Shown in pieces: positions 1 to 43,825 of a stretch of 43,825 nucleotides of DNA. The stretch is taken from positions 1 through 43,825 of the IMG/VR virus record IMGVR_UViG_3300036820_000332, one strand, 5' to 3'. The notes beneath the pieces are model-generated. The model saw only the letters and a program-made list of their open reading frames with translations, searched no databases and was not told where the DNA came from. How positions within the stretch are numbered: position 1 is the stretch's first letter; every line of letters starts with the position of its first letter. This DNA is from a virus. Position numbers and translations under genes: made by a program.

Positions 1-2
1 CT

Positions 3-92
3 CTGTTCATCCTCGGAATGTTGGCGGGACTTCTCTACGCCGCAGCCGCGTTCGTTCTCATCGCTCTTCTCGTGCCACCGTTTTGCGTATGA
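3..92 (+). CDS. C-terminal end of a membrane protein (5'-truncated)
   Basis: The reading frame is open from the window edge and ends at TGA 90-92. It encodes a strongly hydrophobic tail (LFILGMLAGLLYAA followed by FVLIALLVPPFCV), which looks like one or two membrane-spanning segments. Its stop codon overlaps the start of the next gene in an ATGA junction at 89-92, a coupling seen throughout this genome, and this supports it as a real gene end. The start lies outside the window. The function is not recognisable; a small phage membrane protein such as a holin or exclusion protein is possible. Confidence 0.5.
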   Translation: MFILGMLAGLLYAAAAFVLIALLVPPFCV

Positions 93-265
93 ACGAGGAC
101 GAAGGGCCGGAGCTGTTCGACCTCGACCCGCGGAACCTGCTCCCCTTCACCTGCGAGTTCGAGCCGCATGACCCGAATGTGGAGATGCTACCGAAGGGAT
201 ACAGGATTTTAGAGAGCCCGCGCGATTATCCCCAGGCGCCGGCGGAGGGTATGGATAGGGAGTGA
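89..265 (+). CDS. small acidic hypothetical protein
   Basis: This 58-residue acidic, proline-rich protein begins MNEDEGPELFDLDPRN. I chose ATG 89 because it forms an ATGA overlap with the upstream stop and has the GTATG context typical of this phage. A TTG six bases earlier is less likely. There is no Shine-Dalgarno sequence. I see no recognisable domain, membrane segment or cysteine motif. Twelve bases separate its stop from the start of the next gene, and the promoter of that gene overlaps its 3' end. I do not recognise a family. Confidence 0.55.
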   Translation: MNEDEGPELFDLDPRNLLPFTCEFEPHDPNVEMLPKGYRILESPRDYPQAPAEGMDRE

Positions 266-271
266 TATAGT
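263..271 (+). promoter_or_regulatory. extended -10 promoter, near-leaderless start
   Basis: TGATATAGT is a TGn extended -10 followed by TATAGT, one mismatch from TATAAT. It ends six bases before ATG 278, so initiation at the usual distance would fall on or next to the start codon. It overlaps the stop codon of the preceding gene. It belongs to a family of similarly placed promoters in this window. Confidence 0.6.
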
Positions 272-277
272 GCGGGG

Positions 278-466
278 ATGACACTCGACTTCGTAGGGCA
301 ATCGTTCACCCCTACAGTCATGAAGATCGCATGCCGCCATAAATATGCGCTGTGTTCATGCGGCGCAGTTTGGTGCAAATGGGCGTGTGGCTTCTGGCAA
401 GCGAGCATATTCGGCGGCACTCCTCCTGCTCTCAAAGAGCAATGCGAGTTTCACAGAAACGTATGA
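278..466 (+). CDS. cysteine-rich mini-protein
   Basis: This is a 62-residue protein. Residues 19-37 hold Cys19, His21, Cys26, Cys28, Cys33 and Cys37, which could bind zinc, and they are interleaved with aromatic residues. Two things support the gene: the extended -10 at 263-271 that predicts a near-leaderless mRNA starting at this ATG, and an ATGA overlap with the next gene at 463-466. There is no Shine-Dalgarno sequence. I do not recognise the family. A zinc-binding regulator or anti-host mini-protein would fit, but that is inference. Confidence 0.5.
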   Translation: MTLDFVGQSFTPTVMKIACRHKYALCSCGAVWCKWACGFWQASIFGGTPPALKEQCEFHRNV

Positions 467-858
467 CCTTTTCCGAGGCGGAGCAGAAGAAGCATCGCGC
501 CGCATTCATCGAAGAATGCCGACAGAAAGCGTGGGGCGCTGCGTGCCATGCCGAGCTGATAAGCAAGCAACTCGACGAACTTATGGCGCAATACAAGAAG
601 CTCAACGACGAAGACCAGACACTTGAGGCGGAGATTAAGGCGTTGGAAGTCGCGCCCGATTATCACACCGTCGAGAATCGGCTGAAACGAAAGACGGTAC
701 AGGAGCGGCGCAACGTCCTCGCCAAATCGAAGGAAATCATGGGTGCCAACATGCAGCGCGGGCAACAGGCGATGCAGCAACTTCACCAAGCGATCGAGAG
801 CGGCTTGGAGCTGGCGAAGCATGCGGAGGGGTGGGGGTGGAAGGAAGCGCAAACGTAG
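463..858 (+). CDS. coiled-coil hypothetical protein
   Basis: This 131-residue, charged, helix-rich protein starts MTFSEAEQKKHRAAF and continues with heptad-like stretches such as ISKQLDELMAQYKKLNDEDQ, which suggests a long coiled coil. ATG 463 is chosen because it overlaps the upstream stop as ATGA and has the GTATG context; an in-frame ATG at 442 is possible. There is no signal peptide or membrane segment. The protein might be a structural or scaffolding factor, or a nuclease-inhibitor-like coiled coil, but no family is recognised. Its stop precedes the convergent end of a minus-strand gene by 18 bases. Confidence 0.65.
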   Translation: MTFSEAEQKKHRAAFIEECRQKAWGAACHAELISKQLDELMAQYKKLNDEDQTLEAEIKALEVAPDYHTVENRLKRKTVQERRNVLAKSKEIMGANMQRGQQAMQQLHQAIESGLELAKHAEGWGWKEAQT

Positions 859-876
859 ATAACGCTGCTGCAAGTT

Positions 877-1242
877 TTATGGTCGCCGCCAAGTTCCATT
901 GAAGGGCGGACACCTTGGTATAATGATACGGTCGCCCATTAAAATAATTGCGCAAGTGATTTTGGCATTGCCTATTGTACTCACGGAGATATCGACTTCT
1001 ACGCCTTTTGCTTTCTCAAAAGCATATGCTGCCGTGGAGGACATTGTGTCGGTACTTATAGAGATAGTATGTCTGTCGATCCGTAAACGCGCATCCGGGT
1101 GTCCGATGAGTGTGTAACTTCCGAGGACTGCATCCTCGTATCTACAATCTGGCGATCCTAGAACACAAAAGTCGGCCACGGCATCTCTGTTATTCAGCAG
1201 CATTAATGCGATGGCGGCGACAATCATTCCGGCCCATTTCAT
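877..1242 (-). CDS. secreted hypothetical protein (moron-like)
   Basis: This minus-strand gene encodes 121 residues with an N-terminal signal peptide (basic start MKWAG, hydrophobic core MIVAAIALMLL, likely cleavage after DAVA). The mature part has three cysteines near its ends. A strong Shine-Dalgarno sequence (GGGGGAG) lies about seven bases upstream of ATG, unlike the plus-strand phage genes. Orientation, ribosome binding site and export signal together suggest an accessory cargo gene taken from a bacterial host and acting in the periplasm or envelope. No family is recognised. The start shares a 32-base divergent promoter region with the gene at 1275. Confidence 0.65.
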   Translation of the reverse strand: MKWAGMIVAAIALMLLNNRDAVADFCVLGSPDCRYEDAVLGSYTLIGHPDARLRIDRHTISISTDTMSSTAAYAFEKAKGVEVDISVSTIGNAKITCAIILMGDRIIIPRCPPFNGTWRRP

Positions 1243-1274
1243 CTTTCTCTCCCCCGATAGTGTAAAATAGCGTA
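1243..1274. promoter_or_regulatory. divergent promoter region
   Basis: On the plus strand TAAAAT (1263-1268) ends six bases before ATG 1275, which predicts a leaderless mRNA. On the minus strand TACACT (complement of 1258-1263) precedes the GGGGGAG ribosome binding site of the leftward gene. The two -10 elements overlap, so the promoters should compete. TAAAATAGCG also recurs at 33,679. Confidence 0.45.
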
Positions 1275-1817
1275 ATGCGCATTCTACCACCTTTCGAGGA
1301 AAAAATCCGGCGTTCCATCCGCGACGAACTCGCCAAGAAGCCAACCGTCACGATGACGGCTTTGAAGGAGCAGCTCGAAAAAGAATACGGCCGCGATTTC
1401 CATTTCAGCTACCTGCGAAAGCTTGTCGGCAAGGTGCGGAACGAGATCAGCCATGAGATCGACACCGCGAAGATCGAACCGCGTCTCGCTGAGCTGCGCG
1501 AGAACTACCGCGTCATGCGCGACGCTCTGCTAAAAATCGTCTATTGGAATCCTGAGACCGATGATATGGCGGGGATGCCAAAGCCACTTGCTCGCGACCG
1601 TGTGGAAGCAGCCAAGAGCGTGGTGATGCTCGACCTCGCCATCCTCAACGCCGAAGCCGCAGCCGGCATGTACAAGAAACCCATCGAGGTGATCGCGCGG
1701 GAATTCCGCTACGATCCGCTGCCACCCGAAGTCCGGATGGTGATTATCGCGGCGTGGCAGCGTGGGGGGATGTTGCCGAAGGCGACAATTCAAGAGATGA
1801 TACCAGCAACAACGTAA
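1275..1817 (+). CDS. putative DNA-binding protein, candidate small terminase subunit
   Basis: This is a 180-residue helical protein. Residues 24-60 (TMTALKEQLEKEYGRD then SYLRKLVGKV) look like a helix-turn-helix, followed by a helical middle and a C-terminal segment with YDPLPPEVRMVII. An N-terminal DNA-binding domain with a helical oligomerisation region, 2 kb upstream of the large terminase, is what a small terminase would look like, but the sequence is not diagnostic. A generic phage regulator is the alternative. The start is set by TAAAAT six bases upstream; there is no Shine-Dalgarno sequence. Confidence 0.6.
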   Translation: MRILPPFEEKIRRSIRDELAKKPTVTMTALKEQLEKEYGRDFHFSYLRKLVGKVRNEISHEIDTAKIEPRLAELRENYRVMRDALLKIVYWNPETDDMAGMPKPLARDRVEAAKSVVMLDLAILNAEAAAGMYKKPIEVIAREFRYDPLPPEVRMVIIAAWQRGGMLPKATIQEMIPATT

Positions 1818-1851
1818 AGAAGCTCTTTGTGCTCCCGAGGGGGAGAAGCGC

Positions 1852-2541
1852 ATGCAGGTCGCCAACTGCTATATCCGCGTGACATATCGCGACCTGGATA
1901 GGTCAGAGTTTCAAGAACTCTCGCGAACTCTATATCACGAGGCAGAGGCACTCGCGGCGCTGGTTAAGCGCGGCGAATACTTCGACTACGCGCTTGAACA
2001 GGGAACATTGTTCCAACGCATCGTCGTCGTAGGGATGATGTTGATCGGTGGATTGGTGAAATATCACGATCTGCGCGAATCAGTAATTCAAATGTCACAC
2101 GATGCCGAAACCTTCGGAACCAAATCATTTGATGTTTTTCATGGGATAACCCGAACTACAGAAAAGCACGACCTCTATAAAAGAAAGACCTCAAGAGATT
2201 TGAGTAGGGTAAATCGTATAATCGGAAGCTTCGATGCAGTTGAAGAGGGTCATCTGTCCCGGTTGGAGCGGCAAGGGATCAGACAGCAAGTCATCCACGA
2301 CCTAGCAGAGCTTGTGCGTTCGAATCGCAATGACCCCGAGATCGCCAAATTTATCGAACTATTGCCGAAGGGCGAAATTCCCGATTTTCCCCAAACGCCA
2401 GAGCAAGCGTTGCGTATGGATCAGAGTTATGCGCACACGAAAGCACCCGCCCACCATGTTGAGCATCCGAGACAGTTGCACGATCGTGCCGCTGGAGAAA
2501 CTCATCGTCGTTTTCACGGTCGGGCGTCGATCCGGCATTAA
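1852..2541 (+). CDS. hypothetical protein with own ribosome binding site
   Basis: This 229-residue protein begins MQVANCYIRVTYRDLDRSEF. It has a hydrophobic segment around residues 62-76 (RIVVVGMMLIGGLV), then charged helices. A strong GAGGGGGAG ribosome binding site precedes ATG, so it belongs to the Shine-Dalgarno class of accessory genes rather than the phage core. The last 35 residues are rich in His, Arg and Ala with poor third-position GC, while another frame looks more protein-like from about 2457, so the original C-terminus may have been lost by a frameshift. No family is recognised. Confidence 0.55.
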   Translation: MQVANCYIRVTYRDLDRSEFQELSRTLYHEAEALAALVKRGEYFDYALEQGTLFQRIVVVGMMLIGGLVKYHDLRESVIQMSHDAETFGTKSFDVFHGITRTTEKHDLYKRKTSRDLSRVNRIIGSFDAVEEGHLSRLERQGIRQQVIHDLAELVRSNRNDPEIAKFIELLPKGEIPDFPQTPEQALRMDQSYAHTKAPAHHVEHPRQLHDRAAGETHRRFHGRASIRH

Positions 2542-2587
2542 TAAGCGGGCGCTGAGCAAGGTGGCTCAAAGTGAGCAGCGTAACTCA

Positions 2588-2596
2588 TGCTATAAT
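2588..2596 (+). promoter_or_regulatory. extended -10 promoter
   Basis: TGCTATAAT is a perfect extended -10. Unlike the near-leaderless promoters, it lies 73 bases before the next start codon (2670), so it would produce a leader of about 66 bases containing the stem-loop at 2626-2653. Confidence 0.6.
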
Positions 2597-2610
2597 TGTC
2601 CGCATATCAG

Positions 2611-2660
2611 CTTACCCGTTCGAGTGTGTGCCCGTCTGGTAAGCCGGGCGCACGTTCGAG
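2611..2660 (+). promoter_or_regulatory. structured 5' leader with two alternative pairings
   Basis: GTGTGCCCG (2626-2634) pairs with CGGGCGCAC (2645-2653) in a nine-pair stem with one U-G pair that is only allowed on the plus-strand RNA. CTTACC (2611-2616) could instead pair with GGTAAG (2638-2643) inside the loop. CGTTCGAG is repeated directly at 2617-2624 and 2653-2660. This looks like a regulatory leader or a small RNA upstream of the gene at 2670. Confidence 0.5.
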
Positions 2661-2669
2661 CGAAATTGT

Positions 2670-2912
2670 ATGGAGCACACAGGTCAGGGACAGATTATTC
2701 GAGCCGAAGCGCTGACACAGGACAGCAACGGTAATTGGGTCGCGGCGAAAGCGGAGTATCACTCGTCGTGGTTAGACAAGATCGGATGCCGCATCTTTCG
2801 CTGGCATAAGTGGTCATTTGACTTGCAACGACTCGGCCGCACTCTCGTTGTGCCCGACATGATTCCCAGCCATGCCCGCTGCGTAAAGTGCGGGACATTC
2901 TTTGGAGTATGA
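2670..2912 (+). CDS. small Cys-containing hypothetical protein
   Basis: This 80-residue protein ends with CVKCGTFF, and also has Cys40 and His46, so a zinc site (Cys40, His46, Cys71, Cys74) is possible. The start has the GTATG context and no Shine-Dalgarno sequence. It is expressed from the promoter and structured leader at 2588-2660. Its stop overlaps the next start as ATGA (2909-2912), which implies translational coupling. The family is not recognised, although short proteins with tryptophan-rich middles and a terminal CxxC are common in phage early regions. Confidence 0.6.
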   Translation: MEHTGQGQIIRAEALTQDSNGNWVAAKAEYHSSWLDKIGCRIFRWHKWSFDLQRLGRTLVVPDMIPSHARCVKCGTFFGV

Positions 2913-3229
2913 TCTCCTACGAACTGGCGAAGCAGTTGAAGATGGAGGGATTTCTACAAGGAGGAAAAGGCGACGACCTCTGGGACGATTCGGGAGAAAT
3001 TGACGAGGAGGGACATATGGCATACGCGCCGACCCTCGACGAACTCATAGAGGCGTGTGGCGAGCGGTTCGGTTCTCTTGGGCGAGATTGGCTTGATGAC
3101 GTGGGTCGCTTCTGGTGCGCGATTGATCGTGGACGAGAGCAAAGAGTACCGCCGAGGGTAGAATGTACTGGCTCAACCCCCACCGAAGCCGTAGCGCGCC
3201 TGTGGCTCGCACTCAACAAAGGCGTATGA
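2909..3229 (+). CDS. phage hypothetical protein, paralogue of the gene at 34435
   Basis: This 106-residue protein shares three blocks with the protein at 34435-34788: an N-terminal YELAKQxK block, a central PTLxELIEACGE block and a C-terminal TEAVARLWLALxKGV block. ATG 2909 is preferred to GTG 2888 because it makes an ATGA overlap with the upstream gene and matches the paralogue, whose YELAKQ block also lies near its start. In both loci the next gene begins with an ATGA overlap. Small phage proteins ending in AVARLWLAL are widespread, but I know no assigned function. Confidence 0.7.
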   Translation: MISYELAKQLKMEGFLQGGKGDDLWDDSGEIDEEGHMAYAPTLDELIEACGERFGSLGRDWLDDVGRFWCAIDRGREQRVPPRVECTGSTPTEAVARLWLALNKGV

Positions 3230-3420
3230 GCGACAACCAAACCGCAATCCAACTCCTGCTCTTCTGGCGCCGCACGCTCTACCGCTTCGAGAAGCGTCTC
3301 AATCCGCAGATGCGCTATAACTGGCGTATCGCTTTGCTGTTTTTGTTGGACAGACGCATGGTCGCATTATCGCGGCACGCTTTGTCCGATTGGTATGGAG
3401 ATGTTTCCACCTCTTTGTGA
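3226..3420 (+). CDS. small basic hypothetical protein
   Basis: This 64-residue protein begins MSDNQTAIQLLLFWRRTLY and is rich in Arg, Leu and Trp, with amphipathic helices (RYNWRIALLFLLDRRM). ATG 3226 overlaps the previous stop as ATGA in GTATG context. There are no cysteines, no signal peptide and no clear membrane segment. The next gene starts three bases after its stop. The function is unknown. Confidence 0.55.
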   Translation: MSDNQTAIQLLLFWRRTLYRFEKRLNPQMRYNWRIALLFLLDRRMVALSRHALSDWYGDVSTSL

Positions 3421-3423
3421 TGT

Positions 3424-3840
3424 ATGCGACGTAGAATTGGGGATGCGGGGGCGACCGGGTTGGGAAATCCCGTGCCGGAGCTCATCAGCGGACGGTCAAC
3501 GGGCGACGAACAGCGCGAAAACCTAATTCGAGCCGCCGCTAAGGAATGCTATGAGACCTTTGGCTTCAAGCAATACGGCTACTGCGACGCAGGCGAAGAG
3601 GGTAATGAGGTACGGCTCGGTGTAGAGCCGGCATATCAGTACGAGCACCTAAAGCTAATCATTGTAGCCAGAGAGAAGGACTGCTCGCGCTTCATCACAG
3701 GCCGCGCCTGGGGGGCATGGGGTAGCGAGATTGCCAGCACAATGCGCGAGTATGGCGACTACAAACGGCGGTCGAAGTTCGTTCGCTTCATAGATAAGTG
3801 GCACCCACGCCTGTATGCGGCCGGAGACGCTTCAGCTTGA
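3424..3840 (+). CDS. hypothetical protein upstream of terminase
   Basis: This 138-residue protein begins MRRRIGDAGATGLGNP, followed by an alpha/beta-looking body (ENLIRAAAKECYETFGF, then HLKLIIVAREKDCSRF). It overlaps the start of the large terminase gene by 26 bases, so the two are likely co-translated. The start has GTATG and no Shine-Dalgarno sequence. Its position fits a small terminase or packaging accessory protein, but no helix-turn-helix is evident and I do not recognise the family. Confidence 0.6.
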   Translation: MRRRIGDAGATGLGNPVPELISGRSTGDEQRENLIRAAAKECYETFGFKQYGYCDAGEEGNEVRLGVEPAYQYEHLKLIIVAREKDCSRFITGRAWGAWGSEIASTMREYGDYKRRSKFVRFIDKWHPRLYAAGDASA

Positions 3841-5263
3841 GCGTCTCGTTGACGACGTTGAAATCCGCCGCGCAGCGGCCAAGACCCTCAAGGGCTTCTG
3901 TCTCACTTACCTTCCGCATCACTTCCCGGCCGACCTCTCGGATTTCTTCGACGAGATGGCTGGCGCGCTTCAGGACTTCGATCAAAAGCGCCTTGAGATC
4001 ATTGGATTCCGCGGCTGCGCCAAAAGCACGATGGCGTCGCTCGCGCTTGTCTTGTGGGCCGCGCTCGAACATCCCGACCAATACCCGTTCATCATCATGC
4101 TCGCCGACACGCGCGGGCAGGCGAGCATTAATGCCGCGAGCGTGCAGCATGAGCTGCGCAACAACGAGCTGATCCTCCGCGACTACGGGCATCTGAAATA
4201 CCGGAAGCTCGACGACCCGCGTCCCGAGCCGACGTTGGAGAGCGACGAGGATTGGCAGGCGATGAACTGCGTCCTCGACAACGGTGTGCGCATTCTGTCG
4301 CGCTCGCGCGGACAGAAGATACGCGGCGTCAAACACCGCCAGCACCGGCCATCGCTCATCGTCGCGGACGACGTGGAAGACCTCGACTGGGTGCGCTCGC
4401 AGGAGAACCGCGACAAGAGCGACAGGTGGTATCGCGGCAACGTGCTGCCGTCGCTCGACCAGGACGGCCGGGCCATCGTCATTGGCAATTGGCTGCACAC
4501 CGATGGCCTCATGGCCCGGCTCAAGAACACCGGCATCTTCAAGGTGCTTGAGTTTCCGCTCTTGCGGGAAGGCGACGGCACGGAGATAGAGCGCTGCACC
4601 TGGAAGGCACGGTTTCCGACCCAGGCAGCGATTGATGCCAAGCGCCAGGAACTCGGCGACATCGGCTTCCGCCGCGAGATGCTGTTGCAGGTCGTGCCCG
4701 AGGAAGGGCAGGACGTGCTGCCCGAGGACATCCACTATTACGACGATCCACCGTTCGACGATGGCAACTATCTGGGCCACGGCGTTGACCTGGCGATCAG
4801 CACGAAGGAAAGCGCCGACTATACGGCCATCGTCAGCGGTGAGGTCGCCTACGAGGACGGCCGGCTCGCAATCTACATCCAGCCCCACCCGATCATCCGG
4901 CGCATGACGTTCAGCGACACCATGGATGCGCTCAACAACGTGCGGCACTCGACGCAGATGAGCAGCGAGTTCTTCGTTGAGGCGGTCGCGTATCAGCAGG
5001 CGGCGATCGAGGAGATGGAGCGGCGTGCGTTCGCGGTGCAGCCAATGCATCCGATCAAGGACAAGCGGGCGCGGTTGCGCGTGGCAGCGCGGTACATCAA
5101 GAACGGGACAGTGCGGTTTCCACGAGCAGGGTGTGAGCAGCTTTTGACGCAGCTACTCGGGTTCGGCGGGGAGAAGCACGATGATGCCTGCGACTCTTTG
5201 GTCTACCTAATTCTCGGGGTAGTCGGCGACGGGGTTGAGGAACAGAAAATTCATTACGTCTAA
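3815..5263 (+). CDS. terL: terminase large subunit
   Basis: This 482-residue protein is the ATP-driven DNA packaging motor and nuclease. The Walker A region is GFRGCAKST at residues 64-72 and Walker B is LIVADDVED at 181-189, where the acidic pair coordinates magnesium. The C-terminal RNase H-like nuclease is marked by GVDLA (Asp325), an acidic strand near Glu389, and HDDACDSL (Asp457/Asp460). The length is normal for a two-domain terminase. ATG 3815 has GTATG context and lies inside the previous gene. A 13-pair hairpin follows the stop. An extended open frame on the opposite strand is a codon-bias shadow. Confidence 0.95.
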   Translation: MRPETLQLERLVDDVEIRRAAAKTLKGFCLTYLPHHFPADLSDFFDEMAGALQDFDQKRLEIIGFRGCAKSTMASLALVLWAALEHPDQYPFIIMLADTRGQASINAASVQHELRNNELILRDYGHLKYRKLDDPRPEPTLESDEDWQAMNCVLDNGVRILSRSRGQKIRGVKHRQHRPSLIVADDVEDLDWVRSQENRDKSDRWYRGNVLPSLDQDGRAIVIGNWLHTDGLMARLKNTGIFKVLEFPLLREGDGTEIERCTWKARFPTQAAIDAKRQELGDIGFRREMLLQVVPEEGQDVLPEDIHYYDDPPFDDGNYLGHGVDLAISTKESADYTAIVSGEVAYEDGRLAIYIQPHPIIRRMTFSDTMDALNNVRHSTQMSSEFFVEAVAYQQAAIEEMERRAFAVQPMHPIKDKRARLRVAARYIKNGTVRFPRAGCEQLLTQLLGFGGEKHDDACDSLVYLILGVVGDGVEEQKIHYV

Positions 5264-5274
5264 ACGGAAGGTCA

Positions 5275-5312
5275 AATGGAAACCCAGCTCGCTGGCGGAC
5301 TGGGTTTCCATT
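5275..5312. terminator. bidirectional terminator hairpin between terL and a minus-strand gene
   Basis: AATGGAAACCCAG (5275-5287) and CTGGGTTTCCATT (5300-5312) form a perfect 13-pair stem with a 12-base loop. It stands between the convergent ends of terL (5263) and the minus-strand gene (5329). The T-rich tail is short on both sides, so termination may be factor-assisted. Confidence 0.7.
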
Positions 5313-5328
5313 CTTGAATAGCAGCGGT

Positions 5329-5484
5329 TCACTTGCGAGGGTCGCCCTCCGGATTACCTTCTTCGGCGGCGTCCTTCGCTGCCTCGGATTCCGCCGCGTT
5401 GTCCGGCAAATTCGGGTCAAAATCTGATGGCTTCGTGCCACCGTTTGAACCTTCGGACTGGCTCTTGCTCTCTCCACCTGACAT
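5329..5484 (-). CDS. acidic disordered mini-protein
   Basis: This 51-residue protein begins MSGGESKSQSEGSNGG and ends EEGNPEGDPRK. It has no hydrophobic core, so it is probably disordered. ATG 5484 is set by a strong ribosome binding site (AGAGGAGAG, about five bases upstream). It is transcribed against the flanking terL and portal genes and is insulated by the hairpin at 5275-5312, so it behaves as an independent unit. A longer frame upstream lacks such a site. The function is unknown; small charged proteins of this kind can be anti-host factors. Confidence 0.55.
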   Translation of the reverse strand: MSGGESKSQSEGSNGGTKPSDFDPNLPDNAAESEAAKDAAEEGNPEGDPRK

Positions 5485-5626
5485 GACACTCTCCTCTCTA
5501 AGATGCCCCCAGAACCGCAACAAAATGAGTCGCCGGTAGGTTCCGGTTTCCGGGGCGCAGCATTCCGAGTATCCCCACGCCGCAACTGAGTCCTCCACCC
5601 CAAGGTGCTACACTTAAAGCACCTTT
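5485..5626. promoter_or_regulatory. divergent promoter region with palindrome at portal start
   Basis: AAGGTGCT (5602-5609) and AGCACCTT (5618-5625) form a perfect eight-pair palindrome ending one base before the portal ATG. An extended -10, TGCTACACT (5606-5614), overlaps its left arm and spacer. This would place transcription start about six bases before ATG. The palindrome could be an operator rather than an RNA hairpin. Confidence 0.45.
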
Positions 5627-7909
5627 ATGCCCGAATTCTTGCGCGGTTTTTTAGGTGGCGTCGAAAAAAAAGAGACCCTCCCGGTCAATCGTTTCGAGGG
5701 CATCACCGCGCGCGGCGAAGTGGTGTTGCGCGATCGGCGCGGCACCCGCAGAGCAGAAATCCCGCAAGTCAGCGAGAAGTCGTCCATCCTCAGCGACTCC
5801 CTCGCGATCTACAAGCCCGATGGCGCCAAGACCATTGACGCCGCAAAGGCGATGGCGAACTTCACGGGCTGGACGTTCGCCGCGGTCAATGCCATCGCGC
5901 GCGAGGTGTCCGGTATCCAGCTCCGGCTCTATCAGGTCAAAGGCAACGAACACCAGGAACTCGATGACCATCCGCTCCTGACGCTCCTCGAAGGCGTCAA
6001 CGAGCACATGACTGGCATCGAGCTCAAATACACCACGACGGCGCACCTGGAGCTCACCGGCAACGCCTACTGGCTGCTCGATGGGGTGAGCGACGACCGG
6101 ACACCTCCCCGTGCCATCTACCCGCTCAATCCCGGCCGCATGCGGGTGAAGGTCAACAAGAACAGCTTCCCATATAAGCTCGACCATTACGAATATACGA
6201 TCGACGGCAAGGTCTATCGCTTCGAGCCGTACCAAATCCTGCACCTGAAATATCCTGATCCGCAGGACCCGTTCGTCGGCGTCGGCTTCGTCCAGAGCAT
6301 TCCCGTGTGGATCGATTCCGACAACTACGCGATGGAATACAATCGCAAATATTTCATCAACGGCGCCGGCATCGGCCTCTACCTCACAACGCAGAGCAAT
6401 GTGGAAGGTCAGATCGACCGCATCCGTCAGGGTTTCAACGACAAGTATTCAGGCGTCGAAAACGCTCATCGCGTCCCCGCTTTCCCGAAGGGCGTTGACC
6501 TCAAGAATGCGGGCGTCACGCACCGCGACATGGATTTCGGCAATCTCGCCGACAACACGCGCGACCGCATCCTGGCGGCCGCTGGCGTGAGTAAGACGAT
6601 TCTCGGCACTGCGGAGTCGGACACGAACCGATCGACGGCGGAGACAGCGGACTACGTCTTCAGCAAGCGCACCATCAAACCGAAGATGCTGTTGGTGATC
6701 TCGTATCTCAATGAGTTCCTCGTTCCACGATACGGCGACGACCTTTATCTCACGTTCATTGATCCCACCCCCGAGGACAAGGAGTTCCGCACGCAGGAAA
6801 TGCAGGCGGCGGTCGGCAACATGCCGGTCATGACCCAGAACGAGGCGCGCAAGACGTACATGGGGCTCGGGCCGGTCGCAGGCGGCGACAAACTCATGCA
6901 GCCATCCATGATGGTTGAAGCCGGCACGACGGATCAGCCAGAAGGCGAGGACATGGCGCCCAACCTCGCCAAGACCGTCGAAGGATGGCGCGCAAAGGCG
7001 GTCAGAGTGCGTACGGGCGGAAAGTCGGCTCACAGCGCTTCCGCACAGATGCGCCGCTCGCTCGCGGACGCCTTCAAGAAGCAGCTCGATAAAGTGCCGG
7101 AGTTCCAGGTCAAAAGCGTCAAGGATTTAAGCCACGCCGAGTACATGGAGCATTGGAAGCGGTTTGCCGACCGCACTGAGCGCGCCGTCGCCGACCTCCG
7201 CACGACCTTCAAGGGCATCAATGCGAAACAGAAAGCCGAGGTGCTGTTCAATCTGCCCGAGGCGACCGGCGTTAAGAAAGCGTTGGGCGACCTGTTCGAT
7301 GTGAAGGAATGGATCGGCATCACGATCGACCTCGCGACGCCCATCCTCATGTCGCTTACCAGGGACGAAGCGACGGCGGCGCTGGCGATGATCGGCGCAG
7401 AGCATCAGGACATCCTCGCGGACGAGAGCGTTCAGCAGGCGCTCGATCGCGGCATCTCCAAGATGGCGACGAGCTACAACGAGACGACGCTATCGCAGCT
7501 CAAGGACGTTCTGAGCGAGAAACTCACGCAGTCGGGCGGCACGAATCTCGACGAGCTAACTGCGGCGGTTGATGGCGTCTACAGCTACGCCGATGAGCGC
7601 CGCGCGGGCCTCATAGCCAAGACCGAGAGCTTCCGGGCGGCCAACTACGCCAACAAAGCGGCGTGGCAGGCGAGCGGCGTGGTCAAGACGGTCCTTTGGT
7701 ATACGGCGGAAGACGACAAGGTGTGCCAGTGGTGCGCCGCGATGGAGGAAAAAGGCCCGATCGACATCAATGACAATTTCGCCAACTCCGGCGATTCGAT
7801 ATTGGGAACCGCCGGCGGCATCATGACCGCTGATTACGGCGACATCGAAGCGCCGCCTTGCCATCCGGATTGCAGGTGCTATCTGAGGCCCAGCGATATT
7901 GTGGTATAA
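5627..7909 (+). CDS. portal protein fused to a MuF-like minor head protein
   Basis: This 760-residue protein has two parts. Residues 1-440 are an HK97-family portal, the dodecameric DNA entry ring, with typical stretches such as FAAVNAIAREVSGIQLRLYQ, HPLLTLLE and NRSTAETADYVFSKRTIKP. The last ~160 residues carry the MuF signature: AKTESFRAANYA, a VCQWC pair (Cys700, Cys703), and the end PPCHPDCRCY (Cys745, His746, Cys749, Cys751), probably a zinc site. In many phages these are separate adjacent genes. No stop or frameshift separates them here. ATG 5627 follows the palindromic promoter and there is no Shine-Dalgarno sequence. Confidence 0.9.
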   Translation: MPEFLRGFLGGVEKKETLPVNRFEGITARGEVVLRDRRGTRRAEIPQVSEKSSILSDSLAIYKPDGAKTIDAAKAMANFTGWTFAAVNAIAREVSGIQLRLYQVKGNEHQELDDHPLLTLLEGVNEHMTGIELKYTTTAHLELTGNAYWLLDGVSDDRTPPRAIYPLNPGRMRVKVNKNSFPYKLDHYEYTIDGKVYRFEPYQILHLKYPDPQDPFVGVGFVQSIPVWIDSDNYAMEYNRKYFINGAGIGLYLTTQSNVEGQIDRIRQGFNDKYSGVENAHRVPAFPKGVDLKNAGVTHRDMDFGNLADNTRDRILAAAGVSKTILGTAESDTNRSTAETADYVFSKRTIKPKMLLVISYLNEFLVPRYGDDLYLTFIDPTPEDKEFRTQEMQAAVGNMPVMTQNEARKTYMGLGPVAGGDKLMQPSMMVEAGTTDQPEGEDMAPNLAKTVEGWRAKAVRVRTGGKSAHSASAQMRRSLADAFKKQLDKVPEFQVKSVKDLSHAEYMEHWKRFADRTERAVADLRTTFKGINAKQKAEVLFNLPEATGVKKALGDLFDVKEWIGITIDLATPILMSLTRDEATAALAMIGAEHQDILADESVQQALDRGISKMATSYNETTLSQLKDVLSEKLTQSGGTNLDELTAAVDGVYSYADERRAGLIAKTESFRAANYANKAAWQASGVVKTVLWYTAEDDKVCQWCAAMEEKGPIDINDNFANSGDSILGTAGGIMTADYGDIEAPPCHPDCRCYLRPSDIVV

Positions 7910-7924
7910 ACAAGAATAAAGGTA

Positions 7925-7991
7925 TTGCATTTTATCGAAAGTAGGGTAATTTAACTCCCGCTGGTCCGATCTTCGGACCGAAAGAGGAGAG
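7925..7991 (+). promoter_or_regulatory. promoter, leader hairpin and ribosome binding site
   Basis: TTGCAT (7925-7930) and TAATTT (7947-7952) make a -35/-10 pair with a 16-base spacer. GGTCCGA (7963-7969) and TCGGACC (7973-7979) form a tight seven-pair hairpin, followed by AGAGGAGAG (7983-7991) six bases before ATG 7997. This contrasts with the leaderless signals of neighbouring phage genes. Confidence 0.55.
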
Positions 7992-7996
7992 CTAAA

Positions 7997-8506
7997 ATGC
8001 AAGCGTTGGGCGTTTTTACGAATCGTGGGCTTCACCGGCTACTCGCCGAAGGGGGATCACAGGCCTGGAAACTCGATCCAGAGCGGGCGCGGAAACAGAC
8101 CTACCTAGTGTGCTGTCAGAACAGAGACGATGGCGATTGGGGAGAACCCACCCACCCACAGGGCACTGGGTTCCTGATCGCGAAGATCACGAGCGTAGAA
8201 CCGTCGCCCGAGGGGCGAGACGGCCGGTACATCATCCGCTTCAACGAATACGCCGAAATCGACATCGAAGACATGGCCCGTCAATGGCGGAACCCTGTCC
8301 GCTACGTCGAGCTCGGAAAATTCGACATCGACCCGAATAAGCTGACCTTCAAACGCATCGCTTCGGATGAAAGGGAGCCGCCTCGTGCGACTCCCCCCGT
8401 TGCGCCGCTCGACGTTACCGCCCTCGACATCGCCAGCGCAAAGAAAGCGCTGGCAGCCTTTTACAAGGTTCCAACAGCATCAATCGAAATAATCATTCGC
8501 GGCTAG
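7997..8506 (+). CDS. accessory protein with independent promoter (moron-like)
   Basis: This 169-residue soluble protein begins MQALGVFTNRGLHRLLAEGG. Its middle reads DMARQWRNPVRYVELGKFDIDP, with a proline-rich linker near 128-137 and a short C-terminal helical domain (SAKKALAAFYKVP). It carries its own promoter, leader hairpin and strong ribosome binding site inside the head gene cluster, the classic layout of a phage moron. The style recalls hypothetical proteins of soil alphaproteobacteria, but I cannot assign a family. It could modify host physiology or exclude other phages; that is inference. Confidence 0.65.
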   Translation: MQALGVFTNRGLHRLLAEGGSQAWKLDPERARKQTYLVCCQNRDDGDWGEPTHPQGTGFLIAKITSVEPSPEGRDGRYIIRFNEYAEIDIEDMARQWRNPVRYVELGKFDIDPNKLTFKRIASDEREPPRATPPVAPLDVTALDIASAKKALAAFYKVPTASIEIIIRG

Positions 8507-8507
8507 G

Positions 8508-8516
8508 TGTTATAAT
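8508..8516 (+). promoter_or_regulatory. extended -10 promoter
   Basis: TGTTATAAT is a perfect extended -10 just after the stop of the moron-like gene. It lies 22 bases before ATG 8539, giving a short leader of about 15 bases without a Shine-Dalgarno sequence. It restarts phage-style expression after the insertion-like gene. Confidence 0.6.
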
Positions 8517-8538
8517 TTTCGGGTCGGCCCGATGATTT

Positions 8539-9084
8539 ATGTCCCTCGATTCCGTCGCCAACTTCGTCCAAGTCCAGGCATCCACCGGGTATTCGTCGAG
8601 CGCCACGAGCATCGCCTTGCAGTCAGGGCAGGGCGCCAAACTCCCGGCGGCACCCCACAACCTCATCTGGTGGAATTCGACCGACTATCCCAACCCAGCC
8701 AACGACCCGAACGTCGAGATCATCCGCGTCACGAACATCGCCGGCGATACGCTCACCATCACCCGAGCGCAGGAAGGCACGAGCGCCAGCAGTAAGAACA
8801 CTGTCAGCAAGACGTACAGCTTGGTGTTGGGTATCACCGCGAAGATGATTTCCGACCTTGCCGCTCAGACCGGCAACGGTGTGCCGGTCGAGAATGAAGT
8901 CGTCAGCGGTTCGGGCACGTCGTGGACGCTCGCCAACACGCCGGTATCCGGTAGCGTGAAGCTCTATGCCGGTGGTGTGCGCATCACGCCCGGCGCCGGC
9001 AACGATTACACGATCAGCGGCACCGCGATCACGACGACCGCGAGTTATTCCACAGGCGCGTTAATCGCGGACTATCGCAAATGA
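8539..9084 (+). CDS. virion fibre or head/tail decoration protein
   Basis: This 181-residue protein has an N-terminal domain that leads into EIIRVTNIAGDTLTITRAQE, a pattern seen in phage structural proteins that bind virion components. The C-terminal beta domain (SWTLANTPVSGSVKLYAGGV, then YTISGTAITT) resembles fibre-tip or collar domains. ATG 8539 has a TATG context and follows the promoter at 8508. Its position between portal and protease suggests a head- or neck-attached fibre rather than a tail fibre. The exact location on the virion is inference. Confidence 0.6.
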   Translation: MSLDSVANFVQVQASTGYSSSATSIALQSGQGAKLPAAPHNLIWWNSTDYPNPANDPNVEIIRVTNIAGDTLTITRAQEGTSASSKNTVSKTYSLVLGITAKMISDLAAQTGNGVPVENEVVSGSGTSWTLANTPVSGSVKLYAGGVRITPGAGNDYTISGTAITTTASYSTGALIADYRK

Positions 9085-9090
9085 TATGAT
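9082..9090 (+). promoter_or_regulatory. extended -10 promoter, near-leaderless
   Basis: TGATATGAT, one mismatch from the extended -10 consensus, overlaps the upstream stop codon. It ends nine bases before ATG 9100. AGGAG at 9092-9096 could also serve as a weak ribosome binding site if the transcript starts early enough. Confidence 0.5.
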
Positions 9091-9099
9091 TAGGAGCGT

Positions 9100-10794
9100 A
9101 TGAAGCATGTCGTCAGGGGTTTGTTTGTAGCAGCGCTTGCCTTCGTCGCCTTCGTAATCGTGTTGGCCTGCTTCGCCTTCGTCGCCAACGCTTCGACAAC
9201 GGCCGTTCAGATCAGCAACGGTGGCACTGGGACAACGACTGCGCCGGGATACGGCAAGGTGTTGGTCGGCGATGCAAACGGCAACTACGAACTCACGGCA
9301 ACGTCTTCACTTGGGTTCCCGGTTGGAGGAAGCGGCACCGTCACTTCCGTTGTCGCCGGCGCAGGTCTCTCCGGCGGGACGATCACCACGACGGGCACGA
9401 TCTCGCTCAATCTCGCGAATGCCAATTCGTGGACGGGGCTTGCGACATTCAACAACGCGACTTCGACGCTTTTTACTGCAACGACCGGGTGGATTGGCAC
9501 GCTCAATCTCACGAACGCTCTCTCGGTCGCCAACGGGGGCACCGGCGCGACCTCGCTTACCGGCCTTATTACGACTGCCGATCTTGCCTCAGCCAATATC
9601 TCGCAATTCACGAACAACTCCGGCTACATCACGTCGGCCGTCACTTCCGTCTCAGGTACGACGAATCAGATCACCTCATCGGGCGGCAATACCCCGACAT
9701 TATCGCTTCCGGCGCTTGTCATCTTCCCTACGGCCGCATCTTCGACCCGCTTTTCCGATTACGGCCCCACCTATTTCGGAGCGACCGCGACATCCACATT
9801 CGACACAGCCGGCAATCTCAATCTTGCGTCCGGCGACGCCTATTCGATCGGAGGAGCCAGCGTCTTAAATGCCACGACGCTCGGCAGCGCTGTCACGGGT
9901 TCATCGCTTACATCGGTCGGCACGCTCACATCCGGCACGTGGAATGCCACGACCATCGCCATCGCTCATGGCGGGACCGGACAGACATCGCAACAGGCCG
10001 CGCTCAACGCTCTTGCCCCGACGCCGACACGGGCTGGCGATATCGTCTACTACAACGGCTCCAATTGGACGAACCTCGCGGGCAACAATTCAGGCACGCA
10101 GGTATTGCAGGAAACCAGTAGCGGCGTGCCCTCTTGGGCGTCCGCAGGTGGTACGGGCACCGTCACCTCAGTTGCCGCCTCAGTCCCTTCGATTTTTTCC
10201 ATCTCTGGTTCGCCGATTACGACCAGCGGCACGCTCACCATGACGTACAGCGGGACGGCATTGCCGATCGCCAATGGCGGCACGAACGAGACCTCCTTCG
10301 GCACCTCGAACGGCATCATCGCCTACAACGGCACTGGCTTGGTCAATTTCGCCAGCTACACCCTGACAGCGTCGTTGCTCACCGCGACGAATGCTTCCAC
10401 GACCAACCTGACTGTGAATTCGACGAACATTGAGGGCGATGGAAGCGCAAGCGATTACATCACGCCGACCCGTGCAATCAGCGCAAGCTATGCGACAACC
10501 ACGACCTGGACTGGCTCGACAACCGTCCTCGACATCGGCATCGCGCCGTTCGGATTGACGATCAATACCGCGCGTTGCCACACCGACACCGGCACGCTCA
10601 ACGTGCAGCTTCAATACGGAACAGGACCGACCAAGCCCGCGATGCTCTCGGCGTCCTCCACCATCGGGACGCAGTCGCTAGCAAGCAGCAACACGCCGGC
10701 GAAAGGCAACGACATTGAAATCGTTTTCGGCACCCCCGCATCTTCCCCGACGCAGGTGAATTGCACGTTTAGCGGCCCCCAAACCTCGGTCTAG
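9100..10794 (+). CDS. exported fibre-like repeat protein
   Basis: This 564-residue protein starts with a long hydrophobic segment (residues 9-30) ending FVANAS, a good signal-peptidase I site. The rest is a low-complexity Gly/Thr/Ser/Ala-rich beta protein with recurring ANGGTG and NATST units, typical of trimeric fibres. Similar repeats are frequent in phage fibres and in Parcubacteria-type surface proteins. A signal peptide on a virion fibre is unusual, so it may instead be displayed on the infected cell. It is followed after one base by a second signal-peptide protein. The start context is GTATG. Confidence 0.65.
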   Translation: MKHVVRGLFVAALAFVAFVIVLACFAFVANASTTAVQISNGGTGTTTAPGYGKVLVGDANGNYELTATSSLGFPVGGSGTVTSVVAGAGLSGGTITTTGTISLNLANANSWTGLATFNNATSTLFTATTGWIGTLNLTNALSVANGGTGATSLTGLITTADLASANISQFTNNSGYITSAVTSVSGTTNQITSSGGNTPTLSLPALVIFPTAASSTRFSDYGPTYFGATATSTFDTAGNLNLASGDAYSIGGASVLNATTLGSAVTGSSLTSVGTLTSGTWNATTIAIAHGGTGQTSQQAALNALAPTPTRAGDIVYYNGSNWTNLAGNNSGTQVLQETSSGVPSWASAGGTGTVTSVAASVPSIFSISGSPITTSGTLTMTYSGTALPIANGGTNETSFGTSNGIIAYNGTGLVNFASYTLTASLLTATNASTTNLTVNSTNIEGDGSASDYITPTRAISASYATTTTWTGSTTVLDIGIAPFGLTINTARCHTDTGTLNVQLQYGTGPTKPAMLSASSTIGTQSLASSNTPAKGNDIEIVFGTPASSPTQVNCTFSGPQTSV

Positions 10795-10795
10795 T

Positions 10796-11575
10796 ATGAG
10801 AAAAATCGCGGCGCTTTTGGCAACGATCGCAATGTTCGCCGCTGAGTTTTCCTCCGTATCCGTGGCGCTCGCACTACTATTTCTAATCCCGTTTACGGCG
10901 AACGCGGCTATTGCATACGACACCTCTTCTGATTTGGGTGTATCGGGCACGATCAGTTCATCGCCGGCTTCGTATTCGTATACCGTTACGGGTTCGAACC
11001 CTGCGATAGTTGTTGGGGTCGTTGCTGCGGGAACCACCATTACTTCTATCACCTGGAATGGAACTGCGCTCACCCAGATAACCAGTCAAAACGATACTGG
11101 TCTCGGGGGTAATCGAGTCACATATCTTTATGCACTCACCGGTGCAGCTTCAGGAACCCATAATATCGTATTCACTTATACAGGAGGGTCGGGACTTCTT
11201 CGTCCTAAGGTTTCCTCTTATTCTGGCGTCGGTCTCACCACAGACGGGTCAGGGAAAAACGAGCAAAGCGCAACGAACCTTACTGTTACTCAAACGACGA
11301 CCATAGCCAATGACTGGCTTGTTGCGTTCTACAGAAGCGACAACTCGAACACTGCTGTGGCGACCGCCGGAGCAGGAACAACGGCACGTAAAGCGGACAA
11401 CTACACGGCTATCATGGACAGCAATGGCGGATTAGCTGCTGGCGCCAATAGCACAACAGCAAACTTCAGTGGCTCGCCGACCTCATACAATGAAGGAGTA
11501 CAGGTAGCCCTCGAACCAGTCGCCACACCAGCCGTCTCAAGCAGCTTCGGCTACTTCAATTCTTTCTGGTGGTGA
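10796..11575 (+). CDS. exported beta-sandwich protein
   Basis: This 259-residue protein has an N-terminal hydrophobic region (residues 4-37, ending FTANAA) that reads as a signal peptide or anchor. It is followed by a beta-sandwich domain with TSITWNGTALTQI and GTHNIVFTYTGG. The same fold pattern recurs in the large tail fibre at 25498-27396 (LAYNGVSMTGL, TNNLTFSGST), so the two probably share an ancestral domain. The start is one base after the previous stop, in GTATG context. It may act with the preceding exported fibre. Confidence 0.6.
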   Translation: MRKIAALLATIAMFAAEFSSVSVALALLFLIPFTANAAIAYDTSSDLGVSGTISSSPASYSYTVTGSNPAIVVGVVAAGTTITSITWNGTALTQITSQNDTGLGGNRVTYLYALTGAASGTHNIVFTYTGGSGLLRPKVSSYSGVGLTTDGSGKNEQSATNLTVTQTTTIANDWLVAFYRSDNSNTAVATAGAGTTARKADNYTAIMDSNGGLAAGANSTTANFSGSPTSYNEGVQVALEPVATPAVSSSFGYFNSFWW

Positions 11576-11584
11576 TCGCCATGT

Positions 11585-11887
11585 ATGGCTGTGAAACCGA
11601 ACACGAAATTGGAGATCGCCATCGCCGAAATGTCCGTCTTGTTGAAGGGTGTCGTGACCGACATCGGCGAGATCAAGACGCGGCTTCAACTCATGGACGA
11701 GCAGTTCGCGCGCAAGGAACAGGTGGATAAGAACGCGAGCGACATCGACAAGCTACGAGATTATATCCAGACGCTTGAGGTGCGACTTGCCGTCACCAAG
11801 AGCGAATTGCGGAATTGGGGAATGGTCGGCGGCGTATTCATCACGCTGATAGCGGCAGCCATCAGCGCGCTGCAAATTCACCTTTAG
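11585..11887 (+). CDS. XhlA-like coiled-coil membrane protein
   Basis: This 100-residue protein has an N-terminal coiled coil (residues 8-75, with IGEIKTRLQLMDEQFARKEQ and a second heptad run) and a single C-terminal membrane segment (WGMVGGVFITLIAAAISAL). That architecture matches the haemolysin XhlA family and similar phage lysis-accessory proteins, which sit in the inner membrane with the coil in the cytoplasm. The real holin candidate lies at 28552, so a separate role in lysis timing or membrane tethering is possible. The start context is GTATG with no Shine-Dalgarno sequence. Confidence 0.6.
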   Translation: MAVKPNTKLEIAIAEMSVLLKGVVTDIGEIKTRLQLMDEQFARKEQVDKNASDIDKLRDYIQTLEVRLAVTKSELRNWGMVGGVFITLIAAAISALQIHL

Positions 11888-11892
11888 GGTCC

Positions 11893-12588
11893 TTGAGGAC
11901 AGGATTGGACGCTATCTATCACTGGCTCAAGGAATGGCAAGACCTTGCGTCCGGGTTGCTTGCGTTCGTTGCCGGCGCGGCGACCGTATTCTTTCTCTGG
12001 CTCCAGATTAAGGCGGAGCGCGACCGTCATAATGACGCGACATATCGCAAAGGCCTTTCTCACCGCGCCCAGATGCCCGACGCGCTGAGCGGCATCAGTA
12101 AATTCACCGAGGAATGTTTTAGATGGCTCCTGTCATTGGCAGAGCAACATGAACTGGGCGAAAACGCTGGTGAGCGCAGTGCCAAAATGTTTGTAGTGAT
12201 AGGCGCTGGTGTGTCGGACCCAACGAGACCAAGAGCTGAGATTGACATCCTGAAAGCCGCTATCGAGTATGCAGATAGCGATACCGCACTGGCAGTGTTC
12301 GAGTTGGTCTCATTCTACCAAGTGCACAACGCCCGCGCTTTCGGAGAACGCGAGCCCAATGCGGCTGAATGGCCAGATCGTCTATACGACACCACGATGT
12401 TGCGTGGTCTGGCACATCGATTATTTCCATACGCGAGAAATCAGGAAAGGACAGTCAAACATAGGGCGCTCACACGAGATGAGATGACACGCGCCCTCCG
12501 AACCGGAACTGGATTGCAGTATCAGGAACGACTCCCGAACTTGTTTCAGGGCATCGTTGACAAGATCGAGGAACGGCATCCGCAATAA
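11893..12588 (+). CDS. membrane-anchored hypothetical protein
   Basis: This frame encodes about 231 residues from TTG 11893, the first plausible start after the preceding stop; an ATG further upstream would overlap the previous gene deeply. The protein has one N-terminal membrane segment (DLASGLLAFVAGAATVFFLW), then a cytoplasmic helical domain with no known motif. The N-terminal pattern (WLKEWQDL then a hydrophobic helix) is common among proteobacterial prophage proteins. The start is uncertain because no good ribosome binding site is visible. The function is unknown. Confidence 0.55.
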   Translation: MRTGLDAIYHWLKEWQDLASGLLAFVAGAATVFFLWLQIKAERDRHNDATYRKGLSHRAQMPDALSGISKFTEECFRWLLSLAEQHELGENAGERSAKMFVVIGAGVSDPTRPRAEIDILKAAIEYADSDTALAVFELVSFYQVHNARAFGEREPNAAEWPDRLYDTTMLRGLAHRLFPYARNQERTVKHRALTRDEMTRALRTGTGLQYQERLPNLFQGIVDKIEERHPQ

Positions 12589-12630
12589 GCTATCCACAGG
12601 CCGCAGCAAAGCAGCTTGACGCTGGTGTTC

Positions 12631-12636
12631 TATAAT
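12631..12636 (+). promoter_or_regulatory. -10 promoter upstream of protease gene
   Basis: A perfect TATAAT lies 29 bases before ATG 12666. TTGAC at 12616 is too close to serve as its -35. The predicted leader is about 22 bases and lacks a Shine-Dalgarno sequence. A DnaA-box-like CTATCCACA (12590-12598) lies just upstream. Confidence 0.5.
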
Positions 12637-12665
12637 TGGCGCATACCCCTTGATCCCAACACCGT

Positions 12666-14681
12666 ATGCCACTCAAGCTGAATGAGGAGATCGCCGCCGA
12701 AATCAAAGCCCGCGTTAAGTCGCTCGACCTCAAGACGCTCGAAAAAATCCAGAAGTCGAAAGACGACAACGGCACCTTCGACGTGATCATCTCGACCGAA
12801 GACCTCGACCGTGCCGGTGAGATCGTCCGCCAGAACGGCTGGGAAATGGCTAACTACAAGAACAATCCCATCGTCCTGTGGGGCCACGACTACTACTCGC
12901 TCCCGATCGGCATCTGCACCGACACCTACAAGACGGAAGTTCATGGCGTCCCGGCCACCGGCGCCAAAGGCGTCTTCTTCCCCGCCGACATCAATCCGTT
13001 GGCCCAACAGGTGCGCCGCATGTATGACTTCGGCGTCAAGAACGACGTTGGGGTTGGCTGCACTACGTCGGTTGGCTTCATCCCCAAAGAGTTCGACGAA
13101 GAGAACCAGCGGATCATCACGCGCGCGGAGCTGCTTGAGTTCAGCTTCGTGCCGGTGCCGGCCAATCAGGGCGTCGGCCCGGCGCAGGGACGCGCGTTCA
13201 CGTTCGACGAAGCCCGCACTTTGGGCCTCGATATGACAGCGCTCCGTGCAAAGGGCGTCGCCTTCTCGGAAACGCTGGGCTACGTCCCCAAGAACGTCAG
13301 CGACAAGAAGGCCGCAGCCGGCACGTCATGGAGCAAGCCGACCCTCTCCGATTTCACCGATAAGCAGTGGGAAGACCTCTCGGATGCCGACAAGCGCGAG
13401 ATCGCCGGTCACTTCGCATGGGCGAAGGAAAATCCTGCGGCCTCATTCGGAGACCTGAAACTTCCCCATCATCGCGCGGAAGACGGCGCAGCCGTGTGGA
13501 ACGGCGTGAAAGCCGCCATGGGCGCTCTCATGGGCGCACGGGGCGGAGTAGACGTGGAAGGCGACCGCAAGGCCGTCTATGACCATCTGGCGGCCCATTA
13601 TCGCCAATTCGGAGAAGAGGCACCTGAATTCAAGGCCCTCAAGGCGGCCGAGGCGGGCGATAGCTGCACCACCGACGATGGCAGTCCTGGAATTCTAACT
13701 TCCGACCCGAAAGACCCCGATGGCGCTTTGGTGTGTCTCCCGCAAGAGCAGGACAAGTCCGCGCAGGATCATGCGTCCCAAAAGTCCCTCTTGAAATCCG
13801 TCAACGACGAACACGACCGCCACGAAAGCGAAATCGAAAAGAGCTTCGACACGTTCCAAAAAGCAGCCGCAGAACAGGGCGACAAGGATGACGAGGAGGA
13901 CGAGGACGGCAAGAAGGCCAAGAAAGGGCCGTCCGATGTAATGCGGGAAAACCTCAAGGACTTGCGCGATTCGCTCCACGACGAGCACACCATGCATCGT
14001 GCAAAATCTATCGCCGCGTTCCGCTCATTCGACCCCATTGAAGACAAAGCGTTTGATAAGAACCCGCACCTCAAGGCCCTGCGCGACGCGCATGACGCCT
14101 ACGAGGCCAAGAACAACAAGTCCCTCGATCAGTTCGAGGAGAAGTGCATGAAGAGCATCCAGGGCGCACCTGGTGAAGTGGATGACCACACCGACTGGAT
14201 CACCGGCAAGATGGAAGAGAACGCCCAAATCCATAAGAAGGGCGTCGTCAAGATCGCCAAGGCCATGTGCAAGTCCGCGTTCGGAGAGGAAGAGCAAGCC
14301 GACGAGAAAGTGCTTGAGATTTTGCAGGAACACCTCGCCGCCTACGTTCCCGAACCGATGCAGCGCGCCGTCTTTATGAAGGTCGGCGCGCGCATTTCTT
14401 CCGCCACGAAAGAGAAGCTGGGCGAGGCCCACGAACATATGAAAGCTGCAACCGCCATTGTTGAGGCACTCCACGGAGGACTCAGGAATGACGATGGGGA
14501 GGAAGGCCGCAGCGACCCCGACGACAAGTCGGGGACGACGGCCCCCAGAAAGCAAAGGTCGAGGCCAGCAGAATCTTCGGCCGGGGGACTCAATGAGTTC
14601 CTCACCAGCCGCGAGATTGTGCGGGAAATCACTACCGTAGCACAACGTGGCCTCGAACGACTTAACAAGCAGGCCAAGTAA
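12666..14681 (+). CDS. HK97-type prohead protease fused to scaffold region
   Basis: This 671-residue protein has an N-terminal S78-type prohead protease, with His74 in WGHDYYSLPIG, Ser135 in GCTTSVGF and the conserved LLEFSFVPVPAN strand. The middle contains the LPHH region (about 267) found after the protease in related phages. Residues 331-360 hold a Cys-bounded motif also present in the protein at 16062. The rest is highly charged coiled coil (DKDDEEDEDGKKAKK), fitting an internal scaffold cleaved during head maturation. It lies directly upstream of the capsid gene. The start is GTATG behind TATAAT at 12631. Confidence 0.88.
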   Translation: MPLKLNEEIAAEIKARVKSLDLKTLEKIQKSKDDNGTFDVIISTEDLDRAGEIVRQNGWEMANYKNNPIVLWGHDYYSLPIGICTDTYKTEVHGVPATGAKGVFFPADINPLAQQVRRMYDFGVKNDVGVGCTTSVGFIPKEFDEENQRIITRAELLEFSFVPVPANQGVGPAQGRAFTFDEARTLGLDMTALRAKGVAFSETLGYVPKNVSDKKAAAGTSWSKPTLSDFTDKQWEDLSDADKREIAGHFAWAKENPAASFGDLKLPHHRAEDGAAVWNGVKAAMGALMGARGGVDVEGDRKAVYDHLAAHYRQFGEEAPEFKALKAAEAGDSCTTDDGSPGILTSDPKDPDGALVCLPQEQDKSAQDHASQKSLLKSVNDEHDRHESEIEKSFDTFQKAAAEQGDKDDEEDEDGKKAKKGPSDVMRENLKDLRDSLHDEHTMHRAKSIAAFRSFDPIEDKAFDKNPHLKALRDAHDAYEAKNNKSLDQFEEKCMKSIQGAPGEVDDHTDWITGKMEENAQIHKKGVVKIAKAMCKSAFGEEEQADEKVLEILQEHLAAYVPEPMQRAVFMKVGARISSATKEKLGEAHEHMKAATAIVEALHGGLRNDDGEEGRSDPDDKSGTTAPRKQRSRPAESSAGGLNEFLTSREIVREITTVAQRGLERLNKQAK

Positions 14682-14691
14682 TAATCTACGG

Positions 14692-14710
14692 TATATAGCT
14701 TTCTAGCTAT
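14692..14710 (+). promoter_or_regulatory. -10 element and palindrome before capsid gene
   Basis: TATATA (14692-14697) overlaps a perfect palindrome, ATAGCT (14695-14700) and AGCTAT (14705-14710), that ends two bases before the capsid ATG. The arrangement copies that at the portal start (5602-5626): -10 inside the left arm, right arm next to ATG. It may be an operator controlling late genes. Confidence 0.4.
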
Positions 14711-14712
14711 CT

Positions 14713-15981
14713 ATGACACCAGACCAAATTAAAGCGCTGCACAAAGAAGCAGCGGGAGAAGCATTCGACGGCGTCATCAAAGAGAAGCTCATCCCGGTAA
14801 TCGGGCAGGAAGTCGCTTCGCAACTTGCGAAGATCGTCGAGAACCTCCGCGTTCAGCGGATGGTATACGGCAAAGACATGACCGGCCTCGATGGCAAGCA
14901 GAAAATCCTTTTTGCTGACACCATCCGTAAGGCCGTGGGCTTCGACATCCGCGAAAAGGCCAATGAGGCCTTGATCGAGGAGCAGGACAACCGCGGCGGT
15001 TATCTCGTTTCACGCGAGATCGCCGATGCCATCGTCCGTATCGCCGCCTCGGTCGGTACGATCATGAACCAGGCAGCCAAGTGGGACATGACCACCGACG
15101 AGCTTGCGGTGCCGAACTACACCGGCGCGTTCCTCACGGGAGCGTATCTCGGCGTGGATGCTCCGGGCGTCGTGACGGGCATTGCCTTCGGGCAGGCCCA
15201 GCTCATCGCCAAGAAGTGGCAGCTCGCGTTCGTGGTCGGCAACGACCTGCTCGCGGATGCCTCGGTCAACGTCGCGGACTGGCTCCTCGCCCTCGGCGGG
15301 GAATCGCTCGCGAACATGATCGACTACCAGGGCTTCGTAGGCGGTGCGAATACCGGCGATCCGTTCACTGGTATTCTCAACCTTCCGCGCTCGACGACGA
15401 TCCAGCCGAACGACACGAACGTCAACCAGGTGTACCTGGGCGGCAGTTCGACCTCGACGATGACGACCTTCTCGAAGTATGCGCTCATGGACGACAGTTC
15501 CGCCTTGATCGGCACTCTCGAAGAGTCGATCCTGGACGGCGCGGCGTTCTACATGAACCGCTCGCTCTGGGCGAAAGTCCGGATCGACAAAGACAACAAC
15601 GGCAACTACATCCTGCCCTTCGCGGGATTGGCGCGGCCCGAACCGGCGGTCGAGAACCATCCGGGAGGTGGGCCGATCAAGCCCGCAGGAGAAATCCTCG
15701 GCTATCCGGTTTACACCAACCGCTGGATGCCCGCAGTCGGCGCTTCCAACGTCAACGGATTCTCCGACACGGCGAGCAACCCGTGCGTCATCTTCGGCAA
15801 CATGCGTGCCTTCGCCTTTGGCGACAAGGGCGAGATGCGCGTGGCGCAGTTCGAATCCGGCAGCTTCGGCGGCAAGGAGATCGCTTTGGCGGATCAGCGC
15901 GGCATCGTGTACAAACACCGCCACGCCCTCACGCTGACGCTTCCGCGCGCCATGTCGGTCGCTGAGACCTCGGCTTCCTGA
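14713..15981 (+). CDS. major capsid protein (HK97 fold)
   Basis: This 422-residue protein forms the capsid shell. The N-terminal ~90 residues are helical and charged, probably the delta/scaffold arm removed by the upstream protease. The body begins near the conserved DNRGGYLVSREIADAIV, followed by VGTIMNQAAKWDM and an E-loop-like region. The C-terminal part includes ILGYPVYTNRWMP and a beta-rich end, as in HK97-family capsids. The gene is preceded by a palindromic promoter and followed by tandem hairpins, so it may be expressed as its own abundant transcript. The ATG has a TATG context and no Shine-Dalgarno sequence. Confidence 0.9.
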   Translation: MTPDQIKALHKEAAGEAFDGVIKEKLIPVIGQEVASQLAKIVENLRVQRMVYGKDMTGLDGKQKILFADTIRKAVGFDIREKANEALIEEQDNRGGYLVSREIADAIVRIAASVGTIMNQAAKWDMTTDELAVPNYTGAFLTGAYLGVDAPGVVTGIAFGQAQLIAKKWQLAFVVGNDLLADASVNVADWLLALGGESLANMIDYQGFVGGANTGDPFTGILNLPRSTTIQPNDTNVNQVYLGGSSTSTMTTFSKYALMDDSSALIGTLEESILDGAAFYMNRSLWAKVRIDKDNNGNYILPFAGLARPEPAVENHPGGGPIKPAGEILGYPVYTNRWMPAVGASNVNGFSDTASNPCVIFGNMRAFAFGDKGEMRVAQFESGSFGGKEIALADQRGIVYKHRHALTLTLPRAMSVAETSAS

Positions 15982-16025
15982 TCCGGTGGCTGACCGGATG
16001 GGCGTGCGCATTCCTCCGCACGCCC
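15981..16025 (+). terminator. tandem hairpins after capsid gene
   Basis: ATCCGGT/ACCGGAT (15981-15999) and GGGCGTGCG/CGCACGCCC (16000-16025) are perfect stems of seven and nine pairs, back to back at the capsid stop codon. No T tract follows, so they may attenuate transcription or protect the 3' end of an abundant capsid mRNA. Confidence 0.55.
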
Positions 16026-16061
16026 GCAATCAGTCAACTTACTCGGTAAACATCTTCCCGT

Positions 16062-16295
16062 ATGGACGAACAAGAAAACGTCGATGCTGGCAGCGACACT
16101 TCCGGCGAACAGGCCGAATCCGCGCAAGCGGAGACGACCGACACGACCGCTCCGGAGACGGAGAAGGCCGTAGACGCGGGAGGTGCTGCCGACGCAGAAC
16201 CAAAGGCCGGTGATGCGTGCACGTGCCCGGATGGGCGCGCCGGCACGCTCCACGACCAGGATGGGACACTCGTGTGTCTCGCCAACCAGGGCTAA
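16062..16295 (+). CDS. acidic protein with Cys-bounded motif
   Basis: This is a 77-residue protein. Residues 1-50 are a disordered acidic Glu/Thr/Ala stretch. Residues 50-74 carry GDACTCPDGRAGTL followed by DGTLVCLA, which matches the motif at residues 331-360 of the protease-scaffold protein (GDSCTTDDG then DGALVCLP). The shared motif and the position between capsid and decoration genes suggest a capsid-associated or assembly role. The GTATG start lacks a Shine-Dalgarno sequence. No known family is recognised. Confidence 0.6.
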   Translation: MDEQENVDAGSDTSGEQAESAQAETTDTTAPETEKAVDAGGAADAEPKAGDACTCPDGRAGTLHDQDGTLVCLANQG

Positions 16296-16358
16296 CAAGC
16301 CAGCGGCAGCCCCCGCAACCGCCGGATCGACGGCGCGTGGCACAAACAACAACATCAT

Positions 16359-16859
16359 ATGCGTTTCAATCCATACGATGACGTGATCGTGCAGCCCGTG
16401 ACGGCGAGCTCGGTAGCGATCGAATCGCTCACCGGCAGCACCGCTGTCACCAGCGACGCCTACGATACCTCCGTTGGTATCGAGTCCCTGATGGTTCACG
16501 TACGCGCCGAGATCGCGTCCGGCTCTCCGTCGGCAGCGACGGTTGCGTGGGCATTGCAGGAAAGTTCGTCCTCCGGGTCGGGCTTCGCTGCGGCCAACGA
16601 CAACACCGGCACCGCGATCGGCGGGACGCTGAACGTCCACACGACGGCTCAGGACGCCTACGCGCGCATTGAGGGCATCATGCTCAACAATGGCGCGGCA
16701 TCCGGTGCGCAGGGTGGCCGTAAGCGCTACCTGAAGATCGTGCTCACGCCGGCCTTCACGTCCGGTTCGAGCCCCGCGATCTTGGCATACGCCGAGTTCA
16801 TCGGGTCTCCGGGCAACGGCATGCAGCTTCCAGTCCGTTCGGCGGTGTCGAACACGTAG
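16359..16859 (+). CDS. putative capsid decoration / structural protein
   Basis: This 166-residue beta-rich protein begins MRFNPYDDVIVQPVTASSVA and ends FIGSPGNGMQLPVRSAVSNT. It directly follows the capsid region and precedes the connector, the usual place for a head decoration protein, and it is Ser/Ala/Gly-rich like cement proteins. No membrane segment or catalytic motif is visible. The start is ATATG with no Shine-Dalgarno sequence. The assignment rests on synteny and composition. Confidence 0.6.
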   Translation: MRFNPYDDVIVQPVTASSVAIESLTGSTAVTSDAYDTSVGIESLMVHVRAEIASGSPSAATVAWALQESSSSGSGFAAANDNTGTAIGGTLNVHTTAQDAYARIEGIMLNNGAASGAQGGRKRYLKIVLTPAFTSGSSPAILAYAEFIGSPGNGMQLPVRSAVSNT

Positions 16860-16879
16860 CTTGCACCCTCGCTTTGCTC

Positions 16880-16918
16880 GTGCCCGCCATCCCTGGGCGC
16901 GAGCGGCGACGAGGGCAC
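16880..16918 (+). other. intergenic hairpin upstream of connector gene
   Basis: GTGCCC (16880-16885) and GGGCAC (16913-16918) could pair around a GC-rich spacer in the 73-base gap between the decoration and connector genes. It may be an attenuator or a processing signal; no T tract follows. Confidence 0.3.
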
Positions 16919-16932
16919 AACCTCGAATCAAC

Positions 16933-17829
16933 ATGTCGGAAGTCGTTTCGCCGTTCGCTTTGACCACGCTTGCCCGCGTGAAGGATTTACTGTTCGACCC
17001 CAACCTCACGATCTCGCTCACCGGCTGCACGCTCGACGGCACGACCGACGTCACGAACGTGACGGTACCGCCCGGCAAAGTGCTCCGCGTCGGCCAGACC
17101 ATCACCGGCACCTATCTTCCTTCCGGCACGACAATCGCCGCCATTGTCAGCTCGACCGAGATTACCCTCTCGCAAGCTGCGACGGACAGCGCATCGGCTC
17201 AAACGCTCACCGTTGTCGATCAGCCAGTCGCGTTCGACCTGGTGCTCACGCGGCTCATCAACTGGGCCACGAACTACATCAACAACGAATGCGGCAGAAC
17301 GTCGTTCGTCCAGCAGACCTACGTGAACGACACCTACAGCATCAGCAATCCGAGCCAGAAATTCCTCACGCTCCGAAACTACCCGGTATTCCCGGCCTCA
17401 GATGGCGTCCACATCGCGACCTTCCAATGGCGCGCTGGCACGCCGAGCAATCCCAATTGGACGGATTTCATTCCGGATCAATATGAGCTCGTTGATCCGC
17501 GCACGGACCCAGTCAGCGGGCAAATCTGGTACCCGTCCGGCATGATCCGCGTCTACGGCGTATTGCCGCGCATTTACAGCAACATGATCCGCGCAAGCTA
17601 CACGGGCGGCTTCCCGGTCAATTGGGCAAACCCCGAAGATCACAATACGCACTGGCTGCCCGGCGACATCACAAACGTCTGTGAGAACCTTGTCGTGCGC
17701 CGCTTCACCCGCCGCCAGCTTGCCGGGAAAAACAGTCGCGCACTCGACGGCGCGACCGAGCAATGGCGCAACGCGCTCGACCAGGAAGACCTCGACGTGC
17801 TCGGGCATTATCGCGACCTTCACTTCTAG
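16933..17829 (+). CDS. head-tail connector (gp6-like) with inserted beta domain
   Basis: This is a 298-residue protein. The N-terminus (FALTTLARVKDLLF) and the later FDLVLTRLINWATNYINNEC helix match the helical HK97 gp6-like adaptor that sits beneath the portal. Between them, residues ~25-95 form an inserted beta domain (TDVTNVTVPPGKVLRVGQTI, then TTIAAIVSSTEITL). The C-terminus contains VCENLVVRRFTRR. It is immediately followed by gp10-like and terminator-like genes, the usual connector order. ATG 16933 is preferred over the upstream TTG because it begins the conserved part. Confidence 0.75.
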   Translation: MSEVVSPFALTTLARVKDLLFDPNLTISLTGCTLDGTTDVTNVTVPPGKVLRVGQTITGTYLPSGTTIAAIVSSTEITLSQAATDSASAQTLTVVDQPVAFDLVLTRLINWATNYINNECGRTSFVQQTYVNDTYSISNPSQKFLTLRNYPVFPASDGVHIATFQWRAGTPSNPNWTDFIPDQYELVDPRTDPVSGQIWYPSGMIRVYGVLPRIYSNMIRASYTGGFPVNWANPEDHNTHWLPGDITNVCENLVVRRFTRRQLAGKNSRALDGATEQWRNALDQEDLDVLGHYRDLHF

Positions 17830-17831
17830 TA

Positions 17832-18286
17832 TGGATTTTCAAATTCAGATTACCGGAATAGCGCAGCTCGTCGCTGCCCTCCAGCAAGCGCCGTCCATCG
17901 CTGCACCGATCTTGCAACGCGCGCTATCAGCGTCGCAGGCCATCCTCGCCAAGTTCACGACCAAGGACACGGTCCCGTGGCGCACCGGCTTCCTCGTGCA
18001 GACATTCCGAGCGCAATTGACGAGCGGCACGCTGCGATGGTTCCCGACCGCAAGCTACGCGCCGTATGTCGAGTTCGGTACAAAGCCGCACACGATCCTG
18101 CCGAAGAATGCCTTGGCGCTCTATTGGCCCGGAGCGGCGCACCCCGTGAAAGTAGTTCACCACCCCGGAACTGCCGCCAATCCATTCATGGAGCGTATCG
18201 TCCAGGCCGCGACCCCCGACATCAATGCGACGTTCGGCACCGCGCTACAACAGATCGTGCAGGCCATCGCCGCCAATGGAGTATGA
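17832..18286 (+). CDS. HK97 gp10-like tail completion protein
   Basis: This 151-residue protein has the family hallmark YAPYVEFGTKPHTI, followed by ALALYWPGAAHPVKVVHHPG and ANPFMERIV. Members of this family sit at the head-tail joint and help complete the neck or tail. ATG 17832 lies two bases after the previous stop, in GTATG context. Its own stop overlaps the next gene as ATGA (18283-18286). The length is normal for the family. Confidence 0.85.
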
Positions 18287-18732
18287 CGAATCTCGCCAAG
18301 CCAATTAAGCAGCAGATACTCGTGAATCTTCAGGCCCTCGTCGCCGCCGGCAACATCAATTCGTTCTACGCAATCGACACCAGCGTTGACCCGCTCTCGA
18401 TCCAACCCACGGCCGGATACCCCTTCGCCATCGTCGGCATGCCGAAAATCACGTCCGACTTCGAGGACCAGGCCAATAACATCCGCACCTACCGTTTCGA
18501 CGTACTGTTCGTCATAGACCCTGGCGCGCTCGTGAACCCGGACACGGACGTTGAGGACCTGATCGACGCGGCCCTCAACCAGTTCGACACCAATTTCACG
18601 CTTGCCGGCGCCGCCGAGGCAGCCGTCTTGCCGGCGTCCGTGCAGGGCTTACCAGTATCCACAGGGGACAAAACGATGCTCATCTTCGTGTTAACATTAG
18701 AGGCACGCACTCTGTATCAAACCGGCACATGA
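18283..18732 (+). CDS. putative tail terminator protein
   Basis: This 149-residue alpha/beta protein begins MTNLAKPIKQQILVNLQALV, with YPFAIVGMPKITSDFEDQ and TYRFDVLFVIDP strands and a C-terminal KTMLIFVLTLEA strand. This order matches tail terminator proteins, which cap the tail tube and bind the head. Its position between the gp10-like gene and the tail tube gene supports the call. It starts and ends in ATGA overlaps, so translation is probably coupled across three genes. Confidence 0.65.
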   Translation: MTNLAKPIKQQILVNLQALVAAGNINSFYAIDTSVDPLSIQPTAGYPFAIVGMPKITSDFEDQANNIRTYRFDVLFVIDPGALVNPDTDVEDLIDAALNQFDTNFTLAGAAEAAVLPASVQGLPVSTGDKTMLIFVLTLEARTLYQTGT

Positions 18733-19001
18733 GCTTAGACGAACCTCAGAAGAATAAAATGATGACCGGAGCGCCGGTCAAAAAGGGCTTTCATTTCGCG
18801 AGCGACGGTCTGCACTTCGCCGAATTCATCGAAGCCGAAACCATCGCGGAAGCCACGGCGATCTACCACCAGGTCAAACGGCGCATCTCGGATGCCCCGG
18901 CGGTTGTTGCAGCATTAACCCCTGCGGCAACACCGGCTAGCGCACCCGAGCAATCCCCAACTCCCATGCAGGAAGCCACGCCGGAGGGCGATGTACAATA
19001 G
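18729..19001 (+). CDS. small tail-region hypothetical protein
   Basis: This 90-residue protein begins MSLDEPQKNKMMTGAPVKKG. It has a compact N-terminal domain (FHFASDGLHFAEFIEAETIA) and a Pro/Ala-rich disordered tail from about residue 60. It starts in an ATGA overlap and precedes the tail tube gene. The promoter of that gene lies inside its last codons. The function is unknown; a tail assembly factor is possible. Confidence 0.55.
   Translation: MSLDEPQKNKMMTGAPVKKGFHFASDGLHFAEFIEAETIAEATAIYHQVKRRISDAPAVVAALTPAATPASAPEQSPTPMQEATPEGDVQ
18994..18999 (+). promoter_or_regulatory. -10 promoter, near-leaderless
   Basis: TACAAT ends eight bases before ATG 19008, the spacing seen for the lysin promoter at 27403-27411. 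It would give a transcript starting at or just before the start codon of the tail tube gene. Confidence 0.5.
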
Positions 19002-19007
19002 AGCTAT

Positions 19008-19994
19008 ATGAGCGCGCAGAAGGGAATCGGGCGTTTAATACAGGTTGGTCTTGCCAAGGAAGGGACGCGCGGTACCGCAGAATCTTCCGCCACCTACTGG
19101 ACGCCGTGGAGCGACCTTACGCTCGACGAGGCCAAAGAGTTCGCCACCGACACGCAGGCGTACGGCATCATCGAAGACAGCGTCAACATGACGGAGACGA
19201 AGAGGTACGCCAAGGGTTCCTTGCAGGGAAACATCGGCGATGAAACCTTCGGCCTCATCCTCTATTCGATGTTCGGCTCTCTCGCTACGGCCGGCTCCGG
19301 CGCTCCCTACACCCACACCTTCACGGTCGGCGAGAGCGCGCAGCACCAGAGTATGACGTTTTTCATGCACGACCCCCTCGCGGCACAGGATTACACCTAC
19401 GCCAACGGCGTGATCGGAAAGCTGGAGATCAACGCCGCGCTCAAGCAGTTCATCAATTACAACGCAACGATCATGGCGCTGAGTGGCGCCACAGCCGATA
19501 GCTTTTCTCCTTCCACCACGGCCGAGAACCGTTTCGTACCGCAATATCTCACCGCGACGTTTGCCGACAGCATTTCCGGCCTCGGCGACGGCACCGTCGT
19601 GGCGCTCAAGAGCGTGAAGCTCACCATCAATAGCAGCGTCGAATCGCAAGACGTGCTTGGCTCTCTCGATCCGGCCGACTTTCTCAACCAGGAATTCTCG
19701 GTCGAAGGAACGCTCGAAGCGATCTGGAAAGGCGAGAGCGACTTCAAGACGGCGTTCATGGGGCCGACGCCGCAGGCGATCGAATTGGATTTCCTGAACA
19801 GCGATGTGACGATCGGCGACTCAAGCCACCCCGAACTGAAGATCACCATTGCCAAGGCGACGTATCAGGAACTCGGTCTGGCCCACAAAGTGAAGGATTT
19901 GCAATATCAAACCTTGAAGTTCAAAGGCGTCTATTCAGTAAGCGACACCTCGATGCTCAAGGCCGTCCTTACCAACAGCGTGGCGAGTTATTAA
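19008..19994 (+). CDS. major tail tube protein
   Basis: This 328-residue beta-rich protein contains TPWSDLTLDEAKEFATDTQA, THTFTVGESAQHQSMTFFMH and a C-terminal Ig-like or tube-strand region (KITIAKATYQELGLAHK, then LKFKGVYSV). Its size, composition and position just before the tail chaperone and tape measure identify it as the tail tube subunit of a long non-contractile tail; no sheath gene is present. It has a near-leaderless start behind TACAAT at 18994. Confidence 0.82.
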   Translation: MSAQKGIGRLIQVGLAKEGTRGTAESSATYWTPWSDLTLDEAKEFATDTQAYGIIEDSVNMTETKRYAKGSLQGNIGDETFGLILYSMFGSLATAGSGAPYTHTFTVGESAQHQSMTFFMHDPLAAQDYTYANGVIGKLEINAALKQFINYNATIMALSGATADSFSPSTTAENRFVPQYLTATFADSISGLGDGTVVALKSVKLTINSSVESQDVLGSLDPADFLNQEFSVEGTLEAIWKGESDFKTAFMGPTPQAIELDFLNSDVTIGDSSHPELKITIAKATYQELGLAHKVKDLQYQTLKFKGVYSVSDTSMLKAVLTNSVASY

Positions 19995-20004
19995 CGGCGA
20001 GCGC

Positions 20005-20030
20005 TTGACAGCTTTCGGCAAGGTTATACT
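20005..20030 (+). promoter_or_regulatory. promoter with consensus -35, near-leaderless
   Basis: TTGACA (20005-20010) is a perfect -35 and TATACT (20025-20030) a good -10, but the spacer is only 14 bases. The -10 ends ten bases before ATG 20041. The TTG inside the -35 element could be misread as a start codon. Confidence 0.5.
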
Positions 20031-20040
20031 GTACAGATAT

Positions 20041-20226
20041 ATGACATTACTTATCGGGTTGATCGTCAGCGCGATTAGCACCGCCATTGGCGTGGAGGCG
20101 ACAAAGGGAGGGGCGAGAGGATTGCGGCGCTTGTCGGCAGTACGTGTGCCGGCGCTTGCCGTTCTCATCGTTATCGGCCTCATCGGGTTCGGTCTTGTCG
20201 AGGCCGTGCTTACGCCTGGCGTCTAA
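20041..20226 (+). CDS. small two-segment membrane protein
   Basis: This 61-residue protein has two hydrophobic helices, MTLLIGLIVSAISTAIGV and a second run LAVLIVIGLIGFGLVEAVL, separated by a short basic loop (GGARGLRR). It has its own promoter and interrupts the usual tail order between the tube and chaperone genes. The topology fits a holin, antiholin or superinfection-exclusion protein, and none can be chosen from sequence alone. ATG 20041 is preferred to TTG 20005 because that codon is part of the promoter. Confidence 0.6.
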   Translation: MTLLIGLIVSAISTAIGVEATKGGARGLRRLSAVRVPALAVLIVIGLIGFGLVEAVLTPGV

Positions 20227-20231
20227 TTTTT

Positions 20232-20570
20232 ATGGATCGCGAAAACAAACCCTTCATCACGCCGAACAACCACACGGTCGTGCTTCGTACGTATCTCACT
20301 GGCAAAGAGTCGCGCGAGCTGAACGCGATCATGTATGCGAACCTCACGATCAACGCCGACGATGCTGCGGCGGGCAAGATCAAGCTCGGTGAGATTCCGA
20401 TGGCGTTCATGATCCCGCAGCAGCAGAAGGCGCTCGAATTTCTTGTCGTATCGGTTGATGGAGATGCCAGCGAGCCGCTCGCGAAGCTCGAAGCGCTGCC
20501 GGAGGCCGACTACAACGCCGTGGTCGCCGAACTCCCCAAAATCCGCGTCCCTTTAGTGCAGAAGAACTGA
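20232..20570 (+). CDS. tail assembly chaperone, unshifted product (gpG-like)
   Basis: This 112-residue protein begins MDRENKPFITPNNHTVVLRT and corresponds to the short chaperone that binds the tape measure during tail assembly. It lies between the tube and tape measure genes, as in lambda-like phages. Near its end, the -1 slippery heptamer CCCTTTA (20549-20555) allows a longer product. The start context is TATG after a run of T, with no Shine-Dalgarno sequence. Confidence 0.8.
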   Translation: MDRENKPFITPNNHTVVLRTYLTGKESRELNAIMYANLTINADDAAAGKIKLGEIPMAFMIPQQQKALEFLVVSVDGDASEPLAKLEALPEADYNAVVAELPKIRVPLVQKN

Positions 20571-20755
20571 GTTCCGCGTGGAGGCGATATTTTTCCATCG
20601 GGGCGGTTGAATATCCCGAGCAAACAGCCGTCATCATCTGCCGCGAAATGAAGTGGGGCTGGGAAGAATATCTCTCCCAGCCCGAGTGGTTCGTGCGCAT
20701 GCTCACGTGGCTTATAATTGAAGAGTCGAAGCACGCCTCGCGGCAAGCGTCATAG
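20232..20755 (+). CDS. tail assembly chaperone, -1 frameshift product (gpGT-like)
   Basis: After slippage at CCCTTTA the first 108 residues continue for 66 more codons in the -1 frame, giving about 174 residues. The extension includes AWRRYFSIGAVEYPEQTAVI, WGWEEYLSQPEWFVRMLTWL and an acidic helix, which resembles the T domain that recruits tail tube protein to the tape measure. The extension has no start codon or ribosome binding site of its own. Frameshifted chaperone pairs are a hallmark of long-tailed phages, so synteny strongly supports this reading. Confidence 0.78.
20549..20555 (+). promoter_or_regulatory. -1 ribosomal frameshift slippery site
   Basis: C CCT TTA, read in the frame of the chaperone gene, fits X XXY YYZ: proline and leucine tRNAs can re-pair on CCC and TTT after slipping one base back. 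The new frame runs open to TAG 20753-20755. The zero-frame stop is 13 bases downstream of the site. Confidence 0.75.
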
Positions 20756-20776
20756 CGTGCATTACGACAACGGCTT

Positions 20777-23170
20777 TTGAATGAAACTCAATTACAGATC
20801 GTCATCAGCGTCCTTAACAACGCATCGGCCGGGCTTGCATCAATAGGGGACTCACTGAGCGCCGTCGCGGATCAAGCCGCGAGCGCCGGGGAGCAGATGT
20901 CCGCCGACATGCAGTCGTCGCTGAGCGCCACTGAGGAGGCGGCAGCGGCTGCGGCGGACGCATCCATCGCTTCCTGGGGCGATTTTGGCGATGCGGTGGA
21001 GGCCGACATATCTGCCGCCGCAACTGCCGCACAGGGCGATTTCGAGGGAATGAGCAGCGCAGCCCTCGCTGCGGCCGACGCTGCGAGCGCGGCATGGCAG
21101 GGTTCCGTCGGTGAATTGAATACGGACTTGGCCGAGCTTCCCGCCGCTGCGGCGACTGCCGGAGCAGAAGCGGGAGCCGAACTTTCCGGCGGCCTCGAAT
21201 CGAGCATCTCCTCCCTTGGCGGCAAGCTCATGGCAGGGAGCGCCTTTCTCGGCATTGCCGGCGCTGCGCTCAGCGGCGGCGTCGGTGCGGCGATCGGACA
21301 GGCCGCCGACCAGCAAGAAGCACTCTCGAATTCGACCCAGGAGCTCACCAATCTCGTTGCGGCTAACAGCAACGGCTTTTCGGCAAATGCGACCCAGATC
21401 GGCGACCTCACCGCGAAAATTCAGACCTACCAGGCCGAGATCGCAAGCGCGCAGGCCGGGCTGCTCCAATGGAACGGCACCACGGCCGAAGTGAATGCGA
21501 CCCATGAGAAAGACACGGCGGAGATCGCCACCGCAACCGCTGCGATGCAGCCCTACCAGCAGCAGCTCGAAGCGCTCATCAATACCCAGGGGCTCGGGTC
21601 GCAGTCGGCCCAGTCGCTCCTCGAATCCTACATAGGACTCGCCAGCAACGGCACCGATCTTCTCTATTCGTCCTTCAATGACAGCTTGAGCGCCCTGGTG
21701 ACGTTCACGAACGAGATGGGCGCCGGGCAGACGACGACGCTGGCCTACAACGACGCGCTTGCCCTCCTCGCGAGCGGCAAAGTAAGCGACATGAGCACGG
21801 CGGTGCAGGATGTGACACAAGCGTTTCAGGGGCAGGGACGCGCGCTGCAACAGATTATCCCGGCTCTAAAAGACGGTGCGGGGGGCGCGACGGCCCTGAA
21901 TGACATATGGGCCTATCTCGGCACTACGGTTCAGAAGAACGCTGCCGACCTCGCTCCTCAAATGGCCGGGCTCGCCAACAATTCGGCGATGCTCGGTGCT
22001 GCGATGGGAACCGACTTGCAGCCCGGCCTCACCAGCGCAACGCAGGGCGCCAATACATTGCTGCAAAAGCTCACCCAGTTCTCAACGGATTACCCGGGCA
22101 TTAGTGCCGCTTTTCTTAGCATCGCGGGCGGCGTAGGAGCGCTCGCAACCGCGCTCGGCAGCATCGGCTTCGGCGCGGGCGTACTTCTCATGCTTGGCGA
22201 GGCCTTCGACCGAATTGCAGAAGTCGGCATCGGGACTGCGTTCTCGACCGCACTCAAGCCGATCACCGCACTTTTTGGCGGCATCCAAGACATCTTCGCT
22301 GCCCTAATTGCAGGCGATCCGGTGACGCTCGCCATCGCCGCCGCTTTCATTGCGGTCGCAACCGCAATCGTCCTCATCATCACGCATTGGCCCCAGGTAC
22401 AGCAATTCCTTGACTACGTGATGAACTCGACCGGAGCGATCGGCATTTTCAAATCCATGTGGTCGGACATCGCCACCATTTTCGACACAATGGTGAAGCC
22501 GGCCCTCCAACAGCTCCTTCAAGAGTTGCAACCCGTGATGCCGTACTTGCAGCAGATGGCGGAGATTTTCGGTGGCGCGCTGCTCATTTCCATCGGCATC
22601 ATCGTGGCGCTCATTCTCGGATTCATCATCGCGTGCTCGTTGTTGCTCGCCGTGCTCGTCAAGATCGTTGATTTCATCGTCGGCATGTGGATGGGCGCAT
22701 GGAACGAGGTGACGACCGTCATTCAGAACGTGATCAGTTGGTTCGACCAACTGCCGGCGGCCGTCCAAAAAGCTGTGCAGGGCGCCGTAAGTTTCTTCCA
22801 GCCCCTCATTAGCGCATTCCAGACCGCCTGGAACTTCGTCAACGAGATCATGAACGCGCTCAAAGGGCCGGTCGGCTCGGTTATCTCAAGCATTTCGGGC
22901 GGCATATCCGGCGCGCTCAAAGCGTTCGCTTCCGGCGGCATCGTGAACAGCCCGACGCTTGCCCTCGTTGGCGAGGCAGGCCCGGAGGCGATCATCCCGC
23001 TATCCGCGTTCTCCGGCGGTTCAGGGCTCGCAAGCGCCGGAGCAGGCGGCGGCGGCAATATCATTGTGAACATCAACGGCGGCAGCTATCTCAACCAGGG
23101 CGGCGCGCAGCAGATCGCTCAAGCGCTCGCGACCATGATCCAGCAACAGATAAAGCTCAAAGTTCGATGA
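20777..23170 (+). CDS. tail tape measure protein
   Basis: This 797-residue protein determines tail length. It has an Ala/Ser-rich coiled N-terminus, a hydrophobic middle with several membrane-like helices (about residues 440-660, for example ISIGIIVALILGFIIACSLL), and a C-terminal Gly-rich region with IIPLSAFSGG that is typical of tape measures. By the general rule of about 0.15 nm per residue the tail would be near 120 nm. The only plausible start is TTG 20777, because the nearby ATG is in another frame. The frame opens just after the frameshift product's stop. Confidence 0.9.
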   Translation: MNETQLQIVISVLNNASAGLASIGDSLSAVADQAASAGEQMSADMQSSLSATEEAAAAAADASIASWGDFGDAVEADISAAATAAQGDFEGMSSAALAAADAASAAWQGSVGELNTDLAELPAAAATAGAEAGAELSGGLESSISSLGGKLMAGSAFLGIAGAALSGGVGAAIGQAADQQEALSNSTQELTNLVAANSNGFSANATQIGDLTAKIQTYQAEIASAQAGLLQWNGTTAEVNATHEKDTAEIATATAAMQPYQQQLEALINTQGLGSQSAQSLLESYIGLASNGTDLLYSSFNDSLSALVTFTNEMGAGQTTTLAYNDALALLASGKVSDMSTAVQDVTQAFQGQGRALQQIIPALKDGAGGATALNDIWAYLGTTVQKNAADLAPQMAGLANNSAMLGAAMGTDLQPGLTSATQGANTLLQKLTQFSTDYPGISAAFLSIAGGVGALATALGSIGFGAGVLLMLGEAFDRIAEVGIGTAFSTALKPITALFGGIQDIFAALIAGDPVTLAIAAAFIAVATAIVLIITHWPQVQQFLDYVMNSTGAIGIFKSMWSDIATIFDTMVKPALQQLLQELQPVMPYLQQMAEIFGGALLISIGIIVALILGFIIACSLLLAVLVKIVDFIVGMWMGAWNEVTTVIQNVISWFDQLPAAVQKAVQGAVSFFQPLISAFQTAWNFVNEIMNALKGPVGSVISSISGGISGALKAFASGGIVNSPTLALVGEAGPEAIIPLSAFSGGSGLASAGAGGGGNIIVNINGGSYLNQGGAQQIAQALATMIQQQIKLKVR

Positions 23171-23173
23171 GTT

Positions 23174-24853
23174 ATGCCGTCATATACATCGAGCATACAA
23201 GTTTTGAACAACGACCATGACATCACCAGCACGGTGCAGTTCGACAGCACCTTCAATGTACAGTCGGTATTAACGAAGCAGCGCGGCCAGTTCCAATTTA
23301 ACGTCAAGGCCCCGCAAGCGCCCACGCTCCCGGCCAACCTCCCGCAAGTCGGCGACGACATCTACGTTAAGTACACCATCAACGGCATCAACAAGCTCAT
23401 CTTCGGCGGTACGCTTGTCACCAGCGAGCCAATCGTAGATGGCCAGAGCGGCGGCGTCGTCCTTCTCTATCAGATGACGGCGATGGACTGGGGCTACTTG
23501 CTCGATTCGAAGCTCGTGAAGAAAAACTACGCCGCGATGGACCCGCACGACATCGTCGTCGATCTTATCGACAATTTCTGTCCCTCCGGCCTCGGCATCA
23601 CGACGAACCACGTGCAGGTTGGAAACTTTCAGGTCTCCTCGATCCAGTTCAATTACCGGCCGGTCAGCCAGGCCCTCCAAGCGCTCGCGCAGCTCATCGG
23701 CTGGGACTGGTACGTTGACGCCGACAAAGACCTCCACTTCTATTTCGCCGAAGGAGATGCAGCCAGCAGCTCCGAAATCATCCCGGCTCCTATCACCATC
23801 GACGACACCAGCGGCGAAATCGAATGGCCATCGCTCGACGTACAAGTCGATATCACCAACATGAAGAACAGCGGGTACGTGGTCGGCGGCACGTATGCCA
23901 AGGATTTCGTTCTCGATCCGAATCCCAACGCCACGCCACCGCAATACGCGCCAGTGGACGTGTACACCAGCGTCGCCGGTACCTTCGTCTATCCGCTCGC
24001 CTACCCCTATGACCAGAGCACGCTGACCGTCACGCTCGCCGGTGTCGGCCAATCGATCGGCACCGACCAGCAGACCGACCCCACGACCGTTGAGGTGCTC
24101 TACAACGATTCCGGCCGCTTCATCCGCTTCACGAGCGATCCCGGCGACGGCAACCAGATCATCGTACAGGGCGAGGCACAGATACCGATCCTCGCGCACG
24201 TTTCCAATCCCGCCTCGATAGCCCAGATGGCCGACCTGTTCGGCACCGACGGTGAAGTCCAGGACTCGATCATCGATTCCACCATCCTCAGTGTTCAGGA
24301 AGCGCAAGCCCGCGCGCAAGCCGAAATCGACATGTTCGGCCACCCGGTCTACACCGTGAAATTCAACACCATCAGCGAATACACCAACGAACTCACGATC
24401 GGGCAGCAGATCACCCTCAATTCCGCGAAATTCGGCGTCTCCAACAAGACGCTCATCATCAAGCAAATCAATTTCGTTGCCTACAGCCCGATGCAGCTTG
24501 AAGCCCAAGTCCAATGCCTCGGTTCGCAAACGGTCTCGTACAACGACATCATGCTGCAACTGTTGCAGAAGGATACGGCGCAAAACTCGACTTCCGACTC
24601 CACCGTGCTTCAGGAGCTTATCCCCATCGAGGAAGAACTCGCCCTCTCGGACTCGATTACAATTACGGGAGCAGCGGGACCGTATGTGTGGGCGCCAGCA
24701 CCATCCGAAGCGCAGAGCGCGGAGGGCGGCGCGATGTACGGTTCGTTCGGATACGGCGGCTTCGCCTATGGCGGCGGCTTGCCCTATGCGGACGATGCGC
24801 CCGCGACGACACCATTGCCAGTTATTCGATGGGGATTTTTCACGTACGCATGA
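23174..24853 (+). CDS. tail tip / baseplate hub protein
   Basis: This 559-residue protein begins MPSYTSSIQVLNNDHDITST. It contains DDIYVKYTINGINKLIFGGT, a hub-like pattern, then DIVVDLIDNFCPSG and LAQLIGWDWYVDADKDLHF, as in phage tail-associated gp27-like hub proteins. The C-terminal 60 residues are Gly/Tyr-rich (GSFGYGGFAYGGGLPYADDA). It starts three bases after the tape measure stop and ends in an ATGA overlap. Distal tail protein is an alternative label. Confidence 0.72.
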   Translation: MPSYTSSIQVLNNDHDITSTVQFDSTFNVQSVLTKQRGQFQFNVKAPQAPTLPANLPQVGDDIYVKYTINGINKLIFGGTLVTSEPIVDGQSGGVVLLYQMTAMDWGYLLDSKLVKKNYAAMDPHDIVVDLIDNFCPSGLGITTNHVQVGNFQVSSIQFNYRPVSQALQALAQLIGWDWYVDADKDLHFYFAEGDAASSSEIIPAPITIDDTSGEIEWPSLDVQVDITNMKNSGYVVGGTYAKDFVLDPNPNATPPQYAPVDVYTSVAGTFVYPLAYPYDQSTLTVTLAGVGQSIGTDQQTDPTTVEVLYNDSGRFIRFTSDPGDGNQIIVQGEAQIPILAHVSNPASIAQMADLFGTDGEVQDSIIDSTILSVQEAQARAQAEIDMFGHPVYTVKFNTISEYTNELTIGQQITLNSAKFGVSNKTLIIKQINFVAYSPMQLEAQVQCLGSQTVSYNDIMLQLLQKDTAQNSTSDSTVLQELIPIEEELALSDSITITGAAGPYVWAPAPSEAQSAEGGAMYGSFGYGGFAYGGGLPYADDAPATTPLPVIRWGFFTYA

Positions 24854-25494
24854 GCAATCAAACGAACATACGAGAGAGAACGATCCGCGTCAGCGGGCGC
24901 ATCAAGATAGATACCTACCGCGCGGGGATGGTTGATCAGGCCGCGCTCTATTTGGAGCAGATCGCCGGCTACAAGAAATTGCTCGCGAGCGTTCCGTCAG
25001 ACGAGTTTTCACAATTTCTCCGGCGCCGCATTGAAGAGGCCACGAAAACACTTCAGGAGATCAAGGCGCGCTATTTTCTCGGCACGGCGGTCGAGTGTCC
25101 AAACCTCATCATGGGCGGCTCGGGCTATGGCCTCGACATCATCATTCAGCGCCTAGTCGGACTGAACACCTATTCGCTCAACATCACCTATGGCGAGATC
25201 GGCACCGGCTCGACCACGCCCGCACTTTCCGACACCGGACTTACCGCTCCCACGAATCGAGCGGCCGTTGGTTTTCAGCAGGATTACGGGCAAACCGACG
25301 CCATCGTGCAGTTCTTCTTTTCCGATTCGCAGCTCGATAACCAGACCTACAACGAGTTCGGCACGTTCATTGACGGCACCACGACCATCGGCTCGGGCCA
25401 GATTTTCAATCACGCGCTTCTGTCACCGGCATACGAAAAAACGGCGGGAACGGATACGACCGTTCAGGTGGACATCAATGTCGCCAATTCCTGA
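24850..25494 (+). CDS. tail tip / fibre attachment protein
   Basis: This is a 214-residue protein. The N-terminal half is helical (DQAALYLEQIAGYKKLLASV). The second half is a beta domain with LNITYGEIGTGSTTPALSDT and QQDYGQTDAIVQFFFSD, resembling baseplate or fibre-attachment domains. It is coupled to the hub gene by an ATGA overlap and followed after three bases by the large fibre, so it probably links the two. No enzymatic motif is visible. Confidence 0.62.
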   Translation: MSNQTNIRERTIRVSGRIKIDTYRAGMVDQAALYLEQIAGYKKLLASVPSDEFSQFLRRRIEEATKTLQEIKARYFLGTAVECPNLIMGGSGYGLDIIIQRLVGLNTYSLNITYGEIGTGSTTPALSDTGLTAPTNRAAVGFQQDYGQTDAIVQFFFSDSQLDNQTYNEFGTFIDGTTTIGSGQIFNHALLSPAYEKTAGTDTTVQVDINVANS

Positions 25495-25497
25495 TTT

Positions 25498-27396
25498 ATG
25501 CGCTCCTTTCGCGTCATCGCCGGTCAGACAGGATTTCCGTCTCAATTCGACAATTTGCGGCATGACGCGCGTGGCGCCTCGTTCATGCTCGGACATCAGC
25601 AACTCGGCGCATTGGCGCTTCCGACCGCGCCCACCAACAGTCAGACGCTCACCCTCACGATCAATGGCGTTGCTATCGTGCTCACGGCCGTGGGGACGAT
25701 CGGGAGTGCCGCCGGCAATGTGCTCAACCCCGGCACCGCAGCGGGTTTCGCCGCAAACGTGCTCGCGCTCCTCAACCAACCGCAGACCACGACCGGCAAC
25801 GCCGTCGCGCTTTCAGCCGCAGATCAGCAGTTCCTGAGCTATCTGTCGTTCTCGCTCGTCGGCACCACGATCACGATCAGCAGCAGCAACAATTCCCTCT
25901 ACGCGCCGCTCACATCATTCACCGCCGCGACAACCGTCACCGGTGCGAGCTGGACGGCGCAAACCATGCAGCTCTATGTCGAGCCCGGCGTCGTCTATGT
26001 GAACGGCACGCGCGTCATCTTCGCCGGCGGCTCGACGCCGACCGTCACCGCTCCGAGTTCGCATCCGCGCATCGACGTGCTCACCGTGGACAACACCGGG
26101 ACGCTCGCCTGGACGACGGGCACCGAGAACGCATCCCCATCAGCGCCGACCTATCCTGCCGATAAGGTCGCTCTGTGTGAGCTATACAACGTGGTTGGCG
26201 AGACGGCGCTGTACGACCTCGAAAACGAGCAGAGCGGGCAGGGGTATATATCGAACGACGTGCGAGCCATCCTCGGTATGCCGTTCAACCCCGGCGCCAT
26301 TCCCGATTCGCTCATTCCGTCATCCGCCAGCACGCTCGACCTCGGCAGCTCAGGGAACCCGTGGCGCAACATTTATGGCAATGGCTCAAACTTGACCGGC
26401 ATCAACACGTCGTACGCCGGCCTGACCGGCTTCCTCGCGGCCGAAGCGGTTGCTGCGAATGCGGCCGTCGCGGCCGGTTATTACCAGAGCGACGGCGGCA
26501 TCATGTTCGATACGACAGCGAACGGTTCGGTGGTCACGTCGGGCGGTGTGGGCACCATCTCCTTCACCGTCGCCAGCAATTCCAATCGTCTATTACTGGT
26601 TTTCCTTTCTGGAAGTGGAAACATCAGTCCGCCAGGAGGGCTCGCTTACAACGGCGTAAGCATGACCGGACTGGATAGCTTTTCGTATAACGCAAGCGAT
26701 ACGGGCGCACCTGGCGCTTCGGCTATTCTCGTCGCGCCATCCACAGGAACGAACAATCTCACGTTCAGTGGCTCGACGACCGCGACGTATTACTACTACA
26801 TCGTCTCGCTCTATAACTGCGCGCAAAGCGGCCAACCCGACAATCACGGAACCGTTGCGGGAACCGGGACTAGCGCGACCCAGACGCTGTCCATCGTCCC
26901 GAATAACTACGGCGAGGTCATAGTTTCCGCCTCGTCTACCAGCGCAACGGGGTCAATTCAGTGGGAAAACACTGGGAGCAATACCGGCATGCACTTTGGC
27001 GACAGCGGCAAAATCTTTCCTCTCGAATCAATGTCCGTGAGCTGGACGGGAAGCACCGGATGGACACTGTCTATAGCGGTAAAGCCCTATACGGCGGCAT
27101 CATTGGGCTACGTCGTCAACGCTAGCGCATCGAACGCATCGACCGGATATACCGACAATTACACTGGCTACCGCTCAAGCGCCTTCATCGGGTTCGTCAA
27201 CGCTTCCGCCATCGCCGGTGGTTCCGTCACGGTCGCGCTGTCGGGCGTCCTCGGGTCGTTCTCGTCGCTCCTCGCCGGCGCGCAATATTATCTGTCGAAT
27301 ACCGGCGGTGCGATCGCCACGACGGCTGGAAGCATCACGAGAAAGCTCGGCATCGCCATATCCACAACCCAGCTCGTGGTCACGAATATCTGGTGA
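25498..27396 (+). CDS. large tail fibre / receptor-binding protein
   Basis: This 632-residue protein begins MRSFRVIAGQTGFPSQFDNL. Residues 30-300 form Thr/Ala-rich beta segments with a VEPGVVYVNGTRVIFAGG domain common in phage fibres, then a STLDLGSSGNPWRNIYGNGS trimer-type motif. Residues ~340-520 form a beta-sandwich like that of the protein at 10796. The C-terminus is another Ser/Ala-rich beta domain. Its position at the end of the tail module suggests host recognition. There is no signal peptide, unlike the fibre-like protein at 9100. Confidence 0.75.
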   Translation: MRSFRVIAGQTGFPSQFDNLRHDARGASFMLGHQQLGALALPTAPTNSQTLTLTINGVAIVLTAVGTIGSAAGNVLNPGTAAGFAANVLALLNQPQTTTGNAVALSAADQQFLSYLSFSLVGTTITISSSNNSLYAPLTSFTAATTVTGASWTAQTMQLYVEPGVVYVNGTRVIFAGGSTPTVTAPSSHPRIDVLTVDNTGTLAWTTGTENASPSAPTYPADKVALCELYNVVGETALYDLENEQSGQGYISNDVRAILGMPFNPGAIPDSLIPSSASTLDLGSSGNPWRNIYGNGSNLTGINTSYAGLTGFLAAEAVAANAAVAAGYYQSDGGIMFDTTANGSVVTSGGVGTISFTVASNSNRLLLVFLSGSGNISPPGGLAYNGVSMTGLDSFSYNASDTGAPGASAILVAPSTGTNNLTFSGSTTATYYYYIVSLYNCAQSGQPDNHGTVAGTGTSATQTLSIVPNNYGEVIVSASSTSATGSIQWENTGSNTGMHFGDSGKIFPLESMSVSWTGSTGWTLSIAVKPYTAASLGYVVNASASNASTGYTDNYTGYRSSAFIGFVNASAIAGGSVTVALSGVLGSFSSLLAGAQYYLSNTGGAIATTAGSITRKLGIAISTTQLVVTNIW

Positions 27397-27402
27397 GGCA
27401 GG

Positions 27403-27411
27403 TGCTATAAT
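27403..27411 (+). promoter_or_regulatory. extended -10 promoter, near-leaderless
   Basis: TGCTATAAT, a perfect extended -10, ends eight bases before ATG 27420 of the lysin gene. It gives the lysis genes an independent near-leaderless transcript. Confidence 0.65.
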
Positions 27412-27419
27412 TTACCTGT

Positions 27420-28517
27420 ATGGCTTCGCTGAAGGTCATCCTGATAGCCAACGCCTGCCAGTGGGTTTCGTGGGCCGACAAGATCGCTGCCATCAAGGCG
27501 TTCTACGCGCCGCTCGTCGAGCTCCAGATTGACATCAAATACACCGACTTTCAGGACATCCCGCTCGGCAGTTATCCGGGCAGCGTCACCGTTTTCGGCC
27601 CCAATGGAACGACCGACGTTCCCGGCACTGATCTTGAGATCGACCAGACCTGGTTCAACGACAACATCGGCCCGCTCATCACCGGCTACGACATCGCCGT
27701 ATTTCAAGCCGCCAATGTCGCCGCGACGGGCCTGCCGCTCGGCATCAAGTTCGAAGAACTGAATGGGACGTGGTGCGCCGAGACGTTCGTGCCGGCCGAG
27801 GACAATGTGTACGTGCTGCCGCCGCTGCCCGGTGCGAGCATCGGCGTCAATCTCGGCAACGAGGCGATCATAGACATCGAGCACGAAATATCGCACGCGC
27901 TCTATTCGATCGCCGGGCAGACGGACAACACGCACCTCTACTTCTACGCCAACAACTTCGCGCGCGTGCTCACGGACATCAAGCTGCCCAACCAAAGTGC
28001 GCTCATTTCCCTTTATCAGAACGTCATCGCCGACCTTCAGTCGGAGCTCGGCATTATCAAGCAACAGCAATCAACCGCCGATATGGAACCATCCCAAACC
28101 GCACAGGCGCCCGCAGGAGCCACACAGACCCCAACCACGACCGAACCGTCATTTCCTGCTAAAATCGTGTCCTGGGCCAATATAATCGCGCAAGAGGAAG
28201 GCGCCGTGGCCGAACTCAACAATCCGGGCAATCTCGGCTATGCGTCCCTCACGCAATCGTGGGGAGCGATCCAAGGCCCCGCGAAAGGCGACGGCGGCTA
28301 TCTCGCGCAGTTCCCGACCTACGAGGCGGGCTACACGGCGCTTTGCAATTTTCTGGTACTCGGCTGCGAAGACCAACTCGCCGATTTCCACAACGCGCGC
28401 ACGCTTGCGGCCTTCACCAATGTCTATGCAGACAATCCCCCGACGGGTTATCTGGATGTCATCGTCGAGGCGATGGGAGGCGACCCGAACGTTCAGATCA
28501 GCACCTTCCTGAATTAG
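27420..28517 (+). CDS. endolysin candidate: HExxH metalloprotease plus muramidase-like domain
   Basis: This is a 365-residue protein. The N-terminal ~205 residues are a protease-like domain with zinc motif HEISH (155-159) in a helix after a beta region. A Gln/Thr/Pro-rich linker spans about 214-245. The C-terminal domain contains AQEEGAVAELNNPGNLGY, with NNPGNL at 267-272, and FPTYEAGYTAL, which resembles phage muramidase or transglycosylase domains. The adjacent holin gene supports a lysis role, most simply cleavage of peptide and glycan parts of peptidoglycan. The protease part could instead be tail-related. No signal peptide is seen. Confidence 0.65.
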   Translation: MASLKVILIANACQWVSWADKIAAIKAFYAPLVELQIDIKYTDFQDIPLGSYPGSVTVFGPNGTTDVPGTDLEIDQTWFNDNIGPLITGYDIAVFQAANVAATGLPLGIKFEELNGTWCAETFVPAEDNVYVLPPLPGASIGVNLGNEAIIDIEHEISHALYSIAGQTDNTHLYFYANNFARVLTDIKLPNQSALISLYQNVIADLQSELGIIKQQQSTADMEPSQTAQAPAGATQTPTTTEPSFPAKIVSWANIIAQEEGAVAELNNPGNLGYASLTQSWGAIQGPAKGDGGYLAQFPTYEAGYTALCNFLVLGCEDQLADFHNARTLAAFTNVYADNPPTGYLDVIVEAMGGDPNVQISTFLN

Positions 28518-28551
28518 CGGTCGATTTTATTCGCCAATCATTCGTATCTGT

Positions 28552-28731
28552 ATGACATCAGGAGAACTCACCTCGATCGCGTCCGTCATCATCATGGTGT
28601 TCGGCGCGCTCGGCATCACCATCGATCCGTCGCTCATCCAGGGCTCACTCGCCGGCATCGTGTCTATCATCGGCGTCGCGACCGCTGTGTGGACTTGGTA
28701 CAAGCACCGGCAGGTGGTTGCTGCCCAGTAG
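28552..28731 (+). CDS. holin
   Basis: This 59-residue protein has two hydrophobic helices, LTSIASVIIMVFGALGIT and LAGIVSIIGVATAVWTWY, joined by a short IDPSL turn, and a charged C-terminus (KHRQVVAAQ). That fits small phage holins, which permeabilise the inner membrane so that the lysin can act. It lies 34 bases after the lysin gene and before a strong hairpin that ends the phage module. ATG 28552 is in GTATG context with no Shine-Dalgarno sequence. Confidence 0.75.
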   Translation: MTSGELTSIASVIIMVFGALGITIDPSLIQGSLAGIVSIIGVATAVWTWYKHRQVVAAQ

Positions 28732-28785
28732 ACACAGACGGGCTTTCGCGGCCTCGGGACGGAAGACCTAACAAGCGTAATTGGA

Positions 28786-28811
28786 CGAAGAGCCCAAATC
28801 AGGGCTCTTCG
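28786..28811. terminator. hairpin ending the virion/lysis module
   Basis: CGAAGAGCCC (28786-28795) and GGGCTCTTCG (28802-28811) form a perfect ten-pair stem with a six-base loop. The T tract is weak. It separates phage-style genes from the accessory envelope block. Confidence 0.7.
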
Positions 28812-28846
28812 TGATATTAGGCCAAATACCCATACATACGCAGACG

Positions 28847-28932
28847 TTGCATTTCTTAATCAGTTTTCCCTTTACTTTGTTCAAACCACGACGCATCGTT
28901 TCGCGAAAATAGGGAGTGGCAGCAAATGCCAC
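28847..28932 (+). promoter_or_regulatory. promoter region of accessory envelope block
   Basis: TTGCAT (28847-28852) and TTTACT (28871-28876) form a -35/-10 pair with an 18-base spacer. TTTCGCGAAA (28899-28908) is a perfect ten-base palindrome, a possible operator. GTGGCA/TGCCAC (28916-28932) forms a hairpin just upstream of the GGGGGGA ribosome binding site of the first gene. The -35 matches that of the moron-like gene at 7997. Confidence 0.45.
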
Positions 28933-28953
28933 ATCCATGGGGGGACGGTGCAT

Positions 28954-29520
28954 ATGTTTACAACTGGAGCAGCGAGAGCGCTGCTGAGCATGGCGGCTTG
29001 CGTTGCATCGGCCGTCTTCTTATACGCCGAATCGGCACAAGCTAACTGCACGCCAGGTGTGAGTTGCGGAGGCAGCAGCAGACCGATTGTTCGCCCGCAA
29101 GTTCGTCCTCAAATGCGACCACAAGTCGGGCGCCCAGGCACGCAAGGCGGGGCAGTCATGGGCGCGCGTCCCGGATTTCAAAATCGCGGTGGTATGGCGA
29201 ATCGGAGTTTTCGTGGCCGCGCCTTCGGCAGTTTTTCCCCATATGAGCACCAACGATGGGCAGGCGGCCATTGGCACAATGAATGGCATGCCGGACGCAT
29301 GGGCTGGTGGTGGGAAGTGGATGGGGCCTGGTACCTGTATAACGACCCGATCTATCCATTTCCCGACTATGTCGCCGATTTCGTGGATGAGCCGGCCGCC
29401 ACAGCGGCCGATCAATCTGGGCAGCTTTGGTATTTTTGCGACGCCAGTCAGACCTTCTTTCCCTACGTGAACGCGTGTCCCGGCGGGTGGCGAGCAATGC
29501 CAGCCGGCGCTGCACCCTAA
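28954..29520 (+). CDS. secreted Trp/Tyr-rich protein
   Basis: This 188-residue protein has a signal peptide (MFTTGAARALLSMAACVASA to about AQA), then a Pro/Arg-rich linker, then a domain with WAGGHWHNEWHAGRMGWWWE, AWYLYNDPIYPFPDY and CDASQTFFPYVNACPGGWR. Proteins of this style are common in the periplasm of alpha- and gammaproteobacteria, where their function is unknown. A GGGGGGA ribosome binding site lies eight bases before ATG 28954. It is the first of five envelope genes in tandem and is probably host-derived. Confidence 0.7.
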   Translation: MFTTGAARALLSMAACVASAVFLYAESAQANCTPGVSCGGSSRPIVRPQVRPQMRPQVGRPGTQGGAVMGARPGFQNRGGMANRSFRGRAFGSFSPYEHQRWAGGHWHNEWHAGRMGWWWEVDGAWYLYNDPIYPFPDYVADFVDEPAATAADQSGQLWYFCDASQTFFPYVNACPGGWRAMPAGAAP

Positions 29521-29578
29521 TTTCGGTCGTACGGGCGCTTACACTAATCAGAAACTTCACACGAATTCGGAGGAACAC

Positions 29579-30049
29579 GTGAATTTCAAAAAAGCAGGCG
29601 TGGCGGCCTTCACCGCTACTGCCTTCCTTCTCGCTGCGTGCGCGGCTCCCCCAATGGGACCAACGGTCGCGGTCATGCCATCGCCCAGCAAGCCGATGGA
29701 CATATTCCAACGCGATAGCGCCGACTGCCAGCAGTATGCACAAGGCATCGCTCAGCAAACGGTCGATCAGACCAATCAACAGGTGGCGGGCCAAATAATC
29801 ATTGGCGCGCTCCTTGGTGCCGCGCTCGGCGGACTTGCGGGCGGAGCCGGGAGAGCGGTTGCGACCGGCGCAGCGGCTGGAGCGATGGTCGGCACCGCTG
29901 TTGCCGCCGATGCTGCGCCGTGGGCACAGCTATCGATCCAGCAGCAGTATGACATCGCATATTCGCAATGCATGTACTCTCGCGGCGACCAGGTGCCCGG
30001 GTATGTGCAACGGTATACGCTGCCGCCGCCACCGCCGCCTCGCAGCTAA
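29579..30049 (+). CDS. glycine-zipper lipoprotein
   Basis: This 156-residue protein has a lipoprotein signal (FTATAFLLAACA, lipobox LAAC). Its middle is a glycine zipper (IIIGALLGAALGGLAGGAGR followed by ATGAAAGAMVGTAVA) like those of proteobacterial outer-membrane lipoproteins that oligomerise in membranes. The C-terminal YSQCMYSRGDQVPGY and polyproline end are also typical of that group. It starts with GTG seven bases after GGAGG. It would sit in the inner leaflet of the outer membrane. An exclusion or stability role is inference. Confidence 0.78.
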   Translation: MNFKKAGVAAFTATAFLLAACAAPPMGPTVAVMPSPSKPMDIFQRDSADCQQYAQGIAQQTVDQTNQQVAGQIIIGALLGAALGGLAGGAGRAVATGAAAGAMVGTAVAADAAPWAQLSIQQQYDIAYSQCMYSRGDQVPGYVQRYTLPPPPPPRS

Positions 30050-30072
30050 CACAAGCGCTCAAGGGGGAGAAC

Positions 30073-30444
30073 ATGAAAGGGCTAGCGATCATTCTGAACG
30101 TGTTTATTCCCGGCGTCGGCAGTTTCGTCGTAGGGAAGCCAGGTCAAGGCATCGCGCAAATTTTGCTTTACGCGCTTGGCATAGTCCTATGCTTCACCGT
30201 CATCGGGGTTATTGTTGGCGCCCCATTGTGCTTCGGAATTTGGATCTGGGGCATCGTGACGGCGGCCAGCAGCGGCCAGCAACAGCAGCCGCAGATCATC
30301 ATTCAGCAGAATGTCACTCACGGCGTCGCGAGCCATACGGTTTCGCCGAACGGCGTCGAATATCGCAATCAGCCGCTTGCCGCTAACAGAGATGCTTCGC
30401 TTCTCGACGCCACACCGCGAGTCACGCAAACGAGAACCGACTAG
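30073..30444 (+). CDS. TM2-like small membrane protein
   Basis: This 123-residue protein begins MKGLAIILNVFIPGVGSFVV and GKPGQGIAQILLYALG, then has further hydrophobic helices to about residue 60. The PGVGSFxxGKPGxG pattern resembles TM2 or Pmp3-like two-helix membrane proteins. The C-terminal half is Gln-rich and soluble. GGGGGAGA precedes ATG 30073. The gene at 31494 has a related N-terminus (MGKPGKALFAFLLQ), so the block contains two members of one fold. Confidence 0.65.
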   Translation: MKGLAIILNVFIPGVGSFVVGKPGQGIAQILLYALGIVLCFTVIGVIVGAPLCFGIWIWGIVTAASSGQQQQPQIIIQQNVTHGVASHTVSPNGVEYRNQPLAANRDASLLDATPRVTQTRTD

Positions 30445-30454
30445 GTTTTTTACG

Positions 30455-31447
30455 ATGCGACCGCACCCAACGCGGATAATCCGCGCTTTATTTCTTGTCG
30501 CGGGCCTCCTCTTTGCGACGAATGCGGCGCACGCGCAGCTCGGGCTCCCTGATTGTCCGGCGCCGGCCCAATGGACGAGCGCCGGCATCGGAATGACGTG
30601 TCAATGTCCGGATGGCACAAACTTAGGGTTAGGACAGAGTTGTCCCGCCGCAGCGCCAGAAGTTCCGCAGCTACCACCGGGCGCGCAAATGTGCGCCAAT
30701 GGCAATTGGTGTAACGCAGGTATGCACTGTTCGACCGATTTTCCGGATAAGTGCGAGCGCGATCTCCAACCGGGCGAAGTGTATTGCGGTCCGGGACGAT
30801 CTTGTAATGCAGGAACCTATTGCAGTCGCGACGGCATTCATTGCACACCCGAAGGTCAAGTGGATTGCGGCAATTATTCCTGTCCAACCGGATTGCAATG
30901 CGCACCGGACGGTCAACCACAACAGTGTGTTCGTGAAGCAGATCGTAAGCCACAAGTTGATCCGAATGATCCAGAAACGTGGCCACCCTTCAAATGCGGC
31001 GATCACAACTGTCCCGGAAATACGGCATGTACTCGCCAAAAGACCTGTGAGCGCTTCGCTTTTAATCGCGATCAGGGTATCGGACGGTGGGGCGAAATTC
31101 GATATACCGGTGCAGGCAAACGGCTTCGCCCGCATGCTGGCAACTCCCGAACGTTTCACTTACTCTCGAAACGACATTGGTTTTTTCCGGAAGGCGGAGG
31201 GTACGAAGGAAGGATTCGAGAACGCCTAAAGAATGAACTCGGCGACCTCATATCACAGATCATCTATTTCTCTGTCATTTGCCGCAGCGAAAATATCAAC
31301 CCTGACAATGGCGACACACCTGTCGTCGAATTCACTAATATTGACCCCGCTACCAACCCGGTAGCGACTCAGTTGCCCCCGATCAATCAAGACGATACCC
31401 CTGATAGCGACGACGTTCTTGCCGAAACTTGCAGTTCGGACGATTAA
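30455..31447 (+). CDS. secreted cysteine-rich repeat protein
   Basis: This frame encodes 330 residues with a signal peptide (RALFLVAGLLFATNAAHA) and then cysteine repeats about 30-35 residues long (CANGNWCNAGMHC, CGPGRSCNAGTYC, CGNYSCPTGLQC, CGDHNCPGNTAC). These are disulphide-rich modules seen in proteobacterial secreted proteins. From about 31,060 to 31,229 another frame looks more coding-like than the annotated one, so two compensating indels may have scrambled this part. No strong ribosome binding site is visible at ATG 30455. Confidence 0.6.
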   Translation: MRPHPTRIIRALFLVAGLLFATNAAHAQLGLPDCPAPAQWTSAGIGMTCQCPDGTNLGLGQSCPAAAPEVPQLPPGAQMCANGNWCNAGMHCSTDFPDKCERDLQPGEVYCGPGRSCNAGTYCSRDGIHCTPEGQVDCGNYSCPTGLQCAPDGQPQQCVREADRKPQVDPNDPETWPPFKCGDHNCPGNTACTRQKTCERFAFNRDQGIGRWGEIRYTGAGKRLRPHAGNSRTFHLLSKRHWFFPEGGGYEGRIRERLKNELGDLISQIIYFSVICRSENINPDNGDTPVVEFTNIDPATNPVATQLPPINQDDTPDSDDVLAETCSSDD

Positions 31448-31493
31448 CCTCGGCGCGCATTATTGACCAAAAGAACGATCTAGGGAGGGGGCC

Positions 31494-32570
31494 ATGCGAA
31501 TCATCATCGCCTTTTTCTGTCCATGGCTCGCCTTTTTGACAATGGGCAAGCCAGGCAAAGCGTTATTCGCCTTTCTGCTGCAATGTTCCCTCATCGGATG
31601 GCCTATCGCCTTTTGGTGGGCAGTCATCTCAGGCGCTCAATACTACGCCGACAAACGCACCGATCGCATCGTCAACGCCATCAAAGAAACCCGTCCCACC
31701 GCGCCTATCTACCAGCCGATGCACGGCGTACCGCCGCAGTACCCGCCGCAAGTCGAGCAGCAATCTACTCCGGCGATCATGGCTCGATATGAACGGCACT
31801 CCGTTCCGCAGTCGCCCCAGAACGATGGCTACGAAAGCATCATGCAGCATGACGATGAGCTGGAGCGGGGGCCGCCGGCTCATACTACGCAACGCGCACC
31901 GCAGCCGCCACACCGGGCAACTCCCGAGCCGAAGCACCCTCAGAACCTCTCCGAGGTGCTCGGTGATTTTTCCATTCCCTACAAGGGGGCCGCGTTCCCG
32001 CTCCAACCTGTTAGGAGAAGCGTCGAAATTCCTATCCCGCGATTCCGCGTTCCGGCGCTCGCAATTTCGCCTGCGACGATCCTTCTCGCTTTCATCGCTT
32101 GTCTACTTCCAGCGGCGGCTGCGGAAACAGCACTCTTATTTTTCTCTCCGCAGTATTGGTATACCCCATTCCCCCACCTAATGATCCAAATACTACCAGC
32201 TCTTGCGATCGTGGACTTGGCTGTTGCCCTTGTCGTCCTGTCTCCGCTCACAGTGCATCCAAACACGCGCCGGGCAGCGAGCCTGGGTTGGCATTTTCTC
32301 GCGTCCCTCATTCTGTTCATTATCGCCATTCCGGCCTGCATCGACGTATATCGCTATTTGGGCCAAGAGGTTTTGGTACTCGCGCTTGCTGTATTCGGCG
32401 TCGGCATTTTTCCCGCCGCCATCGTCACCGAAATTCACATCGACCAATCGAAGGGTGCACTCTTCTTTCTCTTGGGCCTTGGCATTGCCGCCACGTTCTT
32501 TTGGCTCGGCCGGTGGAGTTCGAGATCGGCCGCACGACAGACACTGAATCTAACGAAGCGCATCCCGTAG
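31494..32570 (+). CDS. multi-spanning membrane protein with Pmp3/TM2-like N-terminus
   Basis: This is a 358-residue protein. Residues 1-48 form two helices (MRIIIAFFCPWLAFLTMGKP and FLLQCSLIGWPIAFWWAVIS) similar to Pmp3/YqaE or TM2 proteins. Residues 65-175 are a polar, Pro/Gln-rich linker. Residues 180-345 contain five or six further membrane helices (ATILLAFIACLLPAAAAETA and others). A strong AGGGAGGGGG ribosome binding site precedes ATG 31494. It closes the envelope block and is followed by a DnaA box and a terminator. The function is unknown. Confidence 0.65.
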   Translation: MRIIIAFFCPWLAFLTMGKPGKALFAFLLQCSLIGWPIAFWWAVISGAQYYADKRTDRIVNAIKETRPTAPIYQPMHGVPPQYPPQVEQQSTPAIMARYERHSVPQSPQNDGYESIMQHDDELERGPPAHTTQRAPQPPHRATPEPKHPQNLSEVLGDFSIPYKGAAFPLQPVRRSVEIPIPRFRVPALAISPATILLAFIACLLPAAAAETALLFFSPQYWYTPFPHLMIQILPALAIVDLAVALVVLSPLTVHPNTRRAASLGWHFLASLILFIIAIPACIDVYRYLGQEVLVLALAVFGVGIFPAAIVTEIHIDQSKGALFFLLGLGIAATFFWLGRWSSRSAARQTLNLTKRIP

Positions 32571-32574
32571 CTAC

Positions 32575-32583
32575 TTATCCACA
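32575..32583 (+). promoter_or_regulatory. DnaA box
   Basis: TTATCCACA is the perfect DnaA consensus and lies just after the last envelope gene. A second perfect copy is at 40548-40556. A single box is not an origin by itself. Confidence 0.4.
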
Positions 32584-32651
32584 CCTCCTTCCCTCGACAA
32601 TTCCCCCATCCATGCTTCAATGAAGCTACCGTGAATGGGTGGATTCGTGGT

Positions 32652-32687
32652 CAGAAAGCCGCGCCGCCACCCCGGAGCGGCTTTCTG
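32652..32687 (+). terminator. strong intrinsic terminator
   Basis: CAGAAAGCCGC (32652-32662) and GCGGCTTTCTG (32677-32687) form a perfect 11-pair stem followed by TTTC. It ends the rightward envelope-gene transcript. Confidence 0.8.
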
Positions 32688-33001
32688 TTTCAACCGCGAT
32701 TCGCTCTTTCATAGAACGCAACTGAAGACCGTCATTTCCCGATAGGGAGGAAGGCAGGAGAAGCGCTACGTGCGCACGACTTACAGGATGACCGAGGGTC
32801 GTCTGACTCCTGAAAACGCTGGGCTGCCCCCGGCTCGAAATAGGGGGCCTCGACAGGCACAGGGACGCACGCGCGCCCCACAATCCCTTTCCGCTTACAC
32901 TCGATGATAGCTCTGCATTCTATGAAATCCTCGCGCTTATAAGTTCCCCTTTACCCTGCAAAAACAGGGAAGGTCGCTACAGCTCAACGGCACAATATTT
33001 C
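32688..33001. other. intergenic region, no confident gene
   Basis: I see no confident gene here. A GTG at 32770 with AGGAGA upstream opens a 45-codon basic frame of doubtful reality. TATAAG near 32940, followed by a CCCTG/CAGGG hairpin, could be the promoter and leader of the zinc-finger gene at 33002. Confidence 0.35.
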
Positions 33002-33175
33002 ATGACAGGTTCAATGGATAACTTCTGCAACCGCTGCCGTAAACAATTCCGATCAGCAACCGGCTTCGAGCAGCATCTCGCTCGCAATATCAATCACAAG
33101 GCAGCTCCTCCGACGACAGATCGGGAGATTAATGCCATGCAGGAGCGCTACGTTTTTACGGCGCCGGCGCATTGA
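33002..33175 (+). CDS. C2H2-type zinc finger mini-protein
   Basis: This is a 57-residue protein with Cys9, Cys12, His25 and His32, spaced C-X2-C-X12-H-X6-H, within NFCNRCRKQFRSATGFEQHL. This is close to a classical C2H2 finger, with Phe15 and Leu26 in the usual hydrophobic positions. The C-terminus is unstructured. ATG 33002 or the in-frame ATG 33014 could be the start; there is no Shine-Dalgarno sequence. It probably binds DNA or RNA and may regulate phage or host genes. Single-finger mini-proteins occur in many phages. Confidence 0.6.
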   Translation: MTGSMDNFCNRCRKQFRSATGFEQHLARNINHKAAPPTTDREINAMQERYVFTAPAH

Positions 33176-33817
33176 TTATTTTCCGGCATCGTCTCATTTT
33201 TCCACTGGCATTTCCTTCAAAGGGTATACGTACAGGCATGCGCCAACATATACCTCTTGTTCGTATGTTCTGTTCGTATGCTTCCGCGCGCTGAAAGGCG
33301 CGGATTCCCTGCATTTCCGCCACCGTTCGCGCGCGCCTCCGGCCGCGACTTCCCTAAATCTTTTGTCCTCACTTCCTTCTCTCCGAGCAGGCCTATTCCA
33401 ACCTGCCGCGCTGCTGATCCGCCACACGTGCCCCGCCGCTAAAGCGCCGGTGCAGGTGTCGAGCTCCGCTTCGCGCGACAGGACAGATTTAGGGAAGTCG
33501 CGGCCGAGCACGCTCCGGTGGCGGCAGTTCCTTCAGTGATCCGTTCCGGCTGGCGCCGTCCGGCCTGCGGGCTATTGAACACGCCTCCGGCGCGTCCAAT
33601 AGTCCTCGCCACGGCCGTCCCCAGCCGGAGCCGTGCTCCGTTGCCCTGCGGGGCAAATAAGTGCCAATCCGGGGCAATTAAAATAGCGTCCGGTTCCGGC
33701 TCAGCGGCAGTCCGGCCCCAATTCGCAACACACCATAAAAATCAGGGCAGCGGAAGTTGCGCAGATTCAGCTTAGCGGTAAGCTGTAGGAAGAAATTATC
33801 AGATTAGCTTTCAGCGT
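33176..33817 (-). ncRNA. candidate large structured RNA / palindromic non-coding region
   Basis: No convincing gene fits this 640-base stretch, but it is dense in long-range pairings: 33218-33228 with 33249-33259; 33283-33289 with 33298-33304; 33340-33361 with 33485-33506; 33546-33553 with 33621-33628 enclosing 33572-33585 with 33589-33602; 33626-33631 with 33635-33640; 33641-33646 with 33651-33656; and 33768-33774 with 33779-33785. In the helix at 33572-33602 both internal mismatches are A-C on the plus strand, which become G-U pairs in a minus-strand RNA. Wobbles elsewhere are mixed, so the strand is uncertain. TGATAATTT (minus, 33801-33793) could be its promoter. An origin is the alternative. 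Confidence 0.4.
33340..33506. repeat. 22-base perfect inverted repeat
   Basis: Bases 33340-33361 are perfectly complementary to 33485-33506. After a three-base bulge, GTCCT (33365-33369) pairs with AGGAC (33480-33484), extending the stem to 27 pairs. The 123 bases between the arms contain a smaller GCAGG/CCTGC hairpin. No flanking target duplication is visible, so a transposon remnant is less likely. Confidence 0.85.
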
Positions 33818-33997
33818 ATGGAGCGACTTTGGGTTTGCAGAGAGTCAGCGTGCCGTCGTGGTGTCATCCGGTCGTACGAGGACATCGCTAATAATGGCAA
33901 TCCCTATTGCCCGGACTGTGGAACTGAGATGCAACTGACCATCGCGTCGTGCAGTCGGTTCAAGGAAGTCGTGTCTCGGCGAGAGATTGTGCTCTGA
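33818..33997 (+). CDS. zinc-ribbon mini-protein
   Basis: This 59-residue protein has Cys7, Cys12, Cys31 and Cys34 (VCRESAC, then PYCPDCGTEM), a zinc-ribbon pattern with the second knuckle CPDCG being classical. ATG 33818 has the GTATG context, and TAGCTT seven bases upstream may be a -10 giving a leaderless mRNA. The C-terminus is basic. It lies between two palindromic non-coding stretches, so it might bind their RNA or DNA; that is inference. No named family is recognised. Confidence 0.6.
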   Translation: MERLWVCRESACRRGVIRSYEDIANNGNPYCPDCGTEMQLTIASCSRFKEVVSRREIVL

Positions 33998-34001
33998 CCT
34001 C

Positions 34002-34136
34002 CGGCCTCTTCGGAGGCCGCCTAAGGAAGCTCTTTTAGGAAGCCGCACGAGTCGGCATCGGCCAGTAGGCCGACGCCGCCTGGCGTCTTCCCAAAAGAAG
34101 CTGCTCTTGGAGCCGGCTCCCTTCGGTCGCCGGCTC
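34002..34136. other. cluster of four strong hairpins
   Basis: CGGCCTC-TTCG-GAGGCCG (34002-34019) is a seven-pair stem with a UUCG tetraloop. A long stem 34028-34042/34087-34102 (14 pairs, one bulge, one A-C mismatch) encloses 34053-34063/34068-34078 (ten pairs, one A-C mismatch). GAGCCGGC/GCCGGCTC (34110-34136) follows. Both A-C mismatches become U-G pairs on the minus strand, but the UUCG loop favours the plus strand. No gene is visible from 33998 to 34167. Confidence 0.6.
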
Positions 34137-34167
34137 ACGCCGGAAGCTCATTAATCGAAACCGAATT

Positions 34168-34431
34168 ATGGAAATGAAGCTTTATTCCGTCAGCGTAGCG
34201 TACCGGGTCAACGGCTGCGTCCGCGTGTTTGCCGAAAATGAGACCGCGGCGCGAGCCAACGTAGAACAATTATTGACGTACCACGATGCTGCCGCTCGCA
34301 TCGACCATGACGGCCAAGCCGAGATACTCGACTTCTATATTACCGACGTGGAGCAGGGGGACGAAAACCTCAAGAATCTTGTGGACAGCGCGAGCGTCAA
34401 TTCCGACCTGCTAGGCGAAGATTCAGAATAG
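34168..34431 (+). CDS. small phage hypothetical protein
   Basis: This 87-residue acidic protein begins MEMKLYSVSVAYRVNGCVRV with alternating beta strands, then FAENETAARANVEQLLTYHD, and ends with an acidic tail. Proteins opening with KLYxVxVAYRVNG are frequent in phage accessory regions but have no known function. The start lies in TATG context without a Shine-Dalgarno sequence. The next gene follows after three bases, so they probably share a transcript. Confidence 0.6.
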   Translation: MEMKLYSVSVAYRVNGCVRVFAENETAARANVEQLLTYHDAAARIDHDGQAEILDFYITDVEQGDENLKNLVDSASVNSDLLGEDSE

Positions 34432-34434
34432 CGT

Positions 34435-34788
34435 ATGCACATCAAAATTGATTACGAATTAGCGAAGCAGATGAAGGACGCAGGGTTTCCTCAGCACATT
34501 GTGGAGGGTAGCTTTTATTGGATTGTGTCGCCGGTACGCAAGGCGCCGAGACGATTCTGCTGGGGCGGCGACGGTGAAGACAAACCGTACGGTGAATACG
34601 TGCTCGAACCCACCCTCGAAGAACTCATAGAAGCGTGTGGAGAGAACATTGAGGCGCTTACTCATGAGCATTCTCACGCAGGAAATTCTTGGGTCGCAAG
34701 TGCCTTCCATATCAGTGCTCATGGTCGTGGCTTGACCCCGGCCGAAGCCGTAGCCCGATTGTGGCTCGCGCTCCACAAAGGCGTATGA
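34435..34788 (+). CDS. phage hypothetical protein, paralogue of the gene at 2909
   Basis: This 117-residue protein shares YELAKQMK, PTLEELIEACGE and the C-terminal AEAVARLWLALHKGV with the protein at 2909-3229. The middle (YWIVSPVRKAPRRFCWGGDG) is an insertion relative to that copy. The start is GTATG and the stop overlaps the next gene as ATGA (34785-34788), exactly as in the other copy, so the duplicated unit may include the junction. The function is unknown. Confidence 0.7.
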   Translation: MHIKIDYELAKQMKDAGFPQHIVEGSFYWIVSPVRKAPRRFCWGGDGEDKPYGEYVLEPTLEELIEACGENIEALTHEHSHAGNSWVASAFHISAHGRGLTPAEAVARLWLALHKGV

Positions 34789-34934
34789 ACACAAAAGAAG
34801 CTGGCCGCAGGGGCGGCATCGCCCGCGCCCGCAAACTCAACAAGAAGCGCCGTAGCGAGATCGCCCGGATGGGCGGGAAAGCAGGGGGCAGGAACCGTCG
34901 GAAGGCATCAAAACGCGCCTATGGGCCTCGATAA
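34785..34934 (+). CDS. small basic KGG/RGG-type protein
   Basis: This 49-residue protein is very basic: EAGRRGGIARARKLNKKRRS, then EIARMGGKAGGRNRRKASKR. It resembles short phage or bacterial proteins of the GRRGGxARAxKL...RRxEIA type, which probably bind nucleic acid. It starts in an ATGA overlap with the preceding gene and overlaps the next by 14 bases. The corresponding gene after the paralogue at 2909 encodes a different protein. Confidence 0.6.
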   Translation: MNTKEAGRRGGIARARKLNKKRRSEIARMGGKAGGRNRRKASKRAYGPR

Positions 34935-35106
34935 ATTCTTCCAAGGTACATTCGCCGTGAGATGCGGTAATTGCCGCTATGAGGGCCGTTTGACGGTCGG
35001 CGAGCAGGATGAGACGGTTGCACACACTCCGTGCCCGCAGTGCGGCTCCCATGACCTCACCGGGTCGTTCCTCTTCCGAGGGCCGGAGCAGCAGCGATTG
35101 CTGTAG
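34921..35106 (+). CDS. zinc-ribbon protein
   Basis: This 61-residue protein has two CxxC knuckles, Cys15/Cys18 (RCGNCRYEGR) and Cys38/Cys41 (PCPQCGSHDL), about 20 residues apart, a standard zinc ribbon. Such small ribbons often bind nucleic acid or RNA polymerase. It starts inside the end of the preceding gene in TATG context, without a Shine-Dalgarno sequence. It is one of several zinc-binding mini-proteins in this genome. Confidence 0.65.
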   Translation: MGLDKFFQGTFAVRCGNCRYEGRLTVGEQDETVAHTPCPQCGSHDLTGSFLFRGPEQQRLL

Positions 35107-35107
35107 C

Positions 35108-35260
35108 ATGGCGAGCCGACCAAAGACGATTCAGCCGGTAGCCGCTGCCAAAAGGCAGCGGCCTCTGGGGCACTTGCCTTCCGCGGCGACTCGCGTGCGA
35201 ATCGCGCAAATGAAGGAAATGAAAAGTGAATCCTGCATCCACAAAACGCGTACCCATTGA
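35108..35260 (+). CDS. possible small basic protein
   Basis: This is a 50-codon frame beginning MASRPKTIQPVAAAKRQRPL, one base after the preceding stop. It is basic with no recognisable motif. Its end overlaps the next gene, whose ribosome binding site lies within it. Codon usage and content do not argue strongly for or against it. Confidence 0.3.
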   Translation: MASRPKTIQPVAAAKRQRPLGHLPSAATRVRIAQMKEMKSESCIHKTRTH

Positions 35261-35978
35261 ACTCCGAATACCTGCGGGGTGGGGCGATGACCCGTTGTCC
35301 AATTTCTTGGCTATAGCTCAGCGTAACCAACGTGCCACGTTTGCAAACTGCAAGGGCGAATATGAGCTCTTGCAAGAGATCGATTCCACTTTCATTCGGA
35401 TTGGCGAAAACCTCATCAACCCGCAGAACATCCTCTCCGCGAATATGTTTTACCGATCCCATTCGGCATATCGCGCCGCATGCGGCGCTAGCATCGCAGG
35501 GCAGGCTCCCGAATCCTTTGTGTTGCTACGGTCGTGCCTCGAATACGCAGGATACGGCCTATACATTTTTAGGAACCCGGAAGCCGGCTTCAAATGGCTC
35601 AATCGGCATCAGAGCGATGCAGACAAGCGTGCCATGCGAAACGAATTCAAAGCTATAAACATTCAGGCAGTCGTCGCTTCGGCCGAAAGGCGCCTTGGTG
35701 AGGTCTTCCAAGAGCTATACGAACGGTCGATTGATTTTGGTGGGCATCCGAACGTGATGGGCGTTTCGGGCAATATGTCCGCGAAAGACGAGGGTGATCG
35801 CGTTCAATTGAGTCACCATTATCTGCACGCCAACGACACGGGATTTTATATGGCGCTCAAGTCAACAGCACAGGTAGGAGCGACCAGCTTGCACATATTC
35901 CAGCATGTCTTCACTGCTCGATTTCAGATCCTCGGCGTTCGCGAGACGCTCGCAAAGCTGCGAACGAAGGATATCTAG
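35226..35978 (+). CDS. accessory helical protein of unknown function
   Basis: This 250-residue protein begins MNPASTKRVPIELRIPAGWG. The body is mostly helical (FVLLRSCLEYAGYGLYIFRN, then KWLNRHQSDADKRAMRNEF), with a second helical region near HYLHANDTGFYMALKSTAQV. It recalls proteobacterial hypothetical proteins with an all-helical fold, some of which belong to defence or HEPN-like groups, but the diagnostic residues are not seen. It starts with GTG after AAGGAA, so it belongs to the Shine-Dalgarno class and was probably acquired. Confidence 0.6.
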   Translation: MNPASTKRVPIELRIPAGWGDDPLSNFLAIAQRNQRATFANCKGEYELLQEIDSTFIRIGENLINPQNILSANMFYRSHSAYRAACGASIAGQAPESFVLLRSCLEYAGYGLYIFRNPEAGFKWLNRHQSDADKRAMRNEFKAINIQAVVASAERRLGEVFQELYERSIDFGGHPNVMGVSGNMSAKDEGDRVQLSHHYLHANDTGFYMALKSTAQVGATSLHIFQHVFTARFQILGVRETLAKLRTKDI

Positions 35979-36006
35979 TCTCCAATTCCCCAGAGCCCCG
36001 GCGGGT

Positions 36007-36012
36007 TAAAAT
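36007..36012 (+). promoter_or_regulatory. -10 element upstream of structured RNA and tRNA
   Basis: TAAAAT followed by AAAGCG resembles the TAAAATAGCG elements at 1263 and 33679. Transcription from here would start near 36,019 and read the structured RNA, tRNA-Gln and ATPase gene. Confidence 0.4.
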
Positions 36013-36040
36013 AAAGCGGGCCGCTCTTTCGTGAGTTTAC

Positions 36041-36132
36041 GAGTGTCCGGCTGAGCGCCGGCCGGGAAACGGCAAGCTCAGTGCCGTCGTTATCGCGACG
36101 GGACAGCCCCCGTCGTTCTCATCCGGGCACTC
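36041..36132 (+). ncRNA. candidate structured RNA upstream of tRNA
   Basis: GAGTGTCCGG (36041-36050) and CCGGGCACTC (36123-36132) close a ten-pair stem with one U-G pair that only works on the plus-strand RNA. Inside, CTGAGC/GCTCAG (36051-36056/36076-36081) encloses GCCG-GGAAA-CGGC. It is followed by CCGTCG/CGACGG (36084-36089/36096-36101). GACGGG/CCCGTC (36097-36102/36109-36114) is a mutually exclusive alternative. This multibranch shape with a switch-like pair suggests a riboswitch, leader RNA or ribozyme-like element. No known class is recognised. Confidence 0.5.
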
Positions 36133-36146
36133 TTAACCTCATGCGA

Positions 36147-36218
36147 TGCAGGATCGTCTAACGGTAGGACACGCCGGCTTTGAACCGGTGGATGATGGTC
36201 CGAATCCATCTTCTGCAA
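36147..36218 (+). tRNA. tRNA-Gln (anticodon TTG)
   Basis: All arms fold: acceptor TGCAGGA/TTCTGCA, D arm GTCT/GGAC with AACGGTA loop, anticodon stem GCCGG/CCGGT with loop CTTTGAA (anticodon TTG at 36179-36181), and T arm GATGG/CCATC with loop TCCGAAT. The discriminator is A36218. The CCA end is not encoded; the next bases are C and then the ATG of the ATPase gene at 36220. The anticodon reads normal glutamine codons, so it does not indicate stop-codon reassignment. Confidence 0.93.
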
Positions 36219-36219
36219 C

Positions 36220-37500
36220 ATGCTCATCGGACACCAGTTCGCCACCGGCGAGGCGTTGAACCTTTCGGAGGATGACCGCGCCAGACATATTTATTGTCTT
36301 GGAATGTCAGGGTCGGGAAAAACAAATCTCATGCTCAACATGGCCCGGCAGGAGATCGAGCCCGGCCACGGCGTCTGCTTCATTGACCCGCACGGCGACG
36401 GCGCCCGTACCCTCTTGGATGCGATACCGGCCTGGCGGGTCAATGATGTCATTTACCTCGACCCCTCGGATACCGAACAGCCCATCGGCTTCAACCCGCT
36501 CGAATGCCACGACCCCGCGCGCCGGCCGCTCGTCGCCGATGGCGTCGTCTCGGCGTTTAAGCATGTCTTCGCCGATAGCTGGGGGCCGCGGCTGGAACAT
36601 TTCCTCCTGAACGCCTGCCGCACGCTCTTGGAGCAGGATGGCGCGACCTTGCTGGGCATCCCGCTGCTATTCCTCGATGCGAAGTTCCGGAAGGCGGCGG
36701 TGCGGCAGGTGCGCGACCCCGTCGTCCGCATGTTCTGGGAGCTCGAATACCCGAGCTATTCGGAGCGGCTCCTGAGCGACGCGCTTTCGCCTATCTTCAA
36801 CAAGATAAACCGGGTGCTCTCATCGCCCGACGTGCGCAACATCCTGTGCCAGCCCAAGAGCACGATAGACATGCGGGAAATCATGGATGGCGGAAAGGTG
36901 CTCATCGTGAACCTGTCGAAGGGCAGCGTCGGGGAGGGCAACGCGCATCTGCTCGGGGCGCTGCTGGTCAATGCGATCGCGCAGGCGGCGCTCTCGCGCG
37001 AGGACACGCCCAGCGAAGAGCGCCCGCCGTTCCATCTGTACGTGGACGAGTTTCAAAACTTCGCCACCGACAGCTTCGCGCTCATTCTCTCCGAGGCCCG
37101 CAAGTACGCCCTCACCCTCACGCTGGCGCATCAATTCCTCGACCAGGTGCCGGACGCCCTGCGCCAGGCCGTGTTCGGCAACTGCGGCTCGTTCATCTCG
37201 CTGCGCGTCGGTGCCGAGGATGCGCCGCTCGTTGCCAAGCATCTCGGGCTAGCGAACCCGCAGCGGGTGATGGACTTGGCGAACTACCGGGCCGTGGGGC
37301 GCTTCCTGTTGGACGGCGTGCCGACGAGCCCGACGCATCTGCGGCTGGAGAAGCTGCCGGTGCCGACCGATTCGCGTGCGGCGCAGATCGTGGCGAACAG
37401 CAGGAATACGCGGGGACGGCCGAGGGCGAGCGTGGAGGAGCGGGTGGGGCGGTTCCTGAAAGAAAAACCCCCGGCTCGTCGCCGGGGGTCATCCCATTAG
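36220..37500 (+). CDS. HerA/VirD4-type P-loop ATPase (type IV coupling-protein-like)
   Basis: This is a 426-residue protein. Walker A is GMSGSGKTN (28-36), followed by CFIDPHGDGARTLLDAIP and NDVIYLDPSDTEQPIGFNPL, signatures of the conjugative DNA-transfer ATPase family. Walker B is LYVDEFQNF (about 273-281), then TLTLAHQFLDQV. It lacks the N-terminal membrane domain of full coupling proteins, so it is probably a soluble hexameric DNA pump or helicase. The ATG lies two bases after the last base of tRNA-Gln. Such an ATPase beside a dedicated TerL suggests a plasmid-like or transfer function. Confidence 0.85.
   Translation: MLIGHQFATGEALNLSEDDRARHIYCLGMSGSGKTNLMLNMARQEIEPGHGVCFIDPHGDGARTLLDAIPAWRVNDVIYLDPSDTEQPIGFNPLECHDPARRPLVADGVVSAFKHVFADSWGPRLEHFLLNACRTLLEQDGATLLGIPLLFLDAKFRKAAVRQVRDPVVRMFWELEYPSYSERLLSDALSPIFNKINRVLSSPDVRNILCQPKSTIDMREIMDGGKVLIVNLSKGSVGEGNAHLLGALLVNAIAQAALSREDTPSEERPPFHLYVDEFQNFATDSFALILSEARKYALTLTLAHQFLDQVPDALRQAVFGNCGSFISLRVGAEDAPLVAKHLGLANPQRVMDLANYRAVGRFLLDGVPTSPTHLRLEKLPVPTDSRAAQIVANSRNTRGRPRASVEERVGRFLKEKPPARRRGSSH
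37462..37489 (-). terminator. intrinsic terminator for the minus-strand mini-gene
   Basis: On the minus strand ACCCCCGGC and GCCGGGGGT (37489-37481 and 37475-37467) form a nine-pair stem with a five-base loop, followed by a run of T (37467-37463). It lies inside the 3' end of the ATPase gene, just downstream of the mini-gene at 37497-37583. Confidence 0.75.
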
Positions 37501-37583
37501 CTCTTGAAGAAAACAACAATCAATTTCAATAACGCGACCAAAAAAGACAAAACTACAATCAGTATTTCTACAATATTCCGCAT
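37497..37583 (-). CDS. hydrophobic mini-peptide, type I toxin-like
   Basis: This 28-residue peptide begins MRNIVEILIVVLSFLVALLK and ends LIVVFFKS: one membrane helix with a basic end, like type I toxin peptides and some holin-like toxins. GGAGG lies six bases before ATG 37583; an upstream ATG at 37589 has no spacing. On the mRNA, CCTCC (complement of 37601-37605) can pair with that GGAGG and hide it. A strong terminator follows within 8 bases of its stop. Its stop overlaps the end of the convergent ATPase gene. I found no clear antisense RNA. Confidence 0.6.
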   Translation of the reverse strand: MRNIVEILIVVLSFLVALLKLIVVFFKS

Positions 37584-37589
37584 GTACAT

Positions 37590-37605
37590 CCTCCGAATCA
37601 GGAGG
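37590..37605 (-). promoter_or_regulatory. ribosome-binding-site-sequestering hairpin
   Basis: On the minus-strand mRNA, CCTCC (37605-37601) and GGAGG (37594-37590) form a five-pair stem with a six-base loop, which blocks the only ribosome binding site of the hydrophobic mini-peptide. Translation would need the hairpin to open or be processed. Confidence 0.6.
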
Positions 37606-37773
37606 CGCGGTGAAATAGCTATGGCCTAATACGGAGGTGTGTTACCAACTATGTCGGTCTGATACTAACAAATGCCACTTCGGCTAAGTGCGCCTCGCGC
37701 AAGTAGATAGGAAATGCCCAAAAATTTTCAAGGGCCGATCAGGCCCAATAGACCACCCACCAACCTCCCTCAC
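37606..37773. other. intergenic region with minus-strand hairpin
   Basis: There is no gene here. GGGCC/GGCCC (37732-37746) forms a small hairpin that on the minus strand is followed by TTGAAAATTTTT, so it could terminate transcription from the decayed repressor-like gene to the right. The rest should hold the promoter of the hydrophobic mini-peptide. Confidence 0.35.
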
Positions 37774-37845
37774 TCACCCGAGCTTCCGCGCTGCGTTCCG
37801 AATAATGACGAGGCCCGACGCGATGCGATGACACTTTCCATCCAC
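37774..37845 (-). pseudogene. decayed copy of the ribbon-helix-helix gene at 40363
   Basis: The minus strand encodes HRIASGLVIIRNAARKLG followed at once by TGA. This matches RHRVIIRKAARKLG of the intact gene at 40363-40509. Across the best 33 bases I count four differences. Past the stop, weaker similarity continues in another frame, so an indel destroyed the C-terminal helix. It shows that the region was duplicated and one copy decayed. Confidence 0.55.
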
Positions 37846-37869
37846 GAGAATCAGGAATAGGAAAGTGGC

Positions 37870-38791
37870 ATGTCTAACGATCATTTACATTCCCATCTTC
37901 TATCAGCGAGGATGGACCGACTCGGATGGCTGGCTGTGTGAATATAAGCAGCGGCCTAGAGGCGTAAGGGGCCGATGGACGGTTCCCGCAGGCACGGGAT
38001 ATAAGCCGGGCCTATATACTTTCGCTGGCCTTGCCCCAGGGGCAGCTCACTGGCTTGAAGACGTGTTCTTCGCTCGCGTCGATAATTTGGCGGCGAGAGC
38101 TCACCAGCGGTTGCTTGCTGACGACGTGAACTTGGTGGGCGAGGCCAAGAGCGCGTGGTCGCGTTTCATCATGACCCTCATGTATCGGACACCGGAGGGC
38201 GTCGAACGAATAACGCGTCGCATGGCTGCGATGTTGCCGGAGACTTTAGTGGAGGCGCGCAGGAACTATCCGATGACGAGGCGCGATACCGATCCTCCCA
38301 CTTTCGACGAATTTCGCGGAGGGTTGTCTGACGAGGACGCCGTGCAAGCGGCGACGGTTATGGCCCTACAACGCCTCATGGATAGCGAACGCATTGGAAC
38401 GGCTTTGAATCGGATGGCGTGGGCTGTCATTCGCACGAGCCATTCATCGCCACCGTTGCTGACTTCCGATCGGCCTATCATCACCTCGAATGGCTTAGGC
38501 AATCCCGGCGCGTTCCTGATATTGCCGATTTCTTTTGATCGCATCTTCATTGCGGCGAACTCGATGGATACGATTGAGCGATTTCACGCGCAAGGCAACG
38601 ACTTCGTTAGCAAAGTGGATACGATGGTGGTGCGGCAAGCGCGGGCGTTCGTCTATTGCACAGATGAATCACGAGTGTCGTTCGTGTCAGAATATCTTGG
38701 CGAAAGGTTAGCGATTCCTCCCTACGACCAACATGCAGATTTCCACCAATTGCCCGCGATTGACGATTGGCTTGCTATACGGGCTGCATAA
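37870..38791 (+). pseudogene. DUF4238 family gene with N-terminal frameshift
   Basis: The body (about 300 codons) reads YIPIFYQRGWTDSDGWLCEY, then LYTFAGLAPGAAHWLEDVFF and the late LLTSDRPIITSN, a typical DUF4238 pattern. The start with a good ribosome binding site (AGGA, ATG 37870) encodes MSNDH in a different frame, and joining MSNDH to YIPIFYQRGW would restore the family N-terminus. Deleting one base, or restoring two, near 37884 would join them. A GTG at 37865 is in frame with the body but sits directly after the purine tract. It is either a recent pseudogene or a sequencing error. Confidence 0.65.
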
Positions 38792-38872
38792 AAAAGCTCC
38801 TAAGAGACGCGCGGTTTCTGAGCCAAATTGTAGTGCCACGAAAAAGCGCCAAGGGTGCACGAGTGGCGGTGG

Positions 38873-39322
38873 TTATCGGCGTCCTTTTTGAAAAAACCCG
38901 AACACGCTCAAGACCACCGAAAAGACGCTTACAAACAAACTCCCCCCAGCAATCCAATATGATCTGTCGGCAGCAGCGCGATCATCGAGATGTTCGCGGT
39001 ACTCGACCGCACGCGGCAAAAGAGCCCGTACGTCGGCTGACTCAGCTCCCATACAGGCGACGTGTACATTTTCGCAAGGATTGCCCTGGAGCGCAAATAA
39101 CTCCAGCTCAGGCATCGTAATGAGGTCTACAAAAATGCCATTGAGTCGATTTTGATCGGTCTTAAGTGGACGATCCGCGACCTCCTTCAATCGCTCCAGG
39201 GCGGCGTCTATTTGACCGTTCTCCTTCCCATGGATAAATCCAAGCACACCCGCGCTCAGACCCGCGCAAAGAGTGGCTACGAAAAGTTCCGTTGACATTC
39301 GGTGCCACACTGGCGTGGACAT
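38873..39322 (-). CDS. two-segment membrane protein
   Basis: This 149-residue protein has an N-terminal membrane helix (ELFVATLCAGLSAGVLGFIH), a soluble middle of about 90 residues with two cysteines (NPCENVHVACMGAE), and a C-terminal helix (SYWIAGGSLFVSVFSVVLSV) ending in basic residues. ATG 39322 follows GGAGGT by four bases. It is an accessory gene of the Shine-Dalgarno class, divergent from the gene at 39395. The family is unknown; an envelope or exclusion function is possible. Confidence 0.62.
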   Translation of the reverse strand: MSTPVWHRMSTELFVATLCAGLSAGVLGFIHGKENGQIDAALERLKEVADRPLKTDQNRLNGIFVDLITMPELELFALQGNPCENVHVACMGAESADVRALLPRAVEYREHLDDRAAADRSYWIAGGSLFVSVFSVVLSVFGFFQKGRR

Positions 39323-39394
39323 CCATACCTCCGTCTTTCGTGTTATACCCCCAACATGAACATTTTCGAAGAGATGCGGCCGTAGATATCAATA

Positions 39395-40366
39395 ATGAAG
39401 TACTTCCTCTACCGTCCTGCCGGTCATCGGCCTCAAGTTTGGCAAATTACTGACTCTCGTGCCCTTCGGTACGGCCTATCCAACGCGGCCAATTCGCCCG
39501 GCGGCTTCTTCGATGCGGCGCCTGGTGAAACCATATGGACTGCCTTGGAGCGGCAAACCGGATGGTTCGGCCCAAACGGCGAGAACCCCTTTATTGAACT
39601 CGACCTCTCGCCCGGTGAATTTTATCCACGCATAATTCGCCCGATCGACCAGCATCCTGACGATGGCCTCGGATACAATCGGAACGGTTTGGACTACCCA
39701 AACGAACTGGCCGTCGAACAGAGCCAATTGGCAGTCCTGTTCCGGCAGCTAGACCGCATCTGTCAGACCGTCCATCCAAGAGACGCCAACATGGCGGCGT
39801 TCGGACACGACATTAGAAATCTATTGATTTTAGCGTGCACGGAGGTCGAGGCCCAATGGCAGGCCGTCTTTGCGGCGAACGGTAAGACCGGTCAGCACAG
39901 TACGGCCGACTACGTTGGCCTCAATGCCGCGATGGGACTCAGTGCCTTCTCAGTGCGGTTTCCCGCGTATCCATGGCTCGACCGATTTGCGCCGTTTCGT
40001 TTTTGGGATCGAAGCGCACCAAGCAAGACGTTGCCTTGGTACGACGCCTACAACGACACGAAGCACAATCGGGAATTCAGGTTCGCCAGCGCCACCTTGA
40101 AACATGTTTTTGATGCGATAGCCGCGAACGTCATAATGCTGGTCGCGCAATTCGGCATCGTTCTCGGCGTACCTTCCCATTCAGATTTTGCCGGGAAGTT
40201 TGAGCTCGCAGAGGTGCCTGATTGGCCTCTTGGCAGCATCTACACGCTTCCTTATGAGGTACCTGACGGGCAGTGGACGCCAAAGAATTACGATTTTTCG
40301 ATGGAACGACCGGCGCCAATGTCGAAGCCCTACCATCCTCCGCCTAAGGGCTTGATGCGGCATTAG
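39395..40366 (+). CDS. hypothetical protein with HEPN-like helical core
   Basis: This 323-residue protein begins MKYFLYRPAGHRPQVWQITD. The middle has FGHDIRNLLILACTEVEAQW and the later LPWYDAYNDTKHNREFRFAS, a pattern (helix with TEVExxW, then YNxxKHxR) known from widespread bacterial proteins that may be related to HEPN-like domains. I cannot confirm catalytic residues. No Shine-Dalgarno sequence is evident at ATG 39395. It converges on the ribbon-helix-helix gene with a four-base overlap of the stops. Confidence 0.6.
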   Translation: MKYFLYRPAGHRPQVWQITDSRALRYGLSNAANSPGGFFDAAPGETIWTALERQTGWFGPNGENPFIELDLSPGEFYPRIIRPIDQHPDDGLGYNRNGLDYPNELAVEQSQLAVLFRQLDRICQTVHPRDANMAAFGHDIRNLLILACTEVEAQWQAVFAANGKTGQHSTADYVGLNAAMGLSAFSVRFPAYPWLDRFAPFRFWDRSAPSKTLPWYDAYNDTKHNREFRFASATLKHVFDAIAANVIMLVAQFGIVLGVPSHSDFAGKFELAEVPDWPLGSIYTLPYEVPDGQWTPKNYDFSMERPAPMSKPYHPPPKGLMRH

Positions 40367-40509
40367 CCCTCGAAGTTGTCTATTGCCATTCGCACGACCT
40401 CCGCCTCGCTAACTCCGAGCTTCCGTGCCGCCTTCCGAATAATGACCCTGTGTCGCTTATAAACGCGCGCGCCGAGCGGCAGCGGCTTCTCCTCCTTCAA
40501 ATTATTCAT
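40363..40509 (-). CDS. ribbon-helix-helix DNA-binding protein (Arc/CopG type)
   Basis: This 48-residue protein reads LGARVYKRHRVIIRKAARKL, then GVSEAEVVRMAIDNFEG: a short beta strand followed by two helices with the turn LGVS, the standard ribbon-helix-helix layout. It probably dimerises and represses genes or acts in segregation or relaxosome functions. The minus-strand extended -10 TGGTATAGT ends eight bases before ATG, so it follows the phage-style near-leaderless rule. A decayed copy lies at 37774-37845. It flanks the putative origin region. Confidence 0.7.
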   Translation of the reverse strand: MNNLKEEKPLPLGARVYKRHRVIIRKAARKLGVSEAEVVRMAIDNFEG

Positions 40510-40517
40510 ATGCCAGC

Positions 40518-40526
40518 ACTATACCA
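40518..40526 (-). promoter_or_regulatory. extended -10 promoter on the minus strand
   Basis: On the minus strand TGGTATAGT (40526-40518) ends eight bases before ATG 40509. The spacing and motif match the plus-strand near-leaderless promoters. Confidence 0.6.
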
Positions 40527-40705
40527 TGCGCTGGCGCGCTGCCGGGGTTATCCACAGGTGTCCGCTTGCGCGATAGCGCGAATATGATTCAATGGTGAGC
40601 AGACAGCTCACGCGCACGTCGAAGCGCGATTATCAGCAATTACAAATCCTAACGCCTCTTGCGCGGCGTCATCGTTAGGTGCGCCGCGCAGGGGGAAATC
40701 AAAAT
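40527..40705. other. possible replication origin region
   Basis: This 180-base gap contains a perfect DnaA box (TTATCCACA, 40548-40556). It also has a GCGC-gata-GCGC hairpin, GTGAGC/GCTCAC around 40595, CCTAACG/CGTTAGG around 40648-40678, and an AT-richer stretch near 40630-40650. It separates the divergent ribbon-helix-helix gene from the recombination genes. GGGGG before 40706 is a ribosome binding site. Confidence 0.35.
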
Positions 40706-40963
40706 ATGAAAATCAATATCACAGAAGCGATGGACGCATTGTTGGCAGAGGCGGATATCAAGAACGGCTACAGCGCAATCCGAGTCGAGTTGACCCGCGA
40801 CGACGAGGGCCGCGACGAGATCGAATGGATGATCTACGCGGCACCTGCCGGAACCATAGATCGCACATGGAGCGATCAGGCAGAAAGCTACCCGGACGCA
40901 CTTAAGAACCTTAAAAAGAAGCATCGCGAAGCCAGAGGGGAGAAGTCATTCACCGAAGATTGA
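40706..40963 (+). CDS. small hypothetical protein
   Basis: This 85-residue charged protein begins MKINITEAMDALLAEADIKN, has RVELTRDDEGRDEIEWMIYA and ends with a basic-acidic helix. AGGGGG lies about ten bases before ATG 40706. It opens the rightward recombination operon; the next ATG follows two bases after its stop. The family is not recognised. Confidence 0.6.
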   Translation: MKINITEAMDALLAEADIKNGYSAIRVELTRDDEGRDEIEWMIYAAPAGTIDRTWSDQAESYPDALKNLKKKHREARGEKSFTED

Positions 40964-40965
40964 GT

Positions 40966-41157
40966 ATGACAAAGCTCTACACCTGGAAGATGGCCCGCGC
41001 TGACAGCGACCGCGCGCTCGCCGTCTACCGCCGCCACGCATACGTCAAGCGTTGCGAGAAAGCGGGGTTGCTGCCGTACAGCCCGAACCCGACGACACTG
41101 GTCTGCGGCTTGCTCGCCATCGCGGTCGTCTTATTCGCTAACCCGATCTACGCATAG
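40966..41157 (+). CDS. small C-terminal membrane protein
   Basis: This 63-residue protein has a basic N-terminal half (YTWKMARADSDRALAVYRRH) and one C-terminal membrane helix (LVCGLLAIAVVLFANPIY). ATG 40966 in a TGAGTATG junction is preferred over TTG 40960. There is no Shine-Dalgarno sequence. The function is unknown; single-helix membrane proteins in early operons may affect host or superinfection. Confidence 0.55.
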   Translation: MTKLYTWKMARADSDRALAVYRRHAYVKRCEKAGLLPYSPNPTTLVCGLLAIAVVLFANPIYA

Positions 41158-41159
41158 GT

Positions 41160-41492
41160 ATGCGCAAAATTAAATTCAGGGTGCGCAACAAAAACCATGG
41201 CGAATGGTGCTATTTCTCCCTTCCTTGGGGCGACGAGCTGTATCTGTCAGACAATCTTGACCCGGAAACCTGTAGCCAATTCACCGGCCTCTTGGATAAA
41301 TCAGGAAAAGAGATTTATGAGGGGGATATTTTTCGCGTTTCGCACGGAGGTGTTGGGTATGTTCAATTTCGACGCGCCGCATTTGTAGCTGTCAGTGCTC
41401 TCAGCGAGTTAGACGAGGGAGAACTTGATGGACAAGAAATCGAAGTCATCGGCAACATCTACGAGAATCCCGGCCTTATCAGTTCAAACTAA
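41160..41492 (+). CDS. YopX-family protein
   Basis: This is a 110-residue protein. The central CSQFTGLLDKSGKEIYEGDI and the C-terminal QEIEVIGNIYENPGL are hallmarks of the YopX family, small beta-rich proteins common in phages with no settled function. The N-terminus (IKFRVRNKNHGEWCYF) also fits. It starts two bases after the preceding stop in GTATG context and lies in the recombination operon. Confidence 0.85.
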   Translation: MRKIKFRVRNKNHGEWCYFSLPWGDELYLSDNLDPETCSQFTGLLDKSGKEIYEGDIFRVSHGGVGYVQFRRAAFVAVSALSELDEGELDGQEIEVIGNIYENPGLISSN

Positions 41493-41496
41493 CACC

Positions 41497-41661
41497 ATGG
41501 AAATCACAACATTCAAACTGCAAGGCATCGGCATCATGAAGGACGGTCAGTTGGCCGCCATCGTGATAGAGAACGGAAAGCCGGTGCACTACGCCGTCAA
41601 GGAGATGGGCAATCAGGACATGGAGGCACTTTACGAGGTGGATAAAGCACAGAGCGTATGA
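41497..41661 (+). CDS. small hypothetical protein
   Basis: This 54-residue protein begins MEITTFKLQGIGIMKDGQLA and has alternating strands (AAIVIENGKPVHYAVKE). It lies between the YopX-like and annealase genes, with an ATGA overlap into the latter at 41658-41661. There is no Shine-Dalgarno sequence and no known family. Confidence 0.55.
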   Translation: MEITTFKLQGIGIMKDGQLAAIVIENGKPVHYAVKEMGNQDMEALYEVDKAQSV

Positions 41662-42380
41662 CGCCTCCCGACAATCGCATCGAAAAATCGGAACAGATCA
41701 ACGAACTTGCCTTGGCGCTTTCCAAGTTCCAGTCGGAAGTGCAGGGCGTCAAGAAGGACGGCGACAACCCCTTCTTCCACTCGAAGTACGCCACGCTCGA
41801 AGGCATCATCACGACCGTGCGCTCGCCGCTCGCAAAGCATGGCCTCGCCTTCGCCCAGTTTCCCTGCGGCGAGAACGGCCTCACGACGCTCGTGCTGCAC
41901 ACGTCCGGCCAGTACATCGCCGCGACGTTCACGATGAAGCCGAAGGACGCGACACCGCAGGGCGTCGGCAGCGCGATTACCTATGCCCGCCGGTATGCGC
42001 TCTCGGCCGCCCTCGGCATCGCCACGGAGGAAGACGACGACGGCAACGCGGCTTCCAGCCCGCGCCGCGAGACGATGAAGCCGTACACTGTGCCGCGCAC
42101 GCGGCTGTCCGATGACGAGGATGAGACGGGCGCGGCCCATGCCAAGCAGCCGGAGCCGAAGGAGATAGACAAGTCGCTCAAGATCAAGATCGCGGCGCTT
42201 CTCAAGGACGGCTACGGCTACACGATGCTCGGCAAGAAGAAGGAAGCGGTCGAGAAGAAGGTCAAAGACCTCACGCAGCTCGACCTCACCGACGGAAATT
42301 ACGAAGCAATCGTCGAAGCTCTCGAACGCGACATCGCGGAGCGCCGCGCCGATGCGGAGGAGTTCGACCAAACCGCCTGA
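41658..42380 (+). CDS. erf: ERF-family single-strand annealing protein
   Basis: This 240-residue protein belongs to the phage recombinase (annealase) family. The conserved core spans about residues 30-125: FFHSKYATLEGIITTVRSPL, AKHGLAFAQFPCG, LVLHTSGQYIAATFTM and TPQGVGSAITYARRYALSAA, LGI. The last ~100 residues are a charged linker and helical tail. It pairs complementary DNA strands during recombination and replication. The coiled-coil and SSB-like genes downstream are typical partners. Confidence 0.9.
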   Translation: MTPPDNRIEKSEQINELALALSKFQSEVQGVKKDGDNPFFHSKYATLEGIITTVRSPLAKHGLAFAQFPCGENGLTTLVLHTSGQYIAATFTMKPKDATPQGVGSAITYARRYALSAALGIATEEDDDGNAASSPRRETMKPYTVPRTRLSDDEDETGAAHAKQPEPKEIDKSLKIKIAALLKDGYGYTMLGKKKEAVEKKVKDLTQLDLTDGNYEAIVEALERDIAERRADAEEFDQTA

Positions 42381-42382
42381 GT

Positions 42383-42895
42383 ATGACTGCCAACACTGAA
42401 AAGCAGCTCGTCCAATATCGCGAAAAGACGAACGAGGCTCTCACCGCCGCGCAGTCCCTCGAAGTGTCGGACTACGAAGGTGTGATGGACGCGGCCGACT
42501 TCCTTTACAAAGTAAAGTCCATCGCCGACCAGATCACGGAGCGCAAAGAGGCGATCACCAGGCCGCTCAACGAGGGTCTGAAATCCGCCCGCAAGCTGTT
42601 CAAGGAAATTGAGCAAAACTACCTGGCGGCCGAAAAGATCGCGAAAGACAAAATCCTCGACTGGCATTACCAGGAATGGAAGAAGGGAAACCAGACCGAC
42701 AACAAGATCGCCGGCCATGATGGCAACGTCGTCGTCGTCGAGCGGTTCGTCGTCGAGATAACGGACGAGGAAAGCATCCCGCGCGACCTGTGCTCGCCGG
42801 ACAAGGAGAAGATCGAGCACCACCTGCGCGCTGGGCATAAATTGAAAGGTGCGAAGCTGGTGCAACATTATTCGCTCACAGCGGGGAGGAACTAA
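42383..42895 (+). CDS. recombination-associated coiled-coil protein
   Basis: This 170-residue protein has long helices (ADFLYKVKSIADQITERKEA, then LNEGLKSARKLFKEIEQNYL) and a C-terminal beta part (NVVVVERFVVEITDEESIPR). Proteins of this layout commonly lie beside phage annealases and resemble Gam-like or DUF1351-type partners. It starts two bases after erf in a TGAGTATG junction. The exact function is not known. Confidence 0.65.
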   Translation: MTANTEKQLVQYREKTNEALTAAQSLEVSDYEGVMDAADFLYKVKSIADQITERKEAITRPLNEGLKSARKLFKEIEQNYLAAEKIAKDKILDWHYQEWKKGNQTDNKIAGHDGNVVVVERFVVEITDEESIPRDLCSPDKEKIEHHLRAGHKLKGAKLVQHYSLTAGRN

Positions 42896-42914
42896 CCCTC
42901 CCTGCAATTACCCT

Positions 42915-43202
42915 ATGGCAGACAAGATTTTTGCGGATGGCCTGATATTCAAAGCCCCGCGCGAAGGTGCGCCCGAATTCGTGAAGGCCAGCATCTCGAT
43001 CAAGGTCGCGGAGTTCATCTCCTTCCTCGAAGCGAACGTGAAGCCGGATGGCTGGCTCAATCTAGACGTGAAGGAGAGCCGCGGCGGGAAGCTGTATTGT
43101 GAGTTGAACACCTACCAACGCGGAGGGCGGTCGTACTCCGCGCGTGAGGAGGCGCAGGAGGAGCCGGTGGACGACATTAACCCGGACGACATCCCGTTCT
43201 GA
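42915..43202 (+). CDS. short SSB-like protein with DDIPF tail
   Basis: This 95-residue protein begins MADKIFADGLIFKAPREGAP and has beta strands (VKASISIKVAEFISFLEANV, then GWLNLDVKESRGGKLYCEL). It ends NPDDIPF, the acidic-phenylalanine tip that bacterial single-strand DNA-binding proteins use to recruit partners. It is shorter than normal SSB, so the fold may be an OB variant. It sits beside the annealase. The ATG is in TATG context with no Shine-Dalgarno sequence. Confidence 0.7.
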   Translation: MADKIFADGLIFKAPREGAPEFVKASISIKVAEFISFLEANVKPDGWLNLDVKESRGGKLYCELNTYQRGGRSYSAREEAQEEPVDDINPDDIPF

Positions 43203-43205
43203 CGT

Positions 43206-43745
43206 ATGAAAGCTTTCACCCTCACACTTGGCAAAACCGCTGACCAATACCGAAAAGCGTTCAAAAAAGGCGACATACAGCTCTCATCACGCGGCGAAGA
43301 CCTGCTCTCAAAGATGCCTGTTGGCAAAAAGGAAAAGGTCGAAGTCGGCATTATGACCGTTCGAGATTTGGGCTTCACCACATACACGACCACAACCGAA
43401 CTATTCACCCGCATCAAAGAGAAGGGATATGACCTGTGTCTCGCAGAAGTCGGTCCCGCACTGCGGCTCGCGTACACCAACCAACCCGTAGGACAATGGT
43501 TATATGTCGCGATGGAGCAAATCATCGACTCCGACGGCCACCCGGACGTGTTCAGCGTCGAGCGGGACGTTGGCGGCGAGCGCTGGCTCCGCAGCCTTTG
43601 GGTCAGTCCCGACAGCAAGTGGGACCTCGGCCACGAGTTGGTGTTCCGTCTCCGCAAGTCCTCGGGACTTGAGCCCTCAGAAAAGCCCTTGGACACTTTG
43701 CCCTTAGAACTCACGATCAATGGACTCGTCTATCGCCGAGGATGA
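43206..43745 (+). CDS. hypothetical protein of recombination operon
   Basis: This 179-residue protein begins MKAFTLTLGKTADQYRKAFK. The body is alpha/beta with TELFTRIKEKGYDLCLAEVG, ALRLAYTNQPVGQWLYVAME and a beta-rich end (LELTINGLVYRRG). It starts in GTATG context three bases after the SSB-like gene and ends in an ATGA overlap. I do not recognise a family; its position suggests replication or recombination. Confidence 0.6.
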   Translation: MKAFTLTLGKTADQYRKAFKKGDIQLSSRGEDLLSKMPVGKKEKVEVGIMTVRDLGFTTYTTTTELFTRIKEKGYDLCLAEVGPALRLAYTNQPVGQWLYVAMEQIIDSDGHPDVFSVERDVGGERWLRSLWVSPDSKWDLGHELVFRLRKSSGLEPSEKPLDTLPLELTINGLVYRRG

Positions 43746-43825
43746 GCGATCTTCGCACCAATTATCGTATGCCCCCCTTCCGCGTCCTGATCGAGAAAGG
43801 TGAAATCCGCTTCGGCTCAATGAAG
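43742..43825 (+). CDS. start of a gene cut by the window edge
   Basis: Twenty-eight codons (MSDLRTNYRMPPFRVLIEKG and onward) are open to the window end. ATG 43742 overlaps the preceding stop as ATGA, which supports it; a GTATG start at 43770 is also possible. The product cannot be identified from this fragment. Confidence 0.5.
   Translation, partial: MSDLRTNYRMPPFRVLIEKGEIRFGSMK

Follow-up and report, generated by a model that had tools for sequence, protein, structure and literature searches.

Introduction

Phages and prophages encode large, branched RNAs such as GOLLD and ROOL, whose functions are unknown and parts of which are less conserved (PMC12286853). Features of both classes are assembly into nanocages made of RNA only and a frequent location near tRNA islands. 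Retron msr-msd RNA consists of short hairpins followed by a long, perfect hairpin of variable sequence, and the put-type antiterminators of phage HK022 are RNA hairpins near phage early operons.

The locus described here is part of a 43.8-kb phage record in IMG/VR (IMGVR_UViG_3300036820_000332), the whole of which (43,825 nucleotides) is referred to as the window. The record contains terminase, portal and capsid genes and also encodes Erf and YopX. In an initial annotation, positions 33176–34167 were described as a palindrome-rich region, possibly a large RNA, plausibly of an unrecognised class, or an origin. Comparison with other phages showed that an element within this region is present in seven phage genomes. 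With modest confidence, we interpret it as a structured non-coding RNA whose family is absent from Rfam and which is encoded in intergenic control DNA where an operon begins.

Results

The region extends from the stop codon of a zinc-finger open reading frame (ORF; 33014–33175) to the ATG of an 87-aa ORF at 34168. Its minimum free energy was −440 kcal/mol on the plus strand, compared with −370 ± 7 in shuffled sequences (z = −9.6), and −457 on the minus strand, compared with −383 ± 8 (z = −8.9). When the whole window was scanned, 7 of the 13 most over-stable 200-nt segments fell within 32501–34200. The structured stretch begins upstream of 33176, with a terminator-like hairpin (32642–32703) followed by an EGFOA RNA (32705–32814). 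The minimum free energy fold of the region holds well over ten helices, in agreement with the at least ten strong helices reported initially. The ORF directly upstream (53 aa, plus strand) encodes a C2H2-type zinc finger (Pfam KIN17 C2H2, E = 5e-5, under the curated cut-off). Inside the region, the sole plausible gene is a 59-aa zinc-ribbon ORF (33818–33997, plus strand; weak Pfam zinc-ribbon matches), likely an ordinary small phage gene, and five other ORFs (62–135 aa) had no match in PHROGs or Pfam. Given the z-scores on both strands and the ORFs without matches, the description of the region as gene-poor and rich in palindromes was sound. Three tiny zinc-finger or zinc-ribbon ORFs cluster around the element in the window (33014–33175, 33818–33997 and 34921–35106).

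A terminase search yielded twelve relatives of the window phage, mostly 82–89% identical, and a terminase alignment search yielded twenty-five, together with prophage relatives in Acidobacterium metagenome-assembled genomes (MAGs). No close cultured phage was found for the window phage. Unlike the terminase, the genes at 34168 and 36220 retrieved no relatives in protein scans. Two MAGs with related prophages suggest that the hosts are Acidobacteria. The element was present in the window and in the genomes designated G001, G003, G004, G009, G016 and L120; its sequence was largely rewritten among these seven phages while the base pairing was retained. L120 comes from a different phage, which had no match in the terminase alignment search.

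The homologues were recovered by several routes. The sites in G001 and G009 were located by a local stability scan of the relatives' genomes and are clearly homologous in sequence, those in G003 and G004 were recognised by eye and folding, and that in G016 emerged when long inverted repeats were sought. L120 was recovered via a separate hairpin pattern, not via the long helix, and still has a perfect 22-bp version of the latter. Sensitive pairwise BLAST of the members' intergenic regions gave collinear, same-strand links between the window and G009, the window and G016, G009 and G001 (477 columns), G016 and L120, and G003 and G004, and no opposite-strand links. The G003–G004 pair is tied to the other members by the long-helix motif and the layout, without a BLAST match. 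BLAST of the region gave nothing against the first twelve terminase relatives and no match against phages and plasmids. An exact 18-mer of a long-helix arm was absent from the IMG/VR and GTDB genomes searched, the only members retrieved with a 16-mer (TCGGGCTATCCAGCCC) were G001 and G009, and a tail-gene profile again retrieved only these two. The hairpin pattern had zero matches in 297 Acidobacteriota genomes, and BLAST of the G016 element against 249 genomes gave a single weak match that had no corresponding long inverted repeat next to it.

Other long hairpins were observed among the relatives. Two lie upstream of HerA-like genes, on the reverse strand of L112 (19043–19202; G025, an Acidobacterium prophage) and of L101 (7560–7641; G018); these possibly represent highly diverged forms of the element and were excluded from the counts. 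In G001, G002 and G014 (L021:5649–5829, L114:2183–2364 and L094:841–1026, respectively), a perfect or near-perfect repeat encloses a tRNA-Leu-like sequence (GCGGCGTGGCGGAATAGGTAGACGC...) that was called by neither ARAGORN nor Rfam. A similar long hairpin without the tRNA-Leu-like sequence occurs at L094:8128–8304, and a distant phage (G024, L109:4704–4951) has a nested inverted repeat of very high stability whose inner hairpin is perfect over 22 bp.

The conserved core (33222–33545) comprises two hairpins and then a long helix that closes a branched domain; all features are on the plus strand. The upstream hairpin H1 (33222–33284; AACATA...TATGTT with extensions) had a local z of −4.7 and collinear same-strand similarity to G009 and G016. 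Hairpin H2 (33284–33303) reads CCGCGC-GCTGAAAG-GCGCGG, and its stem differs in each phage: relatives have CGAGGC-TAAAA-GCCTCG, CGGCTT-TCAAA-AAGCCG, CTATGC-CTCATG-GCATAG or TTGCGC-TCC-GCGCAA in this position. The linker between H2 and the long stem H3 ends in TTCCGC in four members and in TTCCCGC in G004. H3 consists of an outer helix, an internal loop and the long perfect helix. In the outer helix, CCGCCACCG (33317–33325) pairs with CGGTGGCGG (33516–33524); equivalents with other sequences are present in G009 (CCGCACACCGT/ACGGGTGCGG), G003 (CACTGTGCGTCG/CGACGCACAGTG), G001 and G004. The long helix is a perfect 22-bp inverted repeat of the 5' arm CGGCCGCGACTTCCCTAAATCT (33340–33361), which includes the near-invariant GCCNCGAC, and the 3' arm AGATTTAGGGAAGTCGCGGCCG (33485–33506), and it begins with GCCNCGA in six members. 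It encloses a branched inner domain (33362–33484) that is variable, with approximately 45 to 225 nt between the arms across relatives. A second long hairpin (33545–33629; 41 nt, 73% complementary) follows, and its tip (GGGCTATTGAACAC...GCGTCCAATAGTCC, 33569–33605), with the internal loop AACA/CGTC, is common to G016 and L120. This AACA/CGTC hairpin lies inside the long helix in G016 and L120 and after it in the window. A third cluster of strong hairpins ahead of the next gene (34012–34142; z = −5.9 for 34031–34099) had no relative. The part shown to be conserved is approximately 33222–33545 plus the hairpin at 33569–33605, and not the full kilobase of the single continuous RNA first envisaged.

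Evidence for a conserved structure came from the long helix, aligned as its two arms joined by a GAAA linker with the inner domain left out. Among the seven phages, 18 of the 22 pairs changed on both sides (0 of 500 shuffles) and none on one side only; covariation among homologues, which the initial annotation had named as its own test, was thus found. The covariation score was 0.88; shuffles scored 0.23, and slid structures, in which pairing fell to 35–48%, no more than 0.20. Of the 154 cells in the alignment, 94.8% were paired (64% in shuffles), a count that is biased upward since several members, the window and L120 excepted, were found partly via this helix. In about 1.4 Mb of lineage DNA, a helix descriptor detected six distinct sites. 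All six cleared a threshold at which the controls, reversed or triplet-shuffled, yielded no site. The sense-strand cores of all seven members folded with z-scores from −8.0 to −13.6. Since the other members carry a large insert, a covariance model built from the joined arms retrieved G003 alone. An insertion in G001 disrupts the 3' arm in the fold of the two-sequence alignment of G009 and G001.

A mobile palindromic repeat (MITE or REP-like) inserted in the phages would also have a long inverted repeat, and the order of domains does vary between phages. However, each genome has a single copy without matches elsewhere, the helix covaries over its whole length and the element occupies an equivalent genomic place, which makes this origin very improbable.

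The evidence on the functional strand was mixed. Three phages retain a G-U pair in their AACA hairpin, where the opposite strand would have A-C. On the sense strand, cUUCGg loops occur in L120 and the window, and the H2 loop is A-rich in three members. In contrast, the antisense strand folded more stably in all seven members, and several loops read GNNA on that strand. None of the 146 standard pairs in the long helix is G-U, whereas G-U makes up approximately 4% of pairs overall in the sense folds; this absence is unusual for RNA and fits a DNA palindrome or palindrome repair better. Moreover, template switching in replication can keep palindromes perfect and so mimic covariation. The poor conservation of the inner domain and the differing position of the AACA hairpin between phages likewise speak against an RNA.

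The element might instead function as DNA, with hairpins in single-stranded or supercoiled DNA that serve as a replication origin, a primosome site or a site for a HerA/TraG-like or ParB-like protein. In favour of such a site, the inverted repeats are perfect over as much as 30 bp and lack G-U; the element also adjoins HerA/TraG-like genes in G003, G004 and G016 and a ParB gene in G009, the GC-skew trend shifts near 33–34 kb, and promoter-like sites come after the element. A DNA site is harder to reconcile with the conserved G-U pair and the unequal strands of the internal loop (AACA versus CGTC) in the second hairpin, with UUCG loops on the sense strand and with inner domains branched like RNA folds, and no iteron-like direct repeats were seen. 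We consider function as DNA rather unlikely, although it is the most serious competitor. The mixed strand evidence, the lack of G-U pairs and the possible upkeep of palindromes therefore limit our confidence in an RNA to little over one half and leave about a quarter for a DNA-level element.

The element is intergenic and stands at the start of an operon, often preceding HerA/TraG-like ATPase or YopX genes. It is upstream of a HerA/TraG-like gene on the same strand in G003, G004 and G016; in G003 it follows an integrase-like ORF (L026:5520–6650, read by eye). YopX genes are downstream in G001 and L120, a small zinc-binding ORF and ParB in G009, and a row of small genes in the window, where the HerA/TraG-like ATPase gene is at 36220. 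Such a place at the operon start in most members, in the same orientation as the downstream genes, would suit a cis-acting leader of an early operon, such as a put-like antiterminator or an attenuator. However, promoter-like sites lie between the element and the operon in G009 and G003, so the element need not belong to the operon leader, and in G004 it is followed by a terminator-like hairpin; a leader is improbable. A strong promoter-like site in G009 (TTGACG-16-TATAAT, L031:13463–13490) overlaps the palindrome TACTTGCTAGCAAGTA immediately upstream of the ParB gene and is likely an early promoter with an operator. Proximity to tRNA genes, a setting that the initial annotation mentioned for phage RNAs such as GOLLD and ROOL, was not general. 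Of the seven members, only two had tRNA genes detected, the window (tRNA-Gln at 36147, about 2 kb downstream of the element) and G016 (about 16 kb away), with none in the scanned loci of G003, G004 and G009 and none by an Rfam scan of the element locus of G001.

Searches against described RNA families gave no match for the element (cmscan with all Rfam 15 families over 32560–34460, up to E = 10). The EGFOA RNA (RF02955, plus strand; 50.2 bits, gathering threshold 37.7) lies outside the conserved element, approximately 400 nt upstream on the same strand of the window, is separate from it in sequence and fold, and was not found in Rfam scans of the other members. In the EGFOA copy, GTCAT and ATGAC may form a pseudoknot, at the place taken by GUC(c)UAG and CUAGAC in the Rfam consensus; this difference would be a covarying pairing. 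A retron RNA was not supported, since the RVT_1 reverse transcriptase was absent from ten records, with a positive control, and neither was a TnpB/IscB omega-RNA (HEARO-like), since TnpB (PF07282) was absent from seven records and HEARO gave no match. Membership in a known ornate class (GOLLD, ROOL, OLE, HEARO or retron RNA) would agree with the phage origin and the large, branched fold. Yet the lack of an Rfam match at lenient thresholds and of a reverse transcriptase or TnpB-like protein rules these classes out, unless they extend well beyond what the models describe, and we give such membership almost no weight. From the initial annotation, an unrecognised structured element is therefore upheld by the covariation in homologues, whereas assignment to GOLLD, ROOL or another Rfam family and a 1-kb RNA are not.

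Discussion

If the element is a structured RNA, it would be transcribed, with a slight preference for the sense strand. The long perfect duplex would draw the flanks together and would probably be a substrate of RNase III. The GCCNCGAC duplex and the AACA/CGUC hairpin are putative binding points for a host or phage protein, and the RNA, instead of coding for a product, may serve as a scaffold or a decoy in the prophage or early in infection. More tentatively, we propose a large structured RNA with a strictly Watson–Crick helix of 22–30 bp and an exchangeable inner domain and hairpin that acts in trans on a host protein and occurs in Acidobacteria-linked temperate phages and in a phage for which the search with their terminase was negative. 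The modest confidence given to a new RNA family also covers its carriers, a group of temperate, Acidobacteria-linked phages and at least one other phage.

Such an RNA would add a well-bounded family to the large folded phage RNAs, whose jobs are unknown, and its carriers are linked to Acidobacteria, which are abundant and little-studied soil bacteria. A long helix that evolves without G-U pairs is an odd trait, and it makes function as RNA or as DNA directly testable.

Compared with the put RNAs of HK022, the element is far larger and has promoter-like sites downstream in two members. It resembles retron msr-msd RNA in having short hairpins ahead of a long, perfect and variable helix. GOLLD and ROOL are the closest known RNAs in character: like them, the element is phage-encoded, large and branched. 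It differs from them in that no covariance model matched it and in its core of approximately 320–650 nt, which is built around one very long perfect helix.

Follow-up and report, generated by a model that had tools for sequence, protein, structure and literature searches.

Leaderless genes, tRNA punctuation and the tRNA-ATPase locus

One of the closest described parallels to the locus analysed here is the tRNA punctuation of mitochondrial genomes, in which tRNA genes adjoin coding starts and tRNA excision sets the 5′ ends of mRNAs. Leaderless translation in Escherichia coli, as reviewed, is favoured by a 5′ phosphate and disfavoured by upstream nucleotides (PMC9031893), and the leaderless genes of Deinococcus-Thermus possess a −10 region adjacent to the open reading frame (PMC12340547). 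The viral DNA considered here is the 43,825-nucleotide stretch of IMG/VR record IMGVR_UViG_3300036820_000332 (hereafter the window), in which a tRNA-Gln gene lies one nucleotide upstream of the start codon of an ATPase gene. As in mitochondria, the tRNA adjoins a coding start and its excision would set the 5′ end of the mRNA; unlike mitochondrial punctuation, the arrangement concerns a single phage gene and is not genome-wide, and would rely on bacterial-type host enzymes. The resemblance to the Deinococcus-Thermus genes (PMC12340547) is that relatives of this phage and Patescibacteria have a TANNNT hexamer 6–9 nt before start codons and few Shine-Dalgarno (SD) sites. The ATPase gene of the window differs from those genes in that its −10-like hexamer precedes the tRNA, and a short leader would need RNA cleavage.

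The encoded protein resembles the HerA/FtsK superfamily, the TraD and IcmO coupling proteins and mad8 in having a P-loop, a C-terminal TraG-like region and an N-terminal segment that aligns from residues 3–4. It is unlike TraD and IcmO in its length of only 426 aa and in lacking the N-terminal region found ahead of the ATPase core, and its scores against the NCBIfam coupling-protein models do not reach their curated cut-offs.

The tRNA-Gln and ATPase genes

The junction consists of three features:

36147–36218, plus strand: tRNA-Gln gene, anticodon UUG (ARAGORN; Rfam RF00005)
36219, plus strand: single base C between the discriminator and the ATG, a 1-nt leader if the tRNA is 3′ processed
36220–37500, plus strand: gene for a HerA/TraD-type P-loop ATPase, 426 aa (Pfam, IcmO, HerA, PADLOC mad8, PHROG 5156)

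ARAGORN calls a tRNA-Gln with anticodon ttg at 36147–36219, and RF00005 matches at 36147–36218 with 50.6 bits (E 4.5e-8). The gene specifies a cloverleaf with a UUG anticodon and a U1-A72 pair, an acceptor stem (TGCAGGA/TTCTGCA) paired at all 7 of 7 positions including one G-U, and the discriminator A36218, with no encoded CCA. Its T-loop, TCCGAAT, has C at position 55, where U is usual; the T-arm GGTCCGAATCC is also found in one patescibacterial tRNA-Gln (G399) with the same C, so that C55 need not mean decay. The original prediction placed the discriminator at 36218 and the ATPase ATG at 36220, and the Rfam match and the sequence agree with it; the end coordinate that it gave, 36222, marks where the start codon ends. 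The tRNA was considered as an attachment site and set aside, no integrase having been found in the window. The relative G003 has an apparent tyrosine-recombinase gene near its ATPase, recognised by reading the sequence.

The reading frame at 36220–37500 is open over 426 codons from the ATG at 36220–36222. Two Pfam models match above their cut-offs (DUF87, 28.8 bits against 23.2; TrwB_AAD_bind, 21.7 against 20.5), and there are further matches to PHROG 5156 (E 6e-48), IcmO, HerA and, over residues 4–335, PADLOC mad8 (E 5e-16). As regards the partner genes of an anti-phage HerA or Mads system, none of 3 neighbouring proteins matches PADLOC, in contrast to the mad8 and HerA matches of the ATPase. 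An AlphaFold model made without an alignment had a pLDDT of 36 and was unusable. A DUF4238 protein is encoded 3′ of the ATPase gene (window 37865–38791, plus strand; E 7.5e-25).

A search of viral contigs with the ATPase protein returned no relative, and related ATPases were present in 6 of the 20 phage contigs recovered through the portal protein, those in the longer contigs lying about 10–13 kb upstream of the portal gene. The closest homologue, in G003, is 42–45% identical. No tRNA was found in these 20 contigs, several of which are fragments, and the tRNA-ATPase arrangement is thus not conserved, the tRNA having so far been seen only in this genome; a search of viral contigs for the exact tRNA 3′ end likewise gave no copy.

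The start codon of the ATPase gene

Reading outward from the ATG in frame, the codons are AAC TGC TTC ATC TCC GAA TCC TGG and then TGA; this TGA, at 36193 inside the tRNA, closes the frame, and no in-frame ATG, GTG or TTG lies between it and 36220. Homology to IcmO/DotL begins at residue 3 and to the mad8 profile at residue 4. Since the frame is closed upstream without another start codon and homology extends from residues 3–4, ATG 36220 very probably marks the genuine start. Further in, the Walker A motif contains the next in-frame ATG, and TTG 36256 was rejected as a start, as homology extends 5′ of it and its sole SD-like match is 2 nt away. A start further downstream that is conserved in homologues, which would have told against the original prediction, was sought, and none is conserved in the window: the G003 ATPase appears to begin at a position corresponding to roughly residue 20, and the window lacks a start codon there.

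No SD-like site lies upstream of 36220 (duplex energy +0.1 kcal/mol), and translational coupling from an upstream reading frame was discarded, the previous listed one stopping at 35978. The base preceding the ATG is C, against T at 83% of conserved starts.

Two features lie immediately upstream of the tRNA:

36134–36139, plus strand: TAACCT, a −10-like TANNNT hexamer and candidate tRNA-ATPase promoter, ending 7 nt before the tRNA 5′ end
36041–36132, plus strand: strong RNA fold directly upstream of the tRNA (MFE −49.5 kcal/mol, z −3.6)

The spacing of TAACCT to the tRNA is the commonest one learned from the phage relatives. Genome-wide, 1.8% of random plus-strand positions have a TANNNT 6–9 nt before them, and at this chance level of about 2% the hexamer is suggestive only as promoter evidence. 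Statistically, no promoter preceding the tRNA is strong, and a scan for the sigma-70 consensus found nothing. Because a TANNNT precedes the tRNA by 7 nt and is absent from the stretch 4–13 nt before the ATPase ATG, the simplest reading is that a tRNA-ATPase co-transcript is likely, beginning at or beside the mature tRNA 5′ end.

For the fold at 36041–36132, none of 200 shuffles was as good, and an Rfam search assigned it to no family. Just upstream of the G003 ATPase, a 404-nt region (L036 10381–10784, minus strand) also folds stably (z −7.4), and a comparison found no sequence similarity to the window region upstream of the tRNA. Elsewhere in the window there is an EGFOA RNA (Rfam RF02955; 32705–32814, plus strand; 50.2 bits, gathering score 37.7), and a very stable RNA fold at 33280–33660 (plus strand, z −8.25), in which no gene was identified, holds a perfect 22-nt inverted repeat (33340–33361 and 33485–33506).

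Start-site signals in the phage group and the probable host

The regions preceding start codons were set against a control, the regions preceding internal ATGs. Among the relatives, TANNNT stands 6–9 nt before 49 of 295 starts (about 16%; 5.5 expected; 2% in controls), T occupies position −1 at 46% of starts against 15% in the control, and 40–49% of genes receive a −10 under two fitted promoter models. When 65 starts of the window and its relatives were aligned, 83% had T at −1 and 3% an SD-like site. A tolerance of leaderless starts, which the original prediction supposed for this genome, is therefore supported for the phage group by TANNNT enrichment, scarce SD sites and T at −1. Many starts in the group have neither an SD site nor a −10 motif, the conserved gene at 16359 among them, which suggests that initiation may also take place internally and independently of SD sites, so that uncut RNA may be translated. 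Short inverted repeats stop 1–2 nt before the starts of the portal, major capsid and 27420 genes (window 5627, 14713 and 27420), and similar dyads precede the portal and capsid genes of some relatives.

The host is probably a member of the ultra-small Patescibacteria, as judged from prophage homologues, tRNA similarity, the absence of an encoded CCA and a shared start-site signature. Full-length portal homologues, 39–46% identical, occur in 4 of the 380 patescibacterial genomes sampled (G435, G428, G022 and G372), and prophage homologues of the portal, terminase or capsid are present in patescibacterial metagenome-assembled genomes (MAGs), in which binning errors are possible. The best matches of the window tRNA-Gln are patescibacterial tRNAs, and CCA is not encoded in 18 of 31 patescibacterial tRNAs, whereas all 19 of 19 acidobacterial tRNAs encode it. 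In patescibacterial genomes TANNNT reaches 29% against 6% in controls and T at −1 reaches 49% against 27%, with SD sites at background level. An acidobacterial host, raised by one MAG prophage (L273), is less likely on the tRNA, CCA and start-site data; among 396 genomes of Acidobacteriota, only one, a genome already part of the analysis, gave a full-length portal match.

Reading frames abutting tRNAs in other genomes

Viral contigs were scanned for a tRNA T-arm followed by an ATG 0–2 nt past the discriminator, giving at least 120 matches, and convincing tRNA-ORF junctions among the matches listed include L048, L056, L083, L112, L115 and L122, with others. In viral contigs not selected for this layout, 2 of 465 tRNAs had an ATG reading frame of at least 60 aa beginning 0–2 nt past the discriminator, and frames of at least 40 aa abutting tRNAs in this unbiased sample numbered 10, with 8.2 expected. 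A single tRNA-abutting start is uncommon, and not beyond chance.

Four contigs depart strongly from chance. Reading frames start against 8 of the 21 tRNAs of L145 (0.46 expected), 4 of 6 in L115, 4 of 7 in L089 and 3 of 4 in L267; L145, L115 and L089 came from the ATG scan, and tRNAs with the scanned pattern were omitted from the count. In several tRNAs of L145 the encoded CCA overlaps the start codon (CCATG). The layout is rare on the patescibacterial chromosomes sampled, with one clear case in 30 pattern matches read (L308, a 175-aa reading frame starting 2 nt past a tRNA-Ser). The original description of the arrangement as unusual for a phage thus holds only in part, given an overall rate at about the chance level, recurrence in unrelated phages and systematic use in L145, L115, L089 and L267.

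A cleavage model and its alternatives

Taken with the juxtaposition of the two genes, the very likely start codon, the lack of an SD site, the −10-like hexamer before the tRNA and the enrichment of leaderless-type starts both among phages of this group and among Patescibacteria, tRNA cleavage is a plausible source of a leaderless ATPase mRNA. In the model that we infer, which joins co-transcription, cleavage and translation of the cut product in the probable host, a promoter immediately preceding the tRNA (−10 TAACCT, 36134–36139) would transcribe tRNA-Gln and the ATPase gene together, and the tRNA would form nearly the whole 5′ leader of the ATPase transcript. Maturation of the tRNA 3′ end would cut after A36218 to leave an mRNA with a 5′ phosphate that starts C-AUG, which could be translated by the SD-independent, leaderless-tolerant system of the presumed patescibacterial host. 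The predicted C-AUG end with its 5′ phosphate would fit the requirements of leaderless translation in E. coli (PMC9031893). That co-transcription and a cut after A36218 yield a translatable C-AUG mRNA is put forward tentatively, at somewhat short of an even chance; of the readings considered, processing ranks first, followed closely by translation of the uncut RNA independently of an SD site.

Several observations argue against cleavage. The enzyme expected to make the cut is RNase Z. Some match to the RNase Z model TIGR02651 was found in 51 of the 59 Patescibacteria sampled (G022 and G222–G279), mostly short and with none passing the curated cut-off, and convincing RNase Z is thus scarce in this sample. 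The C at −1 and the absence of the arrangement from relatives also weigh against the model, as does the possibility that uncut RNA is translatable: conserved genes with neither an SD site nor a −10 imply that cleavage may be unnecessary for translation of the ATPase.

The last point leads to the foremost alternative, a serious contender that we hold to be possible without thinking it probable, in which the uncut tRNA-mRNA or a longer transcript is translated by SD-independent internal initiation, and the 1-nt spacing reflects compact packing after insertion of the tRNA, with no role for processing. Such a reading accords with the scarcity of SD sites and the many conserved starts that also lack a −10, with abutting starts that are about as frequent in the unbiased sample as chance predicts (10, with 8.2 expected) and with relatives that have no tRNA. 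It accords less well with a folded acceptor stem ending 2 nt from the AUG, which would impede ribosome loading, or with a −1 base other than the T typical of starts here; moreover, any tRNA maturation would cut the mRNA at or near its start.

A separate promoter was named in the original prediction as an outcome that would overturn it, and the candidate within the tRNA gene is weak:

36207–36212, plus strand: CATCTT, weak candidate −10 in the tRNA 3′ half, 7 nt before the ATG; not TANNNT

Such a promoter would yield a leaderless ATPase mRNA from about A36220 without tRNA processing, and its 7 nt to the ATG is the commonest leaderless spacing in the phage group. Ranked among control ATGs, CATCTT reaches the 94th percentile under a hexamer model and the 84th under a fuller 10-mer model, in which it falls below 0 bits; it also has no TGn extension, and its letters are dictated by the T and acceptor stems of the tRNA. 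This origin is improbable. Least probable, and very doubtful, is that the host cuts further downstream and trims, each transcript giving tRNA or ATPase mRNA and never both, a scheme that the scarcity of convincing RNase Z and the CCATG overlaps of L145 (where two products compete for the same A) would suit, but the window tRNA has no encoded CCA, and an exact cut before C36219 followed by CCA addition is therefore possible.

Implications

Extended beyond the window, the cleavage model would have tRNA 3′ processing create leaderless mRNAs in some phages, one of them with a patescibacterial host, and do so systematically in L145, L115, L089 and L267; this wider claim we regard as rather unlikely. 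The phages rich in tRNA-abutting genes are better test cases than the single ATPase gene, and for the latter the model predicts one precise RNA 5′ end. If true, it would connect oddly placed phage tRNA genes with the expression of genes that lack a ribosome-binding site in Patescibacteria, a group that is very large and for the most part not in culture.
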